From NCBI RefSeq assembly GCF_009451885.1, contig NZ_WIAO01000011.1, positions 1-64,000 of the forward strand: a stretch of DNA of 64,000 bases, in the 5' to 3' direction. Below are positions 1-64,000 of this stretch, piece by piece (position 1 is the first letter of the stretch; every line of letters begins with the position of its first letter). A model generated the notes under the pieces. It was not told the DNA's origin. It worked only from the letters and a program-made list of their open reading frames with translations, and ran no database searches. The translations under genes were made by a program, and so were the position numbers. This DNA comes from Glycomyces albidus. GTDB lineage: Bacteria > Actinomycetota > Actinomycetes > Mycobacteriales > Micromonosporaceae.

Positions 1-2
1 CG

Positions 3-1811
3 CCCCAGCGGCGCCCCGGCTCGCGCCGGGGCGCGGCCGGGCCGGTCGCCGTCAAGCCGCTCCCGAAGCTGCCGCGCCTGGGCAATCCGCGGCGGCGCCT
101 GCGCATGGCCGCGGCGTTCGTGATGATCCTCCTGGTCGTCTCGGGGACGCGGCTCATCCAGCTCCAGGTCACCGATTCGGCGGCGTACGCGGCCGAGGCG
201 CTGAACCAGCGCCTCACCACCGAGCCGCTGCCGGCCGAGCGCGGGGCGATCCTCGACCGCAACGGGAACCGCCTCGCCTACTCGATCGAGGCGAACTACA
301 TCGCGGTCGACCCGGTCATGGTCAAGGGCGATCCGGGCGAGCTCGCCGCGAAGCTGGCGACGCTGCTGGGCCGCAGGGCCTCGGAGCTGGAGCCGCTGAT
401 CGCCACCACGGCGACCCCGCAGGGCGACCCGATCCGCTTCGCGTACCTCCAGCGCGGCGTCGACCTCGCGATCGGCGACCAGGTCCGCGAGCTCGAGGAC
501 CCGGGCCTGATCATCGGCGACGACGAGCGCCGGGTGGTGCCCGGCCACGACCTCGCCGCGAACGTCATCGGCTTCACCGGCGGCGACGACGGCGAGGGCC
601 TCGGCGGCCTGGAGGCCGCGTACAACGAGTGGCTGACGGGCGAGGACGGCGAGGTCTCGTACGAGCGCAGCCAGTCCGGCCAGCCGATCCCCGGCGCGTT
701 CTACCGCGAGGAGGAGGCCGTGCCGGGCAACGACATCCAGCTCACGATCGACGCCGACCTCCAGTTCAACGTGCAGAGCATCCTCGAGGAGACGGTGCAG
801 GAGCACGACGCGGAGTTCGGGTCGGCGATGGTGATGGACGTCGACTCCGGCGAGATGCTCGCGATGGCCTCGACCCCGACCTACGACGCGGCCAACCCGT
901 TCGACGTCGAGAGCGACGAGGTCTACCGCGACTACGGCACACAGGCCACAGTGGACCCCGGTTCGATCCACAAGGCGATCGTGTTCGCCGCGGCCCTCGA
1001 GGAGGGCTGCATCGAGCCCGACGGCACCATGCACGTCGAGCAGTCGATCAACAAGGGCGGCACCTGGTACGAGGACGGCTACCCGCACGGCGACGCGGTG
1101 CTGAGCCTGGCCGGGATCATCGCGCAGTCCTCGAACGTCGGCACCATCCAGCTCGCCGACTGCGTCGGCAAGGAGAAGCTGTACGAGTACCAGCTCGCGT
1201 TCGGGCTCGGCGAGCCGACGGGCGTCGGCGTCTCGGGTGAGGCCGCGGGCCTGCTCCAGCCGCCGGAGCTGTGGTCGGGCACCTCCGAGGGCTCCGTCCC
1301 GATCGGCCACGAGGGCACGGCCACGATCATCCAGATGGCCGCCCTGTACGCGGCGATCGCGAACGACGGCGTCTACGTGCAGCCGACGCTCATCGACCAC
1401 CTCGTCAACGCCGACGGCACGGTCGAGGAGGAGGACGAGCCCGAGACCCACCGGGTCATCTCGGCAGAGACGGCCCAGGACCTCCAGTACCTGCTCCAGG
1501 CGCCCATCGCGGCCGAGACGGGCACGGGGCGCAACGCCGAGCTCGAGAACTACCACCTGGCCGGGAAGACCGGCACGGGCAGCCTGGTCGTCGACGGCGA
1601 GTACGCCCCGGGCAACGTGACCTCGTTCGTGGGCTTCGCCCCGGCCGAGGACCCGCAGTTCGTGGTGGCCGTGAGCGTCTACGTCCCCGGCGGGGGCGGC
1701 GGCGGCTCGACCACCGGGGAGGCGTTCAAGGAGATCAACGAGTTCGCCTTGGGCTACTTCGGGGTTCGCCCCGCGACCGAGCCTGCGCCCGTGTTCGACG
1801 TGTGGGGATAG
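3..1811 (+). CDS. Class B penicillin-binding protein, FtsI-like (5' end outside window)
   Basis: Transpeptidase that cross-links peptidoglycan at the membrane, probably in septal wall synthesis. The frame is open back to the window edge and the residues before the first ATG (position 105) read as a basic cytoplasmic stretch (PRLGNPRRRLR) typical of FtsI, so the true start is probably upstream. A single membrane anchor (AAAFVMILLVV) is followed by the dimerisation region beginning ERGAILDRNG. The transpeptidase domain has all three active-site motifs: SIHK (SxxK, near 960-975), SSN (near 1130) and KTGTG (near 1566-1580). There are no PASTA repeats. In most relatives ftsI sits in the dcw cluster before murE; here a PAC2 gene and typA follow, so either the cluster is split or this is a second class B PBP. 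Family is certain; the exact paralogue is not. Confidence 0.85.
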   Translation, partial: PQRRPGSRRGAAGPVAVKPLPKLPRLGNPRRRLRMAAAFVMILLVVSGTRLIQLQVTDSAAYAAEALNQRLTTEPLPAERGAILDRNGNRLAYSIEANYIAVDPVMVKGDPGELAAKLATLLGRRASELEPLIATTATPQGDPIRFAYLQRGVDLAIGDQVRELEDPGLIIGDDERRVVPGHDLAANVIGFTGGDDGEGLGGLEAAYNEWLTGEDGEVSYERSQSGQPIPGAFYREEEAVPGNDIQLTIDADLQFNVQSILEETVQEHDAEFGSAMVMDVDSGEMLAMASTPTYDAANPFDVESDEVYRDYGTQATVDPGSIHKAIVFAAALEEGCIEPDGTMHVEQSINKGGTWYEDGYPHGDAVLSLAGIIAQSSNVGTIQLADCVGKEKLYEYQLAFGLGEPTGVGVSGEAAGLLQPPELWSGTSEGSVPIGHEGTATIIQMAALYAAIANDGVYVQPTLIDHLVNADGTVEEEDEPETHRVISAETAQDLQYLLQAPIAAETGTGRNAELENYHLAGKTGTGSLVVDGEYAPGNVTSFVGFAPAEDPQFVVAVSVYVPGGGGGGSTTGEAFKEINEFALGYFGVRPATEPAPVFDVWG

Positions 1812-1898
1812 CCATCGTCAGAAGTCTCCCCGAGGGGAATCGGGGCTCTGCCCCTGGCGTTAGCATCGAAGGCGTCAAGGAAGAAGGAGCCGATTGTT

Positions 1899-2813
1899 TT
1901 GAACGATGACCCTTGGGCACTGTGTGAAGTCCTCGCCGAGCCTCCCGAGGCCCGGGGAGCGGTCCTGCTGCACTTCCTCGACGGGTTCATGGACGCGGGT
2001 CAGGCGGGCCGAGGCGTCGTCGACCACCTGTTCAAGACCCTTGAGCACACGCCGGTCGCGTCCTTCGACGTGGACCAGCTCATCGACTACCGCTCCCGTC
2101 GGCCGAACCTGACCTTCTCGATCGACCGCTGGTCCGACTTCGAGGCGCCGCAGCTCGTCGTGTACCTCATGCGCGACGCCTCCGACCGGCCGTTCCTGCT
2201 CATGACCGGGCCCGAGCCCGATTTCGCGTGGGAGCGGTTCGTGGACTCGGTCGAGGACCTCATCGAGCACTGGAACGTGCCGCTGACTCTGGGCTTCCAG
2301 GGCATCCCCATGGGCGTCCCGCACACGCGGGCGCTCGGCATGACCGTGCACGCGACCCGCCCCGAACTCGTCTTCGACAACCGCCCCGTGTTCAACGAGG
2401 TCACGGTCCCCGGCAACGCCGCCGGCCTGCTGGAGTACCGCCTCGGCGAGTCCGGCCGGGACGCGATCGGGCTGTCGGTGCACGTGCCGCACTACGTCAT
2501 GCAGATGACCTACCCGGCCGCCACGATGCGCCTCCTGGAGGGGATCCGCGAGGCCACCGGGCTCGACCTGCCCGCCGACGAGGACCTGGAACTCGAACGC
2601 GCCCAAGTGGATTCGGACATCGCCGAGCAGGTGGCCGAGTCCGAGGAGGTCGCCGACGTGGTGAAGACCCTCGAGGACCAGTACGACTCGTTCACCGAGG
2701 CCGCCGACGCCGACGAGATGCTCCAGGAGGGCCGCATCCCGACCGCCGACGAGCTCGGCGCGGCGTTCGAGCACTTCCTCGCCGAGCGCCAGCGAGGTGA
2801 GGACGACAAGTAG
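1899..2813 (+). CDS. PAC2 family protein
   Basis: Member of the actinobacterial PAC2 (proteasome assembly chaperone-like) family of about 300 residues; the bacterial role is not established. Visible family features are the N-terminal segment rich in DGFMDAG, the core LTGFQGIPMGVPHTR-like stretch (here beginning LGFQGIPMGV) and the HVPHYV motif, with an acidic helical C-terminus. Start is TTG at 1899, preceded by a strong purine-rich ribosome site (GGAAGAAGGAG, about 1879-1889). The gene is monocistronic: a terminator follows and typA converges on it. Its last codons are part of a 39-bp tandem duplication that runs past the stop. Confidence 0.82.
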   Translation: MNDDPWALCEVLAEPPEARGAVLLHFLDGFMDAGQAGRGVVDHLFKTLEHTPVASFDVDQLIDYRSRRPNLTFSIDRWSDFEAPQLVVYLMRDASDRPFLLMTGPEPDFAWERFVDSVEDLIEHWNVPLTLGFQGIPMGVPHTRALGMTVHATRPELVFDNRPVFNEVTVPGNAAGLLEYRLGESGRDAIGLSVHVPHYVMQMTYPAATMRLLEGIREATGLDLPADEDLELERAQVDSDIAEQVAESEEVADVVKTLEDQYDSFTEAADADEMLQEGRIPTADELGAAFEHFLAERQRGEDDK

Positions 2814-2884
2814 GGCCTCGCCGAGCGCCGGCAAGGCGAGGACGACAAGTAGGGCCTCGCCGAGCGCCGGCAAGGCGCGGACGA
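2777..2884. repeat. 39-bp tandem repeat, 2.8 copies, over the end of the PAC2 gene
   Basis: The segment starting CCTCGCCGAGCGCC occurs at 2777, 2816 and 2855, an exact 39-bp period. The first copy encodes the last residues and stop codon of the PAC2 protein; copies two and three lie beyond the stop and are nearly identical to each other (GCCGGCAAGGCG against GCCAGCGAGGTG in copy one). Because 39 is a multiple of three and each full copy contains the TAG, the duplication does not change the protein. It looks like recent slippage. Confidence 0.9.
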
Positions 2885-2900
2885 AACCGCCGAAACGGAA

Positions 2901-2931
2901 AGCGGGCCCGACCGGGAAGGTCGGGCCCGCT
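2901..2931. terminator. Bidirectional hairpin between the PAC2 gene and typA
   Basis: Perfect 13-bp stem (AGCGGGCCCGACC, 2901-2913, with its complement 2919-2931) around a GGGAA loop, placed between two convergent genes. No long U-tract, as is common in high-GC actinobacteria. Confidence 0.8.
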
Positions 2932-2943
2932 CCGCGTCTGCGG

Positions 2944-4827
<1,884 letters not shown>

Positions 4828-4925
4828 TGTCGCCTAGTGAGCCGGTCCACCTGGCGTCAACCCAGGTGATCGCGGACACCCCGACTGGGCGACTCTTCGA
4901 GAGGCTTGCTCACATTGACCCTTTC

Positions 4926-4962
4926 GCTGACGGATCGTCCCCGCCTTCATACACTGCGCTCT
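4926..4962 (+). promoter_or_regulatory. Promoter of a probably leaderless mRNA (secreted glucosaminidase)
   Basis: A -10 element TACACT at 4950-4955 lies 7 nt before the ATG at 4963, and GCTGAC at 4926-4931 is a possible -35 with 18-bp spacing. No ribosome binding site precedes the ATG, so transcription probably starts at or next to the start codon. Confidence 0.55.
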
Positions 4963-6057
4963 ATGGGCGTATTCCATATATCCATCCGATTCGTTATGGT
5001 TCTCGCGCTCGCCGGCGGGGCGATCCTCGCCGGCGGGCTCCCCGCCTACGCCAAGATCACAGGCGCGTTCGTCTCGACCGCGTCCGGCCCGGTCAACGTG
5101 CGCTCGGGGCCGGCCACCGACCAGAAGACCGTCGGGACGCTCGAGAAGGGCGCCAACCCCGAGGTCTTCTGCAAGGCCCGCGGCGAGCGCATCGACGGCC
5201 ACGTGCGCACCTCCTCCACGTGGCTGCGCATCGGCAAGGCCCGCTGGGTCTCCAACGCCTACATCGCCTGGTCGCCCTCGCAGGACGTCCCGTGGTGCTC
5301 GGCCGCGACCCAGGCCCCCACGATCTCGACCGTCGCCACCGACGGCGGCGAGCTCAACGTGCGCGCCGCCGCCTCCTCGACCGCCGGGCGCCGCGGCGGC
5401 CTCGCCGACGGCAGCGGCGTCCTCGTCCAGTGCCAGGTCTGGGGCCAGCAGGTCGACGGCACCGCCGGCAGATCCGGCGTCTGGTACAAGGTCGGCGACA
5501 AGCGCTACGTCAGCGCCGCCTACATCGAATGGAGCGCCGGCCTGCCCTGGCTGGGCTGGTGCGGCCAGGACCCGCCCTCGGTCCCGCGCGGCGGCCAGCA
5601 GGGCTTCATCACCGCCCACGCGCCCGCCGCCCAGGCGAGCGACCGCGACACCGGCGTCCCCGCCTCCGTCACGCTCGCCCAGGCGATCCTCGAGACCGGC
5701 TGGGGCAAGGGCGCCCTCGCCCGCGAGGACCACAACCTGTTCGGCATGAAGTGCTTCGGCTCGCCCGGCGACCACGCCATCGGCTGCCGCGACTACGCGA
5801 CCTTCGAGTGCAGCCCGACCGCCGGCTGCTTCGACATCGACGCGACCTTCCGCGCCTACGCCTCGGTCGAGGACTCCTTCCGCGACCACGGCGACCTGCT
5901 GTCGACCCGGTCCCGGTACGCCACCGCGATGACCCACGCCGACGACCCGAAGCGCTTCGCCCGCGAAGTCCACAAGGCCGGCTACGCCACCGACCCGGCA
6001 TACGCGGACAAGCTCATCGGGATCATGGACGACTACGACCTCTACCGGTTCGACTGA
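4963..6057 (+). CDS. Secreted SH3-domain / glucosaminidase (GH73-like) cell-wall hydrolase
   Basis: Predicted exported peptidoglycan hydrolase of 364 residues. A signal peptide (VMVLALAGGAILAGG, cleavage near PAYA-KIT) is followed by two bacterial SH3 repeats, each with the NVRSGP or NVRAAA signature and paired cysteines, then a FlgJ-like N-acetylglucosaminidase domain with the typical PASVTLAQAILETGWGKG stretch (the Glu in AILETGWG is the catalytic position) and HNLFGMKC. Start is placed at 4963, because the in-frame upstream extension has no ribosome site and would bury the signal peptide. The SH3-glucosaminidase layout resembles GsmA of Actinoplanes, which separates sporangiospores, so a role in spore or hyphal wall separation is an inference. 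The gene stands alone between typA and uvrA. Confidence 0.82.
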   Translation: MGVFHISIRFVMVLALAGGAILAGGLPAYAKITGAFVSTASGPVNVRSGPATDQKTVGTLEKGANPEVFCKARGERIDGHVRTSSTWLRIGKARWVSNAYIAWSPSQDVPWCSAATQAPTISTVATDGGELNVRAAASSTAGRRGGLADGSGVLVQCQVWGQQVDGTAGRSGVWYKVGDKRYVSAAYIEWSAGLPWLGWCGQDPPSVPRGGQQGFITAHAPAAQASDRDTGVPASVTLAQAILETGWGKGALAREDHNLFGMKCFGSPGDHAIGCRDYATFECSPTAGCFDIDATFRAYASVEDSFRDHGDLLSTRSRYATAMTHADDPKRFAREVHKAGYATDPAYADKLIGIMDDYDLYRFD

Positions 6058-6279
6058 GCGGACGCACCGAGGACGGGCCGGGCCCGCCGACACGCGGCAC
6101 CCGTCGGCGCCCGGGCCTCCGGGCCCGCGCCTCCACCCGATGAAGGATGAGTGAAAGCTCACAGTCGGGGCGGAATCCGCAGCTCCGGGCGAGGTAACCT
6201 CGACACGCGGCCCGTCGTCGGCGCGAACTCCGGCGCTCTCTCGAACAGCGGGCCTCCCAGAACTGTCGGACCCGAACGT

Positions 6280-6291
6280 TAGATTCCCAAC
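6280..6291 (+). promoter_or_regulatory. -10 element directly before uvrA, leaderless transcript likely
   Basis: TAGATT at 6280-6285 ends 6 nt before the GTG start at 6292. No Shine-Dalgarno sequence lies between. No convincing -35 and no LexA box (CGAAC-N4-GTTCG) was found in the 230 bp upstream. Confidence 0.45.
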
Positions 6292-9261
6292 GTGGCCAAC
6301 GAGCACCTTCTGACCGAACCGAAACCGCATTCAGAGTCTGATCGACACGCGTCAGGCACCATCGTCGTCCGCGGCGCGCGCGAGCACAACCTCAAGGACA
6401 TCGACCTCGACCTGCCGCGCGACTCCCTGATCGTCTTCACCGGCCTCTCCGGCTCGGGGAAGTCCTCCCTCGCGTTCGACACGATCTTCGCGGAAGGCCA
6501 GCGCCGCTACGTCGAATCGCTCTCGGCCTACGCCCGCCAGTTCCTCGGCCAGATGGACAAGCCCGACGTCGACTTCATCGAGGGCCTCTCGCCCGCGGTC
6601 TCGATCGACCAGAAGTCGACCTCGCGCAACCCGCGCTCGACCGTCGGCACCATCACTGAGATCTACGACTACCTGCGGCTCCTGTACGCCCGGGTCGGCG
6701 TCCCGCACTGCCCGCAGTGCGGCGAGGAGATCGGCCGCCAGTCGCCGCAGCAGATCACCGACCAGATCATGGCCCTGCCCGAGGGCACCCGGTTCCAGGT
6801 CCTCGCCCCCGTGGTCCGCAAGCGCAAGGGCGAGTTCGTCGACCTGTTCGCCGACCTCCAGCAGCAGGGCTACGCGCGCGCCCGCGTCGACGGCGAGGTG
6901 TACGCCCTCACCGACGCGCCCAAGCTCAAGAAGCAGGAGAAGCACGACATCGACGTGGTCATCGACCGCCTCGTCGTGAAGCCCTCCTCGATCCAGCGCG
7001 TCACCGACTCGGTCGAGTCGGCGCTCGGCCTCGCCGACGGCGTCGTCGAACTCGACTTCGTCGACGTCCCCGAAGGCGACCCGGCCCGCACCCGCCGGTT
7101 CTCCGAGAAGCTCGCGTGCCCCAACGACCACCCGCTCCAGCTCGACGAGCTCGAGCCGCGCACGTTCTCGTTCAACGCGCCCTTCGGCGCGTGCCCGGTC
7201 TGCCACGGCCTCGGCGTCCGCAAGGAGGTCGACCCGGAACTGGTCATCCGCGACCAGGAGGCCACCATCCGGGCCGGCGCGCTCGCACCCTGGTCCTCGG
7301 TCGGCATGGGCGACTACTTCCTGTTCCAGATCATCGCGCTCGGCGAGGCCGTCGGCTTCGACGTCGACACGCCCTGGGCCGACCTGCCGAGCCGCGCCCA
7401 GAAGGCCGTCCTCTACGGCTACGACGAGACCCTCCAGGTCGCCTACCGCAACAAGCGCGGCCAGCGCCGCTCCTACGAGACCCGCTTCGAAGGCGTGGTC
7501 CCGTGGGTCGAGCGGCGCCACCACGAGACCGACTCCGAATGGACCCGCGAGAAGTACGAGCAGTTCATGCGGGAGATCCCGTGCTCGACGTGCGAGGGCA
7601 CCCGCCTCAAGCCGGAGGTCCTGGCGGTCACGGTCGAGGGCCTGTCGATCCACGAGGTCTGCACCCTGTCGATCCACGAGTGCTCCGCGTTCTTCAACGC
7701 GCTCAAGCTCTCCGACCGCGACACCATGATCGCCGCGCCGATCGTCAAGGAGGTCACGGCCCGCCTCCAGTTCCTGCTCGACGTCGGCCTCGACTACCTG
7801 ACGCTCGCGCGCGCCGCCGGCAGCCTCTCGGGCGGCGAGGCCCAGCGCATCCGGCTCGCCACGCAGATCGGCGCGGGCCTGGTGGGCGTCCTGTACGTCC
7901 TCGACGAGCCCTCGATCGGGCTGCACCAGCGGGACAACAACCGGCTCATCGCCACCCTGGAGCGCCTGCGCGACCTGGGGAACACGCTCATCGTCGTCGA
8001 GCACGACGAGGACACCATCCGGGTCGCCGACCACATCGTCGACATCGGCCCGGGCGCCGGCGAGCACGGCGGCGCGGTCATCTACTCCGGGCCCGTCTCG
8101 GGCCTGACGGAGGCCGAAGGCTCCATCACCGGCGACTACGTCTCGGGCCGGCGCCACATCCCGGTCCCCGAGCAGCGCCGCAAGCTCGAACCGGGCCGCG
8201 AACTGGTCGTCAAGGGCGCCCGGGAGAACAACCTCAAGGGCATCGACGTCACGTTCCCGATGGGCTGCATGGTCTCCGTGACCGGCGTGTCCGGCTCCGG
8301 CAAGTCCACGCTCGTCAACGAGATCCTGTACAACACGCTCGCCTCGGAGATCAACGGCGCCAAGCTGGTCGCCGGCAAGCACCGCACGATCACCGGCCTC
8401 GACGGGGTCGACAAGGTCGTCGGCGTCGACCAGTCCCCGATCGGGCGCACGCCGCGCTCGAACCCGGCGACGTACACGGGCGTGTTCGACAAGGTCCGCA
8501 AACTCTTCGCGGGCACGCCGGAGGCGAAGGTCCGCGGCTGGGGCCCGGGCCGGTTCTCCTTCAACGTCAAGGGCGGCCGCTGCGAGGCGTGCGGCGGCGA
8601 CGGCACCCTGAAGATCGAGATGAACTTCCTGCCGGACGTGTACGTCCCGTGCGAGGAGTGCGGCGGAGCCCGCTACAACCGCGACACGCTCAAGGTCCAC
8701 TACCGCGGCAAGACGATCTCCGACGTGCTCGACATGCCGATCGAGGAGGCCGCGGGGTTCTTCGAGCCGATCCAGTCGATCCACCGGCACCTGAAGACCC
8801 TGGTCGACGTCGGCCTCGGCTACGTGCGGCTCGGCCAGCCCGCCCCGACCCTGTCGGGCGGCGAGGCGCAGCGCGTGAAGCTCGCTTCGGAGCTGCAGAA
8901 GCGCTCGACCGGCAAGACCGTGTACATCCTCGACGAGCCGACCACCGGCCTGCACTTCGAGGACGTGCGCAAGCTCCTCGGGGTCCTGGACGGCCTGGTG
9001 GACAAGGGCAACACGGTGATCACCATCGAGCACAACCTCGAAGTGATCAAGTGCTCCGACTGGGTCATCGACCTCGGGCCGGAAGGCGGTGACAAGGGCG
9101 GCACCCTCGTCGCCGCCGGCACGCCCGAGGAGATCGCCGCCATCGCCGCGAGCCACACCGGCCACTACCTCCGCCCGCTCCTGGGCCTGGACGGCAAGGG
9201 CAACGGCGACGGCCCGGCCGCGAAGCGAGCCCGCTCGGGCAACGGCCGCACCAGGAAGTAG
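6292..9261 (+). CDS. uvrA: Excinuclease ABC subunit A
   Basis: Damage-recognition ATPase of nucleotide excision repair; dimer that loads UvrB on DNA lesions. The 989 residues include two ABC modules: Walker [10 protein letters not shown] near residue 52 and GVSGSGKST near residue 665, with ABC signatures LSGGEAQRI and LSGGEAQRV. Zinc-binding cysteine sets are visible at [15 protein letters not shown] / CSTCEGT and CEACGGDGT / CEECGG. The GTG at 6292 is the start, with a -10 box 6 nt upstream rather than a ribosome site. The C-terminal tail ([12 protein letters not shown]) is basic and probably disordered. A strong terminator and a repeat array follow. Confidence 0.97.
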
Positions 9262-9267
9262 CGAATC

Positions 9268-9315
9268 CGCGAACAGCGGCGGCGAGCCGAATCGGCCGCG
9301 CCGCCGCTGTTCGCG
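9268..9315 (+). terminator. Terminator after uvrA
   Basis: Perfect 15-bp stem CGCGAACAGCGGCGG (9268-9282) with its complement at 9301-9315, 18-nt loop, beginning 7 bp past the uvrA stop. Confidence 0.75.
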
Positions 9316-9332
9316 CGCCGGCGAGCCGACCT

Positions 9333-9585
9333 GGATCACGAGGCCGGGCGTGTCGGTTCGCGATCGCCTCCGGCTGCAACGATGCCATGAGGGTCTGATA
9401 CCCGTTGGGTCGCAGCCGGATCGCGAGGTCGGGTGTGTCGGGTTCGAGTCGCCCCCGCTTTCAACGATGCCATAGGGGTCCGACACCGTTGCGCGGCAAG
9501 CGGATCGCGAGGTCGGGTGTGTCGGTTTCCGGCCGCCCCGGCTTCGATGGTGCCCTGAGGGTGTGACAGTCGTTCTGTCGGCGTG
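9333..9585. repeat. Three imperfect tandem copies of an 84-85 bp structured repeat
   Basis: The core GGATC(A/G)CGAGG(C/T)CGGG(C/T)GTGTCGG begins at 9333, 9418 and 9502. Each unit continues through a variable block, the conserved CAACGATGCCAT(G)AGGGGT-like block and a return arm. In units one and two the flanking arms differ in sequence but remain complementary: CCGGCTGC (9370-9377) with GCAGCCGG (9412-9419), then CCGCTT (9455-9460) with AAGCGG (9498-9503); the inner CAACG/CGTTG pairing is also kept. The third unit has lost the arms. It ends in an 8-bp GTGTCGGC microsatellite (about 9577-9604). The 407 bp between uvrA and the peptidase hold nothing else recognisable. Confidence 0.8.
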
Positions 9586-9668
9586 TCGGCGTGTCGGCGT
9601 GTCGGACTTGCCGGCGACACGGGTCTCGGAATGCGGGTCGGGGCGGTTCGGGGTGCGAGCATCTGGAG

Positions 9669-10262
9669 ATGCTGTTCGCTGGGGCGGCCGTGGTCGCGTT
9701 CGTCGCCGTTCCGGGGTTGCGTCGGGCCGTGGCGGTCGCGACCGCCCGGCGGCCCGGGTGGTGGCCCGTCGCCGTGGCCGCAGTCGTTGTGTCGCTCGTG
9801 ATCGCCTGGCGCGCAACCGAAGTGCTTCATGCCGCCGCGCTCTCCGTCGTCGCCGCATCGGGTATCGCCGCCGCCTGGATCGACGCGTATGAGCGCCGCC
9901 TGCCCGATGTGCTGATCCTGCCGCTGTACCCCGTCGTCGGGGGTCTCCTCGTCGCGGCCGGCGATCCCGAGCGGCTGCTTCGCGCCGCCGTCCTCGCGGG
10001 TGTCGCGATGGGACTCTTCGGGCTCGGGTGTGTCGCGGGGCAGATGGGTTTCGGCGACGTGAAGCTCGCCGGACTGCTCGCGCTCGCCCTCGCGTGGACC
10101 GACTGGGGGACCGCCGGAGTGGCGCTCGCGGCGACCGCCGCCATCGGCGCCGGACAGGCGCTCGTTTCGATCACCTTGGGCCGCAATGACTTTCCGTACG
10201 GGCCGGCGATGCTCGCCGGAGCCGCCGCGGCTGTTGCACTCGCGCCGTTCGCGGCCGGCTGA
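9669..10262 (+). CDS. A24-family prepilin peptidase (TadV-like)
   Basis: Integral membrane aspartic peptidase that would cleave type IV or Tad/Flp prepilin leader peptides. About 197 residues with six or seven hydrophobic segments. The two catalytic aspartates are in WIDAYERRLPD and in the GFGDVKL motif. The N-terminal methylase domain of PilD-type enzymes is absent, which is typical of the short TadV/Flp form. The ATG at 9669 (MLFAGAAVV) is chosen because the upstream in-frame extension is repeat-derived and polar. No pilin or Tad cluster is in the window, so its substrate gene lies elsewhere. Confidence 0.85.
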   Translation: MLFAGAAVVAFVAVPGLRRAVAVATARRPGWWPVAVAAVVVSLVIAWRATEVLHAAALSVVAASGIAAAWIDAYERRLPDVLILPLYPVVGGLLVAAGDPERLLRAAVLAGVAMGLFGLGCVAGQMGFGDVKLAGLLALALAWTDWGTAGVALAATAAIGAGQALVSITLGRNDFPYGPAMLAGAAAAVALAPFAAG

Positions 10263-10383
10263 CCCGAGCGCAGGGCCTCGCAGAAACGTGCGAATACCTT
10301 GCGAACTATTATGAAAGTGTTTTTTGGGAAATCTCCGCCGAAATAACATGTATCTGGGGCGCTGGCCCCTAAAGTTCTAGGCG

Positions 10384-10409
10384 GTTCTGACAATCAGGAC
10401 TGATAGAAC
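10384..10409 (+). promoter_or_regulatory. Dyad upstream of the small secreted protein gene
   Basis: GTTCT (10384-10388) and AGAAC (10405-10409) enclose a perfect ATCAG-GA-CTGAT inverted repeat (10393-10404). It sits 23 bp before the ATG in an unusually AT-rich upstream region (about 10290-10380) and could be an operator or a 5'-UTR stem. Which one cannot be told from the sequence. Confidence 0.4.
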
Positions 10410-10431
10410 ACTTCAACCAAAGGGAGCCTTC

Positions 10432-10728
10432 ATGCTTCGCAAAGCACTCATGGGCGCTGCGGCCCTCGGGGCCGCGACCCTTCTCGCCGTCGGAACCGCT
10501 TCGCCGGCGATGGCGCACTCGAGCTACAACTTCGACCAGAACGACTTCGGCGGGATCAACGTCCTGTCGCAGTTCTGCGTGAACGTCAGCGACGTCAACG
10601 TGATCCAGCTGATCGACCTCCTCGCCTCCGGTGACGCTTCCTGCCAGTGGAACGACACCGACATCAACATCAAGGGCGACAAGGGCCACAAGCACGGGTA
10701 CGACCACAAGCACGGTTACGACGACTAA
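10432..10728 (+). CDS. Small secreted protein with His/Asp/Lys-rich tail, unknown function
   Basis: 98 residues, preceded by a strong ribosome site (AAAGGGAG) 7 nt before the ATG. A Sec signal peptide (KALMGAAALGAATLLAVG, cleavage after SPAMA) leaves a mature chain of about 70 residues. The mature part has a hydrophobic core with two cysteines 23 residues apart (FCVNVSDVNVIQLIDLLAS...SC) and ends with the repeat-like tail KGHKHGYDHKHGYDD. The VNV...VIxLIxLL pattern between cysteines faintly recalls chaplins, but the Gly-Asn positions that define chaplins are missing. The tail looks suited to metal binding. I do not recognise the family. Confidence 0.7.
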   Translation: MLRKALMGAAALGAATLLAVGTASPAMAHSSYNFDQNDFGGINVLSQFCVNVSDVNVIQLIDLLASGDASCQWNDTDINIKGDKGHKHGYDHKHGYDD

Positions 10729-10802
10729 GAGCGTCGGACGATCGGACGGGGCCGGCTTCCAGCGCGGCCGCCTTGTCCGACACTCCGCTTCGGAGACTTG
10801 AC

Positions 10803-10838
10803 CGAAGGGGCGGCCATCTTTCGATGGCCGCCCCTTCG
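10803..10838. terminator. Bidirectional terminator between the small secreted protein and GH9 genes
   Basis: Perfect 16-bp stem (CGAAGGGGCGGCCATC, 10803-10818, complement 10823-10838) with a TTTC loop between convergent genes. Confidence 0.85.
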
Positions 10839-10880
10839 CCGTCCCCGGGCTCACCCTTCCCGGTCGCGGACGCGGTAACG

Positions 10881-13475
10881 CTATCCGGCCGTGCAGCCCA
10901 CGTACGCGGGTGCCACCGCGGGCCTGCCGTCCTTGGAACCGATGAACCCGAACGTGAACGTCCGGCCGGCCTTCAGAGCGGTGCCGCCCCCGAGGTCGGT
11001 GGCCGTGACCACCTGCCCCTCCTGGTCCAGCTTGACGCTCCACGAGCTGACGATCGACTGCCCGGTCGGCATCGTCCACCGCAGCGTGACGTCCTCCAGC
11101 GGCTCGTCACCGGTGTTCGTCACCAGGATCTGCGCGTTGAACCCGCTCGGCCACTGGCCGTTGATCCGGTACTCGACCTCGCACGAGGGCGAGACCTGGA
11201 GGTCGCCGGACTGCTCGGCCGCGAAGTTCGCGATCTGCGCGAGCGGCGCGTTCCAGTTCACCGTGAGCTCGTTCGTCGCCCACGACCCGATGTCGTCGAT
11301 GTAGCACCGCTGCGGCGCGCAGCCGGCGAGCCACCGCTGCGCCACCGGGTCCCACGTGGACGCGATCGAGTTCGGGCCGCCGGACAGCGTCCCGGCGGGC
11401 GGGTTCGGCAGGTTCGGGTCGAGCTGGTTCGCGTACCAGCGGCTGTGCTGGTTCTCCGAGAAGTGCGAGCCGTACCCGGTCACGTACGAGTTCCCCATCG
11501 CGTTGCGGCCCAGGATGTAGTCGAGCCCGGCCAGCACGCCGTCGCGGTACCGCGCCTCGCCGGTCAGGTCGAACGCCGTCGCCACGACCACGAGCCGGTT
11601 GAGCACCGCGCTGTTGGAGCCCCAGTCGAAGTTCCCGTTCGACCCGTACCCGAGGTCCCACGGGCTCTCGTCCTGCTGCGCCAGGTAGAGGTCCGCTCCG
11701 GCCACGACCTGCGCGACGACCTCGTCGCGACCCGGCAGCGCGTTCGGCACCAGGGCCAGGTCGAGCTTCCCGAGCTGGGCGACCTCGCCCCACCAGAAGC
11801 CGGACTCGCTGAACACGTCGGCGTCGTGGAGCTTCGAGTCGAGCACGAACTCCTCGTACTCCTTCGCACCCGTCGTCAGGAACAGCTCCGCGGCCGCCCA
11901 GTAGAACTCGTCCTCGACCTTGGAGTCCCCGTAGGGACCGCCGCCGTCGGGGCTCGTGTTGGGGGCGTAGACGTCCGGGTGCGCCAGCGCCGCGGCCCAC
12001 GCGGTCTCGGCCGCCTCCAGGGCCTGCGCCGCGAACTCGGCGTCGTACGGCTCGAACAGTCGCGCCGCCTGCGCCGCCGCGGCGGCCAGGTTCAGCGTCG
12101 CCGCGGTCGACGGCGGGTACAGGTAGCGCGGCTGCGGGTCGTCGGCGGGCATGAGCGGCAGGCCCGTCCAGCGCTCGTCGTGGACCTTGTGGTGCGCCAT
12201 GCCCGCGAGCTCCTCGCCCGCCGGCACCTGCATCGACATGAGGAACTCGATCTCCCAGCGGGCCTCGTCGAGGACGTCCGGGACGCCGTCGCCGTGCTCG
12301 GGGATGCGCAGCGACCCGTCGGCGAGCCGCCCGGCGTCGCCGGTCGGCGCGTGGAGCGTCCGCTCGTACACCGACATGAGCTGCGCGACCGAGATGCCGC
12401 CGTTGACGACGTACTTGCCGTGGTCGCCCGCGTCGTACCAGCCGCCGGTCACGTCCAGCGTGTAGTCGCACGCGCCGCCGAAGCAGGTCACCGACCCGTC
12501 GCCCTGGTTGGGCGCGACGTCGACGTGCCCGGCCTCGCGGCCGTACCCGGGGGCGATGGCGTCGTCGATCGCGATGCCCGACCGCTGCGGGTAGTAGAAC
12601 GACATCGCGTCGACCGCGAGGTCGCGGTAGGCGTCGCCGCCGATCGCGAACGGGTACGAGGTCTCGCCGTCGGCGGTGAGCGTGAAGCCCTCCCCGGCGG
12701 CGGTCACGGCGGAGAAGTCGATGACGTGCACCGACTCGCCCGACGTGGACTCCTCGCCGTACGGCGCGGTCGCGCCCTCGGCCACGAGGGCGCCCTCGGC
12801 GTCGTGGAGCCGCCACGGCACCGACTCGGCGGACTCGGTCACGAGCGTCGCCCGCTTCGGACCGTCCTGGACGTAGGCGACCTGGTTGACCCGTACGCGC
12901 GGACCCGTGTCCGGGTCGTACACGGGCGGTTCGGCACCGGTGAGCAACTTGACCTCCGATAGGCAGAACTGCCACGGCTCGGCGTGGCGGCCGATCTGGA
13001 ACGCGAGCTGCGCGTCGGTCCAGTCGGCGTTGGCGGTGAAGGTGAAGCTGAAGTCCTGCGGCTCGGCGGTGAGGAGCGGGAACTCCTCGAGCGCGGTCGG
13101 CCAGGGGTCGACGGGGCGCTGGACGAGGGCCCGGACGCTCACATCGGACGAGGCCCGGGCGGTGAACTGCAGCTCGTACGACTCGCCGGTGACGAGGGGC
13201 AGACCGTCCTGGCCGACGATGGCGTCCCACGCGTTGGCGGTCCCGCCGGGGACGTCGATGCACCACTCGCCGGCGTCGACGGCGCCGGTCAGGTTCGCGG
13301 TGGTCCACCAGCCGGCGGTGCCGTCGGCGAAGTCGCCGTTGGTGATGAGGTCGGTGGGCTCGTCCTGAGCGTGCGCCGCGGGTGCGGCGGCCGCCGCGCC
13401 GAGGGCGACGGCGGTCAAGGCGGCGAGTGCCAGGTGTCGGCGCCGGGAACGGAGGGGTCGTGCTGGTCGTGGCAT
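10881..13475 (-). CDS. Secreted GH9 cellulase with N-terminal CBM and C-terminal CBM2
   Basis: Exported endo- or processive beta-1,4-glucanase of 864 residues. Order: signal peptide with a twin-arginine-like SRRRHLAL (ending PAAHA), a CBM4/9-like jelly roll (about residues 40-185, opening LITNGDFADGTAGW), an immunoglobulin-like CelD_N domain (about 195-285, RVNQVAY), the GH9 catalytic domain (about 290-745) and a family 2 cellulose-binding module (about 760-864, two terminal cysteines, QWPSGFNAQI). Catalytic signatures are WYDAGDHGKYV (nucleophilic-water aspartates) and NELTVNWNAPL (acid Glu). Start is the ATG at 13475 with GAGGAG upstream; a longer frame to 13517 has no ribosome site. A CebR-like operator lies 24 bp upstream. 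Together with the GH6 enzyme at 60020 it forms a classical actinobacterial cellulase pair. Confidence 0.92.
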   Translation of the reverse strand: MPRPARPLRSRRRHLALAALTAVALGAAAAAPAAHAQDEPTDLITNGDFADGTAGWWTTANLTGAVDAGEWCIDVPGGTANAWDAIVGQDGLPLVTGESYELQFTARASSDVSVRALVQRPVDPWPTALEEFPLLTAEPQDFSFTFTANADWTDAQLAFQIGRHAEPWQFCLSEVKLLTGAEPPVYDPDTGPRVRVNQVAYVQDGPKRATLVTESAESVPWRLHDAEGALVAEGATAPYGEESTSGESVHVIDFSAVTAAGEGFTLTADGETSYPFAIGGDAYRDLAVDAMSFYYPQRSGIAIDDAIAPGYGREAGHVDVAPNQGDGSVTCFGGACDYTLDVTGGWYDAGDHGKYVVNGGISVAQLMSVYERTLHAPTGDAGRLADGSLRIPEHGDGVPDVLDEARWEIEFLMSMQVPAGEELAGMAHHKVHDERWTGLPLMPADDPQPRYLYPPSTAATLNLAAAAAQAARLFEPYDAEFAAQALEAAETAWAAALAHPDVYAPNTSPDGGGPYGDSKVEDEFYWAAAELFLTTGAKEYEEFVLDSKLHDADVFSESGFWWGEVAQLGKLDLALVPNALPGRDEVVAQVVAGADLYLAQQDESPWDLGYGSNGNFDWGSNSAVLNRLVVVATAFDLTGEARYRDGVLAGLDYILGRNAMGNSYVTGYGSHFSENQHSRWYANQLDPNLPNPPAGTLSGGPNSIASTWDPVAQRWLAGCAPQRCYIDDIGSWATNELTVNWNAPLAQIANFAAEQSGDLQVSPSCEVEYRINGQWPSGFNAQILVTNTGDEPLEDVTLRWTMPTGQSIVSSWSVKLDQEGQVVTATDLGGGTALKAGRTFTFGFIGSKDGRPAVAPAYVGCTAG

Positions 13476-13498
13476 GCGGGTGCTCTCCTCGCGAGTAT

Positions 13499-13512
13499 TG
13501 GGAGCGATTCCA
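13499..13512 (-). promoter_or_regulatory. CebR-like operator upstream of the GH9 cellulase
   Basis: TGGGAGCGATTCCA on the plus strand matches 12 of 14 positions of the Streptomyces CebR box TGGGAGCGCTCCCA. Read on the gene's strand it is followed at once by ATACTC, a possible -10, so repressor binding would block the polymerase. CebR is a LacI-family repressor released by cello-oligosaccharides. Confidence 0.75.
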
Positions 13513-13634
13513 CGCACATCCTGTCATTGATATTCATGGATGTCAAGGAGTCGATTCGCGCACTGGAGTGCGATCGAGGGCGCCGCGCGAGACGGCAAGC
13601 GCTGCCCGCGGGACGGACCTGCGCGCCGCCCGCA

Positions 13635-13684
13635 GGGCGGGTGGGCGGGGCAGTGGTACCTCTATCCCGAACCCCCACCCGCCC
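13635..13684 (-). terminator. Possible terminator of the lacI gene
   Basis: GGGCGGGTGGG (13635-13645) pairs perfectly with CCCACCCGCCC (13674-13684) around a 28-nt loop, about 150 bp beyond the lacI stop. The 355 bp between the GH9 start and lacI hold this hairpin, the CebR-like box and a short 7-bp repeat; no gene is visible there. Confidence 0.4.
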
Positions 13685-13800
13685 GGGGAGACATGGGTGC
13701 GATCCTCCGCCGCGGGTGCGACGAAGACGGCCGGGCGCGGCCGCAGGATCACCGGACCGGGTGAACGAACCGCCGGCGTGAAACGCGGGCCAGGAGTCGT

Positions 13801-13828
13801 CGGATCTCGGATCCCGGATCTCGGATCG
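13801..13828. repeat. Four copies of a 7-bp repeat next to the lacI stop
   Basis: CGGATC followed by T, C, T or G is repeated four times head to tail immediately outside the lacI coding end. Simple slippage repeat; no function apparent. Confidence 0.7.
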
Positions 13829-13830
13829 CT

Positions 13831-14886
13831 TCAGCGCTGCGTCGGCGGGCCGCTGGTGCCGCGTACGACCAGTTTGGACTCGAGCTTGAGGGTCGCGCCC
13901 GGTTCGCGGGCGCCGCGGAGCTGCTCGTCGGCCGCCTCGACCGCGAGCCGGGCGAGGCGGGGCACGTCCTGCCGGACCGTGGTGAGGTCGATGTGGCTGA
14001 GGCCGGCGATGTGCGAGTCGTCGTAGCCGACGATCGAGACCTGCTCGGGGATCTTCACGCCGGCCCGCGTGAACACGTCGAGCAGGCCGATCGCGCACTG
14101 GTCGTTCGAGGCGAACACCGCCGTCGGCAGCGTCGCGTCGTCGGCGAGCATCGTCCTCGCGGCGTCCTGGCCGCCTTCCTCCGTGTGGTTCCCGGGGATG
14201 ATCCGGATGCGGTCGGCCAGGCCGTGCGCGCGCATCGCGTCGCGGTACGCCCGCCGTCGCTCGGGGGCGCCGGGGCGCGAGCCGCCGTCGACGTGCGCGA
14301 TGTCGCGGTGCCCGAGACCGACCAGGTGGTCGACGACCTCGCGGGCGCCGGGCCGGTCGTAGGAGGTCACGATGTCGACCGCGGCGCTGCCCTTGAGGTG
14401 GCGGCCGAGGACGACCACCGGGAGGCGCGCTCCCAAATCGGCGATGTCCTCCTCGCTGATCGTCGGGCCGCACAGCAGGAGCGCCTCGCTGCGGTGGCCG
14501 ACGAGCGCCTCGATGGCCTTGTGCTCGTCGCGGCTGGGGACCGCGGCACTGAGCACCAGGTCGTAGCCGAGCTCCTCGGCGGTGGGGTAGATGGCCTCGA
14601 CGAGGTCCACGTGGTGGGGGTTGCGGGCGGTGAAGAGCACGCCGAGCACTTTGCTGCGGCCGCGCGCGAGGAGCCGCGCGGCCATGTCGGGCTTGTAGCC
14701 GAGGCGGGCGGCGGCCTCGAAGACGCGCTCGCGCGTCTCCGGGCTCGCACCGGGCTGGTCCCTGAACACCAGGGACACGAGCGCCCGCGAGACGCCCAGC
14801 TCGGCGGCGACGTCCGCCATGGTGGGCTTGCGCGACCGCGGTGCCGGGATGCGGTCAGATCCTTGTCGCGGGTTTCGGGGGGTCAT
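13831..14886 (-). CDS. LacI-family transcriptional regulator
   Basis: 351-residue repressor-type DNA-binding protein. The helix-turn-helix is at residues 24-46 (ADVAAELGVSRALVSLVF), the hinge helix follows near DMAARLLARGRSKVLG, then a periplasmic-binding-protein-like effector domain (GVLFTARNPHHVDL to SKLVVRGTSG). Start ATG at 14886 has AAGGA about 11 nt upstream. It is divergent from iolC across 258 bp containing a perfect 25-bp palindrome, which makes it the likely inositol-operon regulator. It is also directly upstream, on the same strand, of the GH9 gene with its CebR-like box, so cellulase control is a second possibility. Confidence 0.9.
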   Translation of the reverse strand: MTPRNPRQGSDRIPAPRSRKPTMADVAAELGVSRALVSLVFRDQPGASPETRERVFEAAARLGYKPDMAARLLARGRSKVLGVLFTARNPHHVDLVEAIYPTAEELGYDLVLSAAVPSRDEHKAIEALVGHRSEALLLCGPTISEEDIADLGARLPVVVLGRHLKGSAAVDIVTSYDRPGAREVVDHLVGLGHRDIAHVDGGSRPGAPERRRAYRDAMRAHGLADRIRIIPGNHTEEGGQDAARTMLADDATLPTAVFASNDQCAIGLLDVFTRAGVKIPEQVSIVGYDDSHIAGLSHIDLTTVRQDVPRLARLAVEAADEQLRGAREPGATLKLESKLVVRGTSGPPTQR

Positions 14887-14977
14887 CGGGTCGTGGTCCT
14901 TCCGATCGATGCGTATTGAAGTTTTTCATACGCGACCACTTGACTGCGTGACGTGGTGCATGCCATTCTAGCTCTAC

Positions 14978-15002
14978 TAGAGCGCGCTAGTAGCGCGCTC
15001 TA
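14978..15002. promoter_or_regulatory. Perfect palindromic operator between lacI and iolC
   Basis: Two 12-bp arms, TAGAGCGCGCTA (14978-14989) and its exact complement (14991-15002), are separated by one base. The arms themselves contain AGCGCGCT cores, so two overlapping half-length dyads exist. The position 90 bp upstream of lacI and 143 bp upstream of iolC suits control of both divergent transcripts, probably by the LacI protein next door. The rest of the 258-bp gap holds nothing else recognisable. Confidence 0.7.
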
Positions 15003-15144
15003 AACAGACATATCATGAGCAAACGGCGACCGCCGACAGTCGGCGGCCGCCGCACCACGTCCTGAACCACGCGGCCGAACCGCATATCCGAACCACGCGT
15101 GGAACACACGTCCCGAACGTCGAACACTGCCCTATGAGGAGGCG

Positions 15145-16143
15145 ATGTTGGCTCCGCAGCGGCGAACCGGCCCCGGCGACCCCTTCGAAGTGCTCACGAT
15201 GGGCCGCATCGGCGTCGACCTGTACCCGGCCCAGACCGGCGTCCCGATCCCCGAGGTCGCGTCGTTCAACAAGTACCTGGGCGGCTCGCCGACCAACGTC
15301 GCCGTCGCAGCCGCGAGGTACGGGCGGCGGGCCGCGGTGATCACCAAGGTCGGCGACGACCCGTTCGGAACGTACGCGCGGCAGGCGCTCGGCGAGTTCG
15401 GCGTCGACGACCGCTTCGTCGGCACCGACCCGCACAACCCCACCCCGATCACGTTCTGCGAGGTCTTCCCACCCGACGACTTCCCGCTGTACTTCTACCG
15501 CCACCCGAAGGCCCCCGACCTGAACGTGGCCGCCGCCGAGCTCGACACCGCCGCCGTCGCCGCCGCGCAGGTCTTCTGGGCCACCGTCACCGGCCTGTGC
15601 GCCGAACCCAGCCGCACCGCCACCCTCGCCGCCCTCGAAGCGAGCCGCCCCTGCCCCTTCACCGTCCTCGACCTCGACTGGCGCCCCATGTTCTGGAGCG
15701 GCACCGCCGGGAACGGCCCCGGCGACGCCCGCCGCTGGATCGAACGCGCCCTCGCCTTCGCCGACGTCGCGGTCGGCAACCTCGACGAAGTGGAGGTCGC
15801 CGTCGGCACCCGCGACCCGCGCGAGGCCGCAAAGCGCCTGCGCGACAAGGGCGTCCGACTCGCCGTCGTCAAGCAGGGCCCGAAAGGCGTCCTCGCCGTC
15901 GACGACTCCGGCGACGTCGAGCTCCCGCCCGCCCCGGTCGAGGTCGTCAACGGCCTCGGCGCCGGCGACGCCTTCGGCGGCGCCCTCGCCCACGGCCTCC
16001 TCGCCGGACTCCCGCTCGACCAGGTCATCGCCCGCGCCAACGCCGCCGGCGCCATCGTCGCGGGCCGCCTCGCCTGCTCCTCGGCCATGCCCACCGAGAC
16101 CGAAGTCGACGCCAAGCTCAAGGAGGCGGCGGATGCGCGCTGA
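15145..16143 (+). CDS. iolC: 5-dehydro-2-deoxygluconokinase
   Basis: PfkB/ribokinase-type kinase that phosphorylates 2-deoxy-5-keto-D-gluconate in myo-inositol breakdown. Family motifs are the N-terminal GRIGVDLYPAQ and GGSPTNVAVAAARYG, and the C-terminal anion-hole and catalytic-base motif NGLGAGDAFGGA. 332 residues, normal length. GAGGAGG lies only 2 nt before the ATG at 15145; the TTG at 15148 gives better spacing and may be used. It is the first gene of the iol operon and overlaps the aldolase by 11 bp. Confidence 0.92.
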   Translation: MLAPQRRTGPGDPFEVLTMGRIGVDLYPAQTGVPIPEVASFNKYLGGSPTNVAVAAARYGRRAAVITKVGDDPFGTYARQALGEFGVDDRFVGTDPHNPTPITFCEVFPPDDFPLYFYRHPKAPDLNVAAAELDTAAVAAAQVFWATVTGLCAEPSRTATLAALEASRPCPFTVLDLDWRPMFWSGTAGNGPGDARRWIERALAFADVAVGNLDEVEVAVGTRDPREAAKRLRDKGVRLAVVKQGPKGVLAVDDSGDVELPPAPVEVVNGLGAGDAFGGALAHGLLAGLPLDQVIARANAAGAIVAGRLACSSAMPTETEVDAKLKEAADAR

Positions 16144-17005
16144 CCGGCTCGCGCTGCTCACCGAGACCCGCCTGCACCGCCCCGGGGCCGTCGCCGAAGC
16201 GGCCGCCGCACGCAAGCGCCCCGACAGCCCAGTCGGGCCCTCCGGCCGCTGCCTCGTCATCGCCGCCGACCACCCCGCCCGCGGCGCGCTCGGCACCGGC
16301 GGCGACCCGCTCGCCATGGCCGACCGCGCCGACCTCCTCGACCGGCTCTGCACCGCCCTGGACAACCCCGGCTGCACCGGCGTCCTCGGCACCGCCGACA
16401 TCCTCGAAGACCTGCTCCTCCTCGGCGCCCTCGACGGGAAGACCGTGTTCGGGTCCATGAACCGCGGCGGCCTCGCCGGCGCCGCATGGGAGATCGACGA
16501 CCGGTTCACCGGCATGACCGCCGACGGCATCGCCCGCCTCGGCTTCGACGGCGGCAAGACCCTCACCCGCATCGACTACGGCGACCCGGCCACCCCCGCG
16601 GTCCTCGAGCAGACCGCGCACGCGGTCGACGCCCTCGCGAGCCGCGGCCTCATCGCCATGGTCGAGCCCTTCGTCTCCACCCGCGAGGACGGCAGGCTCG
16701 TCAACGACCTCTCCACCGAAGCGGTCATCCGGTCCGTCGCCGTCGCCGCCGGCCTCGGCACCACCTCCGCCCGCACCTGGCTCAAACTCCCCACCGTCCC
16801 CGACCCCGCCCGGGTCGCCGCCGCCACCACACTCCCCGTCGTCCTCCTCGGCGGCGAGGTCGCCGACCTCGACGCCCAGCGCGACAAGTGGAGCGAGGCG
16901 CTCGAAGCGCCCAACGCCGTCGGCCTGACCGTGGGACGATCCCTCCTCTACCCGGCCGACGGCGACGTCGCCGGCGCCGTCCAGAAAGTGGTGGACCTGC
17001 TGTGA
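16133..17005 (+). CDS. Cgl0158-type (beta/alpha)8-barrel aldolase of the inositol pathway
   Basis: 290-residue class I aldolase-like barrel, related to the DeoC/FbaB group and to the Corynebacterium Cgl0158 family. In the operon it takes the place of IolJ, so it probably splits 2-deoxy-5-keto-gluconate 6-phosphate into dihydroxyacetone phosphate and malonate semialdehyde. Visible features are VIAADHPARGALG near residue 43, the GGKTLTRIDYGD strand and the ARTWLKLP strand carrying the probable Schiff-base lysine. AAGGAGG precedes the ATG inside the end of iolC. The exact reaction is inferred from position. Confidence 0.8.
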   Translation: MRADRLALLTETRLHRPGAVAEAAAARKRPDSPVGPSGRCLVIAADHPARGALGTGGDPLAMADRADLLDRLCTALDNPGCTGVLGTADILEDLLLLGALDGKTVFGSMNRGGLAGAAWEIDDRFTGMTADGIARLGFDGGKTLTRIDYGDPATPAVLEQTAHAVDALASRGLIAMVEPFVSTREDGRLVNDLSTEAVIRSVAVAAGLGTTSARTWLKLPTVPDPARVAAATTLPVVLLGGEVADLDAQRDKWSEALEAPNAVGLTVGRSLLYPADGDVAGAVQKVVDLL

Positions 17006-17832
17006 ACCGATACCACCTGCCCGCCCGCTCCACCGCGGACGGCCGCTACGACACCGTCGTGACCCCGCAGTCCGCCGGCTGGGTCCACTCCGGCCTCAAG
17101 GTCCTCGCACTCGAGCCCGGCGGCTCGCACACCTTCGGCACCGGCACCGCCGAGCACCTGGTCCTCCCGCTCTCGGGCTCCTGCGACGTCGACTGCGACG
17201 GCGAGCGGTTCCACCTCGAAGGCCGGGCCGGCGTCTTCGACGGCGCCGCCGACTTCGCCTACGCCCCCAGGGAAGCCCAGGTCACCGTCAGCAGCGCAGC
17301 GGGCGGCCGGTTCGCGCTCGCCTCCGCCGAATGCGACCGCCGCCTCCCCGCCCGCCGCGGCCGCGCCGACCGGGTCCCCGTCGAGGACCGCGGCGCCGGC
17401 ACCTGCGCCCGCCAGGTCCGCGGCTACTGCATGCCCGGCACCTTCGACGCCGACAAGCTCCTCGTCTGCGAGGTCGTCACCCCCGGCGGGAACTGGTCCT
17501 CCTACCCGCCCCACAAGCACGACGAGGAACGCGACGGCGAGTCGGTGCTCGAGGAGATCTACTACTTCGAGACCGACCGGCCCGAAGGGTTCGCCTTCCA
17601 CCGCGTCTACGGCACCCCCGGCCGGCCGATCGACGTCACCGCCGAGGTCCGGACCGGCGACGTCGTCCTCGTCCCGCACGGCTGGCACGGACCCAGCGCC
17701 GCCGCCCCCGGCTACGACCTGTTCTACCTCAACGTCATGGCCGGCCCCGGCCGGCGCGACTGGCTGATCACCGACGACCCCGCCCACGCCTGGATCCGCT
17801 CCACCTGGGACGCGAAGGAGACCGCCCGATGA
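17002..17832 (+). CDS. iolB: 5-deoxy-glucuronate isomerase
   Basis: Bicupin metal-dependent isomerase (276 residues) converting 5-deoxy-glucuronate to 2-deoxy-5-keto-gluconate. The metal-site signatures are SSYPPHKHD (His pair) and EEIYYFE, followed by the C-terminal cupin strand DVVLVPHGWHGP. Start GTG at 17002 overlaps the preceding stop (GTGA), giving translational coupling; the frame is open further upstream but only as antisense of the aldolase codons. Confidence 0.93.
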   Translation: MNRYHLPARSTADGRYDTVVTPQSAGWVHSGLKVLALEPGGSHTFGTGTAEHLVLPLSGSCDVDCDGERFHLEGRAGVFDGAADFAYAPREAQVTVSSAAGGRFALASAECDRRLPARRGRADRVPVEDRGAGTCARQVRGYCMPGTFDADKLLVCEVVTPGGNWSSYPPHKHDEERDGESVLEEIYYFETDRPEGFAFHRVYGTPGRPIDVTAEVRTGDVVLVPHGWHGPSAAAPGYDLFYLNVMAGPGRRDWLITDDPAHAWIRSTWDAKETAR

Positions 17833-19745
17833 CCACCGTCCGACTCACCGTGGCCCAGGCCCTCGTCCGCTTCCTCGCCGCCCAGTACACCGAGCGCGAC
17901 GGCGAGCGCCGCCGCCTCGTCAACGGCACCTTCGGCATCTTCGGCCACGGCAACGTCGCCGGCCTCGGGCAGGCGCTCCTCCAGGCCGCCAAGACCGGCG
18001 AGGCCGACATGCCCTACCTCCTCGCCCGCAACGAGCAGGCCATGGTCCACGCCGCCACCGCCTACGCCAAGCTCACCGACCGGCTCTCCACGTACGCGTG
18101 CACCGCCTCGATCGGCCCCGGCTCCACCAACATGGTCACCGGCGCCGCCCTCGCCACCGTCAACCGGCTCCCCGTGCTGCTCCTGCCCTCCGACGTCTTC
18201 GCGACCCGCGCCCCCGACCCGGTGCTCCAGCAGCTCGAGGACGCCCGCGCCGGCGACGTCTCCGTCAACGACGCGTTCCGGCCCGTCTCGAAGTACTTCG
18301 ACCGCGTCTGGCGCCCCGAGCAGCTCATCCCCGCCGCGCTCGCCGCGATGCGGGTGCTCGCCGACCCGGTCGAGACCGGCGCCGTCACCCTCTGCCTCCC
18401 GCAGGACGTCCAGGCCGAGGCCTACGACTGGCCCGCCGAGTTCTTCCGCGAGCGCGTATGGACCGTCCGCCGCCCCGAACCCGACCCCGCCGAACTCGAC
18501 GCGGCCCTGGCGGTCCTGCGGTCCGCCTCGCGGCCGCTCATCGTCGCCGGCGGCGGCGTCGTCTACTCCCGCGCCACCGAGGAGCTGCGCGCCTTCGCGG
18601 CCGCCCGCGGCATCCCCGTCGCCGAGACCCACGCCGGGCGCGGCTCGGTCCCCTGGGACCACCCGCAGGCCGTCGGCGCGCTCGGCTCCACCGGCTCCCG
18701 CGCCGCGAACCTCCTCGCCGCCGAGGCGGACGCGGTCCTCGGCATCGGCACCCGGTACACCGACTTCACCACCGCCAGCCACACCGTCTTCGGCGACGCC
18801 GCCTTCGTGAACCTGAACGTCGCCGCGTTCGACGCCGCCAAGCACTCGGCCGTCGCCCTCGTCGCCGACGCCCGCGCCGGCATCACCGCCCTCGACCGGG
18901 CCCTCGGCAGCAGCGGCCCGGGGGAGTGGCGCGCCGACCCGGCCTGGACCGCCCGCGCCGCCGCGCTCGCCGGCGAATGGCAGACGGTCGTCGACCGCGC
19001 CAAGCGCCCCCGCGGCGACACCCCCGGAGCCGATCCGCAGGGCCGCCGGCCCCTGCCGTCCCAGACCGAGATCCTCGGCGCCCTCAACGACGCCGTGGAC
19101 GAGCGCGACATCGTGGTCAACGCCGCCGGCTCCATGCCCGGCGACCTCCAGATGATGTGGCGCTCAAGGGACCCGAAGCAGTACCACGTCGAATACGGCT
19201 ACTCGTGCATGGGCTACGAGATCGCCGCCGGACTCGGCTGCAAGCTCGCCGACCCCGACCGCGGCGTGTTCGTCCTCGTCGGCGACGGCTCCTACCTGAT
19301 GCTCGCCTCCGAGATCCCCACCCTCGTCTCCGAAGGCGTCAAGGTCGTCATCGTCATCGTCCAGAACCACGGCTTCGCCTCGATCGGGGCGCTCTCCGAA
19401 TCGCTCGGCTCGCAGCGCTTCGGCACCGCCTACCGCTACCGCGACGCCGAGACCGGCCTCCTCGACGGCGACACCCTCCCGGTCGACCTCGCCGCCAACG
19501 CCGCCAGCCTCGGCGCGAACGTGCTCACCGCCGCCTCGACGGCCGAGTTCAAGGAGGCGATCGCGACCGCCAAGTCCGCCCTGACGACCACCGTCGTCCA
19601 CGTCGAGACCGACCCCCGCTCGCCCGGGCTGCCCCAGAGCGCCTGGTGGGACGTGCCCGTCAGTGAAGTGTCCGAACTCGACTCCACCCGCGCGGCCTTC
19701 GACGCCTACACCGACCGCAAACGCGCCCAGCGCCACTACCTCTGA
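17829..19745 (+). CDS. iolD: 3D-(3,5/4)-trihydroxycyclohexane-1,2-dione hydrolase
   Basis: Thiamine-diphosphate enzyme of 638 residues that opens the ring of the inositol catabolite to 5-deoxy-glucuronate. The N-terminal pyrimidine-binding domain carries the activating Glu in LARNEQAMVHAATAYAK; the C-terminal domain has the GDGSYLMLASE cofactor motif with the downstream QNHGFASIG. The ATG at 17829 overlaps the iolB stop (ATGA). Length and domain order are normal for IolD. Confidence 0.95.
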   Translation: MTTVRLTVAQALVRFLAAQYTERDGERRRLVNGTFGIFGHGNVAGLGQALLQAAKTGEADMPYLLARNEQAMVHAATAYAKLTDRLSTYACTASIGPGSTNMVTGAALATVNRLPVLLLPSDVFATRAPDPVLQQLEDARAGDVSVNDAFRPVSKYFDRVWRPEQLIPAALAAMRVLADPVETGAVTLCLPQDVQAEAYDWPAEFFRERVWTVRRPEPDPAELDAALAVLRSASRPLIVAGGGVVYSRATEELRAFAAARGIPVAETHAGRGSVPWDHPQAVGALGSTGSRAANLLAAEADAVLGIGTRYTDFTTASHTVFGDAAFVNLNVAAFDAAKHSAVALVADARAGITALDRALGSSGPGEWRADPAWTARAAALAGEWQTVVDRAKRPRGDTPGADPQGRRPLPSQTEILGALNDAVDERDIVVNAAGSMPGDLQMMWRSRDPKQYHVEYGYSCMGYEIAAGLGCKLADPDRGVFVLVGDGSYLMLASEIPTLVSEGVKVVIVIVQNHGFASIGALSESLGSQRFGTAYRYRDAETGLLDGDTLPVDLAANAASLGANVLTAASTAEFKEAIATAKSALTTTVVHVETDPRSPGLPQSAWWDVPVSEVSELDSTRAAFDAYTDRKRAQRHYL

Positions 19746-19754
19746 GGAGCCGGA

Positions 19755-21248
19755 ATGACCATCGAGCACTGGATCGGCGGCGCCTTCACCCGCGGCGCCT
19801 CCACCCGCACCGCCGCGGTCTACAACCCCGCCACCGGCGAGCCCGCCCGCGACGTCCTCCTCGCCGGCCCCGCCGACGTCGACGCGGCCGTCGCCGCCGC
19901 CGCGAAGGCGTTCGAAGCCTGGGGCGACTCGTCCCTGTCGCAGCGCACCAGGATCATGTTCCGGTTCCGCGAACTGCTGTGCAAGCACGAGGACGCGCTG
20001 GCGAGGCTCGTCTCCGCCGAGCACGGCAAGGTCGTCGACGACGCCCGCGGCGAGATCGTCCGCGGCCGCGAGATCGTGGAGTACGCGTGCGGGATCGCCG
20101 AGGCGCTCAAGGGCTCCTACTCCGACCAGGTCTCGGGCGGCGTGGACGTCTTCAACTTCCGCCGGCCGCTCGGCGTGTGCGCCGGGATCACGCCGTTCAA
20201 CTTCCCGATCATGGTCCCGATGTGGATGCACCCCATGGCGATCGCCACCGGGAACACGTTCGTCCTCAAGCCCTCCGAGCGCGACCCGTCGGTGTCGAAC
20301 CTCGTCGCCGAGCTGTACGCCGAGGCGGGCCTGCCCGACGGCGTGTTCAACGTCGTCCACGGCGACAAGGCCGCGGTCGACGCGATCCTCGACCACCCGG
20401 GCATCGCCGCGGTCTCCTTCGTCGGCTCGACCCCGATCGCCAAGTACGTGCACGAGCGGGCGACCGCGACCGGCAAGCGCGTCCAGGCCCTCGGGGGCGC
20501 CAAGAACCACGCCGTCGTCCTCCCTGACGCCGACCTCGAATTCGCCGCCGACCACCTGACGGCGGCCGCGTTCGGCTCAGCCGGCCAGCGGTGCATGGCC
20601 ATCTCGGTGGGCGTGGCGGTCGGCGACGCCGGCGACGCGCTCGTGGAGGTCCTCAAGCGCAAGGCCGAAGCGGTGAAGGTCGGCCCCGGCGACGACCCGG
20701 CCTCGGAGATGGGCCCGGTCGTCACCGCCGCGTCCCGCGAGCGCATCACCGCGCTCGTGGCCTCGGGGATCGACCAGGGCGCCGTCCCGGTGGTCGACGG
20801 CCGCGGGCTCACCGTGCCCGGCCACGAGGGCGGCTTCTTCGTGGGCCCCACGGTGCTCGACCGGGTCACGCCCGACATGGACGCCTACCGCGAGGAGATC
20901 TTCGGGCCGGTCCTGGCCGTCGCCCGAGCGGCTACTGTGGACGAGGCGATCGCGCTCGTCAACGCGAACCCGTACGGCAACGGCACGGCGATCTTCACCT
21001 CGTCGGGCGCCGCGGCCCGCCGCTTCCAGCGGGAGGTCGAGGTCGGGATGATCGGCGTCAACGTGCCGATCCCGGTGCCCATGTCCTACTACTCGTTCGG
21101 CGGCTGGAAGGACTCCCTCATCGGCGACTCCCCGATCCACGGCCCCGACGGGGTCCGCTTCTACACCCGCGCCAAGACCGTCACCAGCCGCTGGCCCGAG
21201 GTCCGCCAGACCGCCGGCGCCGCGTTCCACTTCCCTACCAGCAGCTGA
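19755..21248 (+). CDS. iolA: Methylmalonate-semialdehyde dehydrogenase (acylating)
   Basis: CoA-dependent aldehyde dehydrogenase (497 residues; also called MmsA) that turns malonate semialdehyde into acetyl-CoA and CO2, or methylmalonate semialdehyde into propionyl-CoA. Motifs: PFNFPIMVPMWM, LKPSERDPS, the LGGAKNHAVVLPDAD stretch, and the catalytic cysteine in GSAGQRCMA. GAGGAGCCGGA provides the ribosome site 9 nt after the iolD stop. Confidence 0.94.
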   Translation: MTIEHWIGGAFTRGASTRTAAVYNPATGEPARDVLLAGPADVDAAVAAAAKAFEAWGDSSLSQRTRIMFRFRELLCKHEDALARLVSAEHGKVVDDARGEIVRGREIVEYACGIAEALKGSYSDQVSGGVDVFNFRRPLGVCAGITPFNFPIMVPMWMHPMAIATGNTFVLKPSERDPSVSNLVAELYAEAGLPDGVFNVVHGDKAAVDAILDHPGIAAVSFVGSTPIAKYVHERATATGKRVQALGGAKNHAVVLPDADLEFAADHLTAAAFGSAGQRCMAISVGVAVGDAGDALVEVLKRKAEAVKVGPGDDPASEMGPVVTAASRERITALVASGIDQGAVPVVDGRGLTVPGHEGGFFVGPTVLDRVTPDMDAYREEIFGPVLAVARAATVDEAIALVNANPYGNGTAIFTSSGAAARRFQREVEVGMIGVNVPIPVPMSYYSFGGWKDSLIGDSPIHGPDGVRFYTRAKTVTSRWPEVRQTAGAAFHFPTSS

Positions 21249-21267
21249 CCGGACAGGAGAGACGTCG

Positions 21268-22191
21268 ATGCCGACACCTACCGCCCCGAACCTGCGCCTC
21301 GGATCGGCCCCCGACTCGTGGGGCGTGTGGTTCCCCGAGGACGACCGCCAGCTCCCGTACACGCGGTTCCTCGACGAGCTCGCCGAGTCCGGGTACGAAT
21401 GGCTCGAACTGGGCCCCTACGGCTACCTGCCGACCGACCCCGAAGTGCTGCGCGACGAGCTCGGCAGCCGCGGCCTGAAGGTCTCCGGCGGCACCGTCTT
21501 CGGGAACCTCCACCGCCCCGAGCGGTTCGAGGAGACGCTCCGCGCCGTCGGCAGGGTCGCCGCGCTCGCCGCCTCCCAGGGCGCGCGGCACGTCGTGCTC
21601 ATCCCGCCGCTGTACCGCGACGAGAAGACCGGCGCGGTCGACGACGTCGTCGAGTGGGACGCCGGGCAGTGGAAGACGGTGCACGCGGCGGCGAACCGCA
21701 TCGGGAAGCGCATGTTCGAGGAGCACGGCGTCCGCATCGACGTCCACCCGCACGCCGACACGCAGATCTGCACCCAGGCGCAGATCGAGGCGTTCCTCGA
21801 CGGCACCGACCCCGACCACGTGTCGCTGTGCCTGGACACCGGGCACGTCGCCTACGGCGGCGGCGACAGCCTCGACCTGATCGGCCGGTACGCGGAGCGG
21901 ATCGGCTACGTCCACATCAAGCAGATGGACCCCGGGATCCTGCGGCAGGTCCGCGAGGAGCGCCTCGGTTTCGGGGAGGCCGTCAAGCGCGGCGTCTGCG
22001 TCGAGCCGCCCGCGGGGGTCCCGAACCCCGCCGACATCGTGACCGCCCTGTCCGGGCTCGACGCCGACCTGTTCGTGATCGTCGAGCAGGACCTGTACCC
22101 GTGCGAGCCGGACGTGCCCCTCCCGATCGCGGTCCGCACGCGCGAGTACCTGAACGGCTGCGGGCTCGGGGCCCGCCGCCCGCAGCCCTGA
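21268..22191 (+). CDS. iolE: Sugar phosphate isomerase/epimerase family, probable inosose dehydratase
   Basis: AP endonuclease 2-like TIM barrel, 307 residues. The opening GSAPDSWGVW is the IolE signature; metal ligands are visible in IDVHPHADT, CLDTGHVAYGG and YVHIKQMDP. In the pathway IolE dehydrates scyllo-inosose to the substrate of IolD, which is otherwise missing from this operon. AGGAGA precedes the ATG. The symbol rests on the signature and on context. Confidence 0.85.
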   Translation: MPTPTAPNLRLGSAPDSWGVWFPEDDRQLPYTRFLDELAESGYEWLELGPYGYLPTDPEVLRDELGSRGLKVSGGTVFGNLHRPERFEETLRAVGRVAALAASQGARHVVLIPPLYRDEKTGAVDDVVEWDAGQWKTVHAAANRIGKRMFEEHGVRIDVHPHADTQICTQAQIEAFLDGTDPDHVSLCLDTGHVAYGGGDSLDLIGRYAERIGYVHIKQMDPGILRQVREERLGFGEAVKRGVCVEPPAGVPNPADIVTALSGLDADLFVIVEQDLYPCEPDVPLPIAVRTREYLNGCGLGARRPQP

Positions 22192-22217
22192 CACCGCACA
22201 CAGAGAGGGACAGGCCC

Positions 22218-23216
22218 ATGAAGATCGGCTTGATCGGCACCGGCTGGATCGGCGAGGAGCACGTCAAGCGCCTCTCCGGGACCGTCAGCGGCGCGGAGGT
22301 GGCCGCCGTGTCCGACATCGACCCCGAGCGCGCCGAGGCCGTGGCGGGCGCCGCCGGGGCCCGCGTCGTGGACTCCGCCGAGAAGCTCATCGAGGACGCC
22401 GAGGTCGAGGCCGTCGTGGTGACCTCGTGGGGGCCGGCGCACGCCGAGCAGGTCCTCGCGTGCATCGCCGCGGGCAAGCCGGTGTTCTGCGAGAAGCCGC
22501 TGACCACGGAGGCGGCGGACGGGCTGCGGATCCTCGAAGCGGAGCAGGCGCACGGGAAGCGCCTCGTCCAGGTCGGGTTCATGCGCCGCTACGACGCCGG
22601 GTACCGCCAGATGAAGGCCGTGCTCGACGCCGGCGGCATCGGCGCGCCGCTCATGGCCCACTGCGTCCACCGCAACCCCGACTCGCCCGAGTCGTACCAC
22701 TCGGACAAGCCGATGGTCGACACGGCCGTCCACGAGGTCGACGCCCTCCGCTGGCTCCTGGGCGAGGAGTTCGCGACCGCCCAGGTGGTCGTGCCGCGCT
22801 CGACCTCGAACCGGTACCCGCACCTGGTGGACCCGCAGATCCTGCTGCTGGAGACCGCGTCGGGCGCCCGCGTCGACGTCGAGGTGTTCGTCAACTGCCG
22901 GTACGGCTACGACATCCAGTGCGAGATCGTCGGCGAGACCGGCACGGTGCGGCTCCCCGACCCCGCCGCGCCCGTGGTCCGCAGCGGGGGCCGGGCCTCG
23001 TTCGCGGTGGTCCAGGACTTCCCGAGCCGTTTCGCCGACGCGTTCGACGTCGAGCTCCAGGAGTGGGTCGACTCGCTGCACACCGGCGAGCCGGCCGGTC
23101 CGAGCGCCTGGGACGGCTACGCCGCCACCGTGGTCACGAACGCGGCCGTGAAGGCCCGCCGCACCGGCGCGGTCGTCCCGGTCGACCTGCCCGAGCGGCC
23201 GGCGTTCTACCGCTAG
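22218..23216 (+). CDS. iolG: Inositol 2-dehydrogenase (Gfo/Idh/MocA family)
   Basis: NAD-dependent oxidoreductase that starts the pathway by oxidising myo-inositol to scyllo-inosose. 332 residues: Rossmann motif GLIGTGWIGEEHV at residues 4-16, the EKPLTTE motif with the conserved lysine, and the DTAVHEVDALRWLL helix with the catalytic Asp/His pair. AGAGAGGGAC lies 7 nt before the ATG. Last gene of the operon, followed by a strong terminator. No inositol transporter gene is linked. Confidence 0.93.
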   Translation: MKIGLIGTGWIGEEHVKRLSGTVSGAEVAAVSDIDPERAEAVAGAAGARVVDSAEKLIEDAEVEAVVVTSWGPAHAEQVLACIAAGKPVFCEKPLTTEAADGLRILEAEQAHGKRLVQVGFMRRYDAGYRQMKAVLDAGGIGAPLMAHCVHRNPDSPESYHSDKPMVDTAVHEVDALRWLLGEEFATAQVVVPRSTSNRYPHLVDPQILLLETASGARVDVEVFVNCRYGYDIQCEIVGETGTVRLPDPAAPVVRSGGRASFAVVQDFPSRFADAFDVELQEWVDSLHTGEPAGPSAWDGYAATVVTNAAVKARRTGAVVPVDLPERPAFYR

Positions 23217-23246
23217 CCGCGATCAAGCTTTGCTCTGGGGTTAAGA

Positions 23247-23280
23247 GGGACGGGCCCGGCCGCGAGGCCGGGCCCGTCCC
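23247..23280. terminator. Bidirectional terminator between iolG and the lipoprotein gene
   Basis: Perfect 15-bp stem GGGACGGGCCCGGCC (23247-23261) with its complement at 23266-23280, GCGA loop, between convergent genes. Confidence 0.85.
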
Positions 23281-23283
23281 GCG

Positions 23284-24555
23284 TCAGCCCGCCGGGATGC
23301 CGCCGTTGAGCAGCGGCACCGGGTCGGCCTCGACCTCGCTCACCTGCCCGACCTCGACCTCGTACGTGGTCCCGTTGTAGTCCTGGACGCCGTCCTCCAC
23401 GGTCATGATCCCGACCGTGCTGTACCCGCCGTGGTTGGTCTCGCTGAAGGACAGCGGCACGATCCCGTTGCCGCGCAGCGTGCCCGACTCGACGGCCGCG
23501 ATCAGCGATTCCCGGGTCGGCTCCTCCCCGGCGGCCGCGAGCGCCTCCGCGAACAGGTAGCCGACGCTCATCCCGAGCACCGTGTTCGCGGTGAACGGCG
23601 CGCCGCCGTTGTACTCGTCGTTGATCTGCCGGAACAGCGCCGTCCACTCGTTGTCGGGCCCGTACGGCAGGTAGTTGACGCACACCATGCCCTCCAGGAG
23701 CTGCGCGGCCGCCTCCTCGCCCAGGTGCCCGACGAGGGTCGGGTAGTCCGCGCCCGAGGAGGACACGTACCACTGCGGGAACCAGTCGAGCTGCGCGGCC
23801 GTGGCGACCGCGAGCGCCGTGAACCCGTTGATCGTCCCGAGGATGTTCACCTCGCATCCGGCGGCCTTGAGCGCGCCGATCTGCACCGAGATGTCGGTCA
23901 TCGACGTCGTGTACGTCTGGATCTCGGTGATCTCGTTGCCGCCCATGACCGCCTCGACGCCTTCGAGGATGCCCTCGCCGTAGTCGTCGGCCTGGCCCAG
24001 GACGCACACCTTCGCGCCCGGCTCCTGCTCCGACGCGTACTGCGCGAGCGCCGCGCCCTCGGTCGTGTACTCGGCGTTGTACCCGAACGCGTTGGGGTAC
24101 AGGGACGGCTGGTTCCACACCCGGGAGCCCGATGCGATGAACAGGTCCGGCACGCCCTCCTGCGCGAGGTAGTCGAGCACCACCGAGTGCGTGGGGGTGC
24201 CGAGGCCGTTGACGACCGCGAGGACCTCCTCGTCCTCGACCAGCTCGGTCACGACCTCGTTCGTCTGCTGCGGCTGGTAGGCGTCGTCCTTGACCAGGTA
24301 CTCGATGCTCCGCCCGTGGACGCCGCCGTTGTCGTTGACGTACGCGAAGTACGCCGAGGTCGCCGCCGACACCGCCGAGTACCCGGCCGCGGCCGGCCCG
24401 GTCAGGGGCTGGTGGGTCCCGATGGTGACCGTGTCGGCCGTGACGCCCGGCGTCGGCGCCGGGCCCTCCTCCTCGGCCGTGCAGCCGGTCAAGCCGAGCG
24501 CGAGCGCGGCCGCCAGGGCCGCGGCCCGCCTCGTCGTCGTCGCGGGGGTCCGCAT
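23284..24555 (-). CDS. ABC-type branched-chain amino acid-like substrate-binding lipoprotein
   Basis: 423-residue type I periplasmic-binding-fold lipoprotein (LivJ/LivK family). The lipobox is LTGC at the end of the LALAAALALG signal; the mature start is rich in acidic residues and Pro. The ligand-binding domain opens VTIGTHQPLTGPAAAGYS and includes YEVEVGQV near the end. Start ATG at 24555 has GAAGAGGTGAT upstream. No permease or ATPase gene is near, so it is an orphan: it may serve a transporter encoded elsewhere or act as a sensor. The 226 bp before it, shared with the divergent cupin gene, show no clear operator. Confidence 0.88.
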   Translation of the reverse strand: MRTPATTTRRAAALAAALALGLTGCTAEEEGPAPTPGVTADTVTIGTHQPLTGPAAAGYSAVSAATSAYFAYVNDNGGVHGRSIEYLVKDDAYQPQQTNEVVTELVEDEEVLAVVNGLGTPTHSVVLDYLAQEGVPDLFIASGSRVWNQPSLYPNAFGYNAEYTTEGAALAQYASEQEPGAKVCVLGQADDYGEGILEGVEAVMGGNEITEIQTYTTSMTDISVQIGALKAAGCEVNILGTINGFTALAVATAAQLDWFPQWYVSSSGADYPTLVGHLGEEAAAQLLEGMVCVNYLPYGPDNEWTALFRQINDEYNGGAPFTANTVLGMSVGYLFAEALAAAGEEPTRESLIAAVESGTLRGNGIVPLSFSETNHGGYSTVGIMTVEDGVQDYNGTTYEVEVGQVSEVEADPVPLLNGGIPAG

Positions 24556-24781
24556 GGGTCGATCACCTCTTCGTGGTCGTCGCGGGCGCCGCGGAATTCG
24601 ACGGACATTGATGGGGAGCGGCACCCGTGCGCAACGAATACTATGCGGTAACTTACGTTTCCGCAGCCCCCAAGGAGCGCCGTCCGGGCAGATCTCCATC
24701 GGCCGTTCGGAGCAGCGCAACACCCGAACGCGAATGTGATTCGTGAAATCGCCATAGACTCGGGAGTGGGAGGTGAACACC

Positions 24782-25135
24782 ATGACTCGACTAGCGGTAA
24801 AGAGCTTCAAGCAGCCCGACGACACGCTCGACCTCAGCGGCCACGGACACCGCGACACCGTGATGATCGACGGCCAGCCCGTCGAGCTGTCGACCTTCGA
24901 GCGGGGCTGGCGCTGGTCCAACGACGTCAAGCCGATCGTCGGCACCGACGCCTGCCAGGCCCACCATCTCGGCTACTGCGTCGAAGGGCATCTGCGGGTC
25001 CACATGAACGACGGCACCGACAAGGACATCAACGCGGGCGACGCGTTCGAGATCCCGCCGGGCCACGACGCGGAGGTCGTCGGCGAGCAGCCGGTCGTCC
25101 TCGTCGACTTCGGCAAGGCGTTCGACAACAAGTGA
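24782..25135 (+). CDS. Cupin-domain protein
   Basis: 117-residue single-domain cupin. The conserved barrel strands are visible as [15 protein letters not shown] (motif 1) and [16 protein letters not shown] (motif 2), which would hold a metal. The ATG at 24782 is preferred over the GTG at 24773 because GGGAGG ends about 8 nt before it. Substrate unknown. It lies between the divergent lipoprotein gene and aroC and has its own terminator. Confidence 0.82.
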
Positions 25136-25163
25136 TCCGATTCCGAACCGCACGACCGCGTCC

Positions 25164-25191
25164 GGCCGCCCTCCGAATGCCGAGGGCGGCC
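25164..25191 (+). terminator. Terminator after the cupin gene
   Basis: GGCCGCCCTC (25164-25173) pairs perfectly with GAGGGCGGCC (25182-25191), 8-nt loop. Confidence 0.75.
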
Positions 25192-25268
25192 AGAAACATG
25201 TCCAGGCGCTGAGACGCGCCTCCCACCAGGTGCCGGATCACACCGACCCGGATGGCAGACTTGACCCC

Positions 25269-26447
25269 GTGTTGCGATGGATGACAGCTGGAGAGTCCCA
25301 CGGCCCCGAACTCGTGGTCACGATCGACGGCCTGCCCGCCGGGATCGAACTGACCACTGAGGCGGTCGCCGCCGAACTGGCGCGCCGCCGCCTCGGCTAC
25401 GGCCGCGGCGCCCGCATGAAGTTCGAGGCCGACGTCGTGAACTTCATCGGCGGCCTGCGCCACGGGCGCACCCTCGGCTCGCCCGTCGCCATCCGCGTCG
25501 GCAACTCCGAATGGCCCAAGTGGGAGACCGTCATGGCGGCCGACCCGGTCGACCCCGCCGAACTCGAAGGCGTCGCCCGCAACGCCCCCCTCACCCGGCC
25601 CCGCCCCGGCCACGCCGACCTCGCCGGCATGCAGAAGTACGACCACGAGGACGCCCGCCCGATCCTCGAGCGCGCCTCCGCCCGCGAGACCGCCGCCCGC
25701 GTCGCCGGCGGCACCGCCGCCAAGGCGTTCCTCCGGCAGGCGTTCGGCATCGCCATCGTCTCCCACGTCAAGGCCCTCGGCCCGGTCCGCGCCAAGGACG
25801 GCCTCGTCCCCACCCCGGACGACTTCGACGCCGTCGACGCCGACCCGCTGCGCTGCATGGACCCCGAAGCCTCCGCCCGCATGGTCGCCGAGGTCGACGC
25901 CGCCAAGAAGGACGCCGACACCCTCGGCGGCGTCGTCGAGGTCCTCGCCTACAACGTCCCGCCCGGGCTCGGCTCCCACGTCCAGTGGGACCGCAAGCTC
26001 GACGCCCGCCTCGCCGCCGCGCTCATGTCGATCCAGTCGGTCAAGGCCGTCGAGATCGGCGACGGCCTCATGCAGTCCGCCGTCCGCGGCTCCTCCGCCC
26101 ACGACGAGATCGTCCCCGGCCCCGACGGCGTCCAGCGCCTCACCGACCGCGCCGGCGGCCTCGAAGGCGGCATCACCACCGGCCAGCCGCTCCGCGTCTC
26201 CGCCATGCTCAAACCCATCTCGTCGCTCACGCGCCCGCTGCGCACCATCGACACCACCACCGGCGAGCCCGCCGAGGCCATCAACCAGCGCTCCGACGTC
26301 TGCGCGGTCCCCGCCGGGGCCGTCGTCGCCGAGCACATGGTCGCCTACGTCCTCGCCGAGGCCGCCCTCGAGAAGTTCGGCGGCGACTCTGTGGCCGAGT
26401 CCCGCCGCAACTTCGAGCAGTACCTCGAGCACCTGCGGGTCAAGTAG
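25269..26447 (+). CDS. aroC: Chorismate synthase
   Basis: FMN-dependent enzyme converting 5-enolpyruvylshikimate 3-phosphate to chorismate, the last shikimate step. 392 residues. Signatures: [13 protein letters not shown] at the start, [27 protein letters not shown], and the C-terminal [15 protein letters not shown]. The frame is open to 25230, but homologues begin at the LRW, so the GTG at 25269 (VLRWMTAG) is taken; there is no Shine-Dalgarno before it, and a weak CAGACT lies at 25254-25259. Confidence 0.95.
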
Positions 26448-26458
26448 CCCGCGCCCGC

Positions 26459-26496
26459 CGGCGCCGCGACGCGGCGCCGCACTCCGAACCGGAGTG
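26459..26496 (+). terminator. Two consecutive hairpins between aroC and aroKB
   Basis: CGGCGCCGC / GCGGCGCCG (26459-26467 with 26471-26479) is followed directly by CACTCCG / CGGAGTG (26480-26486 with 26490-26496), each with a 3-nt loop. They may terminate aroC partly or insulate the downstream start; short CCGGAG-rich repeats follow up to the aroK start. Confidence 0.55.
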
Positions 26497-26553
26497 CGCA
26501 CCGACCGGAGAGCACCGAATGTCTGGAGGGCATCGCATGTCCGGAGCACACCG

Positions 26554-28110
26554 ATGAGCCTGGTCGTCATCGTCGGCCCGCCCGGCTCCGGCAAGACCAC
26601 GATCGGCCGCGCCCTGGCCGAATCGCTCGGCGTCCCCTTCCGCGACGCCGACGCCGACATCGTCGCCGCCGCCGGCAAGCCGATCGCGGACATCTTCGTC
26701 GACGACGGCGAGGAGCACTTCCGCGCCCTCGAACGCGAAGCGGTCCGCCGCGCCGTGGCCGAGCACGACGGCGTCCTCGCCCTCGGCGGCGGCGCGGTCC
26801 TCGCCGAGTCCACCCGCAAGCTCCTCGCCGACGTCACCGTCGTCCACCTCCGCGTGGACCTCGCCGAAGCCGTGCGCCGCAACGAGATCGACAAGGGCCG
26901 CCCGCTCCTGGCCGTGAACCCGCGCGCCACGCTCCGCCGGCTCATGGACGAGCGCCTGCCGCTCTACCGCGAGGTCGCCGACATCGAGATCGACACCACC
27001 GGACGGGACGCGGCCGACCTGGCCGCCGAGATCCGGGCGAAGCTCGCCGTCCGCACCGTCGTCGTCAACGACGCCGAGGCGCCGTACCCGGTCCTCATCG
27101 GACACGGCACGGTCGACCGCCTCCCCGAGTTCCTCGGGAAGGCCGCCCGCGTCGCCGTCCTCCACACCGCCAGCACCGCCGCGCTCGCCGAACGGGTCGG
27201 CTCGCTCCTGCCCGACGGCGTCGAGGCCACCCTCATGGAGCTGCCCGACGCCGAGGACGGCAAGACCGTCGCCGTCGCCGAGCAGTGCTGGGAGGCGCTC
27301 GGCGCCGAAGGCTTCACCCGCACCGACCTCGTCGTCGGCGTCGGCGGCGGCGCCGTCACCGACCTCGCCGGGTTCGTCGCCGCCTGCTGGCTCCGCGGGG
27401 TCGCCGTCGTCCACGTCCCGACCTCGCTGCTCGGCGCGGTCGACGCGGCCGTCGGCGGCAAGACCGGCGTCAACACCGCCGCCGGCAAGAACCTCGTCGG
27501 CGCCTTCCACCCCCCGCGCGCCGTCCTCGTCGACCTCGACACCTTCGCGACCCTCCCCAGGCGCGACCTCGCCGCCGGCCTCGCCGAGGTCGTCAAGGCC
27601 GGCTTCATCGCCGACCCGGTCATCCTCGACCTGGTCGAAGCCGACCCCGAAGCCGCACTCGACGCCTCCGGCCCGGTCGTCGCCGAACTCGTCGAGCGCG
27701 CCATCGCCGTCAAGGCCGAAGTCGTCGCCTCCGACCTCAAGGAAGGCGGCCTGCGCGCGATCCTCAACTACGGGCACACCTTCGCGCACGCCATCGAGAA
27801 GCTCGAGCACTACCGCTGGCGCCACGGCGACGCCGTCGCCGTCGGCATGGTCTACGCCGCGCACCTGAACGCGATCACCGGCCGCGTCGACCTCGTCGCG
27901 CGCACCCGGTCGGTCCTGGAGTCCCTCGGCCTGCCCACGACCTACGAGCCCGGCCGCTGGGACGACCTCCTCAAGGTCATGAAGATCGACAAGAAGAACG
28001 TCGGCGCGACCCAGCGCTTCGTCCTCCTCGACGCGCTCGCGAAGCCGGTCGTCGCGGACGACGTGACCGCCGAGCAGCAGCGCGAGGCCTATGAGAGGCT
28101 CACGGCATGA
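26554..28110 (+). CDS. aroKB: Bifunctional shikimate kinase / 3-dehydroquinate synthase fusion
   Basis: 518 residues carrying two shikimate enzymes in one uninterrupted frame. Residues 1-165 are shikimate kinase: Walker [10 protein letters not shown] at 8-16, the FRDADADI shikimate-binding motif, LALGGGAVL and the GRPLL lid. Residues 166-518 are 3-dehydroquinate synthase: [35 protein letters not shown] and the metal-site [11 protein letters not shown]. In most actinobacteria these are separate genes; AroK-AroB fusions are known from Bifidobacterium and Thermotoga. Start ATG at 26554 has GGAG 9 nt upstream; an in-frame ATG-free extension upstream is not supported. The stop overlaps aroQ (ATGA). 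Confidence 0.93.
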
Positions 28111-29456
28111 AGACCCTGGTCCTGAACGGCCCGAACCTCAACCGGCTCGGCAAGCGCGAACCGGCGATCTACGGCTCCCAGACCCTGGCCGACCTCGAGG
28201 CGCTCTGCGTCAAGACCGGCGCGGAACTGGGCCTCGACGTGGACTTCCGCCAGACGAACCACGAGGGCGAGATGCTCGAGTGGCTCCACGAGGCCGCCGA
28301 CCACGGCTACCCGGTGGTCCTCAACGCCGCCGCCTGGACCCACTACTCGGTCGCCGTCGGCGACGCGTGCGCCCAGCTCACGGCCCCGCTCATCGAGGTC
28401 CACCTCTCCAACGTCCACAAGCGCGAGGAGTTCCGGCACCGCTCGTTCGTGTCGGCCCACGCCGAGGGCGTCATCGCCGGCCTCGGCTTCGACGGCTACG
28501 TCGCGGCACTGCGCCACCTCGCAGCACGGTTACCGTCGCCGCGCCAGCGGAGTCGACCCGGTCTCCAGGCGCGGTCGTTCCGCCGCCGTTCTCCTGCCCC
28601 GCCGCCGCAGGGGTTCGCCGGGCGGCCGCGCCTCCTGCCGAGGCGTACAGCCGCCCGGGTCCGGCTCAGCGGATCTCCACCTCGACCGCGTTGCCGGTCT
28701 TCCACACGGCCACGCTCGGCTTCATCGCCGCAGCCTGGTCTTCGACTCGGCAATTCGGTCCTGTGGCTATCGCCACGGTCTTATGGCCGTTTCGGGTGGG
28801 TCGCTTCGTCGTTGAACAGGTGTGCTACTTCGATACCGGTACCGGCTGTATCCAACGGCCCCGCAGCGGGCCGCGCTCGCGCGGGCGTTTGGGTGCGCCC
28901 GGGTCGTCTACAACGACGCGGTTGCCGCCCGAAAGCACGCCCACCGCAACGGACTGGCGTATCCGAGAGCCACGGAATTGTCCAAGGCTCTGATCACCGA
29001 AGCGAAGCGGCATCCCGATCGAGCTTGGCTCGCCGAGGTCTCCTCCACTGTGTTGCAACAGGCATTGCGCGACGCGGTCCGGGCCTACAGCAACTTCTTT
29101 GCTTCACTCGCCGGGAAACGGCGGGGTGCGCGTCTGGGCCCGCCCCGGTTCAAGCGACGCTCGGGAACGCAGTCGATCCGCTTCACTCGCGGCGCCGCAT
29201 TCCGGATCTTGGACAACGGACGACTGCGCCTGCCGAAGGTCGGCGCACTGAAGGTCGCCTGGTCAAGGGATCTGCCCGCCGAGCCGTCCTCGGTAACGGT
29301 GCTCAGAACCCCGACTGGCAAGTACTACGCCAGTTTCGTGGTGGCGGTCGACGACGGTGCCCAAAAGCTGGAGCCGCTCGAAGATCCCGCCGCCGAGACC
29401 GGAATCGACCTTGGCCTGGCGCACTTCGCCGTGCTTCGCGGCGGGAGGGTGGTTGA
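28107..29456 (+). CDS. aroQ: Type II 3-dehydroquinate dehydratase with lost stop codon (read-through)
   Basis: Dehydrates 3-dehydroquinate to 3-dehydroshikimate. The first 143 or so residues form an entire enzyme: [18 protein letters not shown] (with the catalytic Tyr), [29 protein letters not shown] and [17 protein letters not shown] (catalytic His), ending [14 protein letters not shown] near 28535, where family members normally stop. No stop occurs here: the frame runs on for about 305 residues of Arg/Pro/Ser-rich nonsense sequence, into and antiphase with the TnpB gene, to 29456. The extension has no recognisable domain. Either the protein carries a useless tail, or a rearrangement or sequencing error removed the stop. 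Start overlaps the aroKB stop. Confidence 0.75.
28536..28784. other. Non-coding remnant between aroQ and the TnpB element
   Basis: About 250 bp with no intact gene. On the minus strand a frame ends with a clean stop at 28666-28668 and reads back about 40 residues (ending [18 protein letters not shown]), looking more protein-like than its surroundings; it runs out at the TTAT where the element seems to begin. It may be the 3' end of a gene cut by the insertion. I cannot assign a family. Confidence 0.35.
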
Positions 29457-29979
29457 GTCTCCGAAGTTCTTCCGGAAGCTCGAGCGGAAACTGAGGAAGG
29501 CGCAGCAGGCCCACTCTCGGAAGACGAAGGGCTCGGCGAACCGGGCCAAGGCACGGCTGAAGGTCGCGAAGATCCATGAGGATGTCAAGCACGCACGTTT
29601 GGACTGGATCGACAAGCAGGTGATCGGCATCCTCCGCGAGAACCAAGCGGTGTACGTCGAGGACCTGCATGTCAATGGTCTTGCCCGTGGCCGGTCCGCG
29701 AAGAGCGTTCACGATGCGTCGTTCGGGATGTTCCTGACCCGGCTCGAATCGAAGGCGCAGCGCGTCGGCCGCACGTTCACTCGCGTCGGCAGGTACTTCC
29801 CGTCCACGCGGCTGTGCTCCGAGTGCGGCGCACTTACCGGACCCCGAGGCATAGGGGGGCTGAAGGTCCGACAGTGGGAGTGCGGGTGCGGCGCCCGGCA
29901 TGACCGTGATCGCAATGCCGAGATCAACATCAGGCGTGAAGGTCAGCGCTTGGTGGCCGCCGGGCAGGCGGACACCTGA
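28822..29979 (+). CDS. tnpB: TnpB RNA-guided nuclease (OrfB family)
   Basis: 385-residue TnpB, the transposon-encoded ancestor of Cas12, which uses an omega RNA to cut matching DNA next to a short target motif. The N-terminal [15 protein letters not shown] region is the usual OrfB helix-turn-helix opening. The RuvC nuclease appears complete: D196 in GIDLGL, E280 in VEDLHV, and the D361 region in [11 protein letters not shown]. The zinc ribbon has C332, C335, C354 and C356. Length and residue numbering closely match ISDra2 TnpB, so the protein is probably active. GTG start at 28822. The gene overlaps, in another frame, the read-through end of aroQ. TnpA would have to be supplied in trans for movement. 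Confidence 0.92.
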
Positions 29980-30114
29980 AATGCCTGCGGATGGCCGATA
30001 AGACCCGGGGAGACCCGGGCGCAGCCAGTTGAAACAGGAACCCGCCCGTAGACGGGCCGCATTAGCGGACCGCAAGCCGGGAACCTCCGTCCCTCCGGGC
30101 GGAGAGGATGCCAA
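29940..30114 (+). ncRNA. Probable omega RNA (reRNA) of the TnpB element
   Basis: The transposon right end downstream of tnpB contains stacked hairpins, GCCCGT-AG-ACGGGC (30044-30057) and CTCCGTCCC-TCC-GGGCGGAG (about 30086-30104), then GAGGATGCCAAC. In characterised IS605/IS1341 elements this region is the guide-RNA scaffold, with the guide being the flanking DNA just past the element. That would make GAAAGCGACAACGCCC (from 30115) the guide. The 5' end is unknown and may lie within tnpB. Confidence 0.6.
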
Positions 30115-30314
30115 CGAAAGCGACAACGCCCCGGTGGCCTCAACGTCACGATCCGCGAAAGGGGCAGGTTTCGCGCAAGCCAGAAGGACAGGACACCGAG
30201 CTCTCATGGGGTTCCAAGCACAGTTGAGCGGCCTTGAAGTGCAGTGGCTCGTGTACGGGCGCTAGCATAGGCGGTCGGTCCGCTCAACACCCAAATCGAA
30301 AGTGACGAACGCCA

Positions 30315-30872
30315 GTGGCAACCACGAATGACCTCAAGAACGGCCTGGTGCTCAACCTGGAGGGCCAGCTCTGGCAGGTGCAGGAATTCCAGCACGTCAA
30401 GCCCGGAAAGGGCCCGGCGTTCGTGCGCACGACCCTCAAGCAGATCCCCTCGGGCAAGATCGTCGACAAGACCTTCAACGCCGGCACCAAGGTCGAGACC
30501 GCGAACGTCGACCGCCGCACGATGACCTACCTCTACAAGGAGGGCGAGGACTTCGTGTTCATGGACTCGGACACCTACGACCAGATCCCGGTCGGGCCCG
30601 GCATCGTCGGCGACGCCTCCAAGTACCTGCTCGAGAACTCCGAGGCCACCGTCGCCATGCACGACGGCAAGGTCCTCTACATCGAGCTGCCGGCCGCGGT
30701 CGAGCTCGTCATCACCTACACCGAGCCGGGCCTCCAGGGCGACCGCTCCTCCGGCGGCACCAAGCCCGCCACCGTCGAGACGGGCGCCCAGGTCCTCGTG
30801 CCGCTGTTCATCGACAACGGCGAGAAGATCAAGGTCGACACCCGCGACGGCAAGTACCTCAGCCGGGCATAG
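30315..30872 (+). CDS. efp: Translation elongation factor P
   Basis: 185-residue EF-P, which relieves ribosome stalling at polyproline. Domain I has the [14 protein letters not shown] loop in which the modification-site position is Lys-Gly-Pro-Ala; the OB domains follow, ending with the [12 protein letters not shown] signature. GTG start at 30315. The 200 bp between the transposon end and the start hold a possible promoter only (TAGCAT at 30263-30268); an M24 peptidase gene, often found directly before efp, is absent. It is 2 bp from nusB and cotranscribed with it. Confidence 0.96.
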
Positions 30873-30874
30873 GC

Positions 30875-31321
30875 GTGACCAAGAACCAGCAGAGCGGACC
30901 TGAGCGGCTCACCGCCCGCACCAAATGGCGGATGCGGGCCGTCGAGATCCTGTACGAGGCCGAGTCCCGCAAGGAGAGCGTGAAGCGCGTCCTCGCCGAG
31001 CGGGCCGACCGCGCGTTCACCGACCCCGAGGCCCCGCGGCTCCCGAAGTACTCCGAGGAGCTGGCGCGCGGCGTCGACGAGTACCGGTACGAGCTGGACG
31101 AGGCCATCGGCCGCGCCGCCAGCGGCTGGTCGGTCGAGCGGATGCCCGCGGTCGACCGGAACGTCCTGCGCGTGGCCCTGTACGAGATCATCTACGTCGA
31201 GGACGTCGACACGCCCGTGGCCATCAAGGAGGCCATGCGCGTGGCGGAGCAGATCGGCTCCTCCGACGACACCTCGTTCGTGAACGCGGTCCTCGACGCG
31301 GCGGCGAAGGCCGAGGAGTAG
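30875..31321 (+). CDS. nusB: Transcription antitermination factor NusB
   Basis: 148-residue all-helical factor that binds boxA RNA with NusE (S10) in rRNA antitermination. Recognisable by RTKWRMRAVEILYEAESR, the PAVDRNVLRVALYEI helix and TSFVNAVLDAAAK near the C-terminus. GTG start two bases after the efp stop. A large palindromic terminator follows. Confidence 0.95.
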   Translation: MTKNQQSGPERLTARTKWRMRAVEILYEAESRKESVKRVLAERADRAFTDPEAPRLPKYSEELARGVDEYRYELDEAIGRAASGWSVERMPAVDRNVLRVALYEIIYVEDVDTPVAIKEAMRVAEQIGSSDDTSFVNAVLDAAAKAEE

Positions 31322-31328
31322 GTCCTCA

Positions 31329-31376
31329 GCAGACGGAGACGGCCGGGCCCCGCGGGGCCCGGCCGTCTCCGTCTGC
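31329..31376. terminator. Bidirectional terminator between nusB and bldD
   Basis: Perfect 48-bp palindrome with 24-bp arms (GCAGACGGAGACGGCC...), centred at 31352/31353, beginning 7 bp after the nusB stop and between convergent genes. Confidence 0.85.
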
Positions 31377-31477
31377 CCGAGGCGGGACGCGGCAGGCCGA
31401 GCCGCCGCATCCGGAGTCGGGCGGTACGAAGAACGGCCGAGCCCTCCGATCCCGGGCCCGGCCGTCGTCCGCTTCGC

Positions 31478-31978
31478 CTATTCGGCGTCCGAGGCGAAGA
31501 ACGCCTGGAGGTCGTGCACGAGCACGCCGAAGTCCTCCAGCTTCTCGATCAGGCCGGAGGGCGTGGTCGAGTAGACCACCGCGAGGGTGTAGAGGTCGTC
31601 GGCGCGGATCGAGAGGATCCGGCCGTTGTAGTCGCCGCGACGCTGCTGGATCGAGCGCGCCAGCTTGGCGACGTGCTCGAGCTCGGGGTCGGGGTGGTCG
31701 TAGAGCGCCTCGAGGTTGAGGACGATCTTCTCGGCCTGCTCGACCGGGAGCGGCACGCCCTCGGGAAGCAGCTCCGAGACGGGGATCCGGTAGAAGTCGG
31801 CCAACTCCGCGAGGCGGCTGACCGTGATGGACCGGTCGCCCCGCTCGTAGGAACCGATGACGACGGCCTTCCACTTGCCGCCGGACTTGTCCTCGACGCC
31901 TTGCAGGGACAGGCCCTGCTGCATCCGAATGTCGCGCAGCCGGTTGCCGAGCGCCTTGGCGTAGTCAGATGTCGCCAT
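31478..31978 (-). CDS. bldD: Developmental master regulator BldD
   Basis: 166-residue XRE-type repressor of sporulation genes in filamentous actinobacteria, active as a dimer held together by tetrameric c-di-GMP. The N-terminal helix-turn-helix (LRDIRMQQGLSLQGVEDKSGG, about residues 15-35) is followed by a linker and the C-terminal domain. The published c-di-GMP motif RxD-X8-RxxD is exactly kept: R114-G-D116, eight residues, then R125-A-D-D128. This shows a c-di-GMP-responsive protein and implies a filamentous, sporulating lifestyle. Start ATG at 31978 has GGAG about 11 nt upstream; an upstream in-frame extension is not supported. Divergent from pyrR. Confidence 0.96.
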   Translation of the reverse strand: MATSDYAKALGNRLRDIRMQQGLSLQGVEDKSGGKWKAVVIGSYERGDRSITVSRLAELADFYRIPVSELLPEGVPLPVEQAEKIVLNLEALYDHPDPELEHVAKLARSIQQRRGDYNGRILSIRADDLYTLAVVYSTTPSGLIEKLEDFGVLVHDLQAFFASDAE

Positions 31979-32217
31979 GCTGGGATCAACTCCAATTTTC
32001 GGTACGAGAGGAATCCTATTGTTGACTACGGTCGGTGACCATCGGCCGTTGGGGTGCCCCCAAACAGTGTTCTTCGTCGCGTGAGGCTCGAAAGACTGAC
32101 CGGCAAACCCGAGCATACCCGTCAAACGCATAGCTACCGACACCATGGTTTTGGGACCGCCCTTTACGCTCCGTCACCGGCGGCGTAGCATGGCCCGCGA
32201 CGAAACCGTTCTTTAAC
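31979..32217. promoter_or_regulatory. Divergent promoter region of bldD and pyrR
   Basis: 272 bp separate the two starts. BldD represses its own gene in Streptomyces, and GTTGAC / GGTGAC-like half-sites occur at about 32022-32041, but they do not form a full BldD box, so no site is claimed. The pyrR side ends in the RNA leader described separately. Confidence 0.35.
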
Positions 32218-32245
32218 AGACCGTCCCGTGAGGCGGAGAAGGAGG
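32218..32245 (+). promoter_or_regulatory. PyrR-binding RNA leader overlapping the pyrR ribosome site
   Basis: The sequence CCGTCCCGTGAGGCGGAGAAGGAGG (start 32221) contains the TCCCGTGAGGC loop and the downstream GAGAAGG characteristic of PyrR-binding RNA loops (compare Bacillus UCCAGAGAGGC...AAGG). It merges with the pyrR Shine-Dalgarno (AAGGAGG), so PyrR with UMP would block translation initiation, as proposed for mycobacteria, rather than act by attenuation. Confidence 0.7.
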
Positions 32246-32250
32246 TTCGC

Positions 32251-32829
32251 GTGGTTTCCCCTGCCCTCAGGCAGACTGAGGAAGACCCGTCGGGCAAGCA
32301 GATCCTCACGGCCGAGGACATCGGCCGGATCCTCGACCGCATCGCCCACCAGATCCTCGAGAAGACCAAGGGCGCCCCCGACACCATGCTCCTGGGCATC
32401 CCCACGCGCGGCGTCGCGCTCGCCGGCCGCCTCGCCGACCGGATCCGCCGCTTCGCCGGCACCGACGTCCCCGCCGGGACCCTCGACATCACCCTCTACC
32501 GGGACGACCTGCGCCGCAACGCGCTCCGGCCCCTCGGCCCCACCGAGCTGCCGCCCGGCGGCGTGGACGACCAGCGGGTCATCCTCGTCGACGACGTCCT
32601 CTACTCCGGCCGGACCGTCCGGGCCGCGCTCAACGCGGTCCACGACCTCGGCCGCCCCGCCAGCGTCCAGCTCGCCATCCTCGTCGACCGCGGCCACCGC
32701 GAGCTGCCCATCCGCGCCGACTACGTCGGCAAGAACATCCCCACCGCCCGCGACGAGAGCGTGTCCGTGCGCCTGACCGAGTACGACGGGTTCGACGCGG
32801 TGGTCCTGACCGGAGGCCGCGAGCGATGA
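32251..32829 (+). CDS. pyrR: Pyrimidine operon regulator / uracil phosphoribosyltransferase PyrR
   Basis: 192-residue UMP-sensing RNA-binding protein that also has weak uracil phosphoribosyltransferase activity. The PRPP-binding motif is [13 protein letters not shown]; the N-terminal [20 protein letters not shown] and the TLYRDDLRR flexible loop are typical. GTG start with AAGGAGG upstream. First gene of the pyr operon; its stop overlaps pyrB (ATGA). Confidence 0.95.
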
Positions 32830-33746
32830 AGCACCTGCTCACCACCAAAGAGCTCACGCGCGACGAGGCCGAGCTGATCCTCGACGTCACCGAGCAGATG
32901 GCCGAGGCCGTCACCGGCCGCGAGGTCCCCAAACTCCCGGCCCTCCGCGGCCGCACCGTCGTCAACCTCTTCTTCGAGGACTCGACCCGCACCCGCACCT
33001 CGTTCGAGACCGCCGCCAAGCGCCTCTCGGCCGACGTCGTCAACTTCGCCGCCAAGACCTCCAGCGTCAACAAGGGCGAGAGCCTGCGCGACACCGCGCT
33101 CACCCTCCAGGCCATGGGCGCCGACGCGGTCGTCATCCGCCACCCCGCCGCGGGCGCGCCCCAGCGGCTCACCGAGTGGATCGACGGCGCCGTCCTCAAC
33201 GCCGGCGACGGCACCCACGCCCACCCGACCCAGGCCCTCCTCGACGCCTACACGATGAAGCAGCGGCTCGGCGCCGTCGAGGGCCGCACCGTCGCGATCG
33301 TGGGGGACATCCTCCACTCCCGCGTCGCCCGCTCGAACGTCTGGCTCCTGTCGAAGCTCGGCGCGAACGTCCGCCTCGTCGGCCCGCCTACCCTGCTGCC
33401 CAAGGACATCGGCGACTGGCCGGTCGAGGTCGAGTACGACCTCGACGCGAGCCTCAAAGACGTCGACGCGATCATGATGCTCCGCGTCCAGCGCGAGCGC
33501 ATGCACGCCGCGTTCTTCCCGACCGCCAACGAGTACGCCCGCCTCTACGGCCTCGACGAGCGCCGCCTCGCCCTCCTGCCCGACCACGCGATCGTCATGC
33601 ACCCCGGCCCGATGAACCGCGGCATGGAGATCGCCGCGACCGTCGCCGACTCGCCCCGCGCCACCATCACCGAGCAGGTGACCAACGGCGTGTGGGTCCG
33701 CATGGCCGTCCTCTACCTGCTGCTCACGAACGGAGAAGCCCGGTGA
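32826..33746 (+). CDS. pyrB: Aspartate carbamoyltransferase catalytic subunit
   Basis: Second pyrimidine step: carbamoyl phosphate plus aspartate. 306 residues, with the carbamoyl-phosphate motif [13 protein letters not shown], the [14 protein letters not shown] His/Pro segment and [11 protein letters not shown]. Coupled to pyrR upstream and pyrC downstream by 4-bp overlaps. Confidence 0.96.
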
Positions 33747-35044
33747 CCGACCTCCTCATCAAGAGCGCCGACCTCGTCGGCCGGGGCCGCCAGGACGTCC
33801 TCGTCCGCGACGGCCGCGTCGCCGAGATCGGCTCCATCGCCAAGGCCGGGTCGGCCACCGTCGTCGACGCCGACGGCCTGGTCCTCCTGCCCGGCCTCGT
33901 CGACCTCCACACCCACCTGCGCGAGCCGGGCCGCGAAGACGCCGAGACCGTCCACTCCGGCACCCGCGCCGCCGCCAAGGGCGGGTACACCGCCGTGTGC
34001 GCCATGGCGAACTCGTACCCGGTCGCCGACACCGCCGGCGTCGTCGAGCAGGTCGCCGCGCTCGGCAAGGCCGCCGGCTACGCCGACGTGCAGCCCGTCG
34101 GCGCCGTCTCCGTCGGCCTCGAAGGCAGGCAGCTCGCCGAGATCGGCGCCATGGCCCGCTCGGCGGCCGCGGTCCGCATGTTCTCCGACGACGGCCACTG
34201 CGTCTCGGACCCGATCCTCATGCGCCGCGCCCTCGAGTACGTGAAGACCTTCGGCGGGCTCATCGCCCAGCACGCCGAGGAGCCGCGCCTGACCGAAGGC
34301 GCCCAGATGAACGAGGGCGCCGTCTCCGCCGAGCTCGGCCTGCCCGGCTGGCCCGCCGTCGCCGAGGAGGCGATCATCGCCCGCGACGTGCTCCTCGCCG
34401 AGTACACCGGCGCGCGCGTCCACTTCTGCCACGTCTCCACGGCCCGCTCGGTCGACATCATCCGCGAGGCCAAGGCCCGCGGCGCGAACGTCACCGCCGA
34501 GGTCTGCCCGCACCACCTGCTCCTCACCGACGAGGCCGCCCGCACCTACGACCCGGTGTACAAGGTGAACCCGCCGCTGCGGCGCGAAGCCGACGTCGCG
34601 GTCCTGCGCGGCGCGCTCGCCGAAGGCGTCATCGACGCCGTCGCCACCGACCACGCCCCGCACGCCCCGCAGGACAAGGACTGCGAATGGGCCGCCGCCC
34701 GGCCCGGGATGCTCGGGCTCGAGACCGCCCTGTCGATCACCGTCCTCGCGCTCGGCGGCCCCGCCGAAGCCGACTGGGACACGATCGCCGAGCGCACCTC
34801 CCGCACCCCGGCGCGCATCGCCGGCCTCGAAGCCCACGGCCGCGACCCGAAACCGGGCACCGAGGCCAACTTCACCCTCGTCGACCCCGCCGCGACCTGG
34901 ACCGTCGTCCCCGGCGAACTCGCGTCGCTGTCGCGGAACACCCCGTACGCCGGGATGGAACTCCCGGTCACCGTCCAGGCGACGTTCCTCCGGGGGCGCG
35001 CCACCGTGCTGAACGGCAAGATCGCAGAGGAGACGACCGAATGA
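33743..35044 (+). CDS. pyrC: Dihydroorotase
   Basis: 433-residue class I (type with two-zinc) amidohydrolase. Metal ligands are visible in [22 protein letters not shown] and ATDHAPH; the carboxylated-lysine position of some classes is not apparent. GTG start at 33743 overlapping the pyrB stop (GTGA). Its stop overlaps the carA start. Confidence 0.95.
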
Positions 35045-36192
35045 GCAGCAGAGCACCAGCGATCCTCGTCCTCGAGGACGGCCGCGTCTTCCGCGGCGCC
35101 GCCTACGGCTCCGTCGGCGAGACCTTCGGTGAGGCCGTCTTCAACACCGGCATGACCGGCTACCAGGAGACCCTGACCGACCCGTCCTACTACGGCCAGG
35201 TCGTCGCCCAGACCGCCCCGCAGATCGGCAACACCGGCTGGAACGACGAGGACGACGAGTCCCGCCGCATCTGGGTCGCCGGGTACGTCGTCCGCGACGC
35301 CTCCCGCACCGCCTCCAACTGGCGCGCCGAGCGCGGCCTCGAAGACGAGCTCGCCGCCCAGGGCGTCGTCGGCATCTGCGAGGTCGACACCCGCGCCCTC
35401 ACCCGCCACCTGCGCGACAAGGGCGCCATGCGCGTCGGCATCTCCTCGCGCTCGACCGACGCCGAGGAGCTCCTCGCGAAGGTCCGCGACACGCCGCAGA
35501 TGGCCGGCGCCAACCACGTCGGCGCCGTCACCGCCTCCGAGCCCTACACCTACCAGGCCAAGGGCACCCCGAAGTACACCGTCGCCGCCCTCGACCTCGG
35601 CATCAAGCGGAACACCCCGCGCCGCCTCGCCGAACGCGGCATCACCACCACCGTCTACCCGGCCTACGCCACGGTCGACCTGCTCCTCGACGGGAACCCC
35701 GACGCGGTGTTCCTCTCCAACGGACCCGGCGACCCCGCCACCGCCGAGCACCAGGTCGAGCTCACCCGCGAGCTGCTGCGCCGCCGCGTGCCCGTCTTCG
35801 GCATCTGCTTCGGCAACCAGATCCTCGGCCGCGCCCTGGGCCTGGAGACCTACAAGCTGAAGTTCGGCCACCGCGGCGTCAACCAGCCGGTCCTCGACCG
35901 GCACACCGACAAGATCGAGATCACCGCCCACAACCACGGGTTCGCCCTCAAGGCGCCCGAATCCGGCGAGTACTTCGACACCGAGTTCGGGCGCGTCCAG
36001 GTCAGCCACGTCTGCCTCAACGACGGCGTCGTCGAAGGGCTCACCTGCCTCGACGCCCCCGCCTACTCCGTCCAGTACCACCCCGAGGCCGCCGCCGGCC
36101 CGCACGACGCCGACTACCTGTTCGACCGGCTCGTCGAACTGATCGAGAACACGCGCTCGAACGACAGCAAGGGGGCCAAGGCCAATGCCTAA
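35041..36192 (+). CDS. carA: Carbamoyl-phosphate synthase small subunit
   Basis: 383-residue glutaminase subunit that hands ammonia to CarB. The class I amidotransferase triad is complete: [11 protein letters not shown] (nucleophilic Cys), and the His/Glu of [10 protein letters not shown]. The N-terminal CPSase domain has [25 protein letters not shown]. Spacing to carB is an 8-bp overlap. Confidence 0.96.
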
Positions 36193-39100
36193 GCGCGACG
36201 ACCTCAACCACATCCTCGTCATCGGATCCGGCCCCATCCAGATCGGCCAGGCCTGCGAGTTCGACTACTCCGGCACCCAGGCGTGCCGCGTCCTCCGCGA
36301 GGAGGGCCTGCGCGTCACCCTCGTCAACTCCAACCCGGCCACGATCATGACCGACCCCGAGTTCGCCGACGCCACCTACGTCGAGCCGATCACCACCGAG
36401 GTCATCGAGCAGATCATCGCCAAGGAGAAGCCCGACGCGATCCTGGCGACCCTCGGCGGCCAGACCGCCCTCAACGCCGCCGTCGCCCTCCACGAGGCCG
36501 GGATCCTCGAGAAGCACGGCGTCGAGCTCATCGGCGCCGACATGGACGCCATCCAGCGCGGCGAGGACCGCCAGCAGTTCAAGGAGGTCGTCCTCAAGGT
36601 CGGCGGCGAGGTACCCAGGTCCGCGGTCTGCCACTCCATGGACGAGGTCCGCGACACCGTCAAGGAGCTCGGCCTGCCCGTGGTCATCCGCCCCTCCTTC
36701 ACCATGGGCGGCCTCGGCTCCGGCATGGCCTACACCTGGGAGGACGTCGACCGCATCGCCGGCAACGGCCTCGCCGAGTCCCCCACCACCGAGGTCCTCA
36801 TCGAGGAGTCCGTCCTCGGCTGGAAGGAGTACGAGCTCGAGCTCATGCGCGACCGCGACGACAACGTCGTCGTGGTCTGCTCCATCGAGAACGTCGACCC
36901 CATGGGCGTCCACACCGGCGACTCCGTCACCGTCGCCCCCTCGATGACCCTCACCGACCGCGAATACCAGCACATGCGCGACGTCGGCATCGCGATCCTC
37001 CGCGAGGTCGGCGTCGACACCGGCGGCTGCAACATCCAGTTCGCGATCGACCCGGCCACCGGCCGCATGATCGTGATCGAGATGAACCCGCGCGTCTCCC
37101 GCTCCTCCGCGCTCGCATCCAAGGCCACCGGCTTCCCGATCGCGAAGATCGCCGCGAAGCTCGCCATCGGCTACACGCTCGACGAGATCCCGAACGACAT
37201 CACCAAGGCCACCCCGGCCGCGTTCGAGCCGACCCTCGACTACGTCGTCGTCAAGGTCCCGCGGTTCACGTTCGAGAAGTTCCCCGGCGCCGACCCGACC
37301 CTCACCACCACGATGAAGTCCGTCGGCGAGGCCATGAGCCTGGGCCGGACCTTCCAGCAGGCCCTCCAGAAGGCCCTGCGCTCCACCGAGACCAAGGCCG
37401 CCGGGTTCTGGACCCGCCCCGACCCCGAGGGCGCCACCCTCGAGAACACGCTCGAGGCGCTGAAGACCGCCCACGACGGCACCCTCTACACCGCCGAGCG
37501 CGCCCTCCGCCTCGGCGCGTCCGTCGCCGAGGTCCACGACGCGTGCAAGATCGACCCGTGGTTCCTCGACCAGATCGCCCAGCTCATCGAGGTGCGCGAC
37601 GAGATCGAGACCGCCGCGGTCGCCGACGGGGCGCTCCTGCGCCGCGCCAAGCGCGCCGGCTTCTCCGACGCCCAGATCGCGGCCCTGCGGCCCGAGTTCG
37701 CCGGCGAGGACGGCGTGCGCCGCCTGCGCCACCGGCTCGGCCTGCGCCCGGTCTACAAGACCGTCGACACCTGCGCCGCCGAGTTCGAGGCCCACACGCC
37801 CTACCACTACTCGACCTACGAGGACGAGACCGAGGTCGCGCCCTCGGACCGGCCCAAGGTCATGATCCTCGGCTCCGGCCCCAACCGGATCGGCCAGGGC
37901 ATCGAGTTCGACTACAGCTGCGTCCACGCCGTCCAGGCCCTGCGCGAGGTCGGCTACGAGACCATCATGGTCAACTGCAACCCCGAGACCGTCTCCACCG
38001 ACTACGACACCGCCGACCGGCTCTACTTCGAGCCGCTCACCTTCGAGGACGTCACCGAGGTCTTCCACGCCGAGGACGAGTCCGGGAAGGCCGCCGGCGG
38101 CCCCGGCGTCGTCGGCGTCGTCGTCCAGCTCGGCGGCCAGACCCCGCTCGGGCTCGCCGAGCGCCTCGAGCAGGCCGGCCTCCCGATCGTCGGCACCAGC
38201 CCCAGGGCCATCGACAACGCCGAGGACCGCGGCGTCTTCGGGCGCCTCCTCGGCGACCTCGGCCTCGTCGCCCCCGCCGGCGGCACCGCCACCTCCTACG
38301 AGGAGGCCCGCGAGGTCGCCGCCCAGATCGGCTACCCCGTCCTGGTCCGGCCCTCGTACGTCCTCGGCGGCCGCGGCATGGAGATCGTCTACGACGAGGA
38401 CTCCCTCGCCGGGTTCATCACCCGCGCCACCGCCGCCAGCCCCGAGCACCCGGTCCTCATCGACCGGTTCCTCGACGACGCGATCGAGATCGACGTCGAC
38501 TGCCTCTGCGACGGCGAGGACTTCTACCTCGGCGGCATCATGGAGCACATCGAGGAGGCCGGCGTCCACTCCGGCGACTCCTCCTGCGCGCTCCCGCCGA
38601 TCACCCTCGGCGCCGCCGTCATCGAGCAGATCCGCGACTACACCGCCAAGCTCGCCTTCGGCATCGGCGTCCGCGGCCTCATGAACGTCCAGTACGCCCT
38701 CAAGGACGAGCAGCTCTACGTCCTCGAAGCGAACCCGCGCGCCTCCCGCACGGTCCCGTTCGTCTCCAAGGCCACCGCCGTCCCGCTCGCCAAGGCCGCC
38801 GCCCGCATCGCCCTCGGCGCCAAGATCAGCGACCTGCGCGCCGAAGGCATGCTCCTGCCCGAAGGCGACGGCTCCGACGCCGGACCCGAGGTGCCCATCA
38901 GCGTCAAGGAGGTGCTCCTGCCCTTCAAGCGCTTCCGCACCGTCGAAGGCTCCGGCATCGACGCCGTCCTCGGCCCGGAGATGAAGTCCACCGGCGAGGT
39001 CATGGGCATCGACTCGTCCTTCGGCCTCGCCTTCGCCAAGGCCACCCTCGCCGTCTACGGCAAGCTCCCCACCTCCGGGAAGCTCTTCGTGTCCGTCGCC

Positions 39101-39505
39101 GACCGCGACAAGCGCTCCATCGTCTTCCCGGTGCGCCGCCTCGTCGACCTCGGCTTCACCGTCTACGCCACCGAAGGCACCGGCCTGGTCCTCAAGCGCC
39201 ACGGCATCGATTTCACGCCCGTGGGCCGCCACAGCGCGGGCGCCGACGTCGACGCGGTCGCGCTCATCGCCTCCGGCGAGATCGACCTGGTCATCACCAC
39301 GCCCTCGGCCTCCACCGGCCCGCGCACCGACGGCTGGGAGATCCGCTCCGCCGCCGTCGTCGCCGACGTCGCCTGCGTCACCACCATCCAGGGCGCCGCG
39401 GCCGCCACGCAGGCCATCGAATCGGCCTCGCGCGGCGAGATCCGCGTCGCCTCGCTCCAGGAGCTCCACCGCCGACTCCGCGGCGGCGAGCGGGCCGCGG
39501 CGTAG
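36185..39505 (+). CDS. carB: Carbamoyl-phosphate synthase large subunit
   Basis: 1106-residue synthetase with two homologous ATP-grasp halves. [17 protein letters not shown] near residue 16 and its duplicate [17 protein letters not shown] near residue 562 open the two carboxyphosphate and carbamoyl-phosphate domains; [17 protein letters not shown] and [15 protein letters not shown] are the paired ATP-grasp ends. The C-terminal MGS-like allosteric domain ([13 protein letters not shown] to end) is present, so UMP or ornithine control is likely. Confidence 0.97.
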
Positions 39506-39545
39506 GACGGCATGGCGACGCCCGCGCGCCGCGCGTGACACGCAG

Positions 39546-39592
39546 CACCGGGTGAGCGGCCCACTGACAGTGCCGGTTCCGCTCACCCGGTG
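39546..39592 (+). terminator. Hairpin between carB and pyrD (terminator or attenuator)
   Basis: Perfect 14-bp stem CACCGGGTGAGCGG (39546-39559) with its complement 39579-39592 and a 19-nt loop. It splits the pyr operon into pyrRBC-carAB and pyrDF; the pyrD start is only 24 bp downstream, so read-through or a promoter at TATACA (39601-39606) must supply pyrD. Confidence 0.65.
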
Positions 39593-39615
39593 AATTGACG
39601 TATACAGGAATGAGC

Positions 39616-40710
39616 ATGCTGTACCAGAATCTCGCCCGCCCGGTCCTGTTCCGGATCGGCCGCGGCGACGCCGAGAAAGCGCACGACCTCACCCTGCGCT
39701 GGCTGACGCGCCTGTCCGAGCAGCGGCAGGTGCGCAACGCGCTCATCAAGCTCAACCGGCTGAGCGCGCCCGTCACCGTCTGCGGCATCCCCTTCCCCAA
39801 CCCCATCGGGCTCGCCGCCGGCCTCGACAAGAACGGCGTCGCCGTCGGCGCCTGGCCCGCCCTCGGCTTCGGCTTCGCCGAGATCGGCACCGTCACCGCC
39901 CAGCCCCAGCCCGGCAACCCCCAGCCGCGGATGTTCCGCGCCCGCCGCTCCCAGGCCATCGTCAACCGCATGGGCTTCAACAACGACGGGGCCCAGGCCC
40001 TCGCCGCCCGCCTCGCGGCCGTCCCCGCCGTCGACTGCCCGCTCGGCATCAGCATCGGCAAGTCCAAGGCCGTGCCGCTCGAAGGCGCCATCGAGGACTA
40101 CCTCCAGTCGATGCGGTTCCTCTACCCCTTCGCCGACTACTTCGCGATCAACGTCTCCTCCCCGAACACGCCCGGCCTGCGCCGGCTCCAGGACGCCGGC
40201 GCGCTCCGCGACCTCCTCGCCGCCCTCCACGCCGAAGGGCTCCGCCTCGCCGCCGGCCGGCCCACCCGCCCCATCCTGGTCAAGATCGCCCCCGACCTCA
40301 CCGAGCCGGCCCTCGCGCAGCTCCTCGAGGTCTGCCTCGACGCCGGCGTCGCCGGCGTGATCGCCACCAACACCACGCTCGGCCGCGACGGGATCCTCCC
40401 GGAAGAGGACGCCGTCGCCGCCGAGCCCGGCGGCATGTCCGGCCGGCCCCTGACCCTGGTCGCCCGCGAGATCGTCCGCTTCGTCCACCGCGAGACCGGC
40501 GGCCGCCTGCCGATCATCGGCTCGGGCGGGATCATGACCGCCGACGACGCCCAGGCCATGTTCGACGCCGGCGCCAGCCTCGTGCAGGTCTACTCCGGCC
40601 TCATCTACAACGGGCCGGGCATGGTCCACGCCAGTGCCCGCCGCTACCGCAGGACCGCCCGCCGCCACCACCGACACTCCGCCACGCCTGATACGAGGAA
40701 CCATGCCTAA
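39616..40710 (+). CDS. pyrD: Dihydroorotate dehydrogenase (quinone), class 2
   Basis: 364-residue membrane-associated FMN enzyme feeding electrons to quinone. The N-terminal helical extension ([14 protein letters not shown]) marks class 2; core motifs are [27 protein letters not shown] (catalytic Ser region) and [14 protein letters not shown]. Three in-frame starts occur (39595, 39610, 39616); 39616 fits homologue length and has AGGA six bases upstream. The last 25 residues are an Arg/His-rich tail not usual in the family. Overlaps pyrF by 8 bp. Confidence 0.93.
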
Positions 40711-41617
40711 CAAGGAATTCGGGGCCCGCGCCCTCCGCCTCTCCCAAGAGCGCGGCCCGCTGTGCGCCGGCATCGACCCCCACGGGTCGCAGCTCCTGCA
40801 GTGGGGCCTCGACGACGACCTCGCCGGCGCCGAGCGCTTCGCGCTGACCCTCGCGGAGGCGCTGGCGGAGACGTGCGCGTTCATCAAGCCGCAGTCGGCG
40901 TTCTACGAGCGGTTCGGCTCCAAGGGCGTCGCGCTCCTGGAGCGGGTGATCACCGAGTCCCGCCGGGCCGGGGCCCTCGTGATCCTCGACGTCAAGCGCG
41001 GCGACATCGGCTCCACCATGGCCGCGTACGCGCAGGCGTACCTCGATCCGGCCTCGCCGCTGGCGGTCGACGCGATCACCGTGAGCCCGTACCTGGGCAC
41101 CGGTTCGCTCCAGCCGGCGTTCGACCTCGCGGCCGCGCACGGCAAGGGCCTGTTCGTGCTCGCCCGGACCTCGAACCCCGAGGGCAAGTACGTGCAGATG
41201 GCCAAGCGCCGCGACGGGCGCTCGGTGGCCCAGAGCGTCATCGACGAGGTGAACCAGCGCAACGGGGACGCCGAGCCGATGGGCTCGTTCGGGATCGTCA
41301 TGGGCGCGACGATCGGCGCCTGCGCGAGCGAGGGGGACGCCCGCCTGCGTGAGTCGACTTACGGAATCACACACACCACGGTGAGCCAACGTGACTCCGC
41401 TCACGACCTCTCCCAGTTCAACGGCCCGATCCTGGTCCCGGGCATGGGAGCGCAGGGCGGGCGGCCGAGTGATCTTCCGCGCGTCCTCGGACCGGCGACG
41501 AAGTTCGCAATACCATCTTATTCACGACAAATCGCGCAGCCTGGCCCTGCCGTGGCGAGCATTCGCACCGCCGTCGAGGCGTTGCAGGAGGAATGCCGCG
41601 CCGCGATGGGGGAATAA
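40703..41617 (+). CDS. pyrF: Orotidine-5'-phosphate decarboxylase (type 2)
   Basis: Final de novo UMP step. 304 residues of the longer actinobacterial/mycobacterial type. Catalytic Lys/Asp network in [18 protein letters not shown]; the phosphate loop is the VPGMGAQGG motif. ATG at 40703 inside the end of pyrD. Confidence 0.95.
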
Positions 41618-41766
41618 AACCGCGGTTTTCGGGACCCGGAATCAACCCCACCCCCGGTCGCAGGCGTGTCGGTAGGTGGGGTTACCGTCTCCGAGCTGGG
41701 TATGCTTTGGCGATACCCGCACGTCAAGGTCCACAGGGACGAAACCATCGACTGCAAGGAGACCCC

Positions 41767-42090
41767 GTGCCGCTCCCTAAACTGACTCCGGAACAGCGCG
41801 CCGCCGCCCTTGAGAAGGCGGCCGCGGCCCGCAAGGCCCGCGCCGAGCTCAAGGAGAAGCTGAAGTCGGGCGAGACCACCCTGGAAGCGGTCCTCAAGTC
41901 CGCTGCCACCGACGACATCTCCGGGAAGATGAAGGTCTCGGCCGTGCTCAAGGCCCTCCCCGGCATCGGCGACAAGCGCGCCACCCAGATCATGGAGAAG
42001 CTCAAGATCGCCGACTCCCGTCGGCTGCGCGGCCTGGGCGAGCACCAGCGCGCCGCGCTTCTGGATGAATTCAAGGGCGACCAGGCCTAA
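41767..42090 (+). CDS. mihF: Actinobacterial integration host factor (mIHF/sIHF)
   Basis: 107-residue nucleoid-associated protein of the actinobacterial IHF type, unrelated to proteobacterial IHF; binds DNA without strong specificity and affects supercoiling and development. A charged N-terminal helix ([27 protein letters not shown]) precedes the helix-two-turn-helix DNA-binding core with [19 protein letters not shown] at 41767 has AAGGAG 5 nt upstream. A -10-like TATGCT lies at about 41701-41706. Often the first gene of a mihF-gmk-rpoZ group, as here. Confidence 0.93.
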
Positions 42091-42110
42091 GTTCGGGTAG
42101 TTGTAGTCGC

Positions 42111-42719
42111 GTGAGCATCGATCACCACCACGCCGCCCTGGCCCAGCGACTGACGGTCCTCTCGGGCCCGTCAGGCGTCGGCAAGGGCAGCGTCAAGGCA
42201 CTGATCCAGGAGTACTACCCGTGGGTCTGGCTCTCCGTGAGCTGCACGACCCGCAAGCCGCGTCCTGGTGAGGTCGACGGCGCCGACTACCACTTCGTGT
42301 CGACCGAGCAGTTCGAGTCGATGATCGCCGCGGGGGAGTTCCTTGAATGGGCCTCCTACGCGGGGAACCTCTACGGAACCCCCCGCGGCCCGGTCGAGGA
42401 GCGCCTGCGCGCCGGACTCCCGGCGCTGCTGGAGATCGAACTGCAAGGGGCCCGCCAGGTCCGCCGGGCCATGCCCGACGCGCAGCTGGTGTTCCTGGCC
42501 CCGCCGTCGTGGGAGGAACTCGTCCGCCGCCTCACCGGGCGGGGGACCGAGGACGCCGCCACCATCGCGCGCCGCCTGGAGGCCGCCCGCGAAGAGCTCG
42601 ACGCCGAAGCCGAGTTCGATCACACAGTCACGAACGTGTCGATCGAGCAGGCGGCCTCCGAGCTGGTAGAGTTGCTCAGTTCCCCGGCCCTCGCGGCGAA
42701 GCTCGCGAGCCGCGCATGA
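42111..42719 (+). CDS. gmk: Guanylate kinase
   Basis: 202-residue GMP kinase (GMP to GDP). P-loop [12 protein letters not shown] near residue 18; GMP-binding [20 protein letters not shown]. The P-loop has GK-G-S where GKST/GKSS is common, a variant seen in actinobacteria. GTG start 20 bp after mihF. Confidence 0.95.
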
Positions 42720-42774
42720 GCGCGGCCCGGACCGGAGCGCGCTAGCAACACCCAAGTCACACGAAGGACAACAC

Positions 42775-43047
42775 GTGTCAGGGACTGTCGCCGACCCCGT
42801 CGGTATCACCAATCCGCCGATCGACGACCTGCTGAAGAAGAGCCAGTCGAAGTACCAGCTGGTCATCTACTCCGCCAAGCGGGCCCGTCAGATCAACGCC
42901 TACTACTCGCAGCTCGGCGAAGGCCTGCTCGAGTACGTCGGCCCGCTCGTCGAGACGACTCCCGAGGAGAAGCCGCTGTCGATCGCCATGCGCGAGCTCG
43001 ACAAGGGCCTGCTCGAGACGAAGGCGTTCGACGACAACGAGTCGTAG
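42775..43047 (+). CDS. rpoZ: DNA-directed RNA polymerase omega subunit
   Basis: 90 residues. [31 protein letters not shown] carries the typical omega helix and the KRARQIN motif that contacts beta'. GTG start with GAAGGA upstream. Between gmk and coaBC, the usual order. Confidence 0.95.
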
Positions 43048-43064
43048 CGACTGAAGAGGCGCTG

Positions 43065-44255
43065 TTGAACGTCGTCCTGGGCGTCTCGGGCGGTATCGCC
43101 GCCTACAAGGCGTGCATCCTGCTCCGCCTCCTCAAGGAGTCCGGTCACGACGTGACCGTCGTCCCGACCGAGGCGGCGCTCAAGTTCGTCGGTGAAGCCA
43201 CCTGGGAGGCCCTGTCGGGCCGCCCGGTGGCTTCCGGCGTGTTCTCGGACGTCTCCGAGGTCAAGCACGTCCGGCTCGGCCGCCGGGCCGACCTCGTCGT
43301 CGTCGCCCCGGCCACCGCCGACCTGCTCGCGCGGGCCGCGCACGGGCGCGCCGACGACCTGCTCACCTCCACGCTGCTGACCGCCGCCTGCCCGGTGGTC
43401 TTCGCCCCGGCGATGCACACCGAGATGTGGGAGCACCCGGCCACCAGGGCCAACGTCGCGCTCCTGCGCGAGCGCGGCAACCACGTCGTCGAGCCCGACT
43501 CGGGCCGCCTCACCGGCGCCGACACCGGCCCCGGCCGCCTGCCCGAGCCGGAGTCGCTCTTCGCCCTCCTCAAGGGCTTCCTCACGTCGCCGGCGAGGGA
43601 CCTCGCGGGGCGCCGGGTCCTGGTGACCGCGGGCGGGACCCGCGAGCCGATCGACCCGGTCCGCTTCATCGGCAACCACTCGTCGGGCCGGCAGGGCATC
43701 GCGATCGCCGCCGCGGCCGCCGCGCGCGGCGCCGAGGTGACCCTCATCGCCGCGCACATCGACGCGCCGCTCCCGGCGGGGGTCCGCGTCGAGCGCGTCG
43801 GCACCACCGGCGAGCTGTACGACGCCACCGTCAAGGCCGCGGTCGACGCCGACGCGATGGTCCTCGCAGCGGCCCCCGCCGACTTCACGCCGAAGGCGGC
43901 CTCGGACCGCAAGCTCAAGCGCAAGGGCGACCTCGACCTGGCGCTCACGTCGACGCCGGACATCGCCGCGGCCGTGGGCCGCGCCAAGCGCCCCGGGCAG
44001 GTCCTCGTCGTCTTCGCGGCCGAGACCCACGACGGCGCCGAGCACGCGAAGGCCAAGCGCGAGGCGAAGGGCGCCGACCTGGTGGTCCTCAACGACGTCT
44101 CGGGCGGGGCCGTGTTCGGGCGCCTGGAGAACTCCGTCACGGTCTTCGACGCGGCCGGCCCGGTCGCCGAGCTCGCCGAGACGTCGAAAGAACTGGTCGC
44201 GGACGCCGTGTGGGACGCGGTGGCCGCCCGGCTCCCGCTGGGTGGACGGGGCTGA
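43065..44255 (+). CDS. coaBC: Phosphopantothenoylcysteine decarboxylase / phosphopantothenate-cysteine ligase
   Basis: Bifunctional coenzyme A enzyme, 396 residues. The CoaC flavoprotein half opens GVSGGIAAYKA and has the active-site HVRLGRRADLVVVAPATAD and the clamp motif APAMHTEMW; the CoaB half begins VLVTAGGTREPIDPVRFIGNHSSG, with the KLKRKGD cytidylate-site lysine. TTG start at 43065. Confidence 0.95.
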   Translation: MNVVLGVSGGIAAYKACILLRLLKESGHDVTVVPTEAALKFVGEATWEALSGRPVASGVFSDVSEVKHVRLGRRADLVVVAPATADLLARAAHGRADDLLTSTLLTAACPVVFAPAMHTEMWEHPATRANVALLRERGNHVVEPDSGRLTGADTGPGRLPEPESLFALLKGFLTSPARDLAGRRVLVTAGGTREPIDPVRFIGNHSSGRQGIAIAAAAAARGAEVTLIAAHIDAPLPAGVRVERVGTTGELYDATVKAAVDADAMVLAAAPADFTPKAASDRKLKRKGDLDLALTSTPDIAAAVGRAKRPGQVLVVFAAETHDGAEHAKAKREAKGADLVVLNDVSGGAVFGRLENSVTVFDAAGPVAELAETSKELVADAVWDAVAARLPLGGRG

Positions 44256-44387
44256 CACCGCCGCTGCCGAGCGCGGCGACTTGGTGGGAAGATCGTGAGC
44301 GCATAGACTTGTGAGCTGCGAAGTCAGTCGAAGTGCGCCGCTGGGCGGCGTGGCAAGTGTTTTGAGCAAATGGTTATGAGGAGTGCC

Positions 44388-45581
<1,194 letters not shown>

Positions 45582-45599
45582 CGGCCGCACGGCTTCGCT

Positions 45600-45629
45600 C
45601 CGGGCGCCTCCGACGTCGGAGGCGCCCGG
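45600..45629 (+). terminator. Terminator after metK
   Basis: Perfect 30-bp palindrome (arms CCGGGCGCCTCCGAC and complement) followed by TAGTTTTA, one of the few with a U-rich tail. Confidence 0.85.
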
Positions 45630-45641
45630 TAGTTTTATCTG

Positions 45642-47561
45642 ATGGACGAGTCCCCAGCCAGGTATGCCGCGGTCTGCGTGGACCACCCACTGCCGCAGCT
45701 CAACCAGCTGTTCGACTACCGGATCCCGCCCGAGCTGCTCGACCGGGTCGAGCCGGGCTGCCGCGTCTCGGTGCGGTTCAGCAACCGCAAGCTGAAGGGC
45801 ACCGTCCTCGCCGTCCGCGACCATGCCGACTTCGCCGGGACGATCCTCCCGATCCTCGACGTCATCCCGCCCGGGCCGGTGCTCACGGCCGAGGTCGCCG
45901 AGCTCGCGCAGCGGATCGCGGACCGGTACGCCGGCAACCTCGCCGACGTGCTGCGCCTGGCGCTGCCCGAGCGCAAGATCCGCGTCGAGAAGGAGCCGCC
46001 GGGCGAGCGGCTGCCGGTGACCGCCCCGAAACTCGCTCACTGGAATAGATATAACGCCGGCGAGGCATTTCTGCGCGCGCTGCGCGACGGCAAGGCGCCG
46101 AGGATCGTCTGGAACGCCCTCCCCGGCGAGGACTGGGCCGCCCGCCTCGCCGAGGCCGCCGCGGTGGCGGCCGCGGCCGGCCGGGGCGCGCTGCTCGTCG
46201 TCCCGGACCAGTACGACGTGGAGCGCCTCGACCGGGCGCTCACCGCGGTGCTCGGCCCGGACCGGCACGTGACGCTCGCGAACGCCATGGGCCCGACGCC
46301 GCGGTACCGGTCGTTCCTCAAGGCGCTCCGCGGCGAGGTCCGCATCGTCGCCGGGACCCAGGTCGCGATGTTCGCGCCCGTCGCCGACCTCGGCCTGGTC
46401 GCGGTCTGGGACGACGGCGACAAGAACCTCGTCAGCCTCCACGCCCCGCACCCGCACGCCCGGGAAGTGCTGCTGACCCGCGCCGAACTCACCGGAGCCG
46501 CCTGCGTCATCGGCGGCTTCGCGCGGACCGCGCAGGCCCAGCTCCTGGTCGAGACCGGCTGGGCCGTCTCGGCCGCCGGCCGCCGCGACGCGCTGCGCGC
46601 GGCCGCACCGCGCGTGGTCCCGATCGGCGACGACGCCGACCTCAAGATCGACCCGTCCAGCTCGACGGCCCGCCTGCCCTCGGTCGCCTGGGACGCCGCC
46701 CGCAAGGCCCTCGCCGCCGACCGCCCGGTCCTGCTCCAGGTGCCCCGCCGCGGCTACGTTCCGGCGGTCTCGTGCCAGCGCTGCCGCACGCGCGCGCTGT
46801 GCCCCGAGTGCACCGGCCCGCTGCGGCTGACCGGACCCCGCCGGCCGCCGGTCTGCACCTGGTGCGGCAGGGTCGACGAGCCGCACCGGTGCGCCGAGTG
46901 CGGATCGGACCGCATCCGGGCGGTGGTCATCGGCGCCGCGCGCACGGCGGAGGAGATCGCGAGCGCCTTCCCCGGCGTCGAGGTCGTCGAGTCGAACGCG
47001 TCGGAGCGGCTCGACGCGATCCCCGCGGGCGCGAGGGTGGTGGTCTCGACGCCGGGCGTCGAGCCGGCCGCGCCGGGCGGCTACGGCGCGGTGCTGCTGC
47101 TCGACACCTGGGCCCAGCTCACCCGGGCCGAGCTCACCGCTTCCGAAGAGGCGCTTCGGATCTGGATGAACGCGGTGGCGCTGTGCGCGCCGGGCGGGAC
47201 CGCGGTGGTCACGGCCGACGGCGGGCTGCCGGTGGTGCAGGCGCTCATCCGCTGGGACGCGGCCTGGTTCGCTGGCCAGGAGCTGGCCGACCGCGCCGAG
47301 CTCGGCTTCCCGCCGGTCATGAGGTTCGCGGCCCTCACGGGCCTCAACGGCGAGGCCGAGAAGCTGGCCGCCGACCTGCCCTTGGACGTGGAGGTGATCG
47401 GCCCGATCCCGGTCGACGAGCAGCACGAGCGGGTGCTGCTGCGCGTGCGCCGCCGCGACGGCGCGGCCCTCGCGGCGACCCTCGCCAAGGCCACGGCCGA
47501 GCGCGCGGGGGCCAAGGCCGAGCAGGTCCGGGTCCAGATCGACCCGCGCGAGATCGCCTGA
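45642..47561 (+). CDS. priA: Primosomal protein N' (PriA), helicase motifs degenerate
   Basis: 639-residue replication-restart protein. The N-terminal DNA-binding domain (VDHPLPQLNQLFDYRIPP) and the eight-cysteine zinc region (CQRCRTRALCPEC to CAECGSD) are intact. The helicase core is not: the Walker A position reads NALPGEDWAARL instead of a GxGKT loop, and the DEEH box position reads WDDGDKN. This loss is known in actinobacterial PriA, which therefore may only recognise forks and load partners. ATG at 45642, 12 bp after the metK terminator. Convergent with the next gene. Confidence 0.9.
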   Translation: MDESPARYAAVCVDHPLPQLNQLFDYRIPPELLDRVEPGCRVSVRFSNRKLKGTVLAVRDHADFAGTILPILDVIPPGPVLTAEVAELAQRIADRYAGNLADVLRLALPERKIRVEKEPPGERLPVTAPKLAHWNRYNAGEAFLRALRDGKAPRIVWNALPGEDWAARLAEAAAVAAAAGRGALLVVPDQYDVERLDRALTAVLGPDRHVTLANAMGPTPRYRSFLKALRGEVRIVAGTQVAMFAPVADLGLVAVWDDGDKNLVSLHAPHPHAREVLLTRAELTGAACVIGGFARTAQAQLLVETGWAVSAAGRRDALRAAAPRVVPIGDDADLKIDPSSSTARLPSVAWDAARKALAADRPVLLQVPRRGYVPAVSCQRCRTRALCPECTGPLRLTGPRRPPVCTWCGRVDEPHRCAECGSDRIRAVVIGAARTAEEIASAFPGVEVVESNASERLDAIPAGARVVVSTPGVEPAAPGGYGAVLLLDTWAQLTRAELTASEEALRIWMNAVALCAPGGTAVVTADGGLPVVQALIRWDAAWFAGQELADRAELGFPPVMRFAALTGLNGEAEKLAADLPLDVEVIGPIPVDEQHERVLLRVRRRDGAALAATLAKATAERAGAKAEQVRVQIDPREIA

Positions 47562-47585
47562 CCCGCTCTGCGGAGGCCGAACGGC

Positions 47586-48227
47586 CTATTGGAAATCGAC
47601 GTTCTGGAGGATCCACTCGACTTCGTCGCGGAGCTCGTCGTCGTCGGGGGTGACGGTGCCGATGATGTAGACGTTCCCTCGGCCGCCTTCGGAGGGGACG
47701 ATCAGCATGCGGCCGTAGATCGGGTCGCCGAAGCGGTCGGAGACGGTCCACTGGATCTCGTGCGCGTCCCTCCCATCCACTGTGGTCGGTTCGGAGGCGA
47801 GGAATTCGGGGTCGTCCGACGCTCCGGCGTGGATCTGCCCGACGACCTGTCCGGACGTCTGCTCGGCCGCGGATTCGAGGTCGTCCCAGCGGTGGCCGTC
47901 GTAGAACACCCAGACCCGGGCGCCTTGGGCCCCGCCGAAGGCGGCGCCGGCGGAGAAGAACGCGCCGGGCCCTCCGGGTTCGAGCGGGTACCAGTCGTCG
48001 GGCAGCGGGTAGCCGACGCCGGTGATCGGGTCGCTCACGACCGCGCGCTCGGTGCAGCAGGGCGGCCGGCGGTCGTCGGGTTTCGCGAACACCCATACGG
48101 CAGCGGCGAGGAGCACGACTGGGATCGCGACGCCGAGGGCGATCCGGACGACGCGCCGGAGGCGGGGATGCGGGTCGGGCTCGGGCAGCGGGGCGAGGCG
48201 GGGCCGCGCAGGGGTCGGGTCGGACAC
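47586..48227 (-). CDS. Membrane-anchored protein of unknown function
   Basis: 213 residues: a Pro-rich cytoplasmic N-terminus, one membrane span (VVRIALGVAIPVVLLAAAVWVFA, about residues 26-47), then an extracellular domain of about 160 residues with an initial CC pair and the pattern GVGYPLPDDWYPLEPGG. The outer domain resembles the many actinobacterial lipoprotein-like 'PsbP/DUF'-type folds, but I do not recognise it. Convergent with priA, whose stop is 24 bp away. Confidence 0.7.
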   Translation of the reverse strand: MSDPTPARPRLAPLPEPDPHPRLRRVVRIALGVAIPVVLLAAAVWVFAKPDDRRPPCCTERAVVSDPITGVGYPLPDDWYPLEPGGPGAFFSAGAAFGGAQGARVWVFYDGHRWDDLESAAEQTSGQVVGQIHAGASDDPEFLASEPTTVDGRDAHEIQWTVSDRFGDPIYGRMLIVPSEGGRGNVYIIGTVTPDDDELRDEVEWILQNVDFQ

Positions 48228-48371
48228 GAGGGGGGTGCCTTTCAGGCTGCGGGGGCGTGTTCGGGTTGGAGTCTAAGCGCGCTCGCCCGCGGTCTCCGGG
48301 GCGGTCCTGTGCCTGAGGGGGACCCGGCCGGGGCTTCGATCCGCCGCTGCTTCCCGCGCGGCCCGGCGCGG

Positions 48372-48713
48372 TCAGTCCCCGGCGGGGCGCCGGTCCCGCT
48401 TGGCGCGCAGGGCCGTCCAGAGTGCACGGAGGCGTTCGCGGAAGAAGTAGGCGGCGGCCATGGCGATGAGGACGAAGGGGATCGCGATCGGCAGGACCGT
48501 GGTGAAGCCGAGGACGACGATGAGGGCTTCGACGCCGATGAAGGAGATGACGCCCATGTAGCCGAGGACCGTGACCGTCTGGGCGCGGACGACGAGCGCG
48601 AGGACGGCGTTGCGGAGCCGGTTCACGGGGCCGCGCCGATCGGGGAGCGGACCGTCGGGGGCGGGCGCGTCGGTGCCCGTGCGGGCGGCCGGATCCGGTT
48701 CGGGTGTCGACAT
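48372..48713 (-). CDS. Small membrane protein, unknown function
   Basis: 113 residues. A Pro/Asp-rich N-terminus (MSTPEPDPAARTGTD) precedes two hydrophobic helices (VLGYMGVISFIGVEALIVVLG and VLPIAIPFVLIAMAAAYFF) and a basic tail. ATG at 48713. It starts 33 bp past the NB-ARC gene stop on the same strand and may be cotranscribed. No family recognised. Confidence 0.65.
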   Translation of the reverse strand: MSTPEPDPAARTGTDAPAPDGPLPDRRGPVNRLRNAVLALVVRAQTVTVLGYMGVISFIGVEALIVVLGFTTVLPIAIPFVLIAMAAAYFFRERLRALWTALRAKRDRRPAGD

Positions 48714-48745
48714 CACGGTCAAGGGTAGACGGTCTGGCGCGGCGC

Positions 48746-51280
48746 TCACGCGTTCCCGGCGCCCTCCTCGGCCGGGACGGCGAGCAGGTCGACCAGCTCG
48801 GCCCTGCCGTAGGTGCCGATCGAGTCGTGGAGCCGCAGGGCCCTGCTCCACTGGACGCGGGCCGCGGCCCGGTCGCCGCCCGCGGCGAGGGCGTTGCCGA
48901 GTCCGTGGCGGGCCCGTGCCTCCTCGTACGGGTCGGGGGACTCCTCGACCAGTTCGAGGGCCTCGCGGTGGAGGGTCTCGGCGGTCGTCGGGTCGCCCAC
49001 CACCCCGTAGGTGAACCCGGTGTTGTTGAGTACTTCGAGGCGGAGTTCGACGCTCGGGGCGGCGGCGGTCGCGTCGAGGGCCTGCTGGGCCAGCTCGACC
49101 GCTTCGGTGTACCGCCCCTGCCGGGCGCGGGCGTAGGCGAGGCGGCTGCGGATGAACGCCTGGCCGAACTCGTCGCCGGACTCGGCCGTGGCTTCGAGGG
49201 CGCGGGCGAGGAGGTCGGCGGCGGCGTCGGGGTCGCGGTCGCGCAGGCGCAGGCGGGCGAGCCCGGCGAGGGCGGCGCCGAGGTTCTGCTTCCAGCCGCG
49301 GTCGGCGAAGGTCTTGATGGAGCGCTCGAATCCGGCCTCGGCGCTCTCGTTGTCGCCGATGAGCAGGTCGAGGTGGGCGAGGTCGTCGACGGCGTTCGCC
49401 TCGTTGTCGGCGTCGCCGAGTTCGCGGAAGCCGGCGGCGACCTCGGTCGCGCACTGCCGGGCCTCGGCGAGCCGCCAGCGCTGGCTGTGGCACCAGCCGA
49501 GCGAGGCGATCGCGAACAGTTCGGCGCGGCGGTCGCCGAGTTCGGCCGCGATGGCGCGGGCGGCGGTGAGGTGCCGTTCGGCGCGGTCGAGGTCGCCGAG
49601 GGCGCGCTGGGTGTTGCCGATCTGCTGGAGGACGGCGGCCTCGTGGGCGCGGTCGCCGAGGGTGCGGTCGGCGTCGAGGGCGGTCGTGAGGCCGTCGAGG
49701 GCTTCGGCGCGCAGGCCGCGGAGGTACTGGTAGCGCCAGAGGGCGGAGGCGAGGCGGCCGGCGTGCCAGGGGTGGCGGCCGGCGGCGTGGCGGATGAGTT
49801 CGGTGAGGGCGCCGTGGCGGGTGTCGAGCCAGGCGAGGGCGTCTTCGGGGCCGGTGAAGCCGGGGACGGGGAGGTCGGTGTCCGGGATGAGTTCGGGTTC
49901 CCTGGCGAACAGGGGCTCCCAGGTGGAGGCGGTGGCGGCCAGGTACCAGTCGTAGAGCCTGGTGAGGGCGGTGTCGGGGTCGGGGTGGGCGGCGGCGTGC
50001 TCGCGGGCGTAGGCGCGGACGAGGTCGTGGACGTTCCAGCGGCCGTCGGGGGTGGCCGTGGTGAGGTGGACGCCGGCGAGGCGGCGCAGGGCCGCCTCGG
50101 CGGGTGCGAGGGCGGTGCTGGTGAGTGCGGCGATGCCGGCGGCCTCGAATTCGGTGGCGGGGTGGAGGCCGATGGCGTCGAGGACGTCGCGGTCGGCTGG
50201 GGTGAGCTGGGCGCGGGTGAGGTCGAGGCAGGCGCGGAGGCCGGCGGCTTCGTCGCCGGGGAGGTCGAGGTGGTCGAGGGGCGCCTGGGCGATGCGGTCG
50301 CGGAGTTCGCCGAGGGGCCGGTCGGGGTCGGCGAGGGTCTGGCAGGCGGCGAGGCGCAGGGCGAGGGGGAGGTCGCCGCAGGCGGCGGCGAGGCCGCGGG
50401 CGGCTTCGGGGTCGGTGGCGACGCGGCCGCGGCCGATCATGGCGTCGAGGAGGTCCATGGACTCCTCGCGGGTGAGCGGGGCGAGGCGCAGGTGCGGGAC
50501 GCCGTGGGTGGCGGTGAGCCCGAGGAGGTCGGCGCGGGCGGTGATGAGCGCGGTGGAGCCTCCGGTGCCGGGGAGGAGGTCGCGGAGCTGCTCGGGGCTG
50601 CGGGCGTTGTCGAGGATCACGAGGACGCGGCGGTGTCCGAGGAGGGAGCGGAACATGGCGGCGCGTTCGTCGCCGTCGGCGGGGATGTCGTCGGGGCCGG
50701 TGCCGAGGGCGGTGAGGAACCGGTGGAGGACGGGTGCGGGCGTGAGGGGGTCGGTGCCGGAGAAGCCGCGGAGGTCGACGTAGAGCTGGCCGTCGGGGTA
50801 GGTGTCGAGGGCCCGGTGGGCCCAGTGGAGGGCCAGGGCGGTCTTGCCGATGCCGGCGGGGCCGGCGAGGACGACGGCGCGGGGGGAGGCGGTCTGGAGG
50901 TGCTCGTCGATGAGGTGGAGTTCGCGTTCGCGGCCGGTGAAGGCGTGGGGTGCGGACGGGAGCTGGCGGGGGACCGGTCCGGTGTCGGCGGCGTCGGCGG
51001 CGCTGATGCGCGCGCACTGGGCGAGCCAGGTCTCGACGGCGGCTTCGTCGCCGCCGCAGGCGCGTACGAGTGCGGCCACGACTTCGGCGCGGGGGACGGT
51101 GTCGCGGTTGAGCACGGCGGCGAGGGTGCTGGTGGGGAGCCAGTCGCCGCGGTCGCGGGCGCGGCGGCTGACTTCGCGGATGCTCAGTCCGGAGGCCGCG
51201 CGCAGTTCTCGGAGGAGGGCGACGAGCTGCGGGGCCGAGCCGGCGGACGCAGGGTCGAGGCGGTCGAGGGGATGACGCAC
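48746..51280 (-). CDS. XRE-type HTH / NB-ARC ATPase / TPR regulator (AfsR-like STAND protein)
   Basis: 844-residue signal-transduction ATPase. An XRE helix-turn-helix (about residues 12-75, VALLRELRAASGLSIREVSRRA) precedes an NB-ARC domain (Walker A GPAGIGKTALALHW near 155, Walker B VLVILDNA, and the GLPLAL-like DLPLALRLAA), then about ten tetratricopeptide repeats to the C-terminus. Such proteins in actinobacteria often control secondary metabolism; related STAND proteins also act in phage defence. No biosynthetic cluster is in the window. The GTG at 51280 is chosen because a TAGACT -10 box lies 7 nt upstream; the longer frame to 51580 is low-complexity. Confidence 0.85.
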   Translation of the reverse strand: MRHPLDRLDPASAGSAPQLVALLRELRAASGLSIREVSRRARDRGDWLPTSTLAAVLNRDTVPRAEVVAALVRACGGDEAAVETWLAQCARISAADAADTGPVPRQLPSAPHAFTGRERELHLIDEHLQTASPRAVVLAGPAGIGKTALALHWAHRALDTYPDGQLYVDLRGFSGTDPLTPAPVLHRFLTALGTGPDDIPADGDERAAMFRSLLGHRRVLVILDNARSPEQLRDLLPGTGGSTALITARADLLGLTATHGVPHLRLAPLTREESMDLLDAMIGRGRVATDPEAARGLAAACGDLPLALRLAACQTLADPDRPLGELRDRIAQAPLDHLDLPGDEAAGLRACLDLTRAQLTPADRDVLDAIGLHPATEFEAAGIAALTSTALAPAEAALRRLAGVHLTTATPDGRWNVHDLVRAYAREHAAAHPDPDTALTRLYDWYLAATASTWEPLFAREPELIPDTDLPVPGFTGPEDALAWLDTRHGALTELIRHAAGRHPWHAGRLASALWRYQYLRGLRAEALDGLTTALDADRTLGDRAHEAAVLQQIGNTQRALGDLDRAERHLTAARAIAAELGDRRAELFAIASLGWCHSQRWRLAEARQCATEVAAGFRELGDADNEANAVDDLAHLDLLIGDNESAEAGFERSIKTFADRGWKQNLGAALAGLARLRLRDRDPDAAADLLARALEATAESGDEFGQAFIRSRLAYARARQGRYTEAVELAQQALDATAAAPSVELRLEVLNNTGFTYGVVGDPTTAETLHREALELVEESPDPYEEARARHGLGNALAAGGDRAAARVQWSRALRLHDSIGTYGRAELVDLLAVPAEEGAGNA

Positions 51281-51293
51281 GTCACCGAGTCTA
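51281..51293 (-). promoter_or_regulatory. -10 box directly before the NB-ARC gene, leaderless start
   Basis: On the minus strand TAGACT (51293-51288) ends 7 nt before the GTG at 51280; no ribosome site intervenes. The remaining 255 bp up to the VOC gene show no other clear signal. Confidence 0.5.
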
Positions 51294-51548
51294 CCGACGG
51301 CCGGCTCGGCGCGCGGACCCGTCCCGGACGATCCGGGACACGATATCCATTGCGCCCCAACATTCTCGGTGCGGTACTCGCCTCGCGGGAGCGCGTTCGC
51401 GCGGCGACCGCCGGCACGGGTCGTCAGCAGTGCCCGCCGCCGCGGACGGCCGCGGTCCAGGGGCGCGGCGAAGCGATGAGTTTCGGCGCGCGGCCTCGTC
51501 TCAACTGGTGCAATCGGCTGTAGACACCCGTTCGGAAGGACTCGACCA

Positions 51549-52028
51549 ATGCAGAAGATCGTCACCAACATCTGGTACACCGACGGCGCCGCCCAGGAGG
51601 CCGCCGAGTTCTACGCCACGCTCTTCGAGGACGCGAAGATCACCGGGACCATCCCCTTCGTCGAGGACGCGCACGGCACGCCCGGCCAGGCGATGGTCGT
51701 CAACTTCGAGCTCGCCGGCCAGCAGTTCACCGGGATCAACGGCGACGACTCCGCCAAGCACGACCACGCCATGTCGCTGCTGGTCAACTGCGAGGACCAG
51801 GCCGAGGTCGACCGCCTGTGGGACGCGTTCCTGTCCAACGGCGGCAAGGAGATCCAGTGCGGCTGGATCGCCGACAAGTGGGGCGTCAACTGGCAGGTGT
51901 GGCCGTCGGAGGCCGACCGGTACCTCGGCGGGCCCGACAAGGAGGGCGCCGTGCGCGCCACCGAGGCCATGTACGGCATGAAGAAGATCGACCTCCAGGG
52001 CATCAAGGACGCCTACGAGGGGAGGTAG
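51549..52028 (+). CDS. VOC-superfamily protein (PhnB / 3-demethylubiquinone-methyltransferase-like fold)
   Basis: 159 residues of the glyoxalase-like fold often called PhnB-type. Opening KIVTNIWYTDGAAQEAAEFYATLF and the closing WQVWPSEADRYLGGPD are typical. Usual metal ligands of glyoxalases are not clearly kept, so it may be a binding protein. GGAAGGA lies 8 nt before the ATG. No operon partner. Confidence 0.8.
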   Translation: MQKIVTNIWYTDGAAQEAAEFYATLFEDAKITGTIPFVEDAHGTPGQAMVVNFELAGQQFTGINGDDSAKHDHAMSLLVNCEDQAEVDRLWDAFLSNGGKEIQCGWIADKWGVNWQVWPSEADRYLGGPDKEGAVRATEAMYGMKKIDLQGIKDAYEGR

Positions 52029-52141
52029 CGGGACCGTCCCGGTCCCCCGCGCGGGGGACCGGCCCCGCCCGGCCGAGGGAGGCGGCCCGCGGCGGCGCCC
52101 GGCACGCTGGACCGGTGAACGTCCGCTGGCACAATGGCCTC

Positions 52142-53365
52142 ATGCGCCTCCTCGCCCCGCTCCGGTCCGGGGCCACCTACCGCGGCTGGGTGTGGCTCAT
52201 CCTCGGCGGCGCCCTGATGATGCCGTTCATGCTCGTCGGGGCGATCGGCTACAACTGGTTCCATCCCGAATCGGGGTTCGGGGGCGCGCTCCACCCGCTG
52301 GTGTTCGTTTCGGTTATTCCGCTGGTGGCGGCCGTCTCGCTGCTGCTGCCCGACCGCGAGATCGAGCGCACGGCCGCCAGGCGGCTCCTGGGCGCCGAGT
52401 TCGCCTCGCCGGCCGACGACGGGACCTGGAACTCGCGGTGGCGCACCGGCTGCTGGTTCACCCTCCACGCCGTCCTCGGCGGCGCCCTCAGCGGCATCAC
52501 GCTCGCGCTCGTGCCGTTCACGGTCTACCTGGTCGTCAACGGCGCGCTCGTGGTCCTCGGCCGCGGGCCGACCGGGATCTACACCGGTCCGATCGCCGAC
52601 TGGGGCCTGCTCACCGGCCCGCTCTTCCTCGCCGCCCTCGTCTACCTCGTCGCCGCCGCGGGCGCCGGCATGAAGGTCCTCGCGCCGCACCTGCTCGGGC
52701 AGGGCGCGGCCGACCGGCTCGCCGCCTCCCGCGCCGAGACCGCCCGCCTGGCCGCGCGCAACCGGATCGCCCGCGAGCTGCACGACTCGGTCGGGCACGC
52801 CCTCTCGGTGGTCGTGGTCCAGTCCGAGGCCGCCTCCCGCCTCATCGACGCCGACCCGGCGTTCGCGGCCCGGGCCATGGCCGCCGTGGGCGAGACCGCG
52901 CGCGGCGCCCTGGCCGAACTCGACGCCGTCATCGGCGCGCTCCGCGAGGACCGCGACGGCTCCCGCGGCCCCCAGAAGGACCTCGCCGACCTCGATGCAC
53001 TCGCGGCCGAATCGGGCGTCGACGTGGACCTGCGCGTCCGCGGCGACCGCGACGCCGTGGGCCGCCTGACCTCCCGCGAGACCTACCGGATCGTCCAGGA
53101 GGCGCTCACCAACGTCCTGCGCCACGCCGACGAGCCGCGCGCGGTCGTCGACCTCGACCTGGACGGCGGGGTGGCCGTGGCCGTGGCGAGTCCGGCCGCG
53201 CGCCGGCCCCGCCCGCGGCCGGGCGGGCGCGGCCTCATCGGCATGGCCGAGCGCGCCGCCGTCCTCGGCGGCACCGCTGAGACGCACTGGGCCGACGGGA
53301 CCTGGACCGTCCGGATCGCACTGCCCGCCGCACCGCCCGCTCCGCCTTCGAAGGGAACCGCATGA
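52142..53365 (+). CDS. Two-component sensor histidine kinase (NarL-partner type)
   Basis: 407-residue membrane kinase. Four to five hydrophobic segments (from WVWLILGGALMMPFMLVG to VYLVAAAGAGMKVL) lead to a HisKA_3 dimerisation domain with the phosphorylated His in RELHDSVGHALSVVV (near residue 220), then a short HATPase with the N-box EALTNVLRHA. The usual DxGxG box is replaced by ASPAARRPRPRPGGRGLIGM, as in some actinobacterial NarL-type kinases. Start: ATG at 52142, with CACAAT 6 nt upstream; a GTG at 52115 is possible. Coupled to the response regulator (ATGA). Confidence 0.9.
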   Translation: MRLLAPLRSGATYRGWVWLILGGALMMPFMLVGAIGYNWFHPESGFGGALHPLVFVSVIPLVAAVSLLLPDREIERTAARRLLGAEFASPADDGTWNSRWRTGCWFTLHAVLGGALSGITLALVPFTVYLVVNGALVVLGRGPTGIYTGPIADWGLLTGPLFLAALVYLVAAAGAGMKVLAPHLLGQGAADRLAASRAETARLAARNRIARELHDSVGHALSVVVVQSEAASRLIDADPAFAARAMAAVGETARGALAELDAVIGALREDRDGSRGPQKDLADLDALAAESGVDVDLRVRGDRDAVGRLTSRETYRIVQEALTNVLRHADEPRAVVDLDLDGGVAVAVASPAARRPRPRPGGRGLIGMAERAAVLGGTAETHWADGTWTVRIALPAAPPAPPSKGTA

Positions 53366-54003
53366 CCGCGCCGCTGCGCATCGCACTCGTCGACGACGAG
53401 GACCTCATCCGCTCCGGGTTCGCGGCGGTCATCGGCGCCGAACCCGACCTCGACGTCGTCGCCGAGGGCGCCGACGGGATCGACGCGCTCGCCATCGCCC
53501 GCTCCGGCAAGGCCGACGTCATGCTCATGGACGTGCGGATGCCGAAGGTCGACGGCATCGAGGCCACCGCGCGGATCACCGCCGAACTCGACCGGCCGCC
53601 GAAGATCCTCGTCGTCACCACCTTCGACAACGACGACTACGTGTGGCAGGCGCTGCGCGCCGGCGCGGACGGGTTCCTGCTCAAGCGCACCCGGCTCGAG
53701 GACCTCCTCGCGGCCGTGCGCCTCGTCGCCCGCACCGACGCGCTCCTGTTCCCCGAAGCCGTCCGCCGCCTCGCCGCCGCCGCACCGAAACGCAACGCCC
53801 CCAAGGGCATCGGCGATCTCAGCGACCGCGAGCGCGAAGTCCTCACCCTCGCCGCCCGGGGGCTGTCGAACGCCGAGATCGCCGCGGAGCTGTTCCTCGG
53901 CCGCGAGACCGTCAAGACCCACTTGAGCAGCGTCTACACCAAGCTCGGGGTCCGCGACCGGACCCAGGCCGTCATCGCCGCCTACGAAGGCGGCCTCGTC
54001 TAG
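53362..54003 (+). CDS. NarL/FixJ-family response regulator
   Basis: 213 residues. Receiver domain with VDDEDLIRSG (acidic pair), phosphoacceptor Asp in MLMDVRMPKVDG (near residue 56) and the conserved Lys; C-terminal LuxR helix-turn-helix with LSNAEIAAELFLGRETVKTHLSSV. Cognate of the kinase with which it overlaps. An intrinsic terminator follows. Target genes unknown. Confidence 0.95.
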   Translation: MTAPLRIALVDDEDLIRSGFAAVIGAEPDLDVVAEGADGIDALAIARSGKADVMLMDVRMPKVDGIEATARITAELDRPPKILVVTTFDNDDYVWQALRAGADGFLLKRTRLEDLLAAVRLVARTDALLFPEAVRRLAAAAPKRNAPKGIGDLSDREREVLTLAARGLSNAEIAAELFLGRETVKTHLSSVYTKLGVRDRTQAVIAAYEGGLV

Positions 54004-54016
54004 CGCGCACGCCACG

Positions 54017-54037
54017 CCCGGGGCTTCCCGCCCCGGG
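54017..54037 (+). terminator. Terminator after the response regulator
   Basis: CCCGGGGC / GCCCCGGG stem (54017-54024 with 54030-54037) followed by TTTCTT. Confidence 0.85.
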
Positions 54038-54051
54038 TTTCTTCGTGCTAT

Positions 54052-54075
54052 GGTTCATTAGTCAAGTAATGAACC
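54052..54075. promoter_or_regulatory. Operator of the GntR/ABC operon
   Basis: Perfect 9-bp inverted repeat GGTTCATTA (54052-54060) / TAATGAACC (54067-54075) with a 6-bp spacer, 41 bp before the GntR start. It overlaps TATGGT (54050-54055), a -10 candidate, and a third AATGAACC half-site follows at 54084-54091. Position suits autoregulation by the YtrA-type repressor. Confidence 0.75.
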
Positions 54076-54116
54076 TCTGAACCAATGAACCCGTACCCAC
54101 CACGTTAGGAGGCGAG

Positions 54117-54482
54117 ATGTTCGATGACGGCACGCCGATCTATCGGCAGATCGCCGACCAGATCAAGGCCGAGATCATGAACGGATCGCTCGAACCGGGA
54201 GGCAAGGTCATGTCGACCAACCAGTACGCCGCGTTCTACCAGATCAACCCGGCCACGGCGCAGAAGGCGTTCCGGGAGCTGGTCGACGAGGGCATCCTCT
54301 ACAAGCAGCGCGGGGTCGGCATGTACGTCGCCGACGACGCCCGCGACCGGCTCGCCGCGGACTTCCGCGAGCGCTTCTTCGAGCGGGTCCTGGCCCCCCT
54401 GGTCCGCGAAGCCCGCCAGGCGGGCATCCCCCTGTCCGACATCATCGACTACCTCCGAGACCAGGAAGGCGCCCTCCGATGA
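54117..54482 (+). CDS. GntR-family repressor, YtrA subfamily
   Basis: 121 residues: winged helix (PIYRQIADQIKAEIMNGSLEPGGKVMSTNQYA, about 8-75) and a short helical C-terminus without a ligand domain, the hallmark of YtrA regulators that control linked ABC genes. TTAGGAGG precedes the ATG. Overlaps the ATPase gene by 4 bp. Confidence 0.92.
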   Translation: MFDDGTPIYRQIADQIKAEIMNGSLEPGGKVMSTNQYAAFYQINPATAQKAFRELVDEGILYKQRGVGMYVADDARDRLAADFRERFFERVLAPLVREARQAGIPLSDIIDYLRDQEGALR

Positions 54483-55351
54483 GCTTCACCGTCAACCTCC
54501 GCAGCGTCACCCTCGAGTACGGCGCCGAGCCCGCCCTCGCGGACGTGGACCTCGACCTCGAGGCCGGCAAGATCTACGGCCTCCTCGGCCGCAACGGCGC
54601 CGGCAAGACCAGCCTCCTGAGCCTGCTCGCGGCCTTCCGCAAGCCGACCTCGGGCGAGGTCCTGGTCGGCGGCGAACCGGTGTGGGAGAACGCCCCGATC
54701 GTCTCCCGCGTCGCCCTCATCCGCGAAGGCGGCGACTTCGACGACACCGAGACCGTCAAGGGCACCATCGAGTCCGGCCAGATCCGCCCCTCGTTCGACA
54801 CCGACTACGCCTTCGCGCTCGCCGACCGGTTCGAGGTGCCGCTCAAGAAGCGGGTCAACGCCCTCTCCCGCGGCAAGCGCTCGGTCCTGGCCGCCCTCTG
54901 CGGCCTCGCGGCCCGCGCCGAGCTCACCATGTTCGACGAGGTCCACCTCGGCATGGACGCCCCCACCCGGGACGCGTTCTACAAGGAGCTCCTCGCCGAG
55001 TACATGGACCGCCCGCACACGGTCATCCTCTCGACCCACCTCATCGACGAGGTCGCCAACTACCTCGAAGAGGTCGTCATCGTCGACAAGGGACGGATCC
55101 TGCGCCACGCCGACATCGAGACCTTCCAGGGCATGGGCGCCACCCTCACCGGCCCGGCCGCCGCCGTCGACGCCCTCGGCCTCGAGCCCCTCGCCGAGCA
55201 GCGCCTCGGCGGCACCAAGAGCATCACCGTCGCCGCCCTGGACGCCGCGGCCCGCGAGCGGGCGGCCGCCGCCGGCATCGAGGTCGGCCCCGTCGGCCTC
55301 CAGGACCTCTTCATCCACCTCACCGCCCCGCAGGACCGGAACGGAGCCTGA
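54479..55351 (+). CDS. ABC transporter ATPase (YtrB-like)
   Basis: 290 residues. Walker A GRNGAGKTSL near residue 40, Walker B LTMFDEVHLGMD. The ABC signature is LSRGKRS, lacking the usual LSGGQ glycine pair, a known variation in the YtrA-linked exporters. The C-terminal region resembles the regulatory domain of CcmA/YtrB types. It works with the two membrane proteins that follow; substrate unknown, possibly a cell-wall-active compound, by analogy with YtrA operons. Confidence 0.9.
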   Translation: MSFTVNLRSVTLEYGAEPALADVDLDLEAGKIYGLLGRNGAGKTSLLSLLAAFRKPTSGEVLVGGEPVWENAPIVSRVALIREGGDFDDTETVKGTIESGQIRPSFDTDYAFALADRFEVPLKKRVNALSRGKRSVLAALCGLAARAELTMFDEVHLGMDAPTRDAFYKELLAEYMDRPHTVILSTHLIDEVANYLEEVVIVDKGRILRHADIETFQGMGATLTGPAAAVDALGLEPLAEQRLGGTKSITVAALDAAARERAAAAGIEVGPVGLQDLFIHLTAPQDRNGA

Positions 55352-55353
55352 CC

Positions 55354-56112
55354 ATGCCCACCCTCGCCAACCTGCGCCTCCCGACCCGCCGGTACGCCCT
55401 CGGCGCCGGCATCACCGCGGAGGCCCTGAAGTACTTCAAGTACTGGATCGCCGCCGCGCTCGTCCTGGCGTTCGCGTTCCCCTTCGCCGTCTCCCAGTGG
55501 AACGACATCACGATCTCGGCCTGGTACTACGCGGCCAACGGCGGCAAGTGGTTCACCGCGTTCGTCGGCGGCGGGTTCCTGTTCGTCCTCGTGCCCAACA
55601 TGGTCGCCACCGGCCTGACCCGGCGCGAACTCGCCGTCTCCATGGGGATCTTCGGCGTCCTGTGGTCGCTCGCGATCGGCGCGATCGCCTTCGCCGGGCT
55701 CCTCGCCGAGCGCGCCTACTACGGCGCCATGGGCTGGTCGCACGGCATCGACGCGAACGACGCGATCGCCCCGATCGGCTCCGCCGCCGAGACCGCCGCG
55801 TTCGGCGCCCACTACCCGCTGGTGTACCTCGTGTACTTCACCGCCGGCGCCCTCATCGGCGTCGCCTCCTACCGCTGGGAGGGCGCCGGCTGGCTCCTGC
55901 TCGTCCCGGTCCTCCCGGTGGTCTTCAGCCTCGACAACGCCCTCTACGACACCGAACCGGTCGGCCCCGGCTGGGCCGGGTTCCTCGGCGGCGCCATCGG
56001 CGACTGGGGCCGCGGCCTCATCGTCGCACTGCTCCTGGTCACCGTCGCCGGCCTGGCGGCGGCCGCCTACCGCATCCTCATCGACATCCCGTTGCGCGCG
56101 AAGAAGGCCTGA
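55354..56112 (+). CDS. ABC transporter permease, first membrane subunit
   Basis: 252 residues with about six membrane segments (from IAAALVLAFAFPFAV to IVALLLVTVAGLAAAAY). ATG at 55354, two bases after the ATPase stop. Homologous to the following gene: both share a TRRELAVS / TRREVTT loop and the FTGALIG segment, pointing to tandem duplication. Confidence 0.85.
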   Translation: MPTLANLRLPTRRYALGAGITAEALKYFKYWIAAALVLAFAFPFAVSQWNDITISAWYYAANGGKWFTAFVGGGFLFVLVPNMVATGLTRRELAVSMGIFGVLWSLAIGAIAFAGLLAERAYYGAMGWSHGIDANDAIAPIGSAAETAAFGAHYPLVYLVYFTAGALIGVASYRWEGAGWLLLVPVLPVVFSLDNALYDTEPVGPGWAGFLGGAIGDWGRGLIVALLLVTVAGLAAAAYRILIDIPLRAKKA

Positions 56113-56114
56113 CC

Positions 56115-56792
56115 ATGTCCACCGCACTCGCCAAGCGCCGCTACCGGCTCGGCACCGGCCTCTTCCTCGGCTCCGCCCGCTGGCTCCGCTGGATCCTCAT
56201 CGCCTGGATCGTCCTCACCCCGGTCCTCTCGGCGGTCTTCGCCGACGTCGTCGAGATCGGACTGTGGGCCATCACCGCCACCGTCTTCCAGTGGTTCGTC
56301 GCCTGCACCGCCGGCATCATGCTCTACCAGGGCCTGCCCGGCATGCTCGCCAACGGCGTCACCCGCCGCGAGGTCACCACCGCCTACCTCGTCTTCGGCG
56401 CCCTGGCCTCCGCCGGCACCGCCGCCGTCGTCACCGCCGGGTTCGCCGCCGAGCACGCCCTCCTCTCCGCGGTCGCCCAACCGGCCGGCTCCTGGAGCGC
56501 CGACCTCGCCGCCGGCGCCCGCTACCTGCTCATCACGCCGATCTACTTCTTCACCGGCGCCCTCATCGGCGCCGCGGCCCTCCGCTTCGGCGGCAGCCAC
56601 TGGTTCAGCGCCCTCGTCCTCGTCGCGGCCGCCGGCCACTACGCCGGCGTCCTCGCCCTCGAATACGGCTTCTCCGGCGGGCCCGGCACGGTCGCCGCCT
56701 GGGCCGCCATCGGCCTCGCCGTCATCGCGATCCTGGTCGCCGGCACCGCCGCCGCCCTCCGCGACATCCCCGTCCGGGCGAACCGGGCCTGA
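56115..56792 (+). CDS. ABC transporter permease, second membrane subunit
   Basis: 225 residues, six predicted membrane spans. Shares LxNGVTRREVTT and YFFTGALIGAA with the previous gene; ends with RDIPVRANRA as the partner ends with IDIPLRAKKA. Start ATG two bases after the previous stop. The pair probably forms a heterodimeric exporter channel. Confidence 0.85.
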   Translation: MSTALAKRRYRLGTGLFLGSARWLRWILIAWIVLTPVLSAVFADVVEIGLWAITATVFQWFVACTAGIMLYQGLPGMLANGVTRREVTTAYLVFGALASAGTAAVVTAGFAAEHALLSAVAQPAGSWSADLAAGARYLLITPIYFFTGALIGAAALRFGGSHWFSALVLVAAAGHYAGVLALEYGFSGGPGTVAAWAAIGLAVIAILVAGTAAALRDIPVRANRA

Positions 56793-56795
56793 GCC

Positions 56796-57086
56796 ATGGG
56801 ACTCCTCCTCGCCGACGTCCCGTTCCCGGTGCTCGTGATCGCCGCGTGCGTCGCGGCGGGCGTCGTCGCGGGCCTCCTGCTCACCACGGGGCCCGCGCCC
56901 GAGCCCGACGGCGAGCCGAGACGCACCACACCGCCCGCCGACCCCGCACACCGCACGCCGGACGAGTGGGACACTGGTGAACGGCCAGTACACGCTCCGG
57001 AAGGTCAGCACATTGTCGATCCAGCCCATCCGCATCTTCGGCGACCCGGTCCTGCGCACCGCGGCGGAGGAAGTCGACACCTTTGA
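56796..57086 (+). CDS. Possible small membrane protein
   Basis: 96-residue frame starting four bases after the permease stop. Its first 30 residues are a clear hydrophobic helix (VLVIAACVAAGVVAGLLL), but the Pro/His-rich remainder overlaps the start of def by 74 bp in another frame. It could be a short real gene ending in the overlap, or chance. Unrecognised. Confidence 0.3.
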   Translation: MGLLLADVPFPVLVIAACVAAGVVAGLLLTTGPAPEPDGEPRRTTPPADPAHRTPDEWDTGERPVHAPEGQHIVDPAHPHLRRPGPAHRGGGSRHL

Positions 57087-57564
57087 CAAGGAACTGCGGA
57101 ACCTCGTGAAGGACCTCCTCGACACCATGCGCGACGAAGGCGGCGCCGGCCTCGCCGCCCCGCAGCTGGGCGTGAGCAAGCGCGTGTTCTCCTTCGACGT
57201 CGACGACGTCGTCGGCCACATCGTCAACCCGGTCCTCGAATTCCCCGACGAGGAGGAGCAGGACGGCCCCGAAGGCTGCCTGTCACTGCCGGGCCTGTAC
57301 TTCGACACGGTCCGCCGCCAGAACGTCGTCGCCAAGGGCTTCAACGAGTACGGCGACCCGCTCCAGATCGTCGGCACCGGCCTCATGGCCCGCTGCCTCC
57401 AGCACGAGACCGACCACCTCGACGGCATCATCTTCATCGACCGCCTCGACTCGGAGCGCCGCAAGGCCGCGCTGGCCGAGATCCAGTCCCAGGACTGGTA
57501 CAACGAAGAGGTCAAAGTCAAAGTCACCCCCCACGACTCCAAGGGTGTGTTCTTCAAGCGATGA
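57013..57564 (+). CDS. def: Peptide deformylase
   Basis: Removes the formyl group from nascent chains. 183 residues with all three metal-site motifs: [20 protein letters not shown] (Cys ligand) and QHETDHLDG (two His plus catalytic Glu). Start TTG at 57013 ([15 protein letters not shown]) fits homologues and has AAGG upstream; a GTG at 56977 would add 12 residues. Coupled to fmt by a 4-bp overlap. Confidence 0.95.
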
Positions 57565-58481
57565 GGATCGTCTTCGCCGGGACCCCGGAGGTCGCACTGC
57601 CGACCCTCGAGGCCCTCCACGCGTCCGCCCACGACGTCGCCGCCGTCCTGACCCGGCCCGACGCGCCCACCGGCCGCGGCCGCAGGCTCCACCGCTCGCC
57701 CGTCGCCGACTGGGCCGACGCGCACGGGATCGAGGTCCTCGCCCCGGCCAAGCCCCGCGAGCCCGAGTTCCTCGAGCGGCTGCGCGAACTCGACGCCGAC
57801 CTCGTCCCCGTCGTCGCCTACGGCGCGCTCGTCCCGCCCGCCGCCCTCGCGATCCCGCGGCTCGGCTGGATCAACCTCCACTTCTCCCTCCTGCCGGCCT
57901 GGCGCGGCGCCGCCCCCGTCCAGCACGCCGTCCTCAACGGCGACGAGATGACCGGCGCATGCGTCTTCCAGCTCGAAGAGGGCCTCGACACCGGCCCGGT
58001 CTACGGCCGCCTCACCGAACCCATCGGCCCCGGCGACACCGCCGGGGACCTCCTCGACCGCCTCGCCCGCGCCGGCGCCCGCCTCACCGTCGACGTCGTG
58101 GACGCCCTCGAAGCCGGCGCGCTCGTCGCCGAACCGCAGCCCGAGGACGGCGTCTCCTACGCCCCCAAGATCACCGTCGACGACGCGCGCGTCCGCTGGG
58201 GCGACCCGGCCTTCGCCGTCGACCGCCGCATCCGCGCCGTCACCCCCGCCCCCGGCGCCTGGACCGACCTCGGCGGTCAGCGCCTGCGGCTGGGCCCCGT
58301 CACGCCCGATCCCGACGGGCCCGCCCTCGAACCAGGGGAAGTCGCCATCGCCAAGCACCACGTCCACGTCGGCACCGCCACCGAGCCCGTCCGGCTCGGG
58401 CAGGTCCAGCCCGCCGGGAAGAAGCCCATGGACGCCGCCGCCTGGGGCCGCGGCCTCCAGACGACCCCGAGGTTCGCATGA
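57561..58481 (+). CDS. fmt: Methionyl-tRNA formyltransferase
   Basis: 306 residues. Formylates initiator tRNA, the counterpart of def. Formyl-donor motif [24 protein letters not shown] with the catalytic Asn/His, N-terminal [13 protein letters not shown] and a C-terminal OB domain. Overlaps rsmB by 4 bp. Confidence 0.96.
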
Positions 58482-59875
58482 GCGACAACCGGTCCCGCGG
58501 ACGCCGCCGCCACGACGAGGCCCCGCGCCCGACGGTGAACCCCCGCCGCATCGCCTTCGACGCGATCCGCGCCGTCACCGCCGACAACGCCTACGCCAAC
58601 ATCGTGCTGCCGCGCATGATCAACGAGACCGGCCACACCGGCCGCGACGCCGGGCTCATCACCGAGCTCACCTACGGCACCCTCCGCAGCCTCGGCACCC
58701 TCGAAGCGATCCTCGCCGCCGCCTCCGGCCGGGACGTGCGCCAGCTCCAGCAGGACCTCGTCGACGCGCTCTGCCTCGGCGCCTACCAGCTGCTGTACAT
58801 GCGCATCCCCGCGCACGCGGCGGTCGCCACCACCGTCAGCCTCGTCAAGGCCGCCGTCAGCCCGCGCGTGTCCGGGCTCGCCAACGCGGTCCTTCGCAAG
58901 GTCGCCGCCAAGGACCTCGACCAGTGGAGCGAGGCGCTCGCGACCGGCGACCGCCTCCACGACCTGTCCCTGCGCCACGCCCACCCCGAGTGGATCGCCC
59001 GCGAGTTCGAGGCGGTGCTCGGCCCCGACGAACTCGCCCCCGCGCTCGCCGCCGACAACGTCGCGCCCCCGGTCCACCTGTGCGCCAAGCCCGGCCGCAT
59101 CACCAAGGGCGACCTGTCCCGCGAGACCCGCGGCGGCGTCCACGGGCGGTTCTCGCCGTACGCGGTGTACCTGCCCGGCGGCGACCCCGGCCGGCTCAAG
59201 TCCGTGGCGACCGGCCTCGCCCACGTCCAGGACGAGGGCAGCCAGCTCGTCGCCGTCGCGCTCGCCGAAGCGCCCCTGGAGGGCCCCGACGCCGCATGGG
59301 TCGACCTGTGCGCCGGGCCCGGCGGCAAGACCGGGCTCCTGGGGGCGCTGGCCGCGCAGCGCGGCGCGCACCTCGACGCGGTCGAGATCCAGCCGCACCG
59401 GGCCGAACTGGTCGCCAAGGCCGCCAAAGGGCTGCCGGCCACCGTCCACACCGGCGACGGCCGTCTCTTCGGCGAGCCGAATTCGGCCGACCGGGTGCTG
59501 GTGGACGCCCCGTGCTCGGGACTGGGCGCGCTGCGGCGCCGCCCGGAGGCGCGCTGGCGCAAGCAGCGGTCGGACCTGGACGCGCTGGTGCCGCTCCAGC
59601 GGGAGCTGCTCGCGGCGGGACTCCGCTTGGCGCGCAAGGGCGGTCTGGTCGCGTACGTGACGTGCTCGCCGCTGCTGGACGAGACCACGGAGGCGGTCGA
59701 GTCGGTGCTCAAGGCCGGGGGAGCGGAGCTCGTGCGGCCGGAGTGGCTGATCGACCGGGTGCCCGATTCGGTGCGCGGCGAGAGCGCCGCGGGCGCGTAC
59801 GCGCAGCTGTGGCCGCACCGGCACGGCACCGACGCGATGTTCCTGGCGCTGCTGCGCAAAACCGGCAAACGGTAA
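58478..59875 (+). CDS. rsmB: 16S rRNA (cytosine-967-C5)-methyltransferase
   Basis: 465 residues: N-terminal NusB-like RNA-binding domain ([32 protein letters not shown]), then a SAM-binding domain with [13 protein letters not shown], and the two cysteines of C5-methyltransferases in DAPCSGLG and YVTCSPL. Last gene of the def-fmt-rsmB operon. Confidence 0.95.
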
Positions 59876-59936
59876 CATCCCAGCTCGGCCGCGGTCGGCC
59901 GCCGCTGTCGCTTTTCATCGGGTGGGGTCGCTAAAG

Positions 59937-59965
59937 TCTGATGTTTGGGACCGCTACCATACATT
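59937..59965 (+). promoter_or_regulatory. GH6 cellulase promoter with CebR-like operator in the spacer
   Basis: TGGGACCGCTACCA (59946-59959) matches 12 of 14 CebR-box positions and lies exactly between a possible -35 TCTGAT (59937-59942) and -10 TACATT (59960-59965), 17 bp apart. The layout parallels the GH9 gene, where the box also touches the -10. A separate TTGACA occurs at 59964-59969. Confidence 0.72.
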
Positions 59966-60019
59966 GACATAAGTGAATGTTCTCCGGGCTACCGGCACCT
60001 AGACCCCAAGGAGCACCAG

Positions 60020-61357
60020 ATGAACCGACGACAGCGCCTCGCAGGCGTGGTCGCGGCAGTGGTCACCGCAGCGGCGGCCGCGCTGAGCGCGGGCCTCCTC
60101 CTCAGTCCCAACGCGGGCGCACAGGACGTCTCCGCCCAGGCGCAAGCACTGTGGACCAACCCGAACACGCAGGCGGCCCGCTGGGTCGCCCAGAACCCGG
60201 GCGACTCCCGCGCGAACATGATCCGCGACCGGATCGCCGAGACCCCCGCGGGCACCTGGTTCACCACCTACAACCCCTCGACGATCCAGAGCGAGGTCGC
60301 AGCGGTCGCCGCCGCGGCGGCCGCCGACGGCGCCGCGCCGATCATGGTCGTCTACAACATCCCCAACCGCGACTGCGGCGGGCACTCCGGCGGCGGCGCC
60401 CCCGACCACCAGTCCTACCGCCAGTGGGTCGACCGCTTCGCCGCGGGCCTGAACGGACCCGCCTACATCGTCCTCGAACCCGACACGCTCCCGCACGACT
60501 GCGCCGACCAGAACCAGCGGCAGCAGATCAACCAGTCGCTGACCCACGCGGTCCAGTCCATCAAGAACGCCGAGCCCCAGGCCAAGGTCTACATCGACAT
60601 CGGCCACTCGAACTGGCTCGCCCCCGCCACGGCCGCCCAGCGGCTCCAGGCCGCCGGCCTCCAGTACGCGGACGGCTTCGCGCTCAACACCTCCAACTAC
60701 CGCACCACCGCCGAGTCCACCGCCTACGCCAACCAGATCCAGAACATCGTCGGCTCCGGCAAGAAGGCCGTCATCGACACCAGCCGCAACGGCAACGGAC
60801 CCGCCGGGGAGCAGTGGTGCGACCCGACCGGGCGCGCCATCGGGAACTTCCCGACCACCGCGACCGGCGCCAACGGCATCGACGCCTACCTGTGGGTCAA
60901 GCTCCCCGGCGAGGCCGACGGCTGCGCCGGCGCCGCCGGCCAGTTCATCCCCGACCTGGCCTACCAGCTCGCCAACAACGCCGGCTCCGGCTGGCCCGGC
61001 ACCGTCGAGCCGACCGACCCGGTCACCTCCGACGGCCCGACCTCGGACGACCCGACCACCGGCGGCCCCGGCGGCGACTGCACCGTCCACATCGAACCCG
61101 TCTCGACGTGGAACAGCGGCTGGCAGGGCAAGGTCTCGATCACCGCCGACGAAGCGATCAACGGCTGGACCGTCTCGTGGACCTGGCCCGGCTCCCAGTC
61201 GATCCAGTCGAGCTGGAACACGCAGCTCACGACCTCGGGCAGCACCGTCACCGCCAAGGACGTCGGCTGGAACGCCGCCGTCGCCGCGGGCCAGACGAAG
61301 GAGCTGTTCGGCTTCGTCGCCTCCGGTCCGGCGGCCGACTTCGACGTCCCCTGCTGA
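60020..61357 (+). CDS. Secreted GH6 cellobiohydrolase/endoglucanase with CBM2
   Basis: 445-residue exported cellulase. Signal peptide MNRRQRLAGVVAAVV (cleavage after PNAGA), GH6 catalytic barrel (about residues 45-320), Thr/Pro/Asp linker (about 325-350) and CBM2 (about 355-445, cysteines at both ends, WQGKVSITA and WNAAV). Catalytic region: the NIPNRDCGG aspartate, the YIVLEPDTLPHD signature (general acid) and VKLPGEADG. Start ATG at 60020 has AAGGAG upstream; a longer frame back to 59945 is part of the promoter. Pairs with the GH9 enzyme. Confidence 0.94.
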   Translation: MNRRQRLAGVVAAVVTAAAAALSAGLLLSPNAGAQDVSAQAQALWTNPNTQAARWVAQNPGDSRANMIRDRIAETPAGTWFTTYNPSTIQSEVAAVAAAAAADGAAPIMVVYNIPNRDCGGHSGGGAPDHQSYRQWVDRFAAGLNGPAYIVLEPDTLPHDCADQNQRQQINQSLTHAVQSIKNAEPQAKVYIDIGHSNWLAPATAAQRLQAAGLQYADGFALNTSNYRTTAESTAYANQIQNIVGSGKKAVIDTSRNGNGPAGEQWCDPTGRAIGNFPTTATGANGIDAYLWVKLPGEADGCAGAAGQFIPDLAYQLANNAGSGWPGTVEPTDPVTSDGPTSDDPTTGGPGGDCTVHIEPVSTWNSGWQGKVSITADEAINGWTVSWTWPGSQSIQSSWNTQLTTSGSTVTAKDVGWNAAVAAGQTKELFGFVASGPAADFDVPC

Positions 61358-61431
61358 GCCTCAGGTCCTGAAAAACTGACCTGAGCCACAGAAGGCACCA
61401 GGTGTCCGGCCTGCGTCGCGGTTTCGCGACC

Positions 61432-61443
61432 TACACTGTCCGT
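61432..61443 (+). promoter_or_regulatory. -10 element of a leaderless rpe transcript
   Basis: TACACT at 61432-61437 ends 6 nt before the GTG at 61444. No ribosome site. Confidence 0.5.
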
Positions 61444-62139
61444 GTGGCACAGTTCCAAGCGGCGCAGGCCGACACCGTCATCGCCCCGAGCCTCCTGGCG
61501 GCGGACTTCGCCCGCCTCGCCGAGGCGGCCGACGCGGTCGAAGGCGCCGTGGACTGGCTCCACGTCGACGTGATGGACAACCACTTCGTCCCCAACCTCA
61601 CCCTCGGCCCCCCGATCGTCAAGTCCCTCAAGGCCGCCACGGACATCCCGCTCGACTGCCACCTCATGATCGAGCGGCCCGACCGGTGGGCCGTCGGCTA
61701 CGCCGAACTCGGCGCCTACAACGTCACCTTCCACGCCGAGGCCGCCGACGACCCCGTCGCCCTCGCCAAGGACTTGCGCGCTGCAGGCGCGAAAGCCGGC
61801 CTCGCCGTCGACCGCGACACCCCCGTCGAGGACTACCTCGACCTTCTCCCCGAGTTCGACACGCTCCTGATCATGACGATCAAGGCCGGATTCGGCGGCC
61901 AGGAGTTCATCCCCGCCATGCTCGACAAGGTCCGCACCGCCCGCAGGCGCGCCGACTCCGGCCACCTCGAACTGCGCATCGAAGTCGACGGCGGCATCGC
62001 CGAGGACACCATCGCGGCCGCCGCCGAAGCCGGAGCCGACGCCTTCGTCGCCGGCACCGCGGTCTACGGCGCCGCCGACCCAGCCGATGCGGCCAGGCGC
62101 CTGCGCGCCCGCGCCGACGCGGCGCGAACACCCCGATGA
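61444..62139 (+). CDS. rpe: Ribulose-phosphate 3-epimerase
   Basis: Pentose phosphate pathway TIM barrel, about 231 residues. Motifs: [30 protein letters not shown] (metal ligands), [21 protein letters not shown] and IEVDGGI. The frame extends to 61402, but the GTG at 61444 with a -10 box 6 nt upstream is preferred. The next gene starts 7 bp past the stop. Confidence 0.93.
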
Positions 62140-62146
62140 GCGCCCC

Positions 62147-63133
62147 ATGGCCCCCACCCCTGACCTGGTCCTCATCGCCGACGCCGACCCCGAGATCGCG
62201 GAATTCCTCGCCGCGAGACTGAGGGCCGACGGCTTCGACACCGCGCTCGCCCGCGACGGCTACCAGGCCCTCGCCGGCATCGCCCTGCGCCGCCCCGGCA
62301 TCGTCCTCCTCGAAGCCGTCCTGCCGTTCATCGACGGCCTCGCCCTCACCCGGCAGCTCCGCGCCGACCCGGCCACCGCGAGCCTGCCGATCATCCTCCT
62401 CGGCGCCCAGCCCTCCTCGGCCGACAAGATCGCCGGGCTCAAGGCCGGCGCCGACGACTACATCGCCAAGCCCTTCGACCCCGCCGAGGTCTCCGCCCGC
62501 ATCGGCTCCGCGATCCGCCGCCACCGCGAGGTCCGCGAGTCCTCCCCGCTCACCGGCATGCCCGGCAACGACCGCATCCTCCGCGAACTCCAGTCCTGGA
62601 TCAAGCGCGGCGACCCGTTCGCCCTCTGCTACATCGACATCGACCAGTTCAAAGCGGTCAACGACGTCTACGGGTTCGTCCGCGGCGACGAGTTCATCAA
62701 GGGCCTCGCCGAATGCGTCTACTCCGCCGCCGGCGACGCCGGCGCAGCCCCGGTCTTCCTCGGCCACGTCGGCGGCGACGACTTCACCATCCTGTGCGTC
62801 CCCGAACACGTCGAAGCCGTCACCGGGTTCCTCAACGACCACTTCGCGCGCCGCGTCCGCCAGCTCTGCGACCCCGCCGACGTCGAACGCGGCTACATCG
62901 AGCACGCCGACCGCACCTCCCGGCGCATGACCCGCTCCCGCCTGCCCACCCTCTCCATCGGCGTCGCCCTCTCCACCCAGCGGCGCTTCTCCGACGCCTA
63001 CGAGGCCGTCGCCGAGGCCACCGCCCTCAAGAGCGTCGCCAAATCCCACACCGGCAACTACGTCGCCTACCCCGAGGGCCGGACCCCCGGCCGCACCGGC
63101 CGCCGCCCCGTGTTCTGGACGAACGAGCACTGA
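62147..63133 (+). CDS. Receiver-GGDEF protein with degenerate phosphoacceptor
   Basis: 328 residues in two domains. Receiver (1-125): the conserved Asp is Glu (VLLEAVLPFIDG, E56) and the second acidic-pair residue is Ala (IADADPE), while the switch Lys (IAKPF) stays, so normal phosphorylation seems impossible. GGDEF (about 135-320): metal Asp in CYIDIDQFKAVND, active loop GGDDF (209-213) in place of GGDEF, no RxxD inhibitory site. It could be a weak or inactive diguanylate cyclase, or a c-di-GMP/GTP-binding switch. c-di-GMP is the ligand of BldD encoded in this window. ATG at 62147. Confidence 0.87.
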   Translation: MAPTPDLVLIADADPEIAEFLAARLRADGFDTALARDGYQALAGIALRRPGIVLLEAVLPFIDGLALTRQLRADPATASLPIILLGAQPSSADKIAGLKAGADDYIAKPFDPAEVSARIGSAIRRHREVRESSPLTGMPGNDRILRELQSWIKRGDPFALCYIDIDQFKAVNDVYGFVRGDEFIKGLAECVYSAAGDAGAAPVFLGHVGGDDFTILCVPEHVEAVTGFLNDHFARRVRQLCDPADVERGYIEHADRTSRRMTRSRLPTLSIGVALSTQRRFSDAYEAVAEATALKSVAKSHTGNYVAYPEGRTPGRTGRRPVFWTNEH

Positions 63134-63220
63134 ACCGCCCCGCCGCCAGTAGGGTGCGTCACAGTACGGACCGCCGCGGAATACCGGCGTGGCACAATTC
63201 CTTGTAGCAAACGCGCGTCA

Positions 63221-63352
63221 GCGGGGTCGGTGAAATTCCGAGCCGGCGGTGAGCGGCCAAGGCCGCAAGTCCGCGACCCGTCCGCAACCAGCGGACGGTT
63301 GACCTGGTGAGAATCCAGGACCGACGGTCAAAGTCCGGATGGGAGCAGACGC
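63221..63352 (+). promoter_or_regulatory. FMN riboswitch (RFN element)
   Basis: All conserved blocks are visible in order: GGGGTCGGTGAAATTCCGA, GCCGGCGGT, AAGTCCGCGACCCG, GACCTGGTGAGAATCCAGG, CCGACGGTCAAAGTCCGGATGGGAG. It precedes the riboflavin synthase gene by about 90 bp; FMN would repress it. Nothing else was seen in the 311 bp between the GGDEF gene and the synthase. Confidence 0.95.
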
Positions 63353-63444
63353 AACGCGGGCCGCCTTCGACGGCGCCTGCGCGCATTTCTCTTGCCCCCG
63401 CCTGCGCGTGAACTGACAACCGCAGCAGGTAGGGGGTTCCACCC

Positions 63445-64000
63445 GTGTTCACCGGAATCGTCGAAGAACTCGGCGAAGTCGTCAAGGCCGACGAGGCGTT
63501 CCTCGCCATCCGCGGCCCGCTCGTCACCACGGACGCCGCACTCGGCGACTCGATCAGCGTCAACGGCGTGTGCCTCACCGTGACCCTCGTCGAAGGCGAC
63601 GTCTTCCACGCCGACGTCATGGAGGAGACCTACCGCCGCACCGCCATCGGCGACCTCCGCGAAGGCGACCGGGTCAACCTCGAACGCGCCGCCACCCTCA
63701 CCACCCGCCTCGGCGGGCACCTCGTGCAGGGCCACGTCGACGGCGTCGCCCGCCTCGTCAAGCGCACCCCGGCCGCCGAATGGGAGGAAGTCACCTTCCG
63801 CCTGCCCCCCGGCCTCGCCAAGTACGTCGTCGAGAAGGGGTCCATCACCGTCGACGGCACCTCCCTCACCGTCGCGGCCATCGACGGCGACGAGTTCACC
63901 GTCGGCCTCATCCCCACCACCCTGGAAGCGACCACCCTGGGCCGCAAACAGGCCGGCGACCCGGTCCACATCGAGACCGACGTCGTCGCCAAGCACGTCG
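63445..64000 (+). CDS. ribE: Riboflavin synthase alpha subunit (3' end outside window)
   Basis: Dismutates two 6,7-dimethyl-8-ribityllumazines to riboflavin. GTG start with AGGGGG upstream; 185 residues visible. The two lumazine-binding repeats are seen: GDSISVNGVCLTV and the second KGSITVDGTSLTV. MFTGIVEELGEV opening is typical. ribD does not precede it, so the first rib gene after the riboswitch is the synthase; ribA and ribH probably follow outside. Confidence 0.93.
   Translation, partial: MFTGIVEELGEVVKADEAFLAIRGPLVTTDAALGDSISVNGVCLTVTLVEGDVFHADVMEETYRRTAIGDLREGDRVNLERAATLTTRLGGHLVQGHVDGVARLVKRTPAAEWEEVTFRLPPGLAKYVVEKGSITVDGTSLTVAAIDGDEFTVGLIPTTLEATTLGRKQAGDPVHIETDVVAKHV

Follow-up and report, generated by a model that had tools for sequence, protein, structure and literature searches.

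MIRU and REP-like repeats, as commonly described, are short, dispersed and intergenic, with tandem copies that vary between genomes, and the 13E12/DUF222 HNH repeat genes of actinobacteria may have promoters similar in shape to the repeats described here. The latter agree with MIRU and REP-like elements in having many intergenic copies whose tandem number varies between relatives, but differ in that their conserved part is 35 bp long with promoter grammar, and in that the linkers differ between loci. With the DUF222 genes they share a multi-copy occurrence, but a link to them is unsupported, since the Glycomyces genome G007 had no DUF222 match and yet carries 60 copies, and no complete core was present among the matches near DUF222 genes. 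Another comparison is with the promoters of the PafBC-type, RecA-independent (RecA-NDp) damage response, whose M. tuberculosis motif is given in PMC8151990 as TGTCGG (or TGTCAG, TGTCAC)-N10-TA-N3-T. The repeats resemble these promoters in TGTCRN, the ten-base spacing and nAnnnT, the spacing being that of the published motif (PMC8151990) and also that of the uvrA, uvrB and polA promoters of the same genome. In contrast to PafBC promoters, however, they mostly carry CAnnnT, their -10 is preceded by a conserved GG and followed by a conserved CCGGGGGC, and they come in arrays and are not sited before genes. According to PMC9380542, the M. smegmatis motif is seemingly not conserved in Streptomyces venezuelae; thus, it cannot be assumed across actinobacteria.

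The window, which is the whole stretch of 64,000 nucleotides of Glycomyces albidus DNA analysed here, carries an array of such repeats between uvrA and a gene (9669-10262) whose product has a type IV leader peptidase domain. The uvrA gene (excinuclease subunit A; 6292..9261, plus strand; NCBIfam equivalog NF001503, 1554 bits) is preceded by a putative PafBC-type promoter, TGTCGGACCCGAACGTTAGATT (6264..6285, plus strand), with the start codon 6 nt further on, and an identical 22-base stretch stands before uvrA in seven further genomes among the sites listed. Just 3' of uvrA there is a perfect 17-bp inverted repeat (9268..9315) that we interpret as its terminator; no T run follows it, and generic sigma-70 promoter and terminator scans of 9200-9750 found nothing. 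Elsewhere in the window, a tandem repeat of 39 bp (2777-2884; 2.8 copies, 94% matches) straddles the 3' terminus of a called gene.

An earlier note on this DNA had described the array as a structured repeat, and the repeat itself was borne out. TRF yielded a period of 84 bp in 2.5 copies with 80% matches (9333-9544), and the whole array (9333-9567) is made of three head-to-tail units. The repeat copies are spaced by 85 and 84 bp, and the cores by 85 and 83 bp. Since the core pattern matched three times in the window and 0.00 times on average in 100 shuffles, the array is beyond chance. The three cores lie on the minus strand. That of unit 1 (9365..9400) consists of a -35-like TATCAG (9400-9395), ten bases, a -10-like CATCGT (9384-9379) and GCCGGAGGCG, with two mismatches to the family pattern; that of unit 2 (9450..9485) of TGTCGG (9485-9480), ten bases, CATCGT (9469-9464) and GCGGGGGCG, with one mismatch; and that of unit 3 (9533..9568) of TGTCAC (9568-9563), ten bases, CACCAT (9552-9547) and GCCGGGGCGG, with two. 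A second block, CCGACACRCCCGACC, stands further downstream in a subfamily that includes all three units: it reads CCGACACGCCCGGCC in unit 1 (9342..9356) and CCGACACACCCGACC in units 2 (9427..9441) and 3 (9511..9525), in all cases on the minus strand. Directly upstream of unit 3, an 8-bp tandem repeat, TGTCGGCG (9576-9605, 3.8 copies, 100% matches), itself repeats TGTCGG.

When copies from different loci were compared, only about 35 bp were common to them (profile of 290 copies, loosely found and some of them false; 223 were kept after filtering, some still weak), and the linkers differed between loci. In the window this common part is read on the minus strand, as the array matches in the same genome show, and it can be written as TGTCRNACCC-N4-GGCANNNT-N5-CCGGGGGC. 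It is this conserved, promoter-like minus-strand core that the earlier reading missed. The second block was found near the core in 31 of the 223 copies, and 20 of these 31 had it at one of the two commonest distances; at one locus (L235) CCGACACACCCGACC recurs many times in a tandem-like manner without the core. The free positions of the core might evolve faster than the linkers, since their pooled identity was 0.59 as compared with 0.68 upstream and 0.79 downstream, but nothing rests on this comparison, because the arrays had been preselected at a flank identity of at least 70% and the search pattern already included the fixed positions.

For a non-circular test of the -10, 22 genomes of the genus were searched with the two ends of the core separated by 17 unspecified middle bases. 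This ends-only pattern was found at 227 places in 16 of the 22 genomes, and at none in the control. Base counts were made on the 150 copies listed among the 227 counted: there was A at -11 (the second -10 position) in 148 and T at -7 (the sixth) in 147, and the three bases between them were nearly free. Such an A/T pattern is the grammar of a putative -10 hexamer and, with the TGTC-type -35 and the N10 spacing, 146 of these 150 copies carry both letters of a candidate PafBC promoter. The first -10 base was C in 135 of the listed Glycomyces copies, G in 7, T in 6 and A in 2, so that the canonical TA start is absent from most of the main family. It is present in 14 of the 15 copies listed from genomes of family f15, in which the first -10 base, left free in the search, is T, as well as in a second flavour, GTCGNACCC-N5-GTA[TC]TTTTGNNCCAGGGGTC, which has a canonical TAnnnT -10 and occurs at 1-9 places in 17 of the 22 genus genomes. 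In the genome studied here, this second flavour lies at C9:12472-12505 (L280), C23:249238-249271 (L297) and C69:6979-7012. In two genomes of family f15 (G232 and G050; L227, L238, L228 and L239), all six listed copies of the core are preceded by TGTGGACAA, the reverse of a DnaA-box-like TTGTCCACA.

The genome also has what a PafBC response would presumably use. Two adjacent WYL genes match the PafBC chains of PDB 7p5x and 6sj9, and the second carries the PafC helix-turn-helix domain. The motif TGTCRGACC-N7-TAnnnT was found at 15 places (control, 0), and its -10 stands 6 nt before the start of uvrA, 6 nt before uvrB, 7 nt before polA and 22 nt before a DNA-3-methyladenine glycosylase gene, the last three being names that we assigned by recognizing the translations. 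At three of the 15 places, what follows is instead TTTTTG..CCAGGGGTC, and these three are members of the second flavour. All 22 genus genomes have the TAnnnT motif at 1-22 places each (control, 0-1), the repeat-free genomes included.

The earlier suggestion that the element might be a small interspersed repeat found genome-wide proved right, and relatives carry it as well. A search of the 5.76 Mb genome (88 contigs) with the array gave nine places, and the core pattern matched at 36 places with up to three mismatches, whereas the reversed pattern matched at none. With a slightly wider pattern, 23 of 61 genomes matched. The 16 genus members that a midpoint-rooted tree of uvrA puts together on one side had 6-67 places each, the six remaining members had 0, 0, 0, 0, 0 and 1, and six of 39 genomes outside the genus had 1-4 places. 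The family is thus expanded in one clade of Glycomyces, as defined by that midpoint-rooted tree of part of uvrA. An exact-pattern scan of named genomes returned 16 stretches (12 from Glycomyces, three from one Saccharothrix MAG and one from Umezawaea tangerina), and of 397 genomes searched across the order, 16 gave matches, namely nine of the 11 Glycomyces sampled and seven others, with nine places in G232. In a genome of another family of the order (G040; L040, 1500-1728), three cores spaced by 67 bp are opposed by a further one on the other strand. Our literature search found no paper on the repeat, and one may nevertheless exist.

The most economical account of these results is that promoter-like cores spread and were locally multiplied in one Glycomyces clade. 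The array would consist of three members of a dispersed intergenic family, and each core (TGTCRN, ten bases, a CAnnnT -10 and then CCGGGGGC near the expected transcription start) would be a complete PafBC-type damage promoter, multiplied locally by tandem duplication of units of about 84 bp. After DNA damage, PafBC and RNA polymerase may use the cores, each of which would then start a short non-coding RNA. At this locus the RNAs are predicted to start leftwards near 9540, 9457 and 9372 on the minus strand and to run into the uvrA hairpin, met at 9315-9268, which would give lengths of about 105, 190 and 270 nt. In such a case the cores would have been kept for damage-induced transcription rather than as a passive repeat. 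We hold this whole account, including the use after damage, to be somewhat more probable than all others together, and activity of the cores as promoters is what we infer from their letters and spacing. In its favour are the 36 places against none for the reversed pattern, the A and T kept in nearly all listed copies, the spacing of the published motif, the uvrA, uvrB and polA motifs, the presence of PafB and PafC, and the T that opens the -10 in family f15 and in the second flavour. It is weakened by the C at that position in most copies of the main family, by what PMC9380542 states of S. venezuelae and by the empty generic sigma-70 scan.

The placement and history of the copies also weigh against it, and they bear on a second reading, in which the cores are a REP- or MIRU-like repeat that derives from a damage promoter, is duplicated by slippage, persists near gene 3' ends and is functionless now. 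Placement was analysed in 61 regions, mostly chosen for holding copies, with genes called by a simple codon-usage script. Although these regions are 84% coding, only 28 of 172 copies were inside called genes, and in the own genome 49 of the 51 listed copies lay entirely between them. Among gaps of at least 60 bp, copies were found in 30 of the 84 that are convergent, in 42 of the 222 tandem ones and in 14 of the 107 divergent ones, and in tandem gaps their orientation was with the genes in 21, against them in 20 and mixed in one. Being mostly intergenic, favoured in convergent gaps, avoided in divergent ones and without sense bias in tandem ones, the copies do not have the placement of ordinary gene promoters, and most of them probably drive no neighbouring gene, although single cases may do so. 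Harmlessness near gene 3' ends fits both the convergent enrichment and the lack of orientation bias. Stems of at least 11 were found before the next gene in 18 of the 52 clusters that face antisense and in 0 of the 36 that face sense, and in 25 of 88 on the upstream side; as they are mostly the terminators of neighbouring genes, we discarded them as a sign of small-RNA genes.

Copy number varies at matching sites, as a passive repeat would also explain. In 15 region pairs, mostly chosen for holding copies, it differed between matching gaps (5 versus 3 or 2 versus 3, for example), and where the own genome has one of its three-copy arrays, G008 has an interval of about 37 nt. A survey of the uvrA site in all 22 genomes, allowing up to five mismatches, found the element in only four of them (three units in the own genome, four in G007 and one each in G011 and G013), and in G010 there was a single weak match, lying 739 nt past uvrA and beyond the gap. 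The array is, thus, lost or absent behind uvrA in at least 18 of the 22. Since G000, G007 and G013 fall into one clade together with the element-free G010 and G019, while G011 belongs to another, the pattern implies loss or repeated gain. At three of four aligned sites, chosen for having copies, the cores were recognizable within diverged linkers, which argues against a passive repeat; at the fourth, the G008 core had lost its -35 and -10 letters next to a well-kept downstream flank, which speaks against strict maintenance. Because the -10 letters are nearly invariant even though the flanks of the copies have diverged, we regard a functionless repeat as rather unlikely, though worth serious consideration beside the promoter account.

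The cores might also serve as a sink for PafBC: arrays of binding sites would titrate the activator and determine at what threshold the damage response sets in, with no useful transcription. Two or more copies were present in 34 of the 86 occupied gaps, and the longest runs are head to tail, as such a sink would predict, but binding alone needs no -10 positions and these are nearly invariant, so that we find this reading very improbable.

The earlier note had instead proposed selection on the shape of an RNA or cruciform, drawing on arms that differ between units 1 and 2 and still pair. These arms are present (CCGGCTGC/GCAGCCGG in unit 1 at 9370-9377 and 9412-9419, hairpin 9370..9419; CCGCTT/AAGCGG in unit 2 at 9455-9460 and 9498-9503, hairpin 9455..9503), as are the conserved block CAACGATGCCAT in both units and CGTTG downstream in both; unit 3, as the end of the array, has by eye no matching return arm. 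The pairing is less secure than the array itself. In five internal units from the uvrA arrays of two species (five of the nine units at this site, the four end or single units without a return arm being left out), pairing was seen in 39 of 40 cells and a change on both sides in two pairs, and slid controls paired in at most 55% of cells. Both double changes, however, are in one unit, unit 1 of the window, and 43 of 500 shuffles reached the same covariation value. The inner helix CAACG/CGTTG paired in 70% of cells and poorly in the second species. As RNA, the plus strand in 9333-9590 showed no folding beyond that of shuffles (z -0.21; 77 of 200 equally good), whereas the minus strand folded somewhat better than they did (z -2.38; 3 of 200). 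Over the 223 copies, the longest arm pairing was distributed as in a control with flanks swapped between loci, although the longest single run (9 pairs) is that of unit 1 and one of the three 8-pair runs belongs to the G007 array. Shape does not, therefore, define the family, and no palindromic or structured unit of the REP kind was found in it: the local hairpin is genuine and its covariation weak, a family-wide signal is missing, and the hairpin is a property of the uvrA-array linker on which there is perhaps local selection. As an explanation of the repeat, a selected hairpin is highly improbable.

Three further origins were rejected. A known structured RNA found no Rfam match at the gathering score (three weak matches only, the best with 23.1 bits against 90); the phage, plasmid and viral collections gave no match; and the minus-strand peptide, for which the earlier note had already seen no start or ribosome site, is not translated as far as can be judged, since the spacing of 85 breaks the frame, the HTRPRDP-encoding block lies at a variable distance from the core in other copies, and the element stands behind uvrA in so few genomes and in one to four copies. 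Nor did tRNA genes show a targeting pattern, with four of them in 27 regions of the own genome, two flanking one copy (L087).

In its widest form, our proposal is that one Glycomyces clade spread dozens of damage-responsive PafBC promoters through the 3' ends of genes, often as arrays, so that damage would elicit short non-coding RNAs over the whole genome (or a tunable PafBC sink) unlinked to repair genes, in a system whose promoter units are duplicated and lost locally as it evolves. We put this forward tentatively, as an idea that may well prove wrong. Should the cores be live, the PafBC response would have a large non-coding arm missed by motif searches limited to the upstream regions of genes, and the variation in array size behind uvrA, from zero to four units in the 22 genomes, would offer a ready test of the effect of extra damage promoters. 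If they are dead, they would represent a promoter-derived repeat family that prefers convergent gene ends.
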